A program made the translations under genes and the position numbers. A stretch of 45,468 nucleotides of DNA from Betaproteobacteria bacterium (GTDB lineage Bacteria; Pseudomonadota; Gammaproteobacteria; Burkholderiales; Burkholderiaceae_A), in NCBI GenBank assembly GCA_018969705.1, contig JAGWXV010000003.1:1-45468 (forward strand), given 5' to 3'. Within the stretch, counting starts at the first letter, position 1. Each line of letters starts with the position of its first letter. Below, one piece after another: positions 1-45,468 of this stretch. Under the pieces are notes generated by a model, which worked only from the letters and a program-made list of their open reading frames with translations, was not told the origin of the DNA and did no database searches.

Positions 1-818
1 CGGTGATGCAGGATGCAGCTATGCGGGCCTGAGGCAACGATGCTGCCGTAGGCTACCGACTGCGCACCCTGTCGCCTAAACTCATGTAAGAGTTCTGCCT
101 CAATCTCAAACTCATGATGGCCGGGCCGGGTGAAGGCCATTGCCCGCACATGGGCTTGCGCAGAGATCGCGGCCGCCCGCCGCATGGTTGCAATTTCATC
201 TGCATCTTTAATGAGCCTTTGCAGAGCAATCGCAGCGCCAAGGTCAATAATGCGATCGGGTGCATTCACACCGGCACGGCCTTTGGCCCGCACTGCGGCA
301 AGCCAGTGCCGCAGCCGCTCGTCAAGCCCCGCATCTAACCCCATGTGGGCGTAAAAGGCGGGCATATCACCTGCCAGTGCGATGACTGTCTCATCAAGTG
401 CGCTCAGTTCAATCGCGCGATCGGCCGCAAAGCGCTGGGCAGCATGCTGTGGGCCCACCCGAATCCCATCCCAGATTTCGCGTTCAGCATCTCTTGGCCG
501 GCAGGCCAGTACTGTCTCGGTATTGCCTTTGTCATCAACCCGCATCAACCACCAGGCATCCGGCTCGGGAAATCCCGTGAGGTATAAAAAGTCACTGTGG
601 CTGCGAAACGGAAACGGATTATCGCGATTACGAATAATTTCCTCCCCAGCACTCAGTACAACGACCCCGCCACCTTGCTGCGCAATCCACTGCGCAAGCC
701 GGGCCTGACGGGTCCGATGTTGCTGGCCGTGGACGGGGGCTGGGACCTCCTGAGGCTTGAGTTCTGCGGCCAGGGAATGACTAAAAATTTCGCTGGGTGT
801 TGGGGCTGGGCCGTTCAT
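1..818 (-). CDS. pepP: Xaa-Pro aminopeptidase (aminopeptidase P), N-terminal part, truncated by window edge
   Basis: Manual minus-strand translation from ATG at 816-818: MNGPAPTPSEIFSHSLAAELKPQEVPAPVHGQQH..., containing SHSDFLYLTGFPEPDAWWLM, typical of the aminopeptidase P N-terminal domain. Missing from the ORF track because it runs off the edge. Confidence 0.88.
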   Translation of the reverse strand, partial: MNGPAPTPSEIFSHSLAAELKPQEVPAPVHGQQHRTRQARLAQWIAQQGGGVVVLSAGEEIIRNRDNPFPFRSHSDFLYLTGFPEPDAWWLMRVDDKGNTETVLACRPRDAEREIWDGIRVGPQHAAQRFAADRAIELSALDETVIALAGDMPAFYAHMGLDAGLDERLRHWLAAVRAKGRAGVNAPDRIIDLGAAIALQRLIKDADEIATMRRAAAISAQAHVRAMAFTRPGHHEFEIEAELLHEFRRQGAQSVAYGSIVASGPHSCILHH

Positions 819-861
819 GATGGGCTTGGGATTGGAGGGCTAGGTGATGTTTGAGTTGAAG

Positions 862-1623
862 TTATACCGAATTGAGCTGGCGAAGGCGATCGGGTGTTCC
901 CACATCGGACCAGGCGCCACGGAAGTGACTGCCGACGCAGCGGCCTTGATCGACTGCCTGAAACAGTAACGGCGCAAGGGCTGACCGCTCGCCAGGACGA
1001 ATTGCCGCAAACAATTCTGGATCATAGACTCCGATTCCCGAAAAAGTTAGGCTGCCTGCGGCTGGCCGACGAGACACATGCCGCAGGCCCGATCGCGAAT
1101 CGGGCGCACCCAGGCCAAAATCGCCCAGCGGGTGATGCCCGGGGTTATCAACCAGCACGAGATGGCATTGCGGAGTTGAGTTCTGACCGTGCGCGGACTT
1201 CATGCCAGCCAGATCCTTTGCAATCGAAATTGCTTGGGCTGCTGGCCAGTCTGTAAACACATCCGCATTGATGACCAGAAAAGGCCGCGGATTGTGTTGG
1301 CCATAAGAATCGGTCCAAGGCCGGGCGGTGGCGATGCCGCCTGCTGTCTCCAGCGCACCCAAAGGCTCTTGTGAATAGCGAATGTTCAGTCCAAAGGCGG
1401 CCCCCGATCCGGCGAAGGATTGAATCTGATCCCCGAGATGGGCAAGGTTGATCACGACCTCCGTAATGCGGGCTGCTGCGAGTGCTTCGAGATGCCACTG
1501 AATTAAGGGCTTACCTTGGACCAGCACCATGGGCTTCGGGATTTTGTCAGTCAACGGGCGCAGCCGTTCTCCGCGGCCCGCTGCGAGAATCATGGCATGC
1601 AGCCGTTCAGCGTTTGGCTTCAT
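862..1623 (-). CDS. murU: N-acetylmuramate alpha-1-phosphate uridylyltransferase-like nucleotidyltransferase
   Basis: MKPNAERLHAMILAAGRGERLRPLTDKIPKPMVLVQGKPLIQWHLEAL: NTP_transferase signature. Start chosen at the ATGA overlap with the upstream kinase gene. Confidence 0.87.
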   Translation of the reverse strand: MKPNAERLHAMILAAGRGERLRPLTDKIPKPMVLVQGKPLIQWHLEALAAARITEVVINLAHLGDQIQSFAGSGAAFGLNIRYSQEPLGALETAGGIATARPWTDSYGQHNPRPFLVINADVFTDWPAAQAISIAKDLAGMKSAHGQNSTPQCHLVLVDNPGHHPLGDFGLGAPDSRSGLRHVSRRPAAGSLTFSGIGVYDPELFAAIRPGERSALAPLLFQAVDQGRCVGSHFRGAWSDVGTPDRLRQLNSV

Positions 1624-2672
1624 ACACACCGCTCCAGCAGTTTCGCCAGCGGCCCCAAGCCCTGATAGCGGCGGCACGTTGAGATGGCGGCACGCAGCAC
1701 CCGCGGTATATCGTTTAAGTAGTTTGGTTTGCCATCACGGACATTTAATCGACAAAAAATACCCAAGACCTTGAGCTGCCGCTGCAGGCCCATCCATTCG
1801 AAGTCCCGCCAGAAGTCTGAGAAATCCTGGGCAATCGGTAGCTTTGCTTTTCGGGCCCGCTCCCAGTAGTCGATGGCCCAGTCGAGTTGAACTTCCTCTG
1901 GCCACTCAATGTACGCATCTCGAAGTAGTGACACCAAGTCATAACTGATGGGCCCCAGCACCGCATCTTGAAAATCGAGAATGCCGGGATTGGAGTGCTC
2001 AGTCAGCATCAGATTTCGGCTGTGATAGTCCCTGTGCACAAGGGCCACAGGCTGCGCCTGGCAGGCATCCAGAATCAAGTCGTACGTTTTGATAAGCATC
2101 TCTCGGTCAGGGGCAGACAGCCCGACTGGCCGATGATGAACAAGAAACCATTGATCGAAAAGCTGCATCTCCTGCAGCATTTTGTTTCGGTCGTAGGCGG
2201 CAAGACCCGCAACTTCACATGCTGATGGCTGCTGGAGGCTGAAGTGTTGAAACCTAACCAATGCCTGGTGTGCATCGCGATAAAGCGGCGTGCATGCTGC
2301 TGCGTCATGCTGCCGACTCTCAATTGCTGCTGCGTAGGTTGTTGCTCCAAAATCATCGCAAAGCAAAAATCCTTGGTCAGCATCGTGGAGCCAGACGTTG
2401 GGCGCATTGACTTTAGCCTGACGCAGCAGCGATGCAATCTTGATAAAAGGGCCGATTGATTCCTTATCGGGCGGCGCGTCCATCAGTATCAGGTATTGCG
2501 ATTGGCTCCCGCGCTGTCCGGAGATTCGGAAGTAGCGCCGAAACGAGGCATCGCTGGAGGCGGCTGTTAAGGAAGCGGGATCCACTGACCAGCCAAGGCC
2601 AGCAAGCGCTGCGGCCTGCTGCGTTAGCCAGTTTTCTGCTCTGGCGCGGTGCGGATCTTCAGAGGCATTCAT
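1620..2672 (-). CDS. amgK: N-acetylmuramate/N-acetylglucosamine kinase-like phosphotransferase (AmgK family)
   Basis: APH-type fold motifs LVHRDYHSRNLML and ILDFQDAVLGPISYDLVSLLRD; adjacent to murU and divergent from lptD, as in known amgK-murU loci. Confidence 0.87.
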   Translation of the reverse strand: MNASEDPHRARAENWLTQQAAALAGLGWSVDPASLTAASSDASFRRYFRISGQRGSQSQYLILMDAPPDKESIGPFIKIASLLRQAKVNAPNVWLHDADQGFLLCDDFGATTYAAAIESRQHDAAACTPLYRDAHQALVRFQHFSLQQPSACEVAGLAAYDRNKMLQEMQLFDQWFLVHHRPVGLSAPDREMLIKTYDLILDACQAQPVALVHRDYHSRNLMLTEHSNPGILDFQDAVLGPISYDLVSLLRDAYIEWPEEVQLDWAIDYWERARKAKLPIAQDFSDFWRDFEWMGLQRQLKVLGIFCRLNVRDGKPNYLNDIPRVLRAAISTCRRYQGLGPLAKLLERCV

Positions 2673-2758
2673 CAGGGGCTTTTTGTGATGGCGTAAAGAG
2701 GGTGTCCAAGGTAATCCGCGAGGGGCCTGATGTTCGGAGCCCAGGCAGAGGCCCTACC

Positions 2759-2764
2759 TATAAT
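2759..2764 (+). promoter_or_regulatory. Candidate -10 box (TATAAT) upstream of lptD
   Basis: Exact TATAAT in ctacctaTAATagag; no convincing -35 at normal spacing. If used, the ATG at 2770 would lie at the transcript 5' end, favouring an in-frame GTG at 2812. Confidence 0.3.
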
Positions 2765-2769
2765 AGAGC

Positions 2770-5271
2770 ATGCATTTTTTTGGGACTGTCACCTCTCGGG
2801 TGGGCCAAGATGTGACCCCCTTCGGCCCGCAAGCCTGCTCTCGGCTGCTCGGGGCGCTATTGCTGGTATCGGCACCTGCTGCACACGCTTTTAATATTCT
2901 CGGGAGCTGCTCTGCGGCAGCGGATGACTCGTCGCCGATTCAGCTGGCCCAGGCGGCGGCAACGCGGACCGATGCCGGTGCCGGCCCACTTCGATTGGCC
3001 CAGGGGCTGAGGACTTCGCTGGGCCTGAAGTTCGATCCCGTTTTGAATCTGGAACCCTCCTCGAGCACGGATACTCCCGTCTATATTTTTGGCCAATCGA
3101 TTTCTGGCCAGACGGATGATCAGATTGAGGCCCGAGGTGCTGCAGAATTTCGAAAACTTGGACTCTTCATCAAGGGTGATTTCATTCGCCATAACCTCAT
3201 CCGCGATGAGTTGGTTGCGGAAGGCGACGTCAAACTTTTTCGCGAGGGCGAGTTCTATGAGGGCCCGCGGCTTCGGCTAAAGCTTGGCACCACGCAGGGC
3301 TTTTTTGATGAGGTCACGTATCAGCTTGTTTCGACCGGTGGCCGCGGCACCGCCCGCCGCGCCGAATTTATTCAGCCGCTAGAGACGCGGCTGACTGAAG
3401 TCCGATACACCACCTGCCCCCGTGATCGCCCGGCCTGGGAGCTGCGGATGAGTGAGATGCTGATTGACCAGGTCCAGGAAGTTGGCGCGACCCGGTCAGC
3501 GACCTTGTATTGGCGTGAAGTGCCGATTCTTCCATTCGGAAACTCATCGTTTTCCATTGGCGAGGGTAGAAAGACAGGCTTTCTGCCGGTGTCGTATACG
3601 ACTTCAACGCGTCTTGGTCTGGATGTCCGTGCGCCGTTTTACTGGAATATCGCGCCCCAGCATGACATGACGTTTTATCCCCGGCTGATTACCAAGCGAG
3701 GCATTCAGCTGGGTAATGAATTTCGATTTTTGCGGCCAAACGCCGCGGGAACGGCGGCATTTGAGGTGTTACCGGATGATCGCCAGTCGGGAACGACGCG
3801 GCATTTCGGCTCGCTGATAACCAGTTTTCGGCCTGCCGATAATTTCACCATCGGACTAAATGTGCAGCGTGCATCCGATAACAACTATTTTTCTGATTTG
3901 GGAAATACGCTACTGGTCTCCGCCCAGCGTCTACTTCCCGGCTCAATCACGATGAGCGCTGCGCTGGCGGGCTGGGCCGTTCAAGCTCAGGCGCAAGAGT
4001 TTCAGCTCTTGCAAGATGTGGGCGCACCGCTGATCAGGCCCTATAGTTTTGCGCCGAAATTGGCAGCATCCCGCGGCCATCGGGCTGCCCTTGGCGAGGA
4101 TCGGCTGCCGATTGACTGGAATATCTCGGGAGAGCTTGCCGCGTTTCGCCATCCGACCCTGGCAGAGGGTGAGCGGGTGGTGGGCACTGGATCGGTCGCT
4201 TGGCGGCATTTCAGCTCTGGCGTTGCGGTAACTCCCAAGCTCGCGATGCATGCTACCCACTATTCGACCAGCCGGCCGGGTGACGGACTCTTGACAGCAC
4301 AAAAGTATTCCAACGCTGCACTGGGCGTGTATACCAACAATGTGGGTGCGGCAGCGGCCAGTTCTTACACGCGAGTACTGCCGACTTTCAGCACAGATGT
4401 ATCAACAACTCTTGATCGGCCGTTAAGAATTGGAGATGCCGGGATTGAGCAGACACTCGAGCCCCGTATCTCTTATATTTATACGCCCTATCAAAATCAA
4501 TCTAATTTTCCAGTGTTCGATACGGGCTCACCGAGTCTGAATTTTGGGCAGCTATTTTCTGATCGTGCATTCAATGGCCATGACCGCATTGCCGATCTCA
4601 ATCAGATCACAGCAGGTGTCACGACCCGATTCATTGAGCAGTCAACCGGCGCGGAACGGCTGCGGGCAGCGGTAGGGCAACGTTTTTACTTTTCGGATCA
4701 GCGTGTGACACTGCCCGGTGGCACCGCAAGGACTGATCGGCGATCTGATCTGCTGGGCCAGGCGACAGTGAGGCCCAGAAAAGATCTGACCATCGATTCC
4801 CTGGCCCGCTACACACTGGAGTCCTCTCAGTGGCAGAGTTTTTCTCTCGTGAGCCGCTATAACCCAAAACCAGCAAATACCCTGAGTGTCGCCTACCGCT
4901 TTGTTCGCGATTCATCGAATACGGTCGATGTGGCGGTCCAGTGGCCGGTGGCGGCCCACTGGTATGCTGTAGGACGCTACCAGCAGGCCTTGCGCAATGT
5001 TGGGGGCGTTCGGGAGTCCATTAATCCTGGCCTGGTCGAGGCTCTGGCTGGTTTTGAGTACGATGGAGGCTGTTGGGTCGGACGTATCGTGGCCCAGCAA
5101 TATGCAGCAAATGCCACCCAGCGCAATACGACGCTGTTTTTCCAAATTGAACTCAATGGACTGGGTAAGGCCGGAACTGACCCCCTAGCTGCATTGAGAC
5201 GAAATATTCCGAATTACCGGTCGATAAATGAAATCACGCCATTGCCCTCTAAATTTGATAACTTTCAGTGA
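2770..5271 (+). CDS. lptD: LPS-assembly protein LptD
   Basis: 833 aa; signal peptide-like LLGALLLVSAPAAHAF, LptD N-domain (AEFRKLGLFIKGDFIRHNLIRDELVAEGDVKLFREGEFYEGPRLRL), TTCPRDRPAWELR, C-terminal beta barrel; upstream of surA. Start uncertain (ATG 2770 or GTG 2812). Confidence 0.95.
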   Translation: MHFFGTVTSRVGQDVTPFGPQACSRLLGALLLVSAPAAHAFNILGSCSAAADDSSPIQLAQAAATRTDAGAGPLRLAQGLRTSLGLKFDPVLNLEPSSSTDTPVYIFGQSISGQTDDQIEARGAAEFRKLGLFIKGDFIRHNLIRDELVAEGDVKLFREGEFYEGPRLRLKLGTTQGFFDEVTYQLVSTGGRGTARRAEFIQPLETRLTEVRYTTCPRDRPAWELRMSEMLIDQVQEVGATRSATLYWREVPILPFGNSSFSIGEGRKTGFLPVSYTTSTRLGLDVRAPFYWNIAPQHDMTFYPRLITKRGIQLGNEFRFLRPNAAGTAAFEVLPDDRQSGTTRHFGSLITSFRPADNFTIGLNVQRASDNNYFSDLGNTLLVSAQRLLPGSITMSAALAGWAVQAQAQEFQLLQDVGAPLIRPYSFAPKLAASRGHRAALGEDRLPIDWNISGELAAFRHPTLAEGERVVGTGSVAWRHFSSGVAVTPKLAMHATHYSTSRPGDGLLTAQKYSNAALGVYTNNVGAAAASSYTRVLPTFSTDVSTTLDRPLRIGDAGIEQTLEPRISYIYTPYQNQSNFPVFDTGSPSLNFGQLFSDRAFNGHDRIADLNQITAGVTTRFIEQSTGAERLRAAVGQRFYFSDQRVTLPGGTARTDRRSDLLGQATVRPRKDLTIDSLARYTLESSQWQSFSLVSRYNPKPANTLSVAYRFVRDSSNTVDVAVQWPVAAHWYAVGRYQQALRNVGGVRESINPGLVEALAGFEYDGGCWVGRIVAQQYAANATQRNTTLFFQIELNGLGKAGTDPLAALRRNIPNYRSINEITPLPSKFDNFQ

Positions 5272-6650
5272 TGACTGATTCTGTAACTCCGCAATCGCAA
5301 TGGGCGGCTTGCTCTCAAAATAGCCGGCGCCGCATCAGGGTTGCTGCGGCTTTGGCGCTAAACCTCTTGGTGAACGTGACCCCAGCTGCTTTTGGGCAGC
5401 AATCTACGCCACGAACCCAGGGCGCACAGCTGATTGATCGCGTGGTGGCGATTGTGAATCGGGAGATCATTACCGCAAGCGAGCTCGCCCGGCGCGAAAA
5501 GCAGTTTGTTTCAAACCTGACTCAGCAGGGCATTCCGATTCCTGATCGCCTGGCGCTGCGCGAACAAGTCTTAGAGCGCATGATCACGGACCGGGCTATG
5601 CTCCAGACCGCCCGGGAGACGGGTATTCGGGTCGATGATGTCACTCTAGATCGCAGTATTGCGCGGATCGCAGATCAAAATGGCCTGTCGGTCAGCGGGC
5701 TGCGCAATCAGCTGGAATCCGAGGGCATTTCATTTGCCGCGTTTCGTCAGGATATTCGCGAGGAAATTACTCTCACGCGACTACGCGAGCGGGAGGTCGA
5801 CAACAAGCTCCAGATCACCGAAGCTGAAGTCGATACTTTTCTTGCGGCCCAAGGCCAGTCTTTGCAGAAAACAGAAGAATTCAAAATCGCCCAGATTCTG
5901 ATCCGACTGCCCGAAAAAGCCAGCCCCGCTGTGATCGCCGAGGCCGAGTCCCGTGTCAAAAGAATTCAGGAGTTGCTGCGCTCACCACGAACATTCGCAA
6001 GCATCGCCCAGGAATTTTCGGATGCCCCTGATCGGGAGCAAGGCGGCAGTCTGGGCTGGCGGACCCGCGATCGCTTACCGACACTTTTTCTGGATGCGGT
6101 CTCGGGCCTAAAGGCAGGCGAGATCAGTAAGCCGGTCCGTAGTCCAAACGGATTTCATATCCTTCAATTAGAGGAGCGGCGCTCGGGCCTGCGTACCCAA
6201 GAGGTCAATGTTTATCGGGCCCGACATATTTTGATTCGCATCGATGCCCAGGTAAGCGAAGACCAGGCCCGGCGGCGCGCTGTGGACCTGCGGCGCAGAA
6301 TTGAACTGGGTGCGGATTTTGGTCAGATGGCTCGGGATTTCTCCCAAGATTTGGGATCGGCACAAAAGGGCGGGGAGCTAGACTGGACCTATCCTGGCGA
6401 TACGGTTCCGGAATTCGAGCGTGCGATGGTCGCCCTAAATCCCGGCCAAATCAGCGACCCTGTCCGCTCGGTGTTCGGTATCCATCTCATTCAATTGCTG
6501 GAGCGTAAGCGTGAACCCCTGACCGAGCAGCGTCTGCGGACTGCAGCGCGGCTCGCCCTGCGCGAGGAGAAATTGGCCGAGGCGGTCGCAGACTGGGCCC
6601 GCGAGGTCCGCGCCAATGCCTACGTTGAAATCAAGCGTGACGATCTCTGA
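5268..6650 (+). CDS. surA: Periplasmic chaperone / peptidyl-prolyl isomerase SurA
   Basis: SurA N-domain (IDRVVAIVNREIITASEL) and two parvulin domains (ILIRLPEKAS..., HILIRIDAQVS...). Confidence 0.96.
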   Translation: MMTDSVTPQSQWAACSQNSRRRIRVAAALALNLLVNVTPAAFGQQSTPRTQGAQLIDRVVAIVNREIITASELARREKQFVSNLTQQGIPIPDRLALREQVLERMITDRAMLQTARETGIRVDDVTLDRSIARIADQNGLSVSGLRNQLESEGISFAAFRQDIREEITLTRLREREVDNKLQITEAEVDTFLAAQGQSLQKTEEFKIAQILIRLPEKASPAVIAEAESRVKRIQELLRSPRTFASIAQEFSDAPDREQGGSLGWRTRDRLPTLFLDAVSGLKAGEISKPVRSPNGFHILQLEERRSGLRTQEVNVYRARHILIRIDAQVSEDQARRRAVDLRRRIELGADFGQMARDFSQDLGSAQKGGELDWTYPGDTVPEFERAMVALNPGQISDPVRSVFGIHLIQLLERKREPLTEQRLRTAARLALREEKLAEAVADWAREVRANAYVEIKRDDL

Positions 6651-7470
6651 TGGTCATATCGCGCGCAAGCGATTCGGCCAGAACTTTCTGCACGACCCCA
6701 GAGTAATCGCAAGGATCATTCAAGCGATTGACCCTAAGCCGGGTGATCGAATTGTCGAGATTGGCCCTGGGCAGGCAGCGCTTACGGCGCCGCTGATTGC
6801 AAAGGCCGGCCATATCCACGCAATTGAAATCGACCGGGATCTGGCGGCACGGTTACGCAAGCGTTTTACCGCGTCTGAGCTCGCGATCACGGAGCAGGAT
6901 GTACTGCGGACCTCTTTTTCTGCGCTGGCCGATCAACTGGGTGGACCGTTGCGTATCGTGGGCAATCTGCCCTACAACATCTCCAGCCCCATTCTTTTTC
7001 ATTTACTCGATTCAGCTGAGCAGGTCGTAGATCAGCATCTCATGCTTCAGAAAGAGGTCGTGGATCGACTGGTTGCGGGCCACGGATCAAAAATCTATGG
7101 CCGGCTTTCTGTGATGCTGCAGGCCCGCTACCAGATGGCACGCTGTCTGACTGTGCCGCCCGGAGCATTTATGCCGGCGCCGAAGGTTGATTCCGCAGTG
7201 ATTCGCATGGTGCCCTTGCCGGTTACAGCGGTGAAGGTCTGCGATTGGCCGATCTTCGCTGCGGTCGTCGCGCTGGCCTTTACCCAGAGACGAAAAATGC
7301 TGCGTAAGTCACTGGCGGCTTATGCGGCGATGCTTGACTGGGATGCGTTGGATATCGCACGCACCCAACGGGCCGAGGAATTATCGGTCGATCACTTTGT
7401 GGGCTTGGCCAATGCGGTGGCCAGTCTGCCACTAGAACGTCGGCAGGGTGTCGAGCCGCGCTTTTCGTAG
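6616..7470 (+). CDS. rsmA: 16S rRNA (adenine1518/1519-N6) dimethyltransferase RsmA (KsgA)
   Basis: KRFGQNFLHDPRVIARII, VEIGPGQAALT, GNLPYNISSPILFHLL. Start may be GTG at 6637. Confidence 0.96.
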   Translation: MPTLKSSVTISDGHIARKRFGQNFLHDPRVIARIIQAIDPKPGDRIVEIGPGQAALTAPLIAKAGHIHAIEIDRDLAARLRKRFTASELAITEQDVLRTSFSALADQLGGPLRIVGNLPYNISSPILFHLLDSAEQVVDQHLMLQKEVVDRLVAGHGSKIYGRLSVMLQARYQMARCLTVPPGAFMPAPKVDSAVIRMVPLPVTAVKVCDWPIFAAVVALAFTQRRKMLRKSLAAYAAMLDWDALDIARTQRAEELSVDHFVGLANAVASLPLERRQGVEPRFS

Positions 7471-8286
7471 CACTGATTTTCCCTCTTCGAAGGTCGGCAG
7501 AATTTCCGCGACCTCTTCCCAGAAGCTTCTGCCGTGGTCCATGGTGTGGGTATGGGCCAACTCATGGGCGATCACGTAGTCGATGACTTCTTGGCCGAAA
7601 TGAATCAGCCGCCAATTCAGCCGGATATGGCCGTCTTCGGTGCAGCTACCCCAGCGGCCGCGGGCATTGCTCAGACTGAACTTCGTGTAACGACGGCCGG
7701 ACTGCTCGCTGATCGCTTTAAGGCGCCGCGCGAAAAGAGTCTTGGCCTGACTCTGAAGCCAGGCATGGACGGTGTCGCGAATCTGCTCCATTGAGGCCTC
7801 AGCGCAGAGTGCCAGCTGAAGCTCGCGACGAAAATCATCCCACTGGGTCTGACGGAGTTGCGGTGTGAGCATTAGCGTGAGTGGCTTGCCAAGATATTGC
7901 AGTGAAGCACCATGGATCCACTGCTGCTCCGGCAGCAGTCGGTGCTGCTCGGACTGATGCCATTCTGCCAAGCGAGCCAAGAGCCACTTGGATTTCTCTT
8001 GCAGGATGTATTCGATATCGCTGATCGGCACCCATCGTGGCGCATTGACTTGAATCATGCCTTGGCCAATCGACATGCCCACGGTTTTGCGCCGCGTGCG
8101 CTTTAACAGCCACGGCACGCTATAGCCTTGAAGTGCAACAGTGCGATGTTTTTTTGGCGTGCCGTCAGGCGTGACGGAAGGGGATTTTGGGTCGGCCTTA
8201 GAGGCTTTACCGGTGGGGGAAGGGGGCGATAATGCTTTTGAATCGCCGATGCCGAAGGGCAAGAGAAACTGCTCAAGCAGTGTCAT
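7432..8286 (-). CDS. YgjP-like/DUF45 zinc-dependent metallopeptidase family protein
   Basis: Zinc motif DYVIAHELAHTHTMDHGRSFWEEV and RWGSCTEDGHIRLNWRLIHF. Confidence 0.9.
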   Translation of the reverse strand: MTLLEQFLLPFGIGDSKALSPPSPTGKASKADPKSPSVTPDGTPKKHRTVALQGYSVPWLLKRTRRKTVGMSIGQGMIQVNAPRWVPISDIEYILQEKSKWLLARLAEWHQSEQHRLLPEQQWIHGASLQYLGKPLTLMLTPQLRQTQWDDFRRELQLALCAEASMEQIRDTVHAWLQSQAKTLFARRLKAISEQSGRRYTKFSLSNARGRWGSCTEDGHIRLNWRLIHFGQEVIDYVIAHELAHTHTMDHGRSFWEEVAEILPTFEEGKSVLRKARLDTLPTF

Positions 8287-9023
8287 GCGGGGGCTCTCCG
8301 AGGTCGATCGGGGCTGAGTCTTTGCATCTCTTGGTTAATCCAGGATTCCACCTTAGCCATGAGAGTAGTCGCATCTTCGGTTTCAGGCAAGAGGGGTGGC
8401 CCAAAAGAGACCGTAATGGTTCCCTGCTTTTTCAGAAACGATTTTCTTGGCCAGAGGTCCCCAGAGTTCATTGCAACCGGAATGACTGGCACGCCAGTTG
8501 CGACAGCAAGGCGCGTGCCACCGGTTTTGTATCGACGATAGTCACCGGGCAGTACACGGGTGCCTTCTGGAAAAAATACGATCCAGCGTTGCTCATCGAA
8601 GAGCACTTTTTTACTTTGCGAAAGAATCTGGTCAAAGGCCTCGCTGCCTTTGCCGCGATTGATCCCAATCATCCGCAGCAGGCTAATGCCCCAGCCAAAA
8701 AATGGCACCCAGAGCAGTTCTCGCTTAAAAACAAAGCAGAGTGTTTTGGGCAAATACGCAGGATAAAACAGTGTTTCCCATGCCGATTCATGTTTGGAGA
8801 GCAGGATGGCCGGGCCCTTCGGCAGATGTTCTGCGCCCAGAACCCGATGTTCAATACCCAAAAGCACCCGCGAGGCCCAGACCATCATTCTGGGCCACTG
8901 AATTGCGAGACGGTAGCGGGATTCGAACGGAAGAAACGGACCCAAGATCAGAAATAATGTCGCCCAAAAGGCCAGCGACCCACCCTGAAATAATAAAAAA
9001 ATAACGGCGCGTGCGGCCGGCAT
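8283..9023 (-). CDS. plsC: 1-acyl-sn-glycerol-3-phosphate acyltransferase
   Basis: LLSKHESAWET (HX4D-type block with E), FFPEGTR, GVPVIPVAMNSG acyltransferase motifs. Confidence 0.9.
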   Translation of the reverse strand: MPAARAVIFLLFQGGSLAFWATLFLILGPFLPFESRYRLAIQWPRMMVWASRVLLGIEHRVLGAEHLPKGPAILLSKHESAWETLFYPAYLPKTLCFVFKRELLWVPFFGWGISLLRMIGINRGKGSEAFDQILSQSKKVLFDEQRWIVFFPEGTRVLPGDYRRYKTGGTRLAVATGVPVIPVAMNSGDLWPRKSFLKKQGTITVSFGPPLLPETEDATTLMAKVESWINQEMQRLSPDRPRRAPA

Positions 9024-9613
9024 CAGGCGGACGCTCCCGCGGCGGCCAGAATCCGATCAACAGCGTCGGCGAGATTTTCAGCAATGCGTGTGCCCTCCGG
9101 CAGCTGCTTGTCGGCGTCGGTCTGAGCCGCCTGCAAGGTACGAGGTCCTTTTCCAGTTTTCACGAGCCACAAATCGGCTGCAACCGCCGCACCCGCTTGT
9201 AGATCGCGCAGCGAATCACCAATTACCGGAACACCGGTCAGCTCGCGTTTAAAGCGCCGTGCGATGTCGTGCATCAGCCCGGGCGCAGGCTTTCTGCAGG
9301 GGCAGCCGCTGCTGCCGGTGTGCGGACAAAAGAAAATCCCATCGAGCCGGCCGCCAGCCTGGTTCACCGCCTGCACCATCTTATTGTGAATTGCATGCAG
9401 GGTATTGATGTCAAATAGCCCCCGCTCAATACCCGATTGATTGGTTGCAACTGCAATAGCCCAGCCTGCGTGAGACAGCCGAGAAATCGCCTCAATGCTG
9501 CCCGGAATGGGCAGCCATTCATCCGGATTTTTGATGTAGGCATCACTGTCAAAATTGATCACTCCATCGCGATCTAAAATGATAAGTGGGGCCGAAGGCG
9601 AGTGCTGGAGCAT
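9023..9613 (-). CDS. gmhB: D-glycero-beta-D-manno-heptose 1,7-bisphosphate 7-phosphatase
   Basis: HAD-IIIA motifs ILDRDGVINFDSDAYIKNPDEWLPIPGSIEAISRLSHAGW, CPHTGSSGCPCRKPAPG, VIGDSLRDLQAG. Confidence 0.93.
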   Translation of the reverse strand: MLQHSPSAPLIILDRDGVINFDSDAYIKNPDEWLPIPGSIEAISRLSHAGWAIAVATNQSGIERGLFDINTLHAIHNKMVQAVNQAGGRLDGIFFCPHTGSSGCPCRKPAPGLMHDIARRFKRELTGVPVIGDSLRDLQAGAAVAADLWLVKTGKGPRTLQAAQTDADKQLPEGTRIAENLADAVDRILAAAGASA

Positions 9614-9627
9614 GGTGACCGAGTGCC

Positions 9628-11724
9628 TTAGCCTGCGAGTCGAGAAAGATCCGCGACCTGATTCATCGAGCGATGCAAAGTTGCCAGCAGCGCCAGCCGA
9701 TTAGCGCGCAGCTGGGCGTCCTCGGCATTGACCATGACCTGATCAAAAAATGCATCGACGGGGGCCTTGAGCACCGATAGGCTGGAGAGGGCCTCGCTGT
9801 AGCGGCCCTCGGCGACTGCGGCTTCCGCATTGGGCCCGAGCTGGGTGAGCATTTGTGCGAGTGCGCGCTCTGCAGCTTCTTTTAAAAGCTGGGGCTCAAC
9901 AGACGCAGTTGCCGCCTCGGATTTTTTCAGAATGTTACTGATGCGTTTGTTGGCGGCACATAATGACTCCGACTCCGGCCGCATCATAAATTCTGCGAGT
10001 GCGGTCAGACGCTTGGGCACTTGGTCGAGTCGATCGGGGCACTGTGCGAGCACGGCCTCAATGGCCTCTGCACGATGGCCTTGCTCTCGCAGTTGTGCCC
10101 GTAAACGGTCCAAAATAAAAGCCTGCAGTGCGCTCAGATCAGGCTTCACAGCAGCGATGCCATCAAAGGCCGCCTGGGTCTGCGAAAGCATCTGCTTTAA
10201 ATCGAGCGATAAATCTTTTTCAATCAAGATGCGGACAACGCCCAGGGCATGGCGCCTGAGCGCAAAGGGATCTTTATCACCAGTCGGCGCAAGGCCAATG
10301 CCCCAGATGCCGACCATGGTTTCCATTTTGTCGGCAAGCGCCAAAGCAGTACCGGCTGCGTTGCGCGGCAGCTCATCGCCCGCAAAGCGCGGACGGTAAT
10401 GGCCTTCAATGGCCAAGGCGACCGCTTCGGCTTCTTGATCGTGCCGTGCGTAATAGGTGCCGATAATGCCCTGGAGTTCTGGAAACTCGCCCACCATATC
10501 GGTCAGCAGATCAGCCTTTGCAAGAAGCGCAGCCCGCTCCGCTTGGTCAGGCTGCGCGCCGACGGCAGCGGCCCACTGCCTGGCCAGCCGGGCTAATCGA
10601 TCAATGCGTTGGCGTTGATCGCCAATCTTATTGTGATAGACCACAGCCGATAGGCCATCAATACGGGATGCAAGGCTGCGCTTTCGATCCTGATCAAAAA
10701 AGAATTTCGCATCCGATAACCGTGCACGCAGCACGCGCTCATTGCCAGAGACCAAGACGGCAGGATCCTTCGATTGAATGTTGGCGACCAGCAGAAAGCG
10801 ATTGGTGAGCCGGCCTTGGCCATCGGTCAGCGCAAAGTATTTTTGATTCTGCTGCATCGTCAGAATCAGACATTCCTGCGGCACTGAGAGAAAGTCCGCC
10901 TCAAAGCGGCCTTCTAAGACTTCGGGCCACTCCACAAGACTAGTGACTTCATCCAAAAGCGCATCGGGCATTACCGCCTGATCCGGGGCGGCTTTGGAGT
11001 TCAGGGCCTGCTTAATCCGGCTGCGGCGCTCGTCAAATGAGGCGATGACCCGGCCTTCTTTGAAAAGCTGCTCTGCGTACTGATCGGCATGATCGATTTG
11101 GATCGGCGTCGGGCAGTGAAAGCGATGGCCCTGTGTTGTGCGGCCTGCAGTCAGGCCAAGGCTTGAGACCGGCAGAACTTCATCGCCGTAAAGTGCTACC
11201 AGCCCATGGGCTGGCCGCACAAATTTCACGGTCTGGCCATCCTCACGCTGATAGCTCATGACTTTTGGAATTGGCAGGCCTTCGATCGTCTGCGTAAGGG
11301 CAGACTGCAGTGACTGGGCCAGCGATGCGCCCTTGGCGGTGAATTCATAAAACAACTGCTCTTGCTTGCCATCGTGCTCGCGCTGAAGATCAGTGAGTTC
11401 ACAATCTTTGCCCAGTGCGACACCCAGCGCCGCCAGCTTTTTGATCAAGGGGGCCGTTGGTTTGCCGCTGGCATCCAGTGCGATGGCGGTCGGTAGCAGT
11501 TTTTCTTTTTTTGGCCGGTCAGGCGCCTGCGGCCGGATCGCAGTGAGGTGCACTGCAAGACGCCGCGGACTGGCAAAACCCTGAACCTGTGTCGTGGATT
11601 CGGTCAGGCCATCTTGCGTCAGGCCCTTCAGGATCGCCTCGGCGAAGGCTTCACCTAAGCGCTTTAATGCTTTTGGCGGGAGCTCCTCGGTCAGCAGCTC
11701 CACGAGCAGTGAGGCGGTTGTCAT
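9628..11724 (-). CDS. glyS: Glycyl-tRNA synthetase beta subunit
   Basis: [69 protein letters not shown]. Confidence 0.97.
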
Positions 11725-12653
11725 GCTGGCCGATCCTTGAGCATCGGAAATCCGAGCTGCTCGCGCGACTGAACATAGGCCTGGGCTACGGCACGCGAGA
11801 GATTACGAATGCGCCCGATGTACTGGGCCCGCTCGGTGACCGAGATGGCACCGCGTGCATCTAAGAGGTTAAAGGTATGGGCGGCCTTCAGGATTTGTTC
11901 GTAAGCCGGTAGCGTCAGGCCGGCCTCAAGCAGGCGCTGGGCATCGGCCTCGTGCTCGGTAAATCGTGTAAACAGTACAGGCACATTGCTGTGCTCGAAG
12001 TTATAGCGAGACTGTTCGACTTCATTTTGGTGATAGACGTCGCCATAGGTAAGCCGATGCGTCTGGCCCTGCGATTCCCATTCGGTCCAGGTCAGATCAA
12101 AGACATTTTCGACACCCTGCAAATACATGGCCAGCCGCTCGATGCCATAGGTGATCTCGCCAGTGATCGGTGCGCAATCCAGGCCGCCCACCTGCTGGAA
12201 ATACGTGAACTGGGTCACCTCCATTCCATTGAGCCAGACTTCCCAGCCTAGGCCCCAGGCGCCCAGTGTTGGGTTTTCCCAATCGTCTTCGACAAATCGA
12301 ATGTCATTAATTTCGGGATCGATACCCAGGGCCTTTAAGGAGCCAAGATAAAGCTCAAGAATATTTTCCGGAGAGGGCTTCAGCACCACCTGATATTGGT
12401 AGTAGTGCTGAAGCCGATTCGGATTTTCACCAAAGCGGCCATCCTTTGGCCGGCGTGAGGGCTGCACATAGGCAGCGCGCCAGGGCTCGGGCCCGAGTGC
12501 GCGCAGAAAAGTCGCGGTGTGTGATGTACCGGCGCCTACCTCAAGATCAATGGGCTGCAAGAGGGCGCAGCCCTGTGCATCCCAGTAGTGTTGCAGCGTC
12601 AGAACGATGCTTTGAAAGCTTTGCATGACCGGCATTTTAGCCGACCCGTGCAC
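11721..12653 (-). CDS. glyQ: Glycyl-tRNA synthetase alpha subunit
   Basis: [74 protein letters not shown]; 4-bp overlap with glyS. Start may be internal (MPVMQSFQ or MQSFQ). Confidence 0.98.
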
Positions 12654-12658
12654 ATCGG

Positions 12659-14026
12659 CTATGCCCGACGGGCCTTTAAAGCGATTCCGATCACAAAGAA
12701 CAGAAGACTGATTGCGAGAACAGGCAGGTTACCCCAGCGGCTATACGGCGTGATGCCCTGCATGCCCTTGACTTGCGCAAACAGCAGCCCCGGACCGCCA
12801 AACGCGATTTGATCGGTCACCACACCCCGATGATCAATCGCTGCAGTTGCGCCGGTGTTGGTTGCGCGAATCATGGGCCGGCCCGTTTCCATCGCCCGCA
12901 TCCGCGAGATGGCCAGGTGCTGCGAGAGCGCAATCGTATTTCCAAACCAGGCGAGATTGCTGATATTCAAAAGGATGGTGGGCTGCTGGGCGGCGGGCAC
13001 CTCCGGTGATAAGGGGGCAATGATTTCTTCGCCGAACAAATCTTCAAAGCAGATATTCACACCGATTCGTTGATCCCGCACAGCGATCGGATCCTGACGC
13101 TTCGCGCCGCGCTGAAAATCTCCCAGCGGCATTTTCATCAGATCAACAAACCATCGAAAGCCCCAGGGAATGAATTCTCCGAACGGTACCAGGTGATGCT
13201 TGTCGTAACGGGCTGCAAAGCTTCCCGACGGCGTGGACTCATGGATTGCAATCAGACTATTGCGATAACCATCCGCATCGCGCAGCGGCAGCCCCAGCAT
13301 GACTGAGGCGCCAGCGGTCTGCGTGAGCCGATAAAAGGCCTCTCGATAATCGGGCGGGGCGAGGTCCCAGGGCCGAACCATGGCGGTCTCCGGAAAAACA
13401 ATCAGATGCGCACCACCTGGACCCGCGGCCGGCCGGGCGATTTCAAGATGGGTCTGCAGTGCCTGGGCCTCGCGGTTGGGATCGAATTTCATGGATTGCT
13501 CAATTGCGCCTTGAACCAACGCCACTTTGAGTGGCGCACCTGTGGATTCAGTAAAGCGATGATGGCCAAGCCCAATTCCGCCGGCCAATACCAGCAGCAA
13601 TGTTCCAAAGGCGGGCCAGGACCGATGGCGAATCGTTTGCGCTGCCCACATCACGGCAAGCACCGACAGAAAGCCGACACCATAGACACCAACAACAGGC
13701 GCATAGCCGGCAAGCGGTGTGTCAATGGCGAGGTAACCCAGTCCGAGCCAAGGAAAGCCAGTAAAGATCGTGCCGCGACACCATTCCGCCAGGGTCACAA
13801 CCGCAGCGATGACAAAGGGCGCAGCCCACTGCTGGGTGCCCAGCCTTAGCCAGCGAATGAGCGCAAGCGCCCCGAGTGCATAGAGCGCGACATAGAGCGA
13901 CAGCAGTAAGGTAGCGAGTGCGGCCAGCCATGCCGGCATTTCGCCGTAGGTGTGCAAGCTAATGTAAATCCAGTGCAGCCCCGCCGTATAGGCCAGCACC
14001 ACTGCAAGACTGGCAAGTCGCATCAT
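12659..14026 (-). CDS. lnt: Apolipoprotein N-acyltransferase
   Basis: Multiple TM segments then nitrilase domain with E (VFPETAMV), K ([15 protein letters not shown]) and C ([13 protein letters not shown]). Confidence 0.95.
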
Positions 14027-14886
14027 GTCGCTTCGGCGACAGTGGAGCTCCGCTGAACGATCAGCACGTGGATTTGGCGCGCATCGGCCCTCTGGACCTC
14101 AAACCGAAAGCCTTCGATATCGATCTGCTCGCCACGATGGGGCATGCGGCCGAAATGGTCAGTGACAAAGCCCCCAATCGTGTCCACCTGATCATCGGCA
14201 AGCGTGCAGGAAAACGCAGTGTTGAATTGCTCCAGCGGGGTCAGCGCCCTGACCCGGAAGCGGCCTGGCTGTCGGGGCATGGCCACGATATTGTCATCGT
14301 CTTCTTCGATATCGTGCTCATCTTCGATATCACCCACAATCTGTTCCAGTACGTCTTCAATCGTAATCATACCAGCGACGCCGCCGTACTCATCGACCAC
14401 CATTGCAATGTGATTTCGATTCACGCGAAAGTCCCGCAGCATGATATTCAGGCGTTTCGATTCCGGCACAAATACCGCGGGCCGTAGCATGCCCCGCAGG
14501 TCATCCTCCTCGTGGGCAAGGCAGCGCAATAAATCTTTGGCCAGTAAGATGCCGATGATGTTGTCGCGCTTGCCTTCCATGACCGGAAAACGCGAGTGGG
14601 CTGTACTCACCACAGTTTCTAGGATTTTTTCAAGCGGATCATCGATATCGATGACATCCATTTGTGAGCGCGGAATCATCAGATCGCGGACCTGAAGGTC
14701 AGCAACCTGCATCACCCCTTCCATCATCGAGACGGCATCGGCATCGATTACCGCATGCTCCTGGGCTTCCCGGAGCTGCTCCATGAGGTCTTCCTTGTCA
14801 TCGGTCCGACGAAAGAGCCGGGCAATGAGGCGTTCAAACTGAGATTTAAATCCGGCGCGCGGGTCGCCGGAGGGTCGATCACCCAT
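14023..14886 (-). CDS. corC: CorC/HlyC-type CBS-domain protein (Mg/Co efflux-associated)
   Basis: VRDLMIPRSQMDVIDIDDPLEKILETVVSTAHSRFPV, MVVDEYGGVAGMITIEDVLEQIVGDIEDEHD; downstream lnt with 4-bp overlap. Confidence 0.93.
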   Translation of the reverse strand: MGDRPSGDPRAGFKSQFERLIARLFRRTDDKEDLMEQLREAQEHAVIDADAVSMMEGVMQVADLQVRDLMIPRSQMDVIDIDDPLEKILETVVSTAHSRFPVMEGKRDNIIGILLAKDLLRCLAHEEDDLRGMLRPAVFVPESKRLNIMLRDFRVNRNHIAMVVDEYGGVAGMITIEDVLEQIVGDIEDEHDIEEDDDNIVAMPRQPGRFRVRALTPLEQFNTAFSCTLADDQVDTIGGFVTDHFGRMPHRGEQIDIEGFRFEVQRADARQIHVLIVQRSSTVAEAT

Positions 14887-14973
14887 GCGGTGAAATCAGA
14901 GTTAAGGAACTTGTATGGTGCCACAAGGCCATGGACCTGTCGCCGGGGTAAACCACCCCTGGATGGCAGGCCG

Positions 14974-15423
14974 TCAGGCGTAAGGGTTGGGGATGCGGAA
15001 ACGGCCTAGGATGGCGGCCTCAAGCCATTCCATCGCCTCGGCCTCGCTTTTGCGCTGATGATCCATTCCGCTGGCATGCAGCACACCATGAACAATGAGG
15101 TGGGCGGCATGATGATCAAGCCGCTTGCCCTGCTGGCGTGCCTCGGCTTTGATGACCGGCATGCACAGCAAGAGGTCGGCAGATAGCGTTGGCGCCGGGG
15201 TGTAAGGAAAGGTCAGGATATTGGTCGCATGGTCCTGGCCGCGGTAGTCGCGATTTAATCGTCGGGCCTTGGCAGTGCCCATCACCACAACAGTGATTTC
15301 TGCCTGCGCGCAGTTGGCTGGCAGGCTTGCCAGAATGAAACGCCTCAATCTTGGTCGAGACAGCGGCCAGTCATCGGGCTGAGCGCCCGACTCGAATTGA
15401 ACACTTACCCGAAGAATCGCCAA
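14974..15423 (-). CDS. ybeY: rRNA maturation endoribonuclease YbeY
   Basis: Zn motif HLIVHGVLHASGMDHQ; NRDYRGQDHATNILTFPY. Apparent TTG start directly after the miaB stop. Confidence 0.92.
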   Translation of the reverse strand: MAILRVSVQFESGAQPDDWPLSRPRLRRFILASLPANCAQAEITVVVMGTAKARRLNRDYRGQDHATNILTFPYTPAPTLSADLLLCMPVIKAEARQQGKRLDHHAAHLIVHGVLHASGMDHQRKSEAEAMEWLEAAILGRFRIPNPYA

Positions 15424-16812
15424 TTAGATCAGCGCACCGCGTAGCGAATGCGGGTAGGCCTGCACGATCCGTACAGCACACAGGCGACCGATCAGCTGCG
15501 CCTGCCGTGCCAGCGGCACTTCAACATTTACCACACGATTATTTTCTGTTCGGCCTTGGAGTGCTTCAGTGGGATTTTTCTTCGATGGCCCCTCAAAAAG
15601 AATACGCTGTTCAGTGCCCACCATCGCATCGCTGATGCGTCGGGCGTTGGCCTCAATGGCCGATTGCAGTTCTTGAAGTCGCTCTAATTTGGTGGCCTTA
15701 GGGGTGTCATCGGGCAGATCTGCCGCCGGCGTGCCCGGACGTGGACTGTATATAAAACTATATGAAGTATCAAAGCCGATTTCATTGACCAGGGCCATTG
15801 TCGCTGCGAAGTCGGTTTCCGTCTCTCCAGGAAAGCCAATGATGATGTCGGTGGACAAGGCAACATCCGGACGGACTTTGCGCAGCCGGCGGATGATGGA
15901 TTTGTATTCCAGCGCGGTATAGCCACGTTTCATTGCTGACAAAATGCGATCTGATCCGGACTGCACCGGCAGATGCACGTGGCTGACAAGTTTGGGCAGC
16001 CGGCCATAGGCTTCGATAAGCCGCTGACTGAATTCCCGCGGATGGGAGGTGGTGTAACGAATGCGCTCAATACCCTCAATTTCGCTGACTAACTCTAATA
16101 GGGTCGTGAAGTCTGATTGGTCTGCCTGCGGGTCTGCCGCATCAATTGCCCCGAGATAGGCGTTGACATTTTGACCAAGCAGGGTGATCTCACGTACCCC
16201 TTTTTCCGCAAGTTCAGCAATCTCAGTGATGACATCTTCGAGTGGCCGGGAGATTTCGGTGCCGCGTGTGTAGGGCACAACACAGAAACTGCAGTACTTG
16301 CTGCAGCCTTCCATGATGGAAACAAATGCGGTGGGGCCTTCGGTACGTGCCGGCGGAAGATGATCGAATTTTTCAATTTCGGGAAAACGAATATCGACTT
16401 GTGGCTTTTGGGTGCGTCGCCGGGCTTCGATGAGTTCAGGCAGCCGATGGAGGGTCTGCGGGCCAAAGACAATATCGACGTAGGGCGCCCGCTCGATGAT
16501 CGCCTCACCCTCTTGCGAAGCCACGCATCCGCCCACACCGATAATTAAATTGGGGTTGAGTTTTTTTAACTCCCGGGCCCGGCCGAGATCCGAGAACACC
16601 TTAGCCTGGGCTTTTTCTCGGACCGAGCAGGTGTTGAGTAAGAACACATCGGCCTCCTCTGGGGTCTGGGCAATCTGCATGCCTTGCCGGGCACCAAGAA
16701 TGTCGACCATCTTGTCGGAGTCGTATTCGTTCATCTGGCAGCCAAAGGTGCGCACGAATACTTTTTGCGGAGCAGCCGGCTGGACTGCAGGGCGGGATGT
16801 TTTTTCGGTCAT
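15424..16812 (-). CDS. miaB: tRNA-2-methylthio-N6-dimethylallyladenosine synthase
   Basis: [18 protein letters not shown] and radical [18 protein letters not shown]. Start taken at [11 protein letters not shown] track extends to 16872. Confidence 0.95.
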
Positions 16813-16880
16813 GTCGGTCGCGTCGTGCCAGGGGTTGAAATGGAGGACGCAGGCCGCATTTTGCCTCATCATGAGGCCCT

Positions 16881-18188
16881 ATGCACCCATCCCCATCCCT
16901 GCTGCGTGAGGGCTTAAGCCGCAAAGAGGCGATTGCCTGGGCCAGCCTGGATTTTGCGAACTCAGGCTACACCACTGTGGTCTTGACAGCGGTATTTAAT
17001 GCTTACTTTGTTTCGGCAGTCATGTCGGGGGCCGCCCATGCCACGCTGGCCTGGACGCTGGTGCTCTCCGTTAGTTATGCCCTGGTCATGATCACGGCTC
17101 CGATTCTTGGGGCCTATGCAGACCTGCGGGCACAGAAAAAAACTCTGCTGGTGATTACCACCTTTGGCTGCGCGGGAGCGACAGCCCTGTTGGCCACCGT
17201 TGGATCGGGCATGTGGGCCTGGGCCATGTTGCTCTTGGTCATTTCAAACTTTTGTTATGCCACGCATCAGGATATGACTGCTGCTTTTCTACCTGAGATT
17301 GCAGACCCAGCATCGTATGGACGGGTCTCGGGATATGGCTGGGCCTGGGGTTATCTGGGCGGCCTGATTGCACTTGCGGCCTCGCTGGCCTGGGTAAGTG
17401 TGGCGCAGTCGCGGCAGATGGATGCACAGCAGACCGTTGGCGGCACCATGCTTCTGACTGCCGCAATTTTTTTACTGGTGGCACTTCCCGCCTTGTCCGT
17501 GATGCGTGAGCGTGCTGCGCCAGCAGCCAGCACGCAGGATTGGGGACTGCGGCACTGGCTTACTGCAAGCTGGGGCCGGCTTCATGAGACCTGGCGTTTG
17601 TCGGCTCGGCAGCCCGATCTGCGGCGTTTTCTTTACTGCGTGACGGTTTATCACGCCGGGGTGCAGACGGTAATCGCACTTGCGGCCATCTATGCACAGC
17701 AGGTGATGGGATTTACGCTTGCGCAGACGATCCTATTGATTTTGGTGGTCAATATCACTGCAGCGATTGGTGCATGGGGCTTTGGACTGCTGCAGGATCG
17801 ACTCGGCCACGCCCGCGGGCTGATGCTGGCCCTTGTGTTTTGGATCTGCATGGTTGCAGTCGCATGGATTGCGACAACGCCAACCCTTTTTTGGATTGCA
17901 GCTAATTTTGCAGGACTTGCAATGGGCGCCTCACAAAGCGGTGCACGGGCGGCGGTTGCTGCTTTGGCCCGGCCGGGCCATCAGGCCGAGACCTTTGGTC
18001 TCTGGGGTGTAGCGGTGAATTGTTCCGCCATCCTTGGCCCCGTCAGTTATGGGCTGGTGACTTGGATCACAGATAACGCCCACCGGACCGCCATGCTTTT
18101 TACTGGACTATTTTTTGTTGTGGGCCTGCTGCTATTGGCACGTGTGGATTTTCAGCGGGGCACGCTTGATGCGAGCTCAGGAAAGTAA
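16881..18188 (+). CDS. MFS transporter, UMF1/Atg22-like family
   Basis: SRKEAIAWASLDFANSGYTTVVLTAVFNAYFVSAVM and 12-TM hydrophobic pattern typical of UMF1-type MFS. Confidence 0.82.
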   Translation: MHPSPSLLREGLSRKEAIAWASLDFANSGYTTVVLTAVFNAYFVSAVMSGAAHATLAWTLVLSVSYALVMITAPILGAYADLRAQKKTLLVITTFGCAGATALLATVGSGMWAWAMLLLVISNFCYATHQDMTAAFLPEIADPASYGRVSGYGWAWGYLGGLIALAASLAWVSVAQSRQMDAQQTVGGTMLLTAAIFLLVALPALSVMRERAAPAASTQDWGLRHWLTASWGRLHETWRLSARQPDLRRFLYCVTVYHAGVQTVIALAAIYAQQVMGFTLAQTILLILVVNITAAIGAWGFGLLQDRLGHARGLMLALVFWICMVAVAWIATTPTLFWIAANFAGLAMGASQSGARAAVAALARPGHQAETFGLWGVAVNCSAILGPVSYGLVTWITDNAHRTAMLFTGLFFVVGLLLLARVDFQRGTLDASSGK

Positions 18189-18764
18189 AAACGAACGAAT
18201 CGCAGGCCAGTAGCGATCAAAATCGCTGATGCTGTGATCCGAGCCCTCTAAGATCAACTGCTGCGCTCCCGGATAGCGGGCGACCATTTCTTTCCAATCC
18301 AATAACTCATCGCCCTTGGCCGCCACTAGCAGATAGCGTTGGGGGAGGCTGATGCCGACTTCGAGCGATTTCAGATCCTGCAAATACTCAGCCCGAAAAT
18401 GCAGAACTTCATTGGTGTGCCAGGCAGGTAACTCGCCGACATGGTCTTGAAGATCGCGGGCAGGCCAGGGTGCGGGATTTAAGAGCGCAGCCTTAAATTC
18501 AGTGGCCTGTGGATGCTGCTCCATCAGTGCGCTGGCGAAAAATCCACCGAGTGAGCTGCCAATCAGCCTGACCCGATGGCCGCGGGCAAGCGCTGCATCA
18601 ATTTCTTCATGGGCCTGGGCCATGGCGACCTTGGGCGCGATGTCCAGCTGGGGGCATCGGGCGGTGATGCCCGATTGCTCAAGATCAGCGGCCACCATCA
18701 CGGCCTTTGACGACTGAGGTGAGCTGCGAAATCCGTGCAGGTAAATGACCGTGGTGGGCTTCAA
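18177..18764 (-). CDS. YqiA/YcfP-like alpha/beta hydrolase
   Basis: TTVIYLHGFRSSPQSSKA, LIGSSLGGFFA, EGSDHSISDFDRYW; TTG start inferred at 18762-18764 (ORF track extends to 18875). Confidence 0.8.
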   Translation of the reverse strand: MKPTTVIYLHGFRSSPQSSKAVMVAADLEQSGITARCPQLDIAPKVAMAQAHEEIDAALARGHRVRLIGSSLGGFFASALMEQHPQATEFKAALLNPAPWPARDLQDHVGELPAWHTNEVLHFRAEYLQDLKSLEVGISLPQRYLLVAAKGDELLDWKEMVARYPGAQQLILEGSDHSISDFDRYWPAIRSFLLS

Positions 18765-18826
18765 TTTGAAATTACACTCTGAGTTTTCGTGAATCTCGAT
18801 CTTACTTGAGCAAAGGAAGCTGCAGC

Positions 18827-19600
18827 ATGACCGCATCTGATCCATTATCAGGAAAGCCCGCGCCGGGCATCGCAATCGTCACCGGTGCTGGAAGCGGTAT
18901 TGGCCGCGCGAGTGCCCAGCGCCTCTTGGCGCTTGGCTGGCGGGTTGCGCTCTTTGGCCGGCGCGAGGCGCCACTGCGCGAAACGGCCAGCACATCAGAA
19001 GCCAATGCCCTCATCGTGACGGGTGATGTCTCGATTGAGGCCGATGTGGATCGGCTGGTTGCTGCTGTGGTGAACAAGTGGGGCCGAGTCGATGTGCTTT
19101 TTAATAACGCTGGAATTTTTCCACCAGGACAGCTGATTGATGAACTCTCAGTTCAGAGCTGGAAGGAATCCGTTGAGATTAATTTGACTGGCGCATTCCT
19201 GTGTGCCCGGGCTGCCTTTGCGCAGATGCGGCGTCAGTCGCCGCAGGGCGGCCGCATTATTAACAATGGTTCGATCTCCGCCCATGCGCCTCGTCCACAG
19301 TCGGTGGGCTACACCGCCACAAAGCACGCAATTACAGGGCTAACCAAGTCGTTATCCTTGGATGGCCGGCCATTTGATATTGCCTGCGGCCAGATTGATA
19401 TTGGCAATGCCGCCTCAGAGATGACGACCGGCTTTGGTGCCGGCGCTTTACAGGCCAACGGCAGCCGCATGGCGGAGCCGAGAATGGATATTGCAGATGT
19501 CGCGGATGCGGTGGCCTATATGGCGGGCCTGCCCTTATCGGCCAATGTACTCTTTATGACCGTCATGGCCACCAAGATGCCGTTTATTGGCCGGGGCTAA
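18827..19600 (+). CDS. Short-chain dehydrogenase/reductase
   Basis: Rossmann [16 protein letters not shown], and [13 protein letters not shown] with AAAGGAAG upstream (ORF track starts at TTG 18806). Confidence 0.9.
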
Positions 19601-19840
19601 TTAGCCTCTGGCCAAGGGCCTGTGCAACTGTTCGGCTCTGGCCAACCGCTGTGAGAATTCGCTGTAGATCATCGCGCTCGGTGGGCCTAGTGCGGGATGT
19701 AAGCCCAAAAGATGGGCGCAGCCCGAAATGATTTCGAGCTGATTCATCAATTGATGTATCAACTGCCGTGCTTGCTGTGCCTGAACCTCAGGGTCAGATT
19801 GGCTTGATGCAGATATCGGATGGCTGGAATCAGAGGACAT
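19601..19840 (-). CDS. Small stand-alone protein resembling a histidine kinase dimerization/phosphotransfer (DHp/HisKA) helix pair
   Basis: MSSDSSHPISASSQSDPEVQAQQARQLIHQLMNQLEIISGCAHLLGLHPALGPPSAMIYSEFSQRLARAEQLHRPLARG; H-box-like first helix and plausible second helix; no ATPase domain; AAGGAAGA upstream of ATG. Confidence 0.6.
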   Translation of the reverse strand: MSSDSSHPISASSQSDPEVQAQQARQLIHQLMNQLEIISGCAHLLGLHPALGPPSAMIYSEFSQRLARAEQLHRPLARG

Positions 19841-19876
19841 TGTGGTCTTCCTTGTGCAAATCAACGTGTCTTTAAT

Positions 19877-20296
19877 TTAAAGCACCTGCTGGTCGGTGCA
19901 AGTCAGAAGCGCCTCGGTCTCATGGGCCGCAGGCGGCCGCATCAGGGTGCAGAGCAGGGCCTGCCGATCCACAGGCTTTTCTAGATAATCAAAGGCTCCC
20001 TGTTCGATGGCCTGCATGGTGACCACTGGAGATGACTGGCCAGTGAGCACGATGACCTTGGCAAGACTATTTTTCGCCTGCACTGTTTTCAGAAATATCA
20101 GGCCCTCTTCATAGTCATCGGCCTTTGGCGGCAGGCCCAAATCCAGGATGACCACAGCGATTTCTGAATCCTCAAACAGCATCGCCAGGCCATCATGTCG
20201 ATTCGTGGCCTCGTCTGCAGAAAATCCAAGGGCCTCGACCTGGCGTCGAAGCAGCTGCCGAAGCTCCGGCTGATCCTCCACGATTAAGACACGCAT
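19877..20296 (-). CDS. Stand-alone response regulator receiver-domain protein (PrsR-like receiver)
   Basis: MRVLIVEDQPELRQLLRRQ, VVILDLGLPP, VIVLTGQSS, FDYLEKPVD; no output domain. Confidence 0.9.
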   Translation of the reverse strand: MRVLIVEDQPELRQLLRRQVEALGFSADEATNRHDGLAMLFEDSEIAVVILDLGLPPKADDYEEGLIFLKTVQAKNSLAKVIVLTGQSSPVVTMQAIEQGAFDYLEKPVDRQALLCTLMRPPAAHETEALLTCTDQQVL

Positions 20297-20430
20297 GCAA
20301 CACCCTAATTTATATATTAATACTATAGTTTTTTAGCAAATCTATTTTTTTGTGGCAAGGCTTTCGGCCTGATTGGCCTGGGGTTTTTGGAATCGGCGAC
20401 AATCCGAGTCTGATCGCCAGGAGGAATGCC

Positions 20431-21774
20431 GTGAATCTGTACGCAAAACTCAGACAGCGCCAGGCCCAAGGAAAGCCGATTCGGGTGGGGCTGATTGGTG
20501 CTGGAAAGTTTGGCTCTATGTATCTGGCCCAGGTGCCCAAGACGCCCGGCCTGCACTTGGTTGCGATCGCTGATTTATCGCCTGATCAGGCCAAAAAAAA
20601 TCTTCAGCGTGTGGGCTGGCCGCAGCCGCAATTTTCGGCAGCCTCCATTGATGCGGCCTTATCGGCGGGTAATACCCATGTGGGCGATGACTGGCAAGCC
20701 TTGGTCCGTCATCCTGGGGTGGATGTCGTTGTGGAGTGTACGGGCCATCCGATTGCCGCAGTTGATCACTGCCTATTCGCGTTTACGCATGGCAAGCATG
20801 TAGTCAATGTCACCGTTGAAGCGGATGCCTTCTGCGGCCCATTGCTTGCAAAACGTGCTGCCGAGCATGGCGTGGTCTATAGCCTTGCGTATGGCGATCA
20901 GCCTGCTTTGGTCTGTGATCTTGTGGACTGGGCTCGGGCGGCAGGATTTTCTGTGGTGAGTGCAGGCCGGGGCCACAAGTGGCTGCCGCACTTTGCGCAG
21001 TCCACTCCCGAGACCGTCTGGGGCCACTATGGGCTCACCGAAGAGCAGGCCCGAATTGGCGGACTCAATCCGAAAATGTTCAATTCGTTTCTTGATGGCT
21101 CAAAGCCAGCCATTGAGTGCACTGCGATTTGTAATGCCACCGGACTGGTAGCGCCGCCAGAAGGCCTGAGCTATCCGGCCGCATCTGTGGATGACATTCC
21201 GTTTGTCTGCCGGCCGATCGCGGAAGGCGGCGTGCTGCATCAAAAGGGCCAGGTCGAGGTTGTTTCTTCGCTAGAAAAAGATGGCCGGCAAGTCCCCTAT
21301 GACATTCGCTTCGGAGTCTTCGTCGTGTTTGAGGGCGAGACTGAATACATCCGGAATTGTTTTAAGGAATACATGGTGCGAACCGACCCGAGTGGCCGCT
21401 ATGCCTGTCTCTATAAGCGCTGGCACTTAATCGGCTTGGAGGTAGGCATCTCTGTCGCCTCGGTGGCCCTGCGTAGTGAGGCCACGGGCGCGGCAATCGG
21501 CATGAACGCCGATGTCATTGCGACCGCCAAGCGGCCGCTTCGCGCCGGCGAACTTTTGGATGGCGAGGGCGGCTACACCGTGCATGGAAAGCTTCTACCG
21601 GCTCAGAAGTCGCTGGCGATTGGCGGGCTGCCGTTAGGCCTTGCCCATGATGTCAAGCTCACCCGTGATGTGCCAGCGGACCAGTGCTTAACATGGGCGG
21701 ATGTGGCCATTGACACGACGCTAAATGCGTATCGGCTGCGCAAAGAGATGGAGTCAAGCTGCGCGCCCGTTTGA
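20431..21774 (+). CDS. NAD(P)-dependent oxidoreductase with C-terminal SAF domain (homoserine dehydrogenase-like fold)
   Basis: GLIGAGKFGSMYLAQV Rossmann motif; C-terminal AGELLDGEGGYTVHGKL...LPLGLAHDVKLTRDVPADQCLTWADV. GTG start at 20431 with AGGAGG at 20419-20424. Confidence 0.82.
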   Translation: MNLYAKLRQRQAQGKPIRVGLIGAGKFGSMYLAQVPKTPGLHLVAIADLSPDQAKKNLQRVGWPQPQFSAASIDAALSAGNTHVGDDWQALVRHPGVDVVVECTGHPIAAVDHCLFAFTHGKHVVNVTVEADAFCGPLLAKRAAEHGVVYSLAYGDQPALVCDLVDWARAAGFSVVSAGRGHKWLPHFAQSTPETVWGHYGLTEEQARIGGLNPKMFNSFLDGSKPAIECTAICNATGLVAPPEGLSYPAASVDDIPFVCRPIAEGGVLHQKGQVEVVSSLEKDGRQVPYDIRFGVFVVFEGETEYIRNCFKEYMVRTDPSGRYACLYKRWHLIGLEVGISVASVALRSEATGAAIGMNADVIATAKRPLRAGELLDGEGGYTVHGKLLPAQKSLAIGGLPLGLAHDVKLTRDVPADQCLTWADVAIDTTLNAYRLRKEMESSCAPV

Positions 21775-21804
21775 GTGCGCATGTTCCCGCTCGTAGTGCA
21801 GCAC

Positions 21805-21821
21805 TGCACTCAATCAGTGCG
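21805..21821. promoter_or_regulatory. Candidate NtrC-like enhancer site TGCAC-N7-GTGCG
   Basis: tGCACTcaatcAGTGCg, one mismatch from TGCAC-N7-GTGCA; overlapping inverted arms AGTGCAG-CA-CTGCACT at 21795-21810. Confidence 0.6.
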
Positions 21822-21883
21822 ACGCCTTTCACAAAGTCAGTTTCGTTGGGCTGATCCGCAACATCTTAGCGGTGAATAAGGTT

Positions 21884-21899
21884 TGGCATAGATCCTGCT
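21884..21899 (+). promoter_or_regulatory. Candidate sigma54 (-24/-12) promoter upstream of cyanate operon
   Basis: TGGCATAGATCCTGCT against TGGCACGNNNNTTGCW, with correct GG-to-GC spacing; lies 37 bp upstream of the ATG at 21936. Confidence 0.7.
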
Positions 21900-21935
21900 A
21901 ACCGAAGTGGGTAACCCTTCCGGAGGCGCGACACC

Positions 21936-23300
21936 ATGTCAATTTTCTCGAATCCCTTTGATGCAAAGTCAAGTTTACGTTGCAGCTGCGGCCAACACGC
22001 ATCGCGGGCCGAGCACGAGGCACTTTCGGCGCACGCTGAGCAGCTTGCCGGCGAGCGCCTGTCTTCGCATGTGGTCGAGCAGGCGGTTGTGCGCGCACTC
22101 TTCCCCCAGGATTCGGTGCGCCGAAAATTTCTTCAGGCGGTGGGTTCACCCGTGGCCATGTCTGCGATTTCATCCATTTTCCCGATGGCCTTGGCCAAAG
22201 AGGCTTTTGCGCAGGCCGGTAGGCTTGAAAAGCCCAAGCTTAATGTCGGCTTCATTCCGATTACCTGTGCGACTCCGATCATCATGGCTGATCCCATGGG
22301 CTTTTATAAAAAGCAAGGTCTCGATGTCAATATCGTGAAGACTGCGGGATGGGCCGTGATTCGGGACAAGACCCTGAATAAGGAATACGACGCCGCCCAC
22401 ATGCTGTCACCGATGCCGCTTGCAATCAGTGTTGGCGCAGGCGCATCTCCGGTGCCTTACACCATGCCGGCTGTGGAAAACATCAATGGTCAGGCCATCA
22501 CCTTGGCCATGAAGCACAAAGATAAGCGCGACCCGAAGCAGTGGAAGGGTTTTCGATTTGCGGTTCCTTTCGACTACTCCATGCACAACTATCTGCTGCG
22601 CTACTACGTTGCAGAGGCTGGCCTAGATCCGGATAAAGATATCCAAATTCGCTCCGTGCCTCCTCCGGAGATGGTGGCCAACATGCGGGCGGACAACATT
22701 GATGGTTTCTTAGCGCCGGACCCCGTCAATCAGCGGGCCGTCTTCGATGGCGTGGGCTTTATTCATATGCTCTCAAAAGAGCTCTGGGAGGGCCACCCTT
22801 GCTGCGCCTTTGCGGCGAGCAAGGAGTTTGTGACAACCATGCCGAACACCTATGCAGCGCTGCTGCGGGCGATTATTGAGGCGACGGCCTATGCTCAAAA
22901 ACCTGAAAATCGAAAAGAGATTGCGGCTGCGATTGCGCCGCCAAATTATCTGAATCAGCCCCTAACGGTGGTGGAGCAGGTGCTGACTGGTACATTCGCC
23001 GATGGACTTGGCAATGTCCGCAAGGTGCCGGATCGCATTGGCTTTGATCCCTTCCCCTGGCAATCCTTTGCAGTCTGGATCCTGACCCAGATGAAGCGCT
23101 GGGGTCAGATTAAGGGCGATATCGATTACCAAAAAATTGCAAGCGAAGTCTTTCTCGCGACCGATGCGTCGCGCTTAATGACCCAGGCCGGTCTGACGCC
23201 GCCGAAGACCACGAGTAAATCCTTCTCGGTGATGGGTAAGGTCTTCGATCCAGCAAAGCCTGAGGAGTACTTGAACAGCTTTAAGATCAAGAGGATCTAA
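21936..23300 (+). CDS. CmpA/NrtA-family ABC transporter substrate-binding protein with Tat-like signal (cyanate/nitrate type)
   Basis: SVRRKFLQAVGSPVAMSAISSIF Tat-like motif; KLNVGFIPITCATPIIMADPMGFYKKQGLDVNIVKTAGWAVIRD; followed by permease, ATPase and cynS. Confidence 0.9.
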   Translation: MSIFSNPFDAKSSLRCSCGQHASRAEHEALSAHAEQLAGERLSSHVVEQAVVRALFPQDSVRRKFLQAVGSPVAMSAISSIFPMALAKEAFAQAGRLEKPKLNVGFIPITCATPIIMADPMGFYKKQGLDVNIVKTAGWAVIRDKTLNKEYDAAHMLSPMPLAISVGAGASPVPYTMPAVENINGQAITLAMKHKDKRDPKQWKGFRFAVPFDYSMHNYLLRYYVAEAGLDPDKDIQIRSVPPPEMVANMRADNIDGFLAPDPVNQRAVFDGVGFIHMLSKELWEGHPCCAFAASKEFVTTMPNTYAALLRAIIEATAYAQKPENRKEIAAAIAPPNYLNQPLTVVEQVLTGTFADGLGNVRKVPDRIGFDPFPWQSFAVWILTQMKRWGQIKGDIDYQKIASEVFLATDASRLMTQAGLTPPKTTSKSFSVMGKVFDPAKPEEYLNSFKIKRI

Positions 23301-23306
23301 GGGAAG

Positions 23307-24149
23307 ATGATGTCTCTGGAGCGGCTGCGACCGCTTGCTCTCTCACTGATCATTCTTGGGATGCTCTTTGGCATTTGGGCGCTGGCCACAATGGGAGGCA
23401 GCAAAGGCCAGGTCGTTGATGATGAGTATGCCAAGCTGGTCGGTGCGGCGGCTGCATCAGGCCAGAAGTCAGCGTTTCCAACGCCGGGCGATTTTCTTGA
23501 AAAGCTGGGCGGCCATCTTGCAGATCCGTTTTACGATCGTGGCACCAACGATAAGGGTATTGGCATTCAGTTGGCGTATTCGATCGCCCGCGTGCTCTCT
23601 GGGTTTTTTCTTGCGGCGGCCGTTGCGATTCCTTTGGGGTTCATGATCGGCATGTCGCGAACGGCGTTTGCGGCTCTGGATCCCTTCATCCAAGTGCTCA
23701 AGCCCATCTCGCCACTCGCTTGGATGCCGCTTGCGTTATTTACGCTTAAAGACTCAGGCGTATCGGCCATATTTGTCATCTTTATTTGTTCCATCTGGCC
23801 GATGTTGATCAATACAGCTTTTGGTGTCGCCTCAGTCCGCAAGGAATGGATGGATGTCGCCCGCACCCTTGAAGTGCGCCCGGTACGCAAGGCCCTGCGC
23901 GTGATCCTTCCTGCGGCAGCTCCCACCATCATGACCGGCATGCGTATCTCCATTGGGATCGCCTGGCTCGTGATTGTGGCCGCCGAGATGTTGGTGGGCG
24001 GCACGGGCATCGGCTATTTCGTGTGGAACGAGTGGAACAATCTCTCGATCAGTAACATCCTGACCGCGATTCTGCTGATTGGTGTGGTTGGAATGGTGCT
24101 GGATTTTGTTTTTGCCCGCCTGCAGCGGCTGGTTACCTACCGGGATTAG
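23307..24149 (+). CDS. ABC transporter permease (NrtB/SsuC type)
   Basis: PISPLAWMPLALFTLKDSGVSAIFVIF and VILPAAAPTIMTGMRISIGIAWLVIVAAEML, EAA-loop type permease. Confidence 0.92.
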   Translation: MMSLERLRPLALSLIILGMLFGIWALATMGGSKGQVVDDEYAKLVGAAAASGQKSAFPTPGDFLEKLGGHLADPFYDRGTNDKGIGIQLAYSIARVLSGFFLAAAVAIPLGFMIGMSRTAFAALDPFIQVLKPISPLAWMPLALFTLKDSGVSAIFVIFICSIWPMLINTAFGVASVRKEWMDVARTLEVRPVRKALRVILPAAAPTIMTGMRISIGIAWLVIVAAEMLVGGTGIGYFVWNEWNNLSISNILTAILLIGVVGMVLDFVFARLQRLVTYRD

Positions 24150-24159
24150 GGGCGGCACA

Positions 24160-25014
24160 ATGAGCTTTCTTCAAGTCCAGGGCCTCAAGAAAACATTTCC
24201 CGGTGTTGCCGGATCCGAAGATCTGATCGTTTTTGACAATATCAATTTCGAACTGCATCGAGGAGAGTTTGTCTGCATTATTGGCCACTCGGGCTGCGGA
24301 AAAACCACCATTCTCAATGTACTTGCAGGGCTCGAGCAGCCCTCTGGCGGCCATGTCTTTATGGATGGTCGAGAGGTCTCGGGCCCCAGCCTGGACCGCG
24401 GGGTCGTGTTTCAGTCCCATGCCCTGATGCCTTGGTTAAGTGTTCGGGAAAATATTGCGTTTGCTGTGAAGTCAAAGTGGCCGGACTGGTCAAAGGCGGA
24501 GATCGGTTCGCATGTTCAAAAGTTCATTGATCTCGTGCATCTTCAGGGTGCCGAAGACAAAAAGCCGGCGCAGCTCTCAGGGGGCATGAAGCAACGGGTA
24601 GGAATTGCTCGTGCGTTCGCAATTCAGCCCAAGATGCTGCTCTTGGACGAGCCTTTCGGCGCGCTGGATGCCCTAACACGCGGCAACATTCAGGATGAAC
24701 TTGTCGAGATCGTTCAGCAGACCCATCAGACGGTATTCATGATTACGCATGATGTTGATGAGGCAATTTTGTTGGCCGATAAGATTTTCCTGATGAGTAA
24801 TGGCCCCCAGGCAGTCATTGCGGAGATCGTGGAGAACACCATGCCAAAAAGCCGATCTCGATCCACGATGCACCATGATCCGCAGTTTTATTCCATTCGT
24901 AATCATCTGATTGATTTCTTGGTGAAGCGGGCAAAAGCCATCTCAAGTGGCCAGGAGATAAAGCCCCAGAGACCGGTGGTGGTCAGGCCCGGACTGCTGC
25001 CTAAAGCCGCTTAG
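24160..25014 (+). CDS. ABC transporter ATP-binding protein (NrtD/CynD type)
   Basis: Walker A GHSGCGKTT, signature LSGGMKQRVGIARA, Walker B LLLDEPFGALD. ATG at 24160; ORF track start at 24079 overlaps the permease. Confidence 0.94.
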   Translation: MSFLQVQGLKKTFPGVAGSEDLIVFDNINFELHRGEFVCIIGHSGCGKTTILNVLAGLEQPSGGHVFMDGREVSGPSLDRGVVFQSHALMPWLSVRENIAFAVKSKWPDWSKAEIGSHVQKFIDLVHLQGAEDKKPAQLSGGMKQRVGIARAFAIQPKMLLLDEPFGALDALTRGNIQDELVEIVQQTHQTVFMITHDVDEAILLADKIFLMSNGPQAVIAEIVENTMPKSRSRSTMHHDPQFYSIRNHLIDFLVKRAKAISSGQEIKPQRPVVVRPGLLPKAA

Positions 25015-25050
25015 GGCAGCCTACTTTTTTCGATAAAGGAGTGTTTTGTA

Positions 25051-25524
25051 ATGACAGTTGCTAAAAGCCCCGCCAAGCCCATGACACGTGAGGACGTCAC
25101 GGATCTGATTTATTCCGCAAAGGTTCAAAAAGGCATCAAGTGGGCCGATGTCGCAAAAAAATTGAAGCTCTCTAAAGAGTGGACAACAGCGGCTTGCCTT
25201 GGCCAGATGACACTAACTGCCGCCCAGGCTGAGACGATCGGCAAAATCTTTGGCCTACCGAAGGAGGCGATCAAGCTGTTACAGGTGGTGCCCTACAAAG
25301 GAAGCCTTCCGACCGCTGTGCCGACTGATCCGCTGATCTACCGCTGGTACGAGATCGTCAATGTCTACGGTACCACCATCAAAGAATTGATCCACGAGGA
25401 ATTTGGTGACGGCATCATGAGTGCGATTGACTTTTCCATGGATATCGTGCGCGAGCCGGATCCGAAAGGCGACCGCGTCAACGTGAAGCTCTCGGGTAAA
25501 TTCTTGCCGTATAAGACTTACTGA
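25051..25524 (+). CDS. cynS: Cyanate hydratase (cyanase)
   Basis: 157 aa; LIYRWYEIVNVYGTTIKELIHEEFGDGIMSAIDFSM contains the cyanase catalytic Arg/Glu/Ser set. Confidence 0.97.
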   Translation: MTVAKSPAKPMTREDVTDLIYSAKVQKGIKWADVAKKLKLSKEWTTAACLGQMTLTAAQAETIGKIFGLPKEAIKLLQVVPYKGSLPTAVPTDPLIYRWYEIVNVYGTTIKELIHEEFGDGIMSAIDFSMDIVREPDPKGDRVNVKLSGKFLPYKTY

Positions 25525-25535
25525 TTGGCAGCCGC

Positions 25536-26438
25536 CTAGGGTGCGCCCGCCGAAGCCTCATCTGGGGTTTTGCGGCGGGGTAAAAGCACCACCGCCATCG
25601 AGATCAAAATCAAGATCAGTGCGGTGATATCGTAGGGTCCGATCGCTTCATCAAGGGCCCATGCGCCGCTAAATACACCCAACACTGGAATCAGCATGAT
25701 CGATAGGCTGCTGGCAATGGGCGGCAGCTTTCGTGCGAGCCGAAACCAGATGATGTGGCAGACGCAAAACACCAGCAGAGCGTTGTAAAGAATGGTGCCC
25801 CACTCGCCCAGAGTCGGGGCACGCCATTGGTCGATTTCCAGCACTACGCTGACCAGGCCGATGACCAGCACTGTGGTCACCATCATCCAAAAGGTCAACG
25901 ATGCATTCGAGATACTCAGCTGGGTGCGATTCATCATCACGGTTCCTAGCCCCCAGCCGACGGCGGCGATTAACATCATCCCCAGGCTCAGAGGCTGGCC
26001 GATAAGCGAGCCGAATTCCTCGATGGCTAATAGCAGGGTCGCAATTACTGCAAGCAGCACGCCCACCGCACCCCGCCAGGTCAACGGGTTTTTGTAAAAC
26101 AGTACGCCAATCAGCATGGCCCAGACGGGCATGGTGTAGCCAATAATCGCTGCCCGGCCCGAGGTCAAAAATTTCAGAGCATAAATCGCAAACAAATGCC
26201 AGATCAGCATATTGCCGATCACGAGCTTCAGTATCGGACCCCGCTCCTGCGGCGGAACGTAGAAGCGGTCTTTGCGTAGCATCATGTAAAAGCCGATCGC
26301 CATGATTCCCAGCACCATGGAGATGCCACGAAACGCCAGCGGCGGATAGGTGAGCACCGCATACTTCATGATGGGCCAGTTGACCCCCCAGACGAAGGTC
26401 AACAGGCAGAGCAGAAAAAGGTCAGTACGGCTGAGCAC
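25536..26438 (-). CDS. DMT superfamily (EamA) transporter
   Basis: Two EamA repeats, 10-TM pattern: FVWGVNWPIMKYAVLTYPPLAFRG..., MLIPVLGVFSGAWALDEAIGPYDITALILI. Confidence 0.88.
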   Translation of the reverse strand: MLSRTDLFLLCLLTFVWGVNWPIMKYAVLTYPPLAFRGISMVLGIMAIGFYMMLRKDRFYVPPQERGPILKLVIGNMLIWHLFAIYALKFLTSGRAAIIGYTMPVWAMLIGVLFYKNPLTWRGAVGVLLAVIATLLLAIEEFGSLIGQPLSLGMMLIAAVGWGLGTVMMNRTQLSISNASLTFWMMVTTVLVIGLVSVVLEIDQWRAPTLGEWGTILYNALLVFCVCHIIWFRLARKLPPIASSLSIMLIPVLGVFSGAWALDEAIGPYDITALILILISMAVVLLPRRKTPDEASAGAP

Positions 26439-26714
26439 CCCAGGATTCTAGTCCACCGGCCTAAATGCAAGAGGAAACAGCCGGCCTTGGTAGACGTCCA
26501 GATTTGACTTTCGGTGCGTGCGGATACCATCTGTTTACATGGTGACCAAGACGGGGTTTTAATTTTTGCGCAGGCGTTACGCGCGGCGCTTGCTCAGCAG
26601 TCGATTGCGCCTAGGGCTTTCCCTTAAACCTCGGAACTTGGCGCCGCAGGACGGTGTGACCGGGACCTGCAGGGAATAACATTCACGGTGTTCATTCTAG
26701 AGGGAGAACTTGTC

Positions 26715-27695
26715 ATGTCTCTAATGCGTAAGTCTTTTGCAGCCCTTGCGGCCAGTGCCGCAATGCTGATGTCAGGCCCTTTGCTGGCCCAGGCCAAGTG
26801 GGATCTTGCCGCAGCCTATGCTCCGGGTAATTTTCATACTCAGCTTTTAAATCAGTTTGCCGCTGAAGTCGACAAGGCCACGGGCGGCAAGGTGAAGATC
26901 ACTGTACATCCCGCAGCATCGCTTTTTAAGGCGCCTGAGATCAAACGTGCCGTTCAGGGCGGTCAAGCCCAAGCCGGAGAAATTCTTCTGGTGAATTTCC
27001 AAAATGAGAATCAGATTTTTGGTGTTGATGGCATTCCGTTTCTTGCCGACAGCTACGACGAGGCAGCAAAGCTTTGGCGTGCGCAACGGCCAGTGCTGGA
27101 AAAAATCCTAGCTGAGCAAGGCATCGTGCTGCTTTACTCCGTGCCTTGGCCACCCCAAGGCATTTACGCCAAAAAGCAGCTGAACTCTGCAGCAGACCTC
27201 AAAGGTATTAAATGGCGTGCTTACAGCCCTGCCACAGGCCGAATTGCCGAGCTCGTTGGCGCACAACCGGTAACGGTTCAGGCTGCCGAATTAGCCCAAG
27301 CCATGGCCACCGGCATTGTGGAAGCTACGATGACCTCGGGCGCAACGGGCGTGGATACCAAGATGTGGGAGCAGATGAAGTTTTACTATGACGTGCAGGC
27401 CTGGTTGCCCAAGAATGCCGTGCTCGTGAATAAGCGTGCCTTCGATGCTCTGGATCCAGCAAGCCGCACCGCTTTGCTCAAAGTCGCTGCTGATATGGAG
27501 ACCAAGGGCTGGACAGAGTCGCGCAAAGTCATGACGGATACCACCGCAGCGCTCAGAACCAACGGCATGACGGTATCGGCACCTTCTGCGGCACTGAAAT
27601 CTGATCTGCAGAAAGTCGGCCAGACCATGCTGCAAGAATGGCTGAAAAATGCCGGTGCCGATGGCCAGACCGTGATCAACGCTTATAGAAAATAA
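26715..27695 (+). CDS. TRAP transporter solute-binding protein (DctP type)
   Basis: Signal peptide then GNFHTQLLNQFAAEVDKATGGKVKITVHPAASLFKAPEIKRAVQGGQ; ATG with AGGGAGAA upstream. Confidence 0.93.
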   Translation: MSLMRKSFAALAASAAMLMSGPLLAQAKWDLAAAYAPGNFHTQLLNQFAAEVDKATGGKVKITVHPAASLFKAPEIKRAVQGGQAQAGEILLVNFQNENQIFGVDGIPFLADSYDEAAKLWRAQRPVLEKILAEQGIVLLYSVPWPPQGIYAKKQLNSAADLKGIKWRAYSPATGRIAELVGAQPVTVQAAELAQAMATGIVEATMTSGATGVDTKMWEQMKFYYDVQAWLPKNAVLVNKRAFDALDPASRTALLKVAADMETKGWTESRKVMTDTTAALRTNGMTVSAPSAALKSDLQKVGQTMLQEWLKNAGADGQTVINAYRK

Positions 27696-27730
27696 GTACT
27701 CGTCAATTTCTGTAACGCGAAGTTTCATTG

Positions 27731-28240
27731 ATGCGCCAGGCGCTCAATCGCCTCTACGACATCGCCTCCGTGTTGGCGGCGATGTTTTTAGTCGTCTTGT
27801 TTTTTACCGTACTGCTGATGATCGCTTCTCGTGAGTTCCACTGGGGCCTTCGGGGCCTGGATGGCTACGCGGGTTATTTCATGGCGGCCTGCGGATTTCT
27901 CTCGCTTGCCCACACTTTTAAGCGTAACGAACACATTCGTGTGACCTTATTTTTAGGAATGGCCAAGGGCCGGGCCCGTTTTTGGATCGAGGTCTTGGCA
28001 CTTGGGGCAAGCAGCGTCTTAGCAGCGCTTTTTGCTGCATTTAGCGTGCGGCTGGTGATGCAGTCGATCGAATTTAAAGATATTTCCACCTCGATGGATG
28101 CCACGCCGCTTTGGATTCCGCAGCTTGCGATGGCGCTGGGAACCGTGATTTTCGCAATCGCGGTGATTGACGAATTTTTTGCCCACTTGAAAAATCCTGA
28201 TCGCGTCAACGACAGTGCAGAGGCCCTTCGGCATGAATGA
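27731..28240 (+). CDS. TRAP transporter small permease (DctQ type)
   Basis: 4-TM small protein between DctP and DctM genes; RGLDGYAGYFMAACGFLSLAHTFKRNEHIRVTLFL. Confidence 0.9.
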   Translation: MRQALNRLYDIASVLAAMFLVVLFFTVLLMIASREFHWGLRGLDGYAGYFMAACGFLSLAHTFKRNEHIRVTLFLGMAKGRARFWIEVLALGASSVLAALFAAFSVRLVMQSIEFKDISTSMDATPLWIPQLAMALGTVIFAIAVIDEFFAHLKNPDRVNDSAEALRHE

Positions 28241-29528
28241 CGCGCTGATCGCAGGCCTCTTGGTCTTATCACTTTTTCTTATTCTAGGCAGCGGCGTCTG
28301 GATCGGCCTGACCTTATCGGGTGTGGCCTGGATTGGCATGCAGCTCTTCACCGCCCGGCCCGCCGGGGATGCCATGGCAGTAACCATCTGGGGCGCCTCG
28401 TCGAGTTGGACCCTGACTGCGCTCCCGCTGTTTATTTTGATGGGCGAGATTTTGTTTCGCACGCGCTTATCTGAGGACATGTTTCGTGGCCTTGCACCGC
28501 TACTGGGCCGAATTCCGGGCCGGCTGCTTCATACCAATGTGCTGGGCTGCACGATTTTTGCCGCAGTCTCGGGCTCCAGTGCGGCCACCTGCGCCACCAT
28601 CGGAAAGATGACCTTGCCCGAGCTGCAGCGTCGTGGCTACCCAGAGGGGATCGTAATTGGCAGCTTGGCGGGTGCGGGAACGCTGGGGCTTTTAATTCCG
28701 CCTTCTATCATCATGATTGTGTATGGCGTGACCGCAGAGGTATCGATCGCCAAGCTCTTTATCGCTGGCGTAATTCCGGGAATTATTTTGGCGGGGCTGT
28801 TTTCGGGCTATATCGTGGTCTGGTCGTTATTCAATCGTAAATTGATTCCTGTCGAAGTTGACACGATGACATTTGCTCAGAAGTTTCGTGAGTTTTGGCG
28901 ATTAGGCCCGGTTGTGCTTCTGATTATTGCGGTACTGGGATCAATCTATGCAGGAATTGCGACTGCTACTGAGGCGGCGGCTGTCGGGGTGCTGGGCGCA
29001 CTGATTCTCTCAGCCGTGCAGGGCTCACTGAATTGGAAATCATTTTCACAGGCGCTGATGGGTGCCACGCGGCTGTATTGCATGATTGCTTTTATTTTGG
29101 CGGGTGCTGCGTTTCTCACGCTCTCCATGGGCTATATCGGCCTGCCTCGCCATCTTGCCGAGTGGATTGGTACGCTAGGCTTATCAAAATTTGAGCTCAT
29201 CATGGTCATCATGGTGTTTTACATCGTGCTGGGATGCTTTCTGGATGGCATCTCAATGATTGTGCTAACTATGGGTGTGATCCTGCCCACCATTGTCGGG
29301 GCCGGTATTGATCTGATTTGGTTTGGAATTTTTCTAGTCTTAGTGGTCGAGATGGCCCAGATCACGCCGCCTGTTGGCTTTAACCTCTTTGTGCTGCAGG
29401 GTATGACTAAAAAGCCCTTAAGCTACATCGCACGGGTGGCCATGCCGATGTTTTTCCTGATGATTCTGACGGTACTGATTTTTTATCAATACCCGCAAAT
29501 TATCACCTGGCTACCGTCGAAGATGTAG
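28233..29528 (+). CDS. TRAP transporter large permease (DctM type)
   Basis: VSGSSAATCATIGKMTLPELQRRGYPEGIVIGSLAGAGTLGLLIPPSIIMIVYG; 8-bp overlap with dctQ. Confidence 0.95.
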   Translation: MNDALIAGLLVLSLFLILGSGVWIGLTLSGVAWIGMQLFTARPAGDAMAVTIWGASSSWTLTALPLFILMGEILFRTRLSEDMFRGLAPLLGRIPGRLLHTNVLGCTIFAAVSGSSAATCATIGKMTLPELQRRGYPEGIVIGSLAGAGTLGLLIPPSIIMIVYGVTAEVSIAKLFIAGVIPGIILAGLFSGYIVVWSLFNRKLIPVEVDTMTFAQKFREFWRLGPVVLLIIAVLGSIYAGIATATEAAAVGVLGALILSAVQGSLNWKSFSQALMGATRLYCMIAFILAGAAFLTLSMGYIGLPRHLAEWIGTLGLSKFELIMVIMVFYIVLGCFLDGISMIVLTMGVILPTIVGAGIDLIWFGIFLVLVVEMAQITPPVGFNLFVLQGMTKKPLSYIARVAMPMFFLMILTVLIFYQYPQIITWLPSKM

Positions 29529-29577
29529 CCAGCCGGGCCGCAATCGTTTGGTCGGCCCGCCCCAGTAGAATGCCGAG

Positions 29578-30438
29578 ATGCGTTTTGCCCTAGGTCTTTT
29601 TATTGTCGGCGGTCTGTGCCTGAGTTCATTCGACGCGGTTGGCAAGCTTTTAATGTCTCAGACCAGCCTAATCATGCTGATGTGGGCCCGCTACCTTGGC
29701 CAATTTCTTTTCTCTTTACCGCTGGCGTACTGGCGGGTAGGCCCCGAATTTTGGAAGACTTCTCGGCCGCGGCTTCAGCTCATGCGCTCGACACTCTTGC
29801 TACTGACCAGCGTACTGTTTTTTGGCGGGCTGCAGTTCCTTCCGCTGGCCGAGGCCTCAGCAATTTCGTTTACTGCACCGCTCTGGGTAGCATTGCTATC
29901 AGGACCGATGTTAGGTGAGCGGGTTGCGAAAAGTGATGCATGGGTTGCAGCGTTGGGGTTCTCGGGAGTTTTACTCATCGTGCGCCCTGGGACTGATATT
30001 TTTCATTACGGCGCCATCTTGATCGGGGCGATGGCGGCTTTAAATGCGGTCTATCAACTCATGACGCGGCAGCTCACACAAGACAATCCGTTTACGACAT
30101 TTTTTTATAGCGGATTGGTGGGCGTCGCGGTGTTCTCTGTCTGGCTTGGGGTAACGGGTTTTCCAGCCGTATCCGATCCGCTCACGATTGGCCTGTTATG
30201 TGCCGCCGGCCTGCTTGGTGGCTTGGGCCATCTTTTGTTTGTGTTGGCGTTTTACCGGGCCCCGCCCGCTTCATTAACGCCATTTGTATACCTGCAGATG
30301 ATCTGGGCGATAGGCTTTGGCTGGCTTATTTTTCGTCAGCTGCCTGATGGATTGGCCCTGCTGGGCATGCTGATCATTATCGGCTCAGGGCTTTGGCTGA
30401 TTCTGCATCGCCATCGCAATCCCCGGCCTGCCCCCTGA
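29578..30438 (+). CDS. DMT superfamily (EamA) transporter
   Basis: Two EamA repeats: LPLAEASAISFTAPLWVALLSGPMLGERV and PPASLTPFVYLQMIWAIGFGWLIFRQLPDGLALLGMLIIIGSGLWL. Confidence 0.9.
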   Translation: MRFALGLFIVGGLCLSSFDAVGKLLMSQTSLIMLMWARYLGQFLFSLPLAYWRVGPEFWKTSRPRLQLMRSTLLLLTSVLFFGGLQFLPLAEASAISFTAPLWVALLSGPMLGERVAKSDAWVAALGFSGVLLIVRPGTDIFHYGAILIGAMAALNAVYQLMTRQLTQDNPFTTFFYSGLVGVAVFSVWLGVTGFPAVSDPLTIGLLCAAGLLGGLGHLLFVLAFYRAPPASLTPFVYLQMIWAIGFGWLIFRQLPDGLALLGMLIIIGSGLWLILHRHRNPRPAP

Positions 30439-30470
30439 ATTTCAGCGGAATTTTTCAGCAGCAAAGGGTT

Positions 30471-31220
30471 TTAAAACTGCTCATCCGGCCTGAGTGGCCG
30501 CCACTGGCCAAGGGGCAATTGGCCCAATGTAATCCTGCCAATTCGGATTCGCTTTAACCCAGTAACTTTTAGGCCGACAAGCTCGCACATCCGTCGAATC
30601 TGGCGCTTCTTGCCCTCGCGTAGTACAAAGCGAAGCTGATGTTCATTCTGCCAAGAGACCTTGGCAGGCCGAAGGACCTGCCCATCTAGAGAGAGGCCAT
30701 GATTCAAAAGCTTGAGCCCCTGCGTTGAGAGCACCCCTTCAACCCGCACGAGATATTCCTTTTCAATGGGCGAGGTCTCACCGATTAAAAGCCGTGCAAT
30801 GCGGCCGTCTTGGGTTAAGACAAGCAGCCCCGTTGAGTCGATATCGAGCCTGCCGGCGGGCGCAAGGCCGCGCGTCACCATTCGGTTTTGAATCCCAAGA
30901 CCCTGTTTGGATGTTGACGCTGCCTGCCAAAGATTTTCCGGGCTGATGAGTCGGATGGCAGGCGGGTAGGGCCGATCGGGGTCCTCGTGGGAGACCACCC
31001 CAATGGGTTTATTCAGAAGGACTGTGATGCGACGTTGTTGCTGGGCCCTGGCTTTGGTCGCCAGTTCGATGCGCTGATGGGGGTAGGCCCTGGTGCCGAG
31101 TTCTTGCACTACTGCGCCATCGAGCAAAACAAGGCCTTGTTCAATAAAAGCGTCAGCCTCGCGCCGAGAGCAGATGCCACGGTCGGCCAAAAGCTTTGAG
31201 ATTCGAATTTTTTCCTGCAC
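30471..31220 (-). CDS. RsuA/RluB/RluF-family pseudouridine synthase
   Basis: S4 domain ([24 protein letters not shown]), [35 protein letters not shown]. Confidence 0.93.
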
Positions 31221-31236
31221 GGCTGCAGGCAGCTGC

Positions 31237-31590
31237 CTAACGAACGCTGCCCGTCAGCAGCAACTTCGTGAGTGCTGCCTTTGCTTCGGGCACGCCCAGC
31301 AGGGCCGCCTGGTTAAGGACCTCTTGGGCTTTTGGATTCTGGCCGGTATGCGCAAGCACCAGGCCATAGTTGTAGGTGGCCCGGCCGTTATTGCGAGACA
31401 TTTGCTGTTCGAGCTTGGTAAAGAGTTCTTTACGCTCATCATCTCCGATCTGGTTGGCCATCACCATCTGGCAGCACTTTAAAAAAGTGGGCTCGGCCTG
31501 CTCTTGTTCAACCAGCATAAAGATTTCAAAGGCCTGAACGTAAGCGCCCATCGACAGCGCGTATTCACCTTCCCTGTAGTCAGCTGACAT
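31237..31590 (-). CDS. TPR/Sel1-like repeat protein
   Basis: [39 protein letters not shown]... and [37 protein letters not shown]. Confidence 0.65.
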
Positions 31591-31626
31591 AGCGAAATCC
31601 TAAAGTTGCAATAAGTCTGAGAGGCA

Positions 31627-32013
31627 TTATCGTAATACGGCGTAGGTCGCCAGCCCCAGAAGCGTAAAAATAATCGATCCCAGCAGATGGCTGGAGACCT
31701 CAATTCCCGCCCATAGCCATCGGCCCTGCTGCAGCAGTTGAACGACCTCTGCAGAAAAGGTTGAAAAAGTGGTCAGCCCTCCTAAGAGTCCGGTGATTAA
31801 AAATAGTCGCCACTCCTCGGAGAGTCGGGGCGCATCGCTAAAGTAAGCTACGGCCAGGCCGATTGCATACGCCCCAATCCAGTTAGCCGCCAGGGTCCCA
31901 AGCGGCAGGTGGGCGAGCCGATGATTTAAGTGCTCGGATAGCTGCCAGCGCAGCACCGCACCCAGACTTGCGCCGAGGCTGATGGCAATAACGGGCAGAA
32001 GGCGGAGCGTCAC
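31627..32013 (-). CDS. crcB: Fluoride channel CrcB/FluC
   Basis: GASLGAVLRWQLSE and GGLTTFSTFSAEVV hallmark; GTG start. Confidence 0.95.
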   Translation of the reverse strand: MTLRLLPVIAISLGASLGAVLRWQLSEHLNHRLAHLPLGTLAANWIGAYAIGLAVAYFSDAPRLSEEWRLFLITGLLGGLTTFSTFSAEVVQLLQQGRWLWAGIEVSSHLLGSIIFTLLGLATYAVLR

Positions 32014-32014
32014 T

Positions 32015-32034
32015 GGGGTGGGGTCGGGGTAGGG
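32015..32034 (+). other. Candidate G-quadruplex motif
   Basis: GGGGTGGGGTCGGGGTAGGG: four G-tracts of 3-4 separated by 1-2 nt. Confidence 0.6.
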
Positions 32035-32102
32035 TTAGTGGCTTTTGCTAGTATGCACCAGGCTTCTTTCGGAAAAAACATGGGCCAGCGGGAGGAACAA
32101 CG

Positions 32103-32312
32103 ATGCTGAAGAAAAACATGGGCGGGTCAGATCGGGCAGTGCGTTTTATTTTGGGCTGTTTGCTGGTTATCTCGGCGGCCGTTGGCGCTCTCGGCCCTTG
32201 GGCCTATCTCGGGGTGATGGCGATGATCACTGGGGCAATTGGTAACTGCCCAGTCTATGGCGTGTTTGGATACTCTACTAACAAAAGTTCAAAATCTAAA
32301 CTTTTGCTTTAA
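32103..32312 (+). CDS. DUF2892 (YgaP-like transmembrane) family protein
   Basis: [62 protein letters not shown] upstream. Confidence 0.85.
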
Positions 32313-32347
32313 GTTTTTGGACTACTCATCGCGTTTTTTCTATCGAT

Positions 32348-34228
32348 ATGACTTTACCTCGCCAACACTCGAGCCAGCTGGCCTTAATGCTAGGTGCACT
32401 CGGTGTGGTCTACGGAGATATCGGCACCAGTCCGCTTTACGCTTTAAAAGAAACCTTTAATCCTATGACGGGCGTCTCCGCTACGCCTGAAAATGTCATC
32501 GGTGCAGTTTCGGCGATTATTTGGCTGCTCACGTTGGTGGTGTCGCTCAAGTATGTGACCCTGATTCTTCGCGCGGATAACCGCGGTGAGGGTGGAATCA
32601 TGGCGTTGCTGGCGCTTGCCAGCGATGCCGTCAAAGACTCCCCGCGGCTGCAGGGCTTGGTGATCCTGATTGGATGTTTTGGCGCCTGCCTGTTTTTTGG
32701 CGAAAGTGTGCTTACGCCAGCCATCTCCGTGCTCAGCGCTGTGGAAGGCATCGAGGTGATCGAGCCAAGCCTCGGCCCGCTGGTGCTGCCAATTGCGCTG
32801 TGCATTCTTCTTTCCCTGTTTGCAATTCAGAAATATGGAACCACGTTGGTCGGCCGGTTTTTTGGTCCTGTAATTCTGGTCTGGTTTTTTGTGCTGGCGG
32901 CGGTCGGCTTTAGCCAACTGCTGATGGGTCCGGAGATCCTTGCCGCGTTAAATCCACTGCGGGCGGTTGAGTTTTTATTTGATCGCGGTCCTAAGGTGTT
33001 ATTGGTAGTCGGCGCCCTTGTGCTTGCAGTCACCGGCGTGGAGGCACTTTATGCTGATATGGGCCATTTTGGCCGGCGTGCAATTCGATTGGCCTGGCTG
33101 CTGGTCGCCTATCCCGGGCTGATACTGAACTATTTAGGCCAGGGCGCTTTACTGATGCGCAACCCGGCAGCAACAGAGAACCCTTTTTATTTGTCGTTTC
33201 CCGATCCGCTCTTAATTCCTGCGGTGATTCTTGCGACACTGGCTACAGTGATTGCATCGCAGGCGACAATTACAGGGGCCTACTCCGCGACAGTCCAGGC
33301 GATTCAGCTCGGGCTTTTACCGCGCATGAGGATTGTGTATACCTCGGCCAAAGAGGCGGGCCAGATCTATGTGCCATTTATTAATGGCCTGCTGCTGGTG
33401 TCAGTGCTTTTGGTGACGGCAGCATTCGGCTCATCGAGTGCACTGGCCCACGCCTATGGTGTCTCGGTTACGATGACCATGCTGTGCTCAACCATACTGA
33501 CATTTTTTGTTGTTCGTATGGGCTGGCACTATGCTTTGGCCCTCACTTTAATTTCCACCGCCGTTTTTTTTGTATTAGATGCATTACTTGTTGCGGGCTG
33601 TTTATCAAAAATTTTTCATGGTGGCTGGTTTCCTTTAACTCTAGGACTCTTCATTTTGCTGCTAATGCTCACCTGGAAACGGGGCCGAGCGCTTCTGATT
33701 GCAAAGGTTCGCGAAGACGATCCAGAACTTAAGATTTTTATTGATCAGATTCGGGATGCGGGTCTGCCCATTGTTGAGCGGACTGCCGTATTTTTAGTTT
33801 CAGATCCGTCGACTGCACCACAGGCCTTGATGCACAACATTAAGCACAATATGGTGCTGCATCGTCAGAATTTATTGCTCACCGTACACTTCGAGCAGCG
33901 GCCTTGGGTGCCGTTTCACGAACAAATCCGGATTACACCGATTAGCGATAATTTCTCGATTGTTAGTATTAACTATGGGTTTAAGGATTCTCCCGATGTC
34001 CCCAAGGCTCTCGAATACGCCCGGGAGTGGCATGGTCTTGAGATTGAACTATTTTCGACATCGTATTTTCTTAGCCGAGAGACCGTGGTGCCATCGACCG
34101 GCGGCGGGATGGCCAAGTGGCGTGAAGAGATCTTTGCTTCAATGTCGCGTAATGCAGGCAGTATCGTGGCCTACTTTAAGATCCCGACCAACCAGGTGAT
34201 TGAGTTGGGCACGCGGGTGTTAATCTAG
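32348..34228 (+). CDS. kup: Low-affinity potassium transporter Kup
   Basis: [23 protein letters not shown] and [36 protein letters not shown]. Confidence 0.97.
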
Positions 34229-34309
34229 CCCTGGATTCCGCTTACGTTTAGACTCCTAGACACGTTGCTTACTCGCTAATCAATCTTTAGAAACTTAAGG
34301 AAGACTATC

Positions 34310-34540
34310 ATGCTAAAACATGCACTCGTCGTAGCTGCTGCCTTGGTGATAACGGGATGTGCTGGCATTCCGGAATACAAATTTGCCAAAGCAGGCGCCT
34401 CTGAGGCTGATTTTCATCGGGATAAGACCCAGTGTGACGATGAGGCCTTCTCTGCGGGCAATGTCGTGCAGCTCAAATACATTGAGGCCCGCAATGCGTG
34501 TCTCGTCAAAAAAGGCTGGAGCCAGGTCGGGCCGAAGTAG
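34310..34540 (+). CDS. Small putative lipoprotein
   Basis: LVITGC lipobox after signal peptide; mature domain with two further Cys. Confidence 0.75.
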   Translation: MLKHALVVAAALVITGCAGIPEYKFAKAGASEADFHRDKTQCDDEAFSAGNVVQLKYIEARNACLVKKGWSQVGPK

Positions 34541-34595
34541 GGCGCGGCTAGTCGCTTACCGCATCAAGAAAGCTGCGGACCGTGCGATCTTTTCC

Positions 34596-35960
34596 GTGAC
34601 GCATCTTTTTCATCGCGACAGCCTAAGTGATTATCCAGTCGCATTAACGGGCGACGGCGCCTGGCTGGTTGATCAGCAGGGCCGCCGTTATTTGGATGCC
34701 TGCGGTGGAGCAGCGGTCAGTGGCTTAGGCCATGCTGCTAGCGCGATTTCGCAGGCGATACGCGAGCAACTGGATCGTTTGGCTTACGCGCACACAAGTT
34801 TTTTTTCCAGTTTTCCGGCGGAGACCCTCGCCGAACGGCTTGTCGCTCAAGCGCCGTATTTCGGTGGCCTGCCAGGGGCGCGTCTCGACCGTGTGTTTAT
34901 CGTATCCAGCGGCTCGGAGGCGATTGAGGCGGCGATTAAGCTTGCGCGGCAAGTTGCACTTGAGCGTGGCCATCACCAGCGGACCCAGATCATTGCGCGC
35001 CGGCAGAGTTATCACGGCAATACGCTGGGCGCTTTGGCGGTCAGTGGTAATGCAGCAAGGCGAAAACTATTTGGTGAGTTTTTATTCCCGGTTCAGCATG
35101 TCAGCCCGTGTTATGCCTACCGAGGCCTGCAGCCCGGTGAGACTGCGTCAGCGTATTCCGAGCGACTCGTAAAGGAGTTGGAGGAAACAATTCTAGAGGT
35201 GGGCCCCGATCGCGTTCTGGCGTTTTTCGCTGAACCCGTGGTCGGCGCTACCTTGGGCGCAGTAGCGGCGACCGAGGGCTATTTCCAGGGAGTTCGGCAG
35301 CTCTGCGATCGGTATGGAATTATTTTGATTCTCGATGAGGTCATGTGTGGCATGGGCCGCACGGGAACATTGTTTGCTTATGAACAAGAGCATATTCAGC
35401 CGGATATGTTGACAATCGCCAAGGGCCTTGGGGCCGGCTATCAGCCGATCGCAGCATTAATGGTGTCCAAAGAAATCCACGACACGATCGCCAAGGGCAG
35501 CGGCGCCTTTCAGCATGGCCAGACCTACGTCGGCCATCCCGTTGCCTGTGCCGCGGCGGTTGCGGTTTTGGATGTGATGCAACGTGAGCAGCTCGTTGTG
35601 CCGGTTGCAGCAAAGGGCACTTTATTAATGGACTTATTGAAAAAAGCGTTTTCGAACAGCAGAGCGGTCGGTGACGTGCGTGGCCGCGGGCTGTTCGTGG
35701 GAATCGAGCTTGTTGCAGACCAAGAAAGCAAGACGCCCTTTAATCCCCAGCTTCGGATTCATGCGCAGATTAAGAAAAAAGCCATGGAGCTCGGATTGCT
35801 CTGCTATCCGATGGGGGGCACGATTGATGGGTCTTTTGGAGACCATGTCTTGCTGGCGCCACCGCTCACAATTTCAGATGCTGAGCTTGAATTAATTGCC
35901 GAGCGACTCGCCGCAGCAATTTGCCAGGTGACTGAGTCGGCGGGTGTGCGAACCTTATAG
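34596..35960 (+). CDS. Class III pyridoxal-phosphate aminotransferase
   Basis: SSGSEAIEAAIKLARQ, QSYHGNTLGALAVSG, LILDEVMCGMGRTGTLFAYE, LTIAKGLGAGYQP. GTG at 34596 inferred; ORF track includes a spurious 5' extension over the lipoprotein gene. Confidence 0.92.
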   Translation: MTHLFHRDSLSDYPVALTGDGAWLVDQQGRRYLDACGGAAVSGLGHAASAISQAIREQLDRLAYAHTSFFSSFPAETLAERLVAQAPYFGGLPGARLDRVFIVSSGSEAIEAAIKLARQVALERGHHQRTQIIARRQSYHGNTLGALAVSGNAARRKLFGEFLFPVQHVSPCYAYRGLQPGETASAYSERLVKELEETILEVGPDRVLAFFAEPVVGATLGAVAATEGYFQGVRQLCDRYGIILILDEVMCGMGRTGTLFAYEQEHIQPDMLTIAKGLGAGYQPIAALMVSKEIHDTIAKGSGAFQHGQTYVGHPVACAAAVAVLDVMQREQLVVPVAAKGTLLMDLLKKAFSNSRAVGDVRGRGLFVGIELVADQESKTPFNPQLRIHAQIKKKAMELGLLCYPMGGTIDGSFGDHVLLAPPLTISDAELELIAERLAAAICQVTESAGVRTL

Positions 35961-37532
35961 CACTACGGTGCGGGATTGTTCTCGCATGTACTGTGGCAGA
36001 TAGTAAAACGATCCAATCGCCTTGCCGGTTGTGCCGCTACCTTTCCAGCCGCCAAAAGGCTGATAGCCCGGCCACGCGCCGGTGGTTGCACCCTGAGGCC
36101 GATTGACATAGGTGGTGCCCGCCTCAATCTGGGCGTGAAATAGCGCGGTCTCTTCGGCGTTCCCGTAAAAGCCTGCGGTCAGGCCATATTCAGTTTGATT
36201 TGCCATCGTAATCGCTTGCGCGACGCTGTCGACTTCACCTAACAAAACCAGCGGAATAAATTTCTCTTCTTTCCATAATCGGTAGTCAAAATCAGCGCGG
36301 CCTACTGTTGGAGCAACAAAGTAGCCCTTATCACGGCCTTGATCGGTGAGCAGTTTTCCGCCGATCAGCAGGCTGCCATGCCGCGCCAGTTGTTCTACGC
36401 AGTTTTGATAGCGTTCGTAAGCGGCTTGATTGATCACAGGCCCCATCCAGTTTTCTTTCACTGTGGGGTCGCCGACTGACACTTCTTTGGCGAGGGCGGC
36501 TAACCGCTCCTCGAGTGCTTTGGCCACTTGTTTTGCGACATAAACCCGCGAGGTTGCTGAGCATTTCTGGCCTTGGAGCCCGAAACCGGATCTCAAGATG
36601 CCCAGCGCAGCCCGGTCAAGATCGGCGTGCTCGGAGACGATCACCGCATTTTTTCCGCCCATCTCTGCGATACAGGGCCGGGGGGTAGGGCCGCTAGCAA
36701 TGTGCCGGTATATATCCATGCCGACTTCATAGGATCCTGTGAAGGTAATGCCACCAACTCCAGGATGTTTGACGAGCGCATCTCCGGCCACTGTTCCTGA
36801 GCCCGAGATGAGGTTGATGACTCCAGGCGCAAGGCCCGCATCACGGAACGCTTCAAGTAAGAGCCAGCCTGATAATGCGGTATCACTTGCCACCTTAAAT
36901 ACGACCGTATTTCCCGCAACCAGTGCCGCGCCAATCGGACCACCGGCAAGTGCAAATGGAAAATTAAACGGTGCAATCACCGCCCAGACCCCATAAGGCC
37001 GAAGTACTGTGCGGTTGGTGCTGGTAAATCCAACCAAGGGATCATTGGGCAGCTGGCGGTCAAATCCTTGATTTGACTCCATCTGATCGCAATACCAAAC
37101 GATGAGATCCGCTGTTTCTTGGACTTCGCCAAGTGACTCCATTCGGTTTTTGCCAACTTCAATTGCCACCGCAGCCGAAATCTCATAGACCCGCTCTTCG
37201 ATGAGGGCGGCAGCCTTGCGCAGCATCTTCAGCCGCTCACTCCAGTGAAGGGAGGCCCATTGCCCAGCAGCACGCTGAGCGCTTGCCACCGCCTGGTCAA
37301 CCTGAGCAGCCGTTGCACTAGGAAAACGCCCAATGATCCAGTCCTGATTGATCGGCGACCGTGACTCAAAGGTCTCCTGGCTCGATACGGACTGACCATT
37401 TATCCACATTGGGTAATCACGCCCTAGCCACTCGGATTTGACCCTTGTTACTGCGGCCTCAAATCGAGCGTGTAACTCTGCAGGGGGATCAAACATCGTG
37501 GAGTAGGTAAGCTTAAAGTTCTGGCTAGCCAT
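35955..37532 (-). CDS. Aldehyde dehydrogenase, L-glutamate gamma-semialdehyde dehydrogenase (RocA/PruA)-like
   Basis: PFNFPFALAGGPIGAALVAGNTVVFKVASD, ITFTGSYEVG, ILRSGFGLQGQKCSATSRVYV. Confidence 0.9.
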   Translation of the reverse strand: MASQNFKLTYSTMFDPPAELHARFEAAVTRVKSEWLGRDYPMWINGQSVSSQETFESRSPINQDWIIGRFPSATAAQVDQAVASAQRAAGQWASLHWSERLKMLRKAAALIEERVYEISAAVAIEVGKNRMESLGEVQETADLIVWYCDQMESNQGFDRQLPNDPLVGFTSTNRTVLRPYGVWAVIAPFNFPFALAGGPIGAALVAGNTVVFKVASDTALSGWLLLEAFRDAGLAPGVINLISGSGTVAGDALVKHPGVGGITFTGSYEVGMDIYRHIASGPTPRPCIAEMGGKNAVIVSEHADLDRAALGILRSGFGLQGQKCSATSRVYVAKQVAKALEERLAALAKEVSVGDPTVKENWMGPVINQAAYERYQNCVEQLARHGSLLIGGKLLTDQGRDKGYFVAPTVGRADFDYRLWKEEKFIPLVLLGEVDSVAQAITMANQTEYGLTAGFYGNAEETALFHAQIEAGTTYVNRPQGATTGAWPGYQPFGGWKGSGTTGKAIGSFYYLPQYMREQSRTVVL

Positions 37533-38184
37533 CGGAGGGCCTCCGTTTGATTTTTTCTATGAGCGCCTTGCCGGCAACCCAGACAGCCGGCAGGCCGGGA
37601 ATGATGATCATCGCTAAGGTCACCAGGCTGAAATTTGCTTTTACCCAAGGCATCTCGCCTACGAGATACCCCAGGGTGGTGAGACTAAATATCCAGAGCA
37701 CTCCGCCAAAGATGTTATAGGTGACAAACTTTGTGGGATTCATTTCTGCGATGCCGGCAACAAAGGGCGCGAATGTACGTAGAAAAGGCAGGAATCGGGC
37801 AATCACAATGGTCATGGGACCATAACGCTCATAGAAAGCATGGGTCCGATCAAAGGCCTGGCGGTTAAACCAACGGGACTGCTCCCAAGAAAATACCCGG
37901 GGTCCGACACGACGGCCGATCGCATAATTCAGTGCATCGCCAGTAATTGCGGCCGTGGTAAGGAGCGCCCAGAGGACTTCCAGCTGCATGTCACCGACTG
38001 CCGCTACTGCACCAGCGACAAATAAAAGTGAATCCCCTGGCAGAAACGGCATGATGACCAAGCCGGTTTCAACAAAAATAATGAGAAACAAGAGCGCGTA
38101 GATCCAGACACCCCACTCGGCGGCAAATGCCGGCAGGTAGCGATCGAGATGAAGAAATGCGTCAATGAAACTAAAGTCGTTCAC
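37525..38184 (-). CDS. DedA family membrane protein
   Basis: FVETGLVIMPFLPGDSLLFVAGAVAA and FGPMTIVIARFLPFLRTFAPFVAGIAEM-like RFLPFLRTFAPFVAG. Confidence 0.93.
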   Translation of the reverse strand: MNDFSFIDAFLHLDRYLPAFAAEWGVWIYALLFLIIFVETGLVIMPFLPGDSLLFVAGAVAAVGDMQLEVLWALLTTAAITGDALNYAIGRRVGPRVFSWEQSRWFNRQAFDRTHAFYERYGPMTIVIARFLPFLRTFAPFVAGIAEMNPTKFVTYNIFGGVLWIFSLTTLGYLVGEMPWVKANFSLVTLAMIIIPGLPAVWVAGKALIEKIKRRPSDG

Positions 38185-38202
38185 GGGGTTATGGGATCAG
38201 GT

Positions 38203-39141
38203 CTAGATAACTGGTGTCAATAACTTGCCAGTAGAGAAAAAAGACTGCAGGTTTTCGAGAACCAAGGCCTCCATTGCCGCACGGGTCTCGTGAGTTCCGC
38301 TTCCGATGTGAGGCGCTAAGACCACATTATTGAGCGCTTTAAGCCGCTCGGGCACTTGGGGTTCCTGGGTGTAGACATCAAGCCCAGCGCCAGCGATTGT
38401 TTTTTTAATCAATGCATCAACCAGCGCTTGTTCATCAATGACTGAGCCGCGAGATACGTTAAAGAGAAACCCTGCTGGCCCGAGCGCGGCGAGGACTGTT
38501 TGGTTGACTAGGTGTTGGCTATGCGGCCCCCCGGAGACCGCTACCATCAAAAAATCACACCAGCGGGCTAGTGACTCGGCAGACGATTCGCAGACATAGC
38601 CGCAATTGGGATCGGGCTTTCGATTGTGATAACGAATTTGCATCTGAAAGCCCTCGGCCCGCTGGGCAATTGCACGGCCAATCTTTCCCAGCCCCAGAAT
38701 GCCTAGCCGTTTTCCGCTGAAGCGGGTTGCAAGCGGAAAAGAACCCTTTGGCCATTGCCCAGCGCGCACGTAACGATCCGCGGCACTGATGGCTCGAACC
38801 GTATCGATCATGAGGCCCACACCAAGATCGGCCACGCAGTCGGTTAGTACGTCTGGGGTGCAGGAGACTGCGATGCCGCGTTCGCGGGCAGCCTGTAGGT
38901 CGACTTTTTCAACCCCAATGCCGCGGCAGGCAATGACTTTGAGGTTGGGCAGCTGCGTGATCAAGTCTCGCGATGCGCCGATTGGCGCAATCGTGATGAG
39001 GCCGCTAAATCGCTGGCCTTCAGCGCGCAAAAAGTTATCGGGATCTGCCTGTTCTGCTAACAACGTAACCGGCAGCGCCGCGCGAATGCGCGCCTCTCCG
39101 CTTGCCGATAGCCGACCGATTTGTAAGATCTCTGGACTCAT
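38203..39141 (-). CDS. D-isomer-specific 2-hydroxyacid dehydrogenase
   Basis: LGILGLGKIGRAIAQRAEGF, VSRGSVIDEQALVDAL, LAPHIGSGTHETRAAM. Confidence 0.93.
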   Translation of the reverse strand: MSPEILQIGRLSASGEARIRAALPVTLLAEQADPDNFLRAEGQRFSGLITIAPIGASRDLITQLPNLKVIACRGIGVEKVDLQAARERGIAVSCTPDVLTDCVADLGVGLMIDTVRAISAADRYVRAGQWPKGSFPLATRFSGKRLGILGLGKIGRAIAQRAEGFQMQIRYHNRKPDPNCGYVCESSAESLARWCDFLMVAVSGGPHSQHLVNQTVLAALGPAGFLFNVSRGSVIDEQALVDALIKKTIAGAGLDVYTQEPQVPERLKALNNVVLAPHIGSGTHETRAAMEALVLENLQSFFSTGKLLTPVI

Positions 39142-39225
39142 GACTTTGGGATTGTTTAGGAAACAATAGTCCTTAAGCCCTGATAGTAAAGGAAAGTGTT
39201 GCGAATCCCCGGAAGGGGCGCGTCT

Positions 39226-40995
39226 TTACCGCAGCAATACAGCGTCTCGCGCGGGATTCAAGCGGAAGGTGGTGAGCCCTTTTAGGCCATATCGCCACGC
39301 CATGAGGTAAAGCTCCCGAAATCGGAAAAACGGAAACCCATCCGGCAGATTGATCGTCTTTGAAATTCCCGCATCGATAAAGGGCTGAACACTGCGCATC
39401 ATCGCAAGATGGCTGCGCGGCTCGATTTCATGTGCACATACAAAGGCAGCTGGCAGCGCTGCCGATTGCCCAAACCAGGCCCGATAAAGCCGCCAGGCAT
39501 AGTTTTCAGCCGGAATTTCACGGTGCTGGCCTGAGGGCTCGTGGATTCGCCTTTGATAGCTCCAGGCAAATGCAGGCTCTATGCCATTGGAGGTGTTATC
39601 TGCAAAAGCAATGCTGACACTTCCAGCTGGCGCAATCGACAGTAAGTGGCTATTGCGGCAGCCCGCCATCGAGATTTGTTTTTTGATCGCAGCGGGCAGT
39701 CGACTTGCAAAGGTGCCATCCGAGAGAAAGGTTTTTGCGTTAAAGAGCGGAAACGGACCTTTTTCTTGGGCCAGTTCAGCTGATGCGATATACGCGGCAT
39801 CGCGCAGCGTGCGGGCGATTTTCGTCGCCATATGGCGGCCTTCTGGCCGGTCGTACCGCAGGCCCAGCATGATCAGGGCATCACCCAAGCCGGTGAAGCC
39901 GATGCCGATACGGCGTTTTGAGACCGCTTCAGTCTGCTGCTGGGTAAGCGGCCAGTAAGTGATGTCGAGAACGTTATCAAGCATTCGGACTTGAAGCCTT
40001 GTTGCCGCGATAAATTTTTTGAAATCGAAGGCGGCCACTCCACCGCGGTTAAAGGGGTGAACTACAAATCGCGGAAGAATCAGCGGACCAAGATCGCAGC
40101 TGCCATAGGCCGGCAGCGGCTGCTCGCCGCAGGGGTTGGTCGCAGAGATCACTTCACGATCGTGAAGATTGTTATCGCGGTTGATTTGATCAATAAATAA
40201 GACCCCAGGTTCGGAGACTTCATAAGCCGCAGCTAAAAGCGACTGCCAGATCACGCGCGCAGGCAGTGATTGATAAACCCATTTGCTGTCGGCTTCGCGC
40301 TGCAAGGCTCCGCGGGCAATCCATTCAGGACCGGGGCGGGCCGAATGCACCAGTGGCCACGACGCATTGTGTTGCAGAGAATCCATAAATGCATCGTTAA
40401 CAGCGACGGAGATATTGAAATTGCTCCAGCGCCCGGGGGCGCGCTTTGCAGCGATAAACTCTAAGATATCGGGGTGGTCAATGCGCAGCACGCCCATCTG
40501 CGCGCCGCGACGTGCCCCGGCGCTTTGTAATGCGGATGCAGAAGCATCAAAGAGATCAATAAATCGGCAGGGTCCGCTTGCAACTGCGCCCCTGCTGCTT
40601 AACTCAGCACCATTTGGCCGAATCGCAGAGAAGTCATAGCCGACACCGCCCCCACAACGCATGGTCTCTGCCGATTCACGAAGCGCTTCGTAAATTCCCG
40701 GTAGCCCGTTTTCGTCGTGACCAGACATGCTATCGCCCACCGGCTGCACAAAGCAGTTCATCAGTGTGGCTTCACCAAGACTGCCGGCATTGGCCATGAT
40801 ACGGCCAGCGCCGATCGCGCCAAGTCTTAAATGTTCGAGAAAAATCTTTTCATACCGCTTTTGTTGTTCGGGCGGCTCAGCGCTTGCGACCGCATGTGCT
40901 ACGCGATTAAGTACTTGATCGATACTGCTTTCACCCGGCTGTAGGTATTTGCTTGCCAGCACAGTTTGAGAGAGTTGCTGCGCCGGCAGGTCCAT
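39226..40995 (-). CDS. nrdJ: Adenosylcobalamin-dependent (class II) ribonucleotide reductase, short C-terminus
   Basis: RIMANAGSLGEATLMNCFVQPVGDSM, ATNPCGEQPLPAYGSCDLGPLILPRFV, RRIGIGFTGLGDALIMLGLRYD. Start taken at MDLPAQQLSQ; ORF track starts at 41034. Confidence 0.9.
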   Translation of the reverse strand: MDLPAQQLSQTVLASKYLQPGESSIDQVLNRVAHAVASAEPPEQQKRYEKIFLEHLRLGAIGAGRIMANAGSLGEATLMNCFVQPVGDSMSGHDENGLPGIYEALRESAETMRCGGGVGYDFSAIRPNGAELSSRGAVASGPCRFIDLFDASASALQSAGARRGAQMGVLRIDHPDILEFIAAKRAPGRWSNFNISVAVNDAFMDSLQHNASWPLVHSARPGPEWIARGALQREADSKWVYQSLPARVIWQSLLAAAYEVSEPGVLFIDQINRDNNLHDREVISATNPCGEQPLPAYGSCDLGPLILPRFVVHPFNRGGVAAFDFKKFIAATRLQVRMLDNVLDITYWPLTQQQTEAVSKRRIGIGFTGLGDALIMLGLRYDRPEGRHMATKIARTLRDAAYIASAELAQEKGPFPLFNAKTFLSDGTFASRLPAAIKKQISMAGCRNSHLLSIAPAGSVSIAFADNTSNGIEPAFAWSYQRRIHEPSGQHREIPAENYAWRLYRAWFGQSAALPAAFVCAHEIEPRSHLAMMRSVQPFIDAGISKTINLPDGFPFFRFRELYLMAWRYGLKGLTTFRLNPARDAVLLR

Positions 40996-41102
40996 AGGTG
41001 CCAGCGTGAAATATCGGCAGCCAACTAAATGCACAGCCTGCGGGGAACCTTGAAAGCCTGCTTAGGCGACGATACTGCTCGATCGATTTACGGAGCATCG
41101 CT

Positions 41103-41444
41103 ATGCAACGATTTTCTAGGCCCAATGTTCGACTCATGCTGGCTGCAGGCCTGCTCAGCCTTTCGGTACCTGTCATCAGTTCAGCTGCGGAGCCCGAGGA
41201 GCCTATTTACGGCCACCAACTTATGACTCAGCAAGAGCGGCGCGAGCACCGTGAGCAGATGCGATCGGCAAAAAGCTGGGAAGAGCGTGAACAACTCAGG
41301 CGTGAGCATCACGAGCGGATGCGGGAGCGGGCAAGGGCTAAAGGGATCGCGCTCCCAGATCCGCCGCCGCGCGACCCGAGTGTGGCGCCTGGGGCCAATC
41401 GGCCAGGCGGTGCCGGCCCGGGCCCGCGGCCGGCACCGCGTTAG
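41103..41444 (+). CDS. Small secreted Arg/Glu-rich protein with Pro/Gly-rich tail
   Basis: Signal peptide (LMLAAGLLSLSVPVISSAA) then YGHQLMTQQERREHREQMRSAKSWEEREQLRREHHERMRERARAKGIALPDPPP. Confidence 0.78.
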   Translation: MQRFSRPNVRLMLAAGLLSLSVPVISSAAEPEEPIYGHQLMTQQERREHREQMRSAKSWEEREQLRREHHERMRERARAKGIALPDPPPRDPSVAPGANRPGGAGPGPRPAPR

Positions 41445-41447
41445 AAC

Positions 41448-42365
41448 TCATTGTGATTTTGATTGGCGCTCAGACCGGAGCCGCTGAATCACGGCCTGGG
41501 CGTGGTCTTCTGTCAAGCCAAATTCTTCCCTTAACCGCTCAATTACCCGGCGCTCTTTTGCTGAGATCTGTTGATCTTCGGCAAGCGCGGTCTCCACTTC
41601 CGCTTCGAAGATAATTTCCTGGCGTCGCATGCGGGTTGTAAATGCGCTTGCGACAATCCCGGTTAAAAGCGCAACGGTGAGTACGCCGGAGAGCGCAGTA
41701 AAGCCCCCGATCAGCTTTCCGATGCCTGAAATCGGAACCGCATCGCCATAGCCTAAGGTGGTGAGCGTAACAATTGACCACCACAAAGACTCCGGGATGC
41801 TGCCGAATTTATCGGGCTGAATATTATGTTCTGCGTAGTACATCAGGCATGAGGTCACAAGTAAGGCAATCGCTAAAAGATAAAGCGATGAGATAAATGA
41901 GTGCCGCTCGGCATAGATGGCGCTAATGAGATCTTCGAGTGCAGTGTTGTAGTGAGAGAGCTTAAGAATTCGAAGAATTCGTACAATTCTTAAGAATCGC
42001 AGATCAACGCCTGGCAGAAGGCTGTGTAAGAAAAACGGCAGAATCGCAAGCAAATCGATAATGCCGTGAAAACTCAGCACATAGCCCATCCTGCGGCCTG
42101 CGGCGGTTTTATGTCTTGGGTTACTGTGATTTTCGGGCGCTGTCCAAAAGCGCAAGAGGTATTCGATAGAAAAAAACCCAACCGAAAACACTTCGAAGAG
42201 GTGAAATTCCCGGGCATAACGCTGGTGCAACTCGGGGATCGATTCCAGAATCACTGCGGCTACATTAGCCAGCACCGTCACAGTAAGCGTCCAGGAGAAC
42301 ACTAAGGTCCAAGCATCCCCTTGCTTATAGCTCATGACAGCATAGATCCTGCGGCGGACGGTCAT
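41448..42365 (-). CDS. Voltage-gated-type potassium channel family ion transporter
   Basis: S4-like RFLRIVRILRILKL and selectivity filter SLWWSIVTLTTLGYGDAVP. Confidence 0.94.
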   Translation of the reverse strand: MTVRRRIYAVMSYKQGDAWTLVFSWTLTVTVLANVAAVILESIPELHQRYAREFHLFEVFSVGFFSIEYLLRFWTAPENHSNPRHKTAAGRRMGYVLSFHGIIDLLAILPFFLHSLLPGVDLRFLRIVRILRILKLSHYNTALEDLISAIYAERHSFISSLYLLAIALLVTSCLMYYAEHNIQPDKFGSIPESLWWSIVTLTTLGYGDAVPISGIGKLIGGFTALSGVLTVALLTGIVASAFTTRMRRQEIIFEAEVETALAEDQQISAKERRVIERLREEFGLTEDHAQAVIQRLRSERQSKSQ

Positions 42366-42523
42366 TGTTTCCCATTAATTTCCCCGATTATCGCAAAGGG
42401 ATTGACCCGAGAATTGCCAAAACCAAGGGAAACCCCCAAGCGGCCGCAAGTGCCGCGATTGCCCACAAGAACCATAATTTTCGGGTTTTGAAGGCAGGTC
42501 AAATTTCCAAGGGGGGAGTCATT

Positions 42524-43681
42524 ATGAAGGGACGAAAAATCACGCGGCTTTGCGCCATCGCCGCGTTCTTGGTGGCCGCGGGGCCGCTGCACGCACAGTC
42601 GCAGGGCGTCACCGATAAAGAGGTGCTGATCGGCTCGATCCAGGATCTGTCTGGTCCGCTGGCCGGCTTTAGCAAAATGGCCGTGGCCGGCATGCAGATG
42701 CGGGTAGATGAAATCAACAATGCCGGCGGACTCAATGGCAGACGTCTGCGGCTGATGGTCGAGGACTCGGGTTACACGCCCACACGCGCAGTCCAAGTAG
42801 CACAGAAGCTAGTAAACCAAGATCGGGTTTTTGTCATGGCTGGATCGATTGGCTCGGTCGTGAACAACGCCGCCATGCCGATCCAGTTTGAGAAAAATGT
42901 GATGAACTTTGCGCCGCTCACGGCCCACCGCGATATGTTTGAGCCAGTGAGCAAACTCAAGTTTGCGGTGCTCGATGACTACTACGGCGCAATGAAAGAG
43001 CACACTCCGGTGCTTTATAAGCGGGTGGGCGCGAAGCGTGCCTGTGCGCTGTATCAGGATGATGAATTTGGCTTGGAGGTCTTCCGTGGCGCAACCGATG
43101 GTCTCAAAACCATTGGGGTCACGATTGCCGAGACCGCAACTTATAAGCGGGGCGCCACCGAGTTCTCGTCTCAAGTCGCGCGGCTGCGCGGCGCAAATTG
43201 CGATTTCGTGGTGATGGGTACACTGATTCGTGAAACTCCGGCTGCGATCGCTGAGGCCCGTAAGACTGGGTTTAATCCCACCTTCTTGGGATCCGTAGGC
43301 GCGTATACCGAACTGATCCCGATGCTTGGCCGTGAAGTGGTAAACGGGTTTTATGCGACCAGCTCCTCGCTGATTCCCTATCCGGATTCGCCAAATCCGG
43401 CAGTGCGTAAGTGGGCCGCTGACTTTAAAGCCCGAACAAATGCCGACCCCCAACTCTTTACGCTGTACGGCTATTGGATCATCGATGTGCTCGGCCGGGG
43501 TATTGAGCGGGCAGGCAAAAACCTGACAACCGAAACGCTGGCACGGGCCTTAGAAACCATGGGCACCCATAACAGCGCCCTGGGTCTGCCGCCGATTACG
43601 TTTACAGAAAAGAACCATCTCGGTTCGTCTTATTCCGCCATCTCTCAGATCCAAAATGGTCGTTGGGTTGAGGTGAAATAG
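42524..43681 (+). CDS. Branched-chain amino acid-type ABC transporter substrate-binding protein (LivK type)
   Basis: KEVLIGSIQDLSGPLAGFSKMAVAGMQMRVDEINNAGGLNGRRLRLMVEDSGYTP; ATG with GGGGGGAG upstream. Confidence 0.93.
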   Translation: MKGRKITRLCAIAAFLVAAGPLHAQSQGVTDKEVLIGSIQDLSGPLAGFSKMAVAGMQMRVDEINNAGGLNGRRLRLMVEDSGYTPTRAVQVAQKLVNQDRVFVMAGSIGSVVNNAAMPIQFEKNVMNFAPLTAHRDMFEPVSKLKFAVLDDYYGAMKEHTPVLYKRVGAKRACALYQDDEFGLEVFRGATDGLKTIGVTIAETATYKRGATEFSSQVARLRGANCDFVVMGTLIRETPAAIAEARKTGFNPTFLGSVGAYTELIPMLGREVVNGFYATSSSLIPYPDSPNPAVRKWAADFKARTNADPQLFTLYGYWIIDVLGRGIERAGKNLTTETLARALETMGTHNSALGLPPITFTEKNHLGSSYSAISQIQNGRWVEVK

Positions 43682-43701
43682 ATCTGAGCAGTTCAAGTAG
43701 G

Positions 43702-43736
43702 GGCCGGGACCGCGACAGCGTCTCCCGGCCTTTTTT
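43702..43736 (+). terminator. Rho-independent terminator between livK and livH genes
   Basis: GGCCGGGA (43702-43709) ... TCCCGGCC (43723-43730) followed by TTTTTT. Confidence 0.85.
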
Positions 43737-43756
43737 GATCTGATCGGCAACCCATA

Positions 43757-44626
43757 ATGCTGCAAATTATCTTAAGTGGCGTATCGCAAGGCTGCATCTA
43801 TGGCCTTGTCGCACTCGGCTTTGTGCTGATTTATAAAGCCACAGAGACCGTGAGCTTTGCCCAGGGGGAGCTCATGATGGTGGGCGGATTTACCGCCTTG
43901 GTAATGACGCAGTTCATTGGCCTGCCGTTCTGGCTTGCGGTACTGGTGTGTTTGTTTGCTGTGGGCCTGGTGGGCTATGTTCTTGAGCGGGTCGTGATTC
44001 GCCCCGTTTTGGGCCAGACGGCTTTGGCCGTGGTGCTACTAACGATTGGCTTGGGCTACGTGGTTCGCGGACTGGTGGCCATGCTGCCCGTGATTGGTAC
44101 TGAGACCCATACGCTGGCGGTGCCGTATGCGGGTAAGACGATCAATCTGGCTGGGCTCATCATTTCTTATGATCACCTGGTCGTAATCGGCTCGACCCTG
44201 CTGATCTGCCTGCTGCTATATCTGATGTTTCATTTCACTCGGGTGGGCATTGCGCTACGGGCATCGTCACAGAATCAGCTTGCTGCTTACTACATGGGGA
44301 TTCCTGTTAAGCGTCTAAATGGACTGGTCTGGAGTCTGGCCGCAGCGCTTGCATGTTTGGCGGGCGTGCTGCTTGCGCCGATTACCTTTGTCCATGTGAA
44401 TATGGGTTTTATTGGATTAAAGGCCCTGCCGGCGGCTGTCGTGGGGGGATTCACGAGTCTTCCGGGTGCGATTCTTGGCGGCATTGTGATTGGCGTGGCG
44501 GAGACGCTGTCCGGTTTTTATCTGCCGGAAGGCTTTAAAGAGGTCGCCGCCTATGTGGTGATGCTTGCGGTGTTGCTTCTGTTCCCGAGCGGTCTGCTTG
44601 GCGAGCGTACCCGTAAAAAAGTCTAG
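43757..44626 (+). CDS. Branched-chain amino acid-type ABC transporter permease (LivH type)
   Basis: ILSGVSQGCIYGLVALGFVLIYKATETVSFAQGELMMVGGF. Confidence 0.95.
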   Translation: MLQIILSGVSQGCIYGLVALGFVLIYKATETVSFAQGELMMVGGFTALVMTQFIGLPFWLAVLVCLFAVGLVGYVLERVVIRPVLGQTALAVVLLTIGLGYVVRGLVAMLPVIGTETHTLAVPYAGKTINLAGLIISYDHLVVIGSTLLICLLLYLMFHFTRVGIALRASSQNQLAAYYMGIPVKRLNGLVWSLAAALACLAGVLLAPITFVHVNMGFIGLKALPAAVVGGFTSLPGAILGGIVIGVAETLSGFYLPEGFKEVAAYVVMLAVLLLFPSGLLGERTRKKV

Positions 44627-44644
44627 TCCACCGAAGACTGCGCG

Positions 44645-45468
44645 ATGCGATTTCTCTTTAAGACAAGCTATGAGCAGGATGTCCGGCTGATACAGCACTC
44701 CGGCCAGCTTTTATGGAATGGTTTATTGATTGCTGCTCTGCTGATTTCGCCCATCGTGCTGCCGGAATTTTGGCTTGCCCAATTAAATCTGATCTTGGTG
44801 TATTCGATGGTCGGCCTGGGCATGATGATTCTGCTGGGCTACACGGGGCAGCTGTCTTTGGGCCATGCAGCATTTTTTGGCTTGGGCGCTTTTGTACAGG
44901 CCTATTTCGTTAATCGCGGCTGGCCATTTTTTGGGGCGATGTCGATCACCATCATCGCCAATGTGATTCTGGGCGCGCTGATTGCACTGCCGGCGCTAAG
45001 GGTAAAGGGCATTTTTTTAGGTATTGCCACTCTGGCCCTTGGGCTTATTGTTGAAGAGGTATTGGTGAAGTGGGAGTCGTTTACCAATGGCACCTCAGGC
45101 CTAACGGTCAAGCCTGCCCAGCTCTTTGGCTGGGTGCTCAATGCCCAACACGAATTCTTTTATCTCGCCCTGGGATTTGTGCTGCTTTGCACTTGGATGA
45201 CATTAAATCTGCTTCGCAGCCCCACGGGCCGTGCCATGATTGCAATTCGAGATTCAGAGATCTCTGCCCAGAGTATGGGCATTCAGGCGGGCCGCACCAA
45301 GATCTCGGCATTCATGATTTCCGCTGCATTTACTGGCATTGGCGGAGCGCTATATGCGCAGTATTTGCGGCATATATCGCCCGAAAACTTCAATTTGCTG
45401 CTATCGCTTGATTTTGCCCTGATGGTCATTATCGGAGGCTTGGCCAGCATTCACGGCGTATTTTTCGG
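44645..45468 (+). CDS. Branched-chain amino acid-type ABC transporter permease (LivM type), truncated by window edge
   Basis: Manual translation from ATG 44645: MRFLFKTSYEQDVRLIQHSGQLLWNGLLIAALL...LLGYTGQLSLGHAAFFGLGAF. Not in the ORF track because it is open at the edge. Confidence 0.93.
   Translation, partial: MRFLFKTSYEQDVRLIQHSGQLLWNGLLIAALLISPIVLPEFWLAQLNLILVYSMVGLGMMILLGYTGQLSLGHAAFFGLGAFVQAYFVNRGWPFFGAMSITIIANVILGALIALPALRVKGIFLGIATLALGLIVEEVLVKWESFTNGTSGLTVKPAQLFGWVLNAQHEFFYLALGFVLLCTWMTLNLLRSPTGRAMIAIRDSEISAQSMGIQAGRTKISAFMISAAFTGIGGALYAQYLRHISPENFNLLLSLDFALMVIIGGLASIHGVFF

Follow-up and report, generated by a model that had tools for sequence, protein, structure and literature searches.

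Probable remains of an archaic chaperone-usher pilus operon, and a DHp-only protein encoded by its intact relatives

Two adjacent ORFs on the minus strand of the window (the whole stretch of 45,468 nucleotides that was analyzed) almost certainly represent what is left, after decay, of an archaic chaperone-usher pilus operon, a judgement that covers both the anatomy of the locus and its decay. In relatives from the same genus the operon is intact, and its last gene encodes a protein of 71-85 amino acids (mini-DHp) that consists of a HisKA/DHp domain only; its most likely role is as a relay step in the control that turns the pili on or off. A decayed pilus operon in the window, together with a phosphotransferase relay through mini-DHp in the relatives, is the best overall explanation, and the case for that combination is evenly balanced.

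The window locus and the intact operon

The locus was compared across the seven genomes of the genus (including the window's own, G000; mostly draft assemblies) and 19 other genomes of the family. The intact operon has the order response regulator (receiver plus Fis HTH), SCPU pilin, chaperone, usher and mini-DHp. In G006, the regulator, SCPU pilin, a small chaperone, a 735-aa usher and mini-DHp lie between the same SDR and Gfo/Idh-type genes that flank the locus in the window; the pilin and usher were identified by Pfam (SCPU, 7.3e-31; Usher, 2.1e-8) and the chaperone by position and size only, without a Pfam match. The gene order of G001 is the same as that of G006, and G003 has the regulator, usher and mini-DHp in the same order and with the same spacing. 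In these three complete loci the regulator opens the operon on a single contig; the contigs break in the other three. The usher is upstream of mini-DHp in six of six intact copies. The gap between usher and mini-DHp is short (38 bp in G006 and about 36 bp in the window), and co-transcription is therefore implied. Outside the genus, no relatives of the usher were found at E<=1e-30 in 200 genomes of the order, the sister genus having distant ones. A scan of genome contigs gave three loci only, all from MAGs of the same genus as the window. Two contigs of G004 (C51 and C105; loci L009 and L028) share a 644-base overlap inside the usher at 99.1% identity, which hints at strain variation in this gene.

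Table 1. Features of the locus; positions are those of the window
Feature	Position	Strand	Remarks
SDR gene, conserved flank, convergent with mini-DHp	18806..19600	+	Conserved in relatives
Conserved second helix of window mini-DHp, other frame	19587..19682	-	1-bp deletion near 19682
mini-DHp ORF as read in window	19601..19840	-	79 aa, ATG start; phospho-His H29, Q30 = H+1, N33 = H+4
In-frame part of window mini-DHp, residues 1-53 (N-terminal tail, H-box helix 1, turn)	19682..19840	-	Nucleotide alignment with G004 and G005
Fused receiver ORF	19877..20296	-	139 aa
Usher-derived tail, about 27 residues, LLCTLMRPPAAHETEALLTCTDQQVL, in-frame fusion to receiver	19877..19958	-	96% nucleotide identity to G004 usher 3' end
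Deletion junction, short homology GCAGGC-x-CTGC-x-CT	19951..19967	.	Stretch common to G005 receiver and usher genes
Receiver part, residues 1-112, phospho-Asp D52	19959..20296	-	Pfam Response_reg 5.7e-20; remnant of ~205-aa receiver + Fis-HTH regulator
Gfo/Idh-type gene (NAD(P)-binding, by eye), conserved flank, divergent from regulator	20350..21774	+	Conserved in relatives

As the first-pass annotation had noted, the 139-aa receiver ORF of the window adjoins the mini-DHp ORF upstream on the same strand, which is the minus strand (Table 1). It had been described as a stand-alone receiver without an output domain, a description ruled out by the deletion that joins the receiver to an usher tail: about residues 113-139 are the usher C-terminus, and the domains of full-length orthologues in the relatives show a regulator of about 205 residues that ends in a Fis HTH. 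The receiver part is 84-85% identical to its G004 and G005 orthologues; at the nucleotide level, identity is 93% to the G004 receiver as far as the junction and 96% to the G004 usher tail beyond it. Relative to three relatives, about 3.55 kb of DNA is absent from the window, i.e., the 3' end of the regulator, the pilin, the chaperone and most of the usher (the span between corresponding points is 3562 bp in G006, 3567 bp in G001 and 3542 bp in G003). Only the last ~27 usher residues remain of the archaic chaperone-usher set, and no usher was found elsewhere in the G000 assembly. The resemblance of the receiver to PrsR was also not borne out, as TIGR02915 scored 77 bits against a cut-off of 502.6, over the receiver only, and the intact orthologue has no sigma-54 AAA match.

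The second lesion is a 1-bp deletion in mini-DHp itself, at about position 19682, where nucleotide alignment places GGGCCC-ACC in the window opposite GGGCCCTACC in the nearest relative, G004. In a whole-genome search, the match between the same-genus homologues and the window ORF splits into two frames exactly where helix 1 passes into the turn, and the window's own genome yields a second profile match (C27:19587-19697) that covers mini-DHp profile positions 35-71. Window positions 19601-19681 are thus an out-of-frame reading of the second-helix DNA. The second helix quoted initially, SEFSQRLARAEQLHRPLA, is out of frame, and the real conserved helix (TERDDLQKILTAVGQSRTLAQAL in the nearest relative) is in the other frame at 19587-19697. 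Searches of Pfam, NCBIfam and PDB sequences with the 79 aa alone gave no DHp match because the query is too short and frameshifted. As the frame is broken and the target genes are gone, the window copy of mini-DHp most likely does nothing useful. The refuting outcome named in the first-pass annotation, a frameshifted kinase remnant, did arise in another way: there is no frameshifted ATPase domain, and what is frameshifted is mini-DHp, within a decayed pilus operon.

It is improbable that the deletion and frameshift arose as errors of assembly or consensus calling in a draft genome, with an intact operon in the real strain, even though the genome of the window is in 214 contigs and 79% complete, and the contigs of G004 and G005 also break inside the usher (the overlapping ends in G004 being 99.1% identical). 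Between about 12.6 and 21.8 kb, none of the surrounding genes is shortened relative to its G006 orthologue, and the two lesions are therefore not explained by poor assembly quality in general. Joins at ~12-16 bp of imperfect homology are unlikely for the usual assembly k-mer sizes, which argues against a false join; the assembly has no other usher copy, and two independent lesions in one locus fit decay. The original proposal, that the 79-aa protein and the 139-aa receiver form a working minimal two-gene phosphorelay, is very improbable: both ORFs are open, the receiver retains its phospho-Asp and core, and the 79-aa protein alone is still predicted to fold as a hairpin (pLDDT 77.5), but the receiver ends in usher sequence at the deletion junction, the frameshift removes the conserved second helix, the hairpin prediction has no evidential weight since the frameshifted tail also scores as helical, and synteny contradicts the pair, which is the product of a ~3.5-kb deletion and a frameshift in one genome and is shared by none of the six other genus members, the intact relatives having a five-gene pilus operon. 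The case is a warning that a small 'module' found in one draft genome may be no more than a deletion scar, which in this instance came to light only through synteny with relatives.

Further along the window, the Gfo/Idh-type gene is separated from a DMT-type permease gene by NrtA/B/C-like ABC transporter genes and a cyanase-like gene (positions 21936-25524; assignments by eye). In G006 the Gfo/Idh-type and permease genes are adjacent, without intervening transporter or cyanase-like genes, and this stretch therefore looks like an accessory cyanate/nitrate cassette.

Conservation and identity of mini-DHp

The mini-DHp of the intact relatives is a real gene. All seven genus genomes carry it and none of the 19 other family genomes does, and, among the matches listed from 399 Burkholderiales genomes, none outside the genus was in a short open frame. 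Across the six intact copies, the H, N(H+4), L, I, I, G, A and L positions are invariant, and the in-frame half of the window copy agrees; outside these sites the sequences are divergent (28-48% identity). The phospho-His, on the conservation of which the first-pass reading had been made to depend, is kept in all seven genus members and aligns with the phospho-His of kinases. Between G004 and G005, dN/dS over the core is 0.098 (8.5 non-synonymous and 19.5 synonymous differences), more distant pairs being saturated or less clear. In G006 (L011, 8920-8965), the 3' end of mini-DHp overlaps the convergent SDR gene. The conserved ..DQ/..GQ C-terminus of mini-DHp is read from the strand complementary to the codons for FIGRG, the conserved SDR end, and its conservation consequently says nothing about the mini-DHp protein.

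A profile built from five mini-DHp homologues matched full-length histidine kinases in 256 of the 399 Burkholderiales genomes (E<=0.05), with the register of the H-box checked in the best matches only. Alignment with hhalign to eight kinase DHp segments gave a probability of 97% (E 5.7e-11), the kind of profile-profile similarity to HisKA/DHp that the first-pass annotation had proposed to look for. Pfam HisKA (PF00512) matched the G001 copy at E=2.3e-4, the best score being 21.6 bits, which is below the curated 26.9. The Hpt model PF01627 had no match among the mini-DHps. The intact G004 protein was predicted by AlphaFold to be a helical hairpin (helices at residues 17-46 and 53-81; pLDDT 83, core >90); mini-DHp may dimerize in the manner of DHp domains. 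The top PDB match in Foldseek was the RetS-GacS complex 7n0e (GacS DHp), with the DHp domains of ERS1, ZraS and CpxA near the top, although no match was significant and other coiled helices scored similarly.

No HATPase_c domain was seen in or beside the 71-85-aa mini-DHps, between the usher and SDR genes, in the flanks of the intact copies, and no second, degenerate ATPase-like domain was found in the proteins themselves. A kinase remnant with its lost ATPase domain next door was ruled out by the lack of HATPase in these flanks. It is highly probable that mini-DHp, which lacks an ATPase domain, is a HisKA-type DHp protein. This much of the initial description has held: the window ORF carries LIHQLMNQLEIISGCAHLL, its H-box is real and matches kinases in register, and the profile matches support a DHp protein that is related to kinases and lacks a catalytic domain.

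In HisKA proteins, the acidic residue at H+1 is needed for kinase activity only, and the Asn/Thr at H+4 for phosphatase activity only; CrdS E372A/Q retains full phosphatase activity, N375 is essential for it, and the phospho-His only enhances it (PMC3510030). Among the seven mini-DHp copies, H+1 is Q, Q, Q, V, S, D and E, and is thus acidic in two of the seven (D in G001, E in G005), while H+4 is N in all seven. By comparison, H+1 was E/D in 15 of 15 readable kinases matched by the profile (Fisher p=8e-4 against the mini-DHps, for a profile-selected set). The earlier suggestion that phosphotransfer or phosphatase activity suits the protein better than kinase activity is in keeping with the non-acidic H+1 and the retained H+4 Asn. 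From sequence, the pattern fits a protein that would have been freed from kinase duty yet would still handle phosphate.

A possible relay and its alternatives

A sister genus has an orthologue of the regulator (47-53% identity), with pilin, chaperone and usher genes after it in several genomes. The system there differs in that a full MHYT-PAS-HisKA-HATPase kinase is divergent from the regulator in most copies and mini-DHp is absent. No full-length MHYT kinase was found in the seven genomes of the mini-DHp genus. Derivation of mini-DHp from the MHYT kinase is not supported, as the MHYT H-box (HELRTPL) is without the N-x-L-x-I-I pattern.

A hybrid kinase with the architecture dCache-HisKA-HATPase-receiver is present at full length in all seven genomes of the genus, which makes the remote kinase proposed initially plausible. 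In the 19 other family genomes it has no full-length form, only ~30% partial matches in two of them. The gene is not linked to the pilus operon and in G006 has no regulator beside it. It is the only orphan among the histidine kinases inspected in that genome; the others (PhoR-, NtrB-, NtrY- and FixL-like, and others, by eye) were rejected as the dedicated kinase because they adjoin a regulator or are of recognizable types. A TAG flagged as a premature stop in the G000 hybrid kinase was the normal gene end. Hybrid kinases commonly need a His phosphotransferase to reach a DNA-binding regulator, and no PF01627 Hpt domain was found in the seven genus genomes; mini-DHp is therefore the obvious candidate, judging from these parts lists.

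These observations suggest, tentatively and at somewhat less than even likelihood, a relay running from hybrid kinase to mini-DHp to regulator to pili. The orphan hybrid kinase would autophosphorylate and then pass the phosphate to its own receiver, from which the His of mini-DHp, acting as a minimal histidine phosphotransferase like ChpT or Spo0B, would take it and hand it to the Asp of the Fis-HTH regulator. This regulator would control the pilus operon, and the system would be reset by reverse flow or by hydrolysis aided by N(H+4). In the mini-DHp genus, this route would stand in for the ordinary MHYT sensor kinase found next to the same regulator in the sister genus. Against this, seven of seven versus none of 19 amounts to one clade, and common descent might by itself account for the co-occurrence of hybrid kinase and mini-DHp; the kinase gene lies away from the operon, and the kinase's receiver may serve regulation alone.

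The invariant N(H+4) would also fit a pure phosphatase. Accordingly, mini-DHp could be a dedicated phosphatase, a brake on the pilus regulator that provides negative feedback as the last gene of the operon, with phosphate supplied by another kinase or by a small-molecule donor; this main rival to the relay is rather unlikely. The H+4 Asn is invariant in all seven copies while H+1 drifts, just as in CrdS the H+1 acid is dispensable and N375 essential for the phosphatase (PMC3510030), and the implied co-transcription with the usher suits feedback. However, the phospho-His is invariant too, although it is only phosphatase-enhancing in that study. The ATPase domain and linker are absent from mini-DHp, and the orphan hybrid kinase ends in a receiver with no Hpt found in seven genomes to serve it. 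Phosphatase activity of kinases often depends on the ATPase domain and linker.

There is a small chance that mini-DHp is instead a competitive decoy or heterodimer partner that dimerizes with the DHp of a complete kinase, or sits on a receiver without carrying phosphate, tuning specificity or signal strength. Its top fold match, 7n0e, is a kinase region bound to the DHp of another kinase, but an invariant His and Asn in an otherwise divergent sequence point to chemistry and not to packing alone.

If the phosphotransferase relay is correct, a phosphorelay may have arisen in one Burkholderiales genus from an ordinary two-component switch of the pili, through loss of the adjacent kinase and gain of a ~60-residue DHp hairpin fed by an orphan hybrid kinase, a reading that is possible but doubtful. 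Comparison of the two sister genera offers a natural experiment in which one regulator is seen before and after rewiring. A protein consisting of a DHp domain alone, maintained by purifying selection with the H+4 Asn retained and H+1 no longer constrained to be acidic, would show the minimum portion of a kinase that is needed. To our knowledge, a hairpin of ~60 residues would be the smallest DHp-type phosphotransferase.

Comparison with known systems

Phosphotransferases of the ChpT/Spo0B type resemble kinases but retain a dead ATPase-like domain. In the CckA-ChpT-CtrA pathway of Caulobacter and Brucella, the DHp hairpin of ChpT shuttles phosphate between the receiver of a hybrid kinase and a regulator that binds DNA (PMC3433190, PMC9981736). 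Like ChpT, mini-DHp is a kinase-derived DHp hairpin, and the same role is proposed for it. ChpT differs in retaining the degenerate ATPase-like domain and in being an essential cell-cycle factor, whereas mini-DHp is a single domain of ~71-85 aa in a pilus operon. No published DHp-only protein of this kind was found in a limited search of the open-access literature.

Spo0B, of Bacillus sporulation, is likewise a DHp-type phosphotransferase without kinase activity. It carries a C-terminal degenerate CA-like domain, and the Bacillus pathway has the stand-alone receiver Spo0F upstream. The similarity of mini-DHp to the SPOB_a model reached only E=0.094. The Spo0B pathway exists in relay and direct-kinase forms in different lineages (PMC6136694), and the two genera compared here may show the same two forms. 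Hpt proteins (PF01627, e.g., LuxU and Ypd1) have the role expected of mini-DHp, holding phosphate on a His between two receivers, but are of another family and fold arrangement.

In Burkholderia thailandensis, the archaic chaperone-usher operon csuFABCDE-bfmSR is run by a linked phosphorelay-type two-component system (PMC12124856), and the operon described here would be similar in being linked to a phosphorelay-type system of its own. BfmS is a full hybrid with its own HPt, and bfmSR is at the 3' end of that operon, whereas here the regulator comes first, mini-DHp comes last and the candidate kinase is encoded elsewhere.

In three genomes of the sister genus (G009, G025 and G024; loci L098, L100 and L101), the MHYT kinase and regulator are kept, no pilus genes follow the regulator, and a phasin-like gene (by eye) is next to it instead; the pilus genes seem to have been lost repeatedly. 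In the same genus, fragments of a regulator and an MHYT kinase in G021 (L102, 6262-6992) represent a second, decaying copy.
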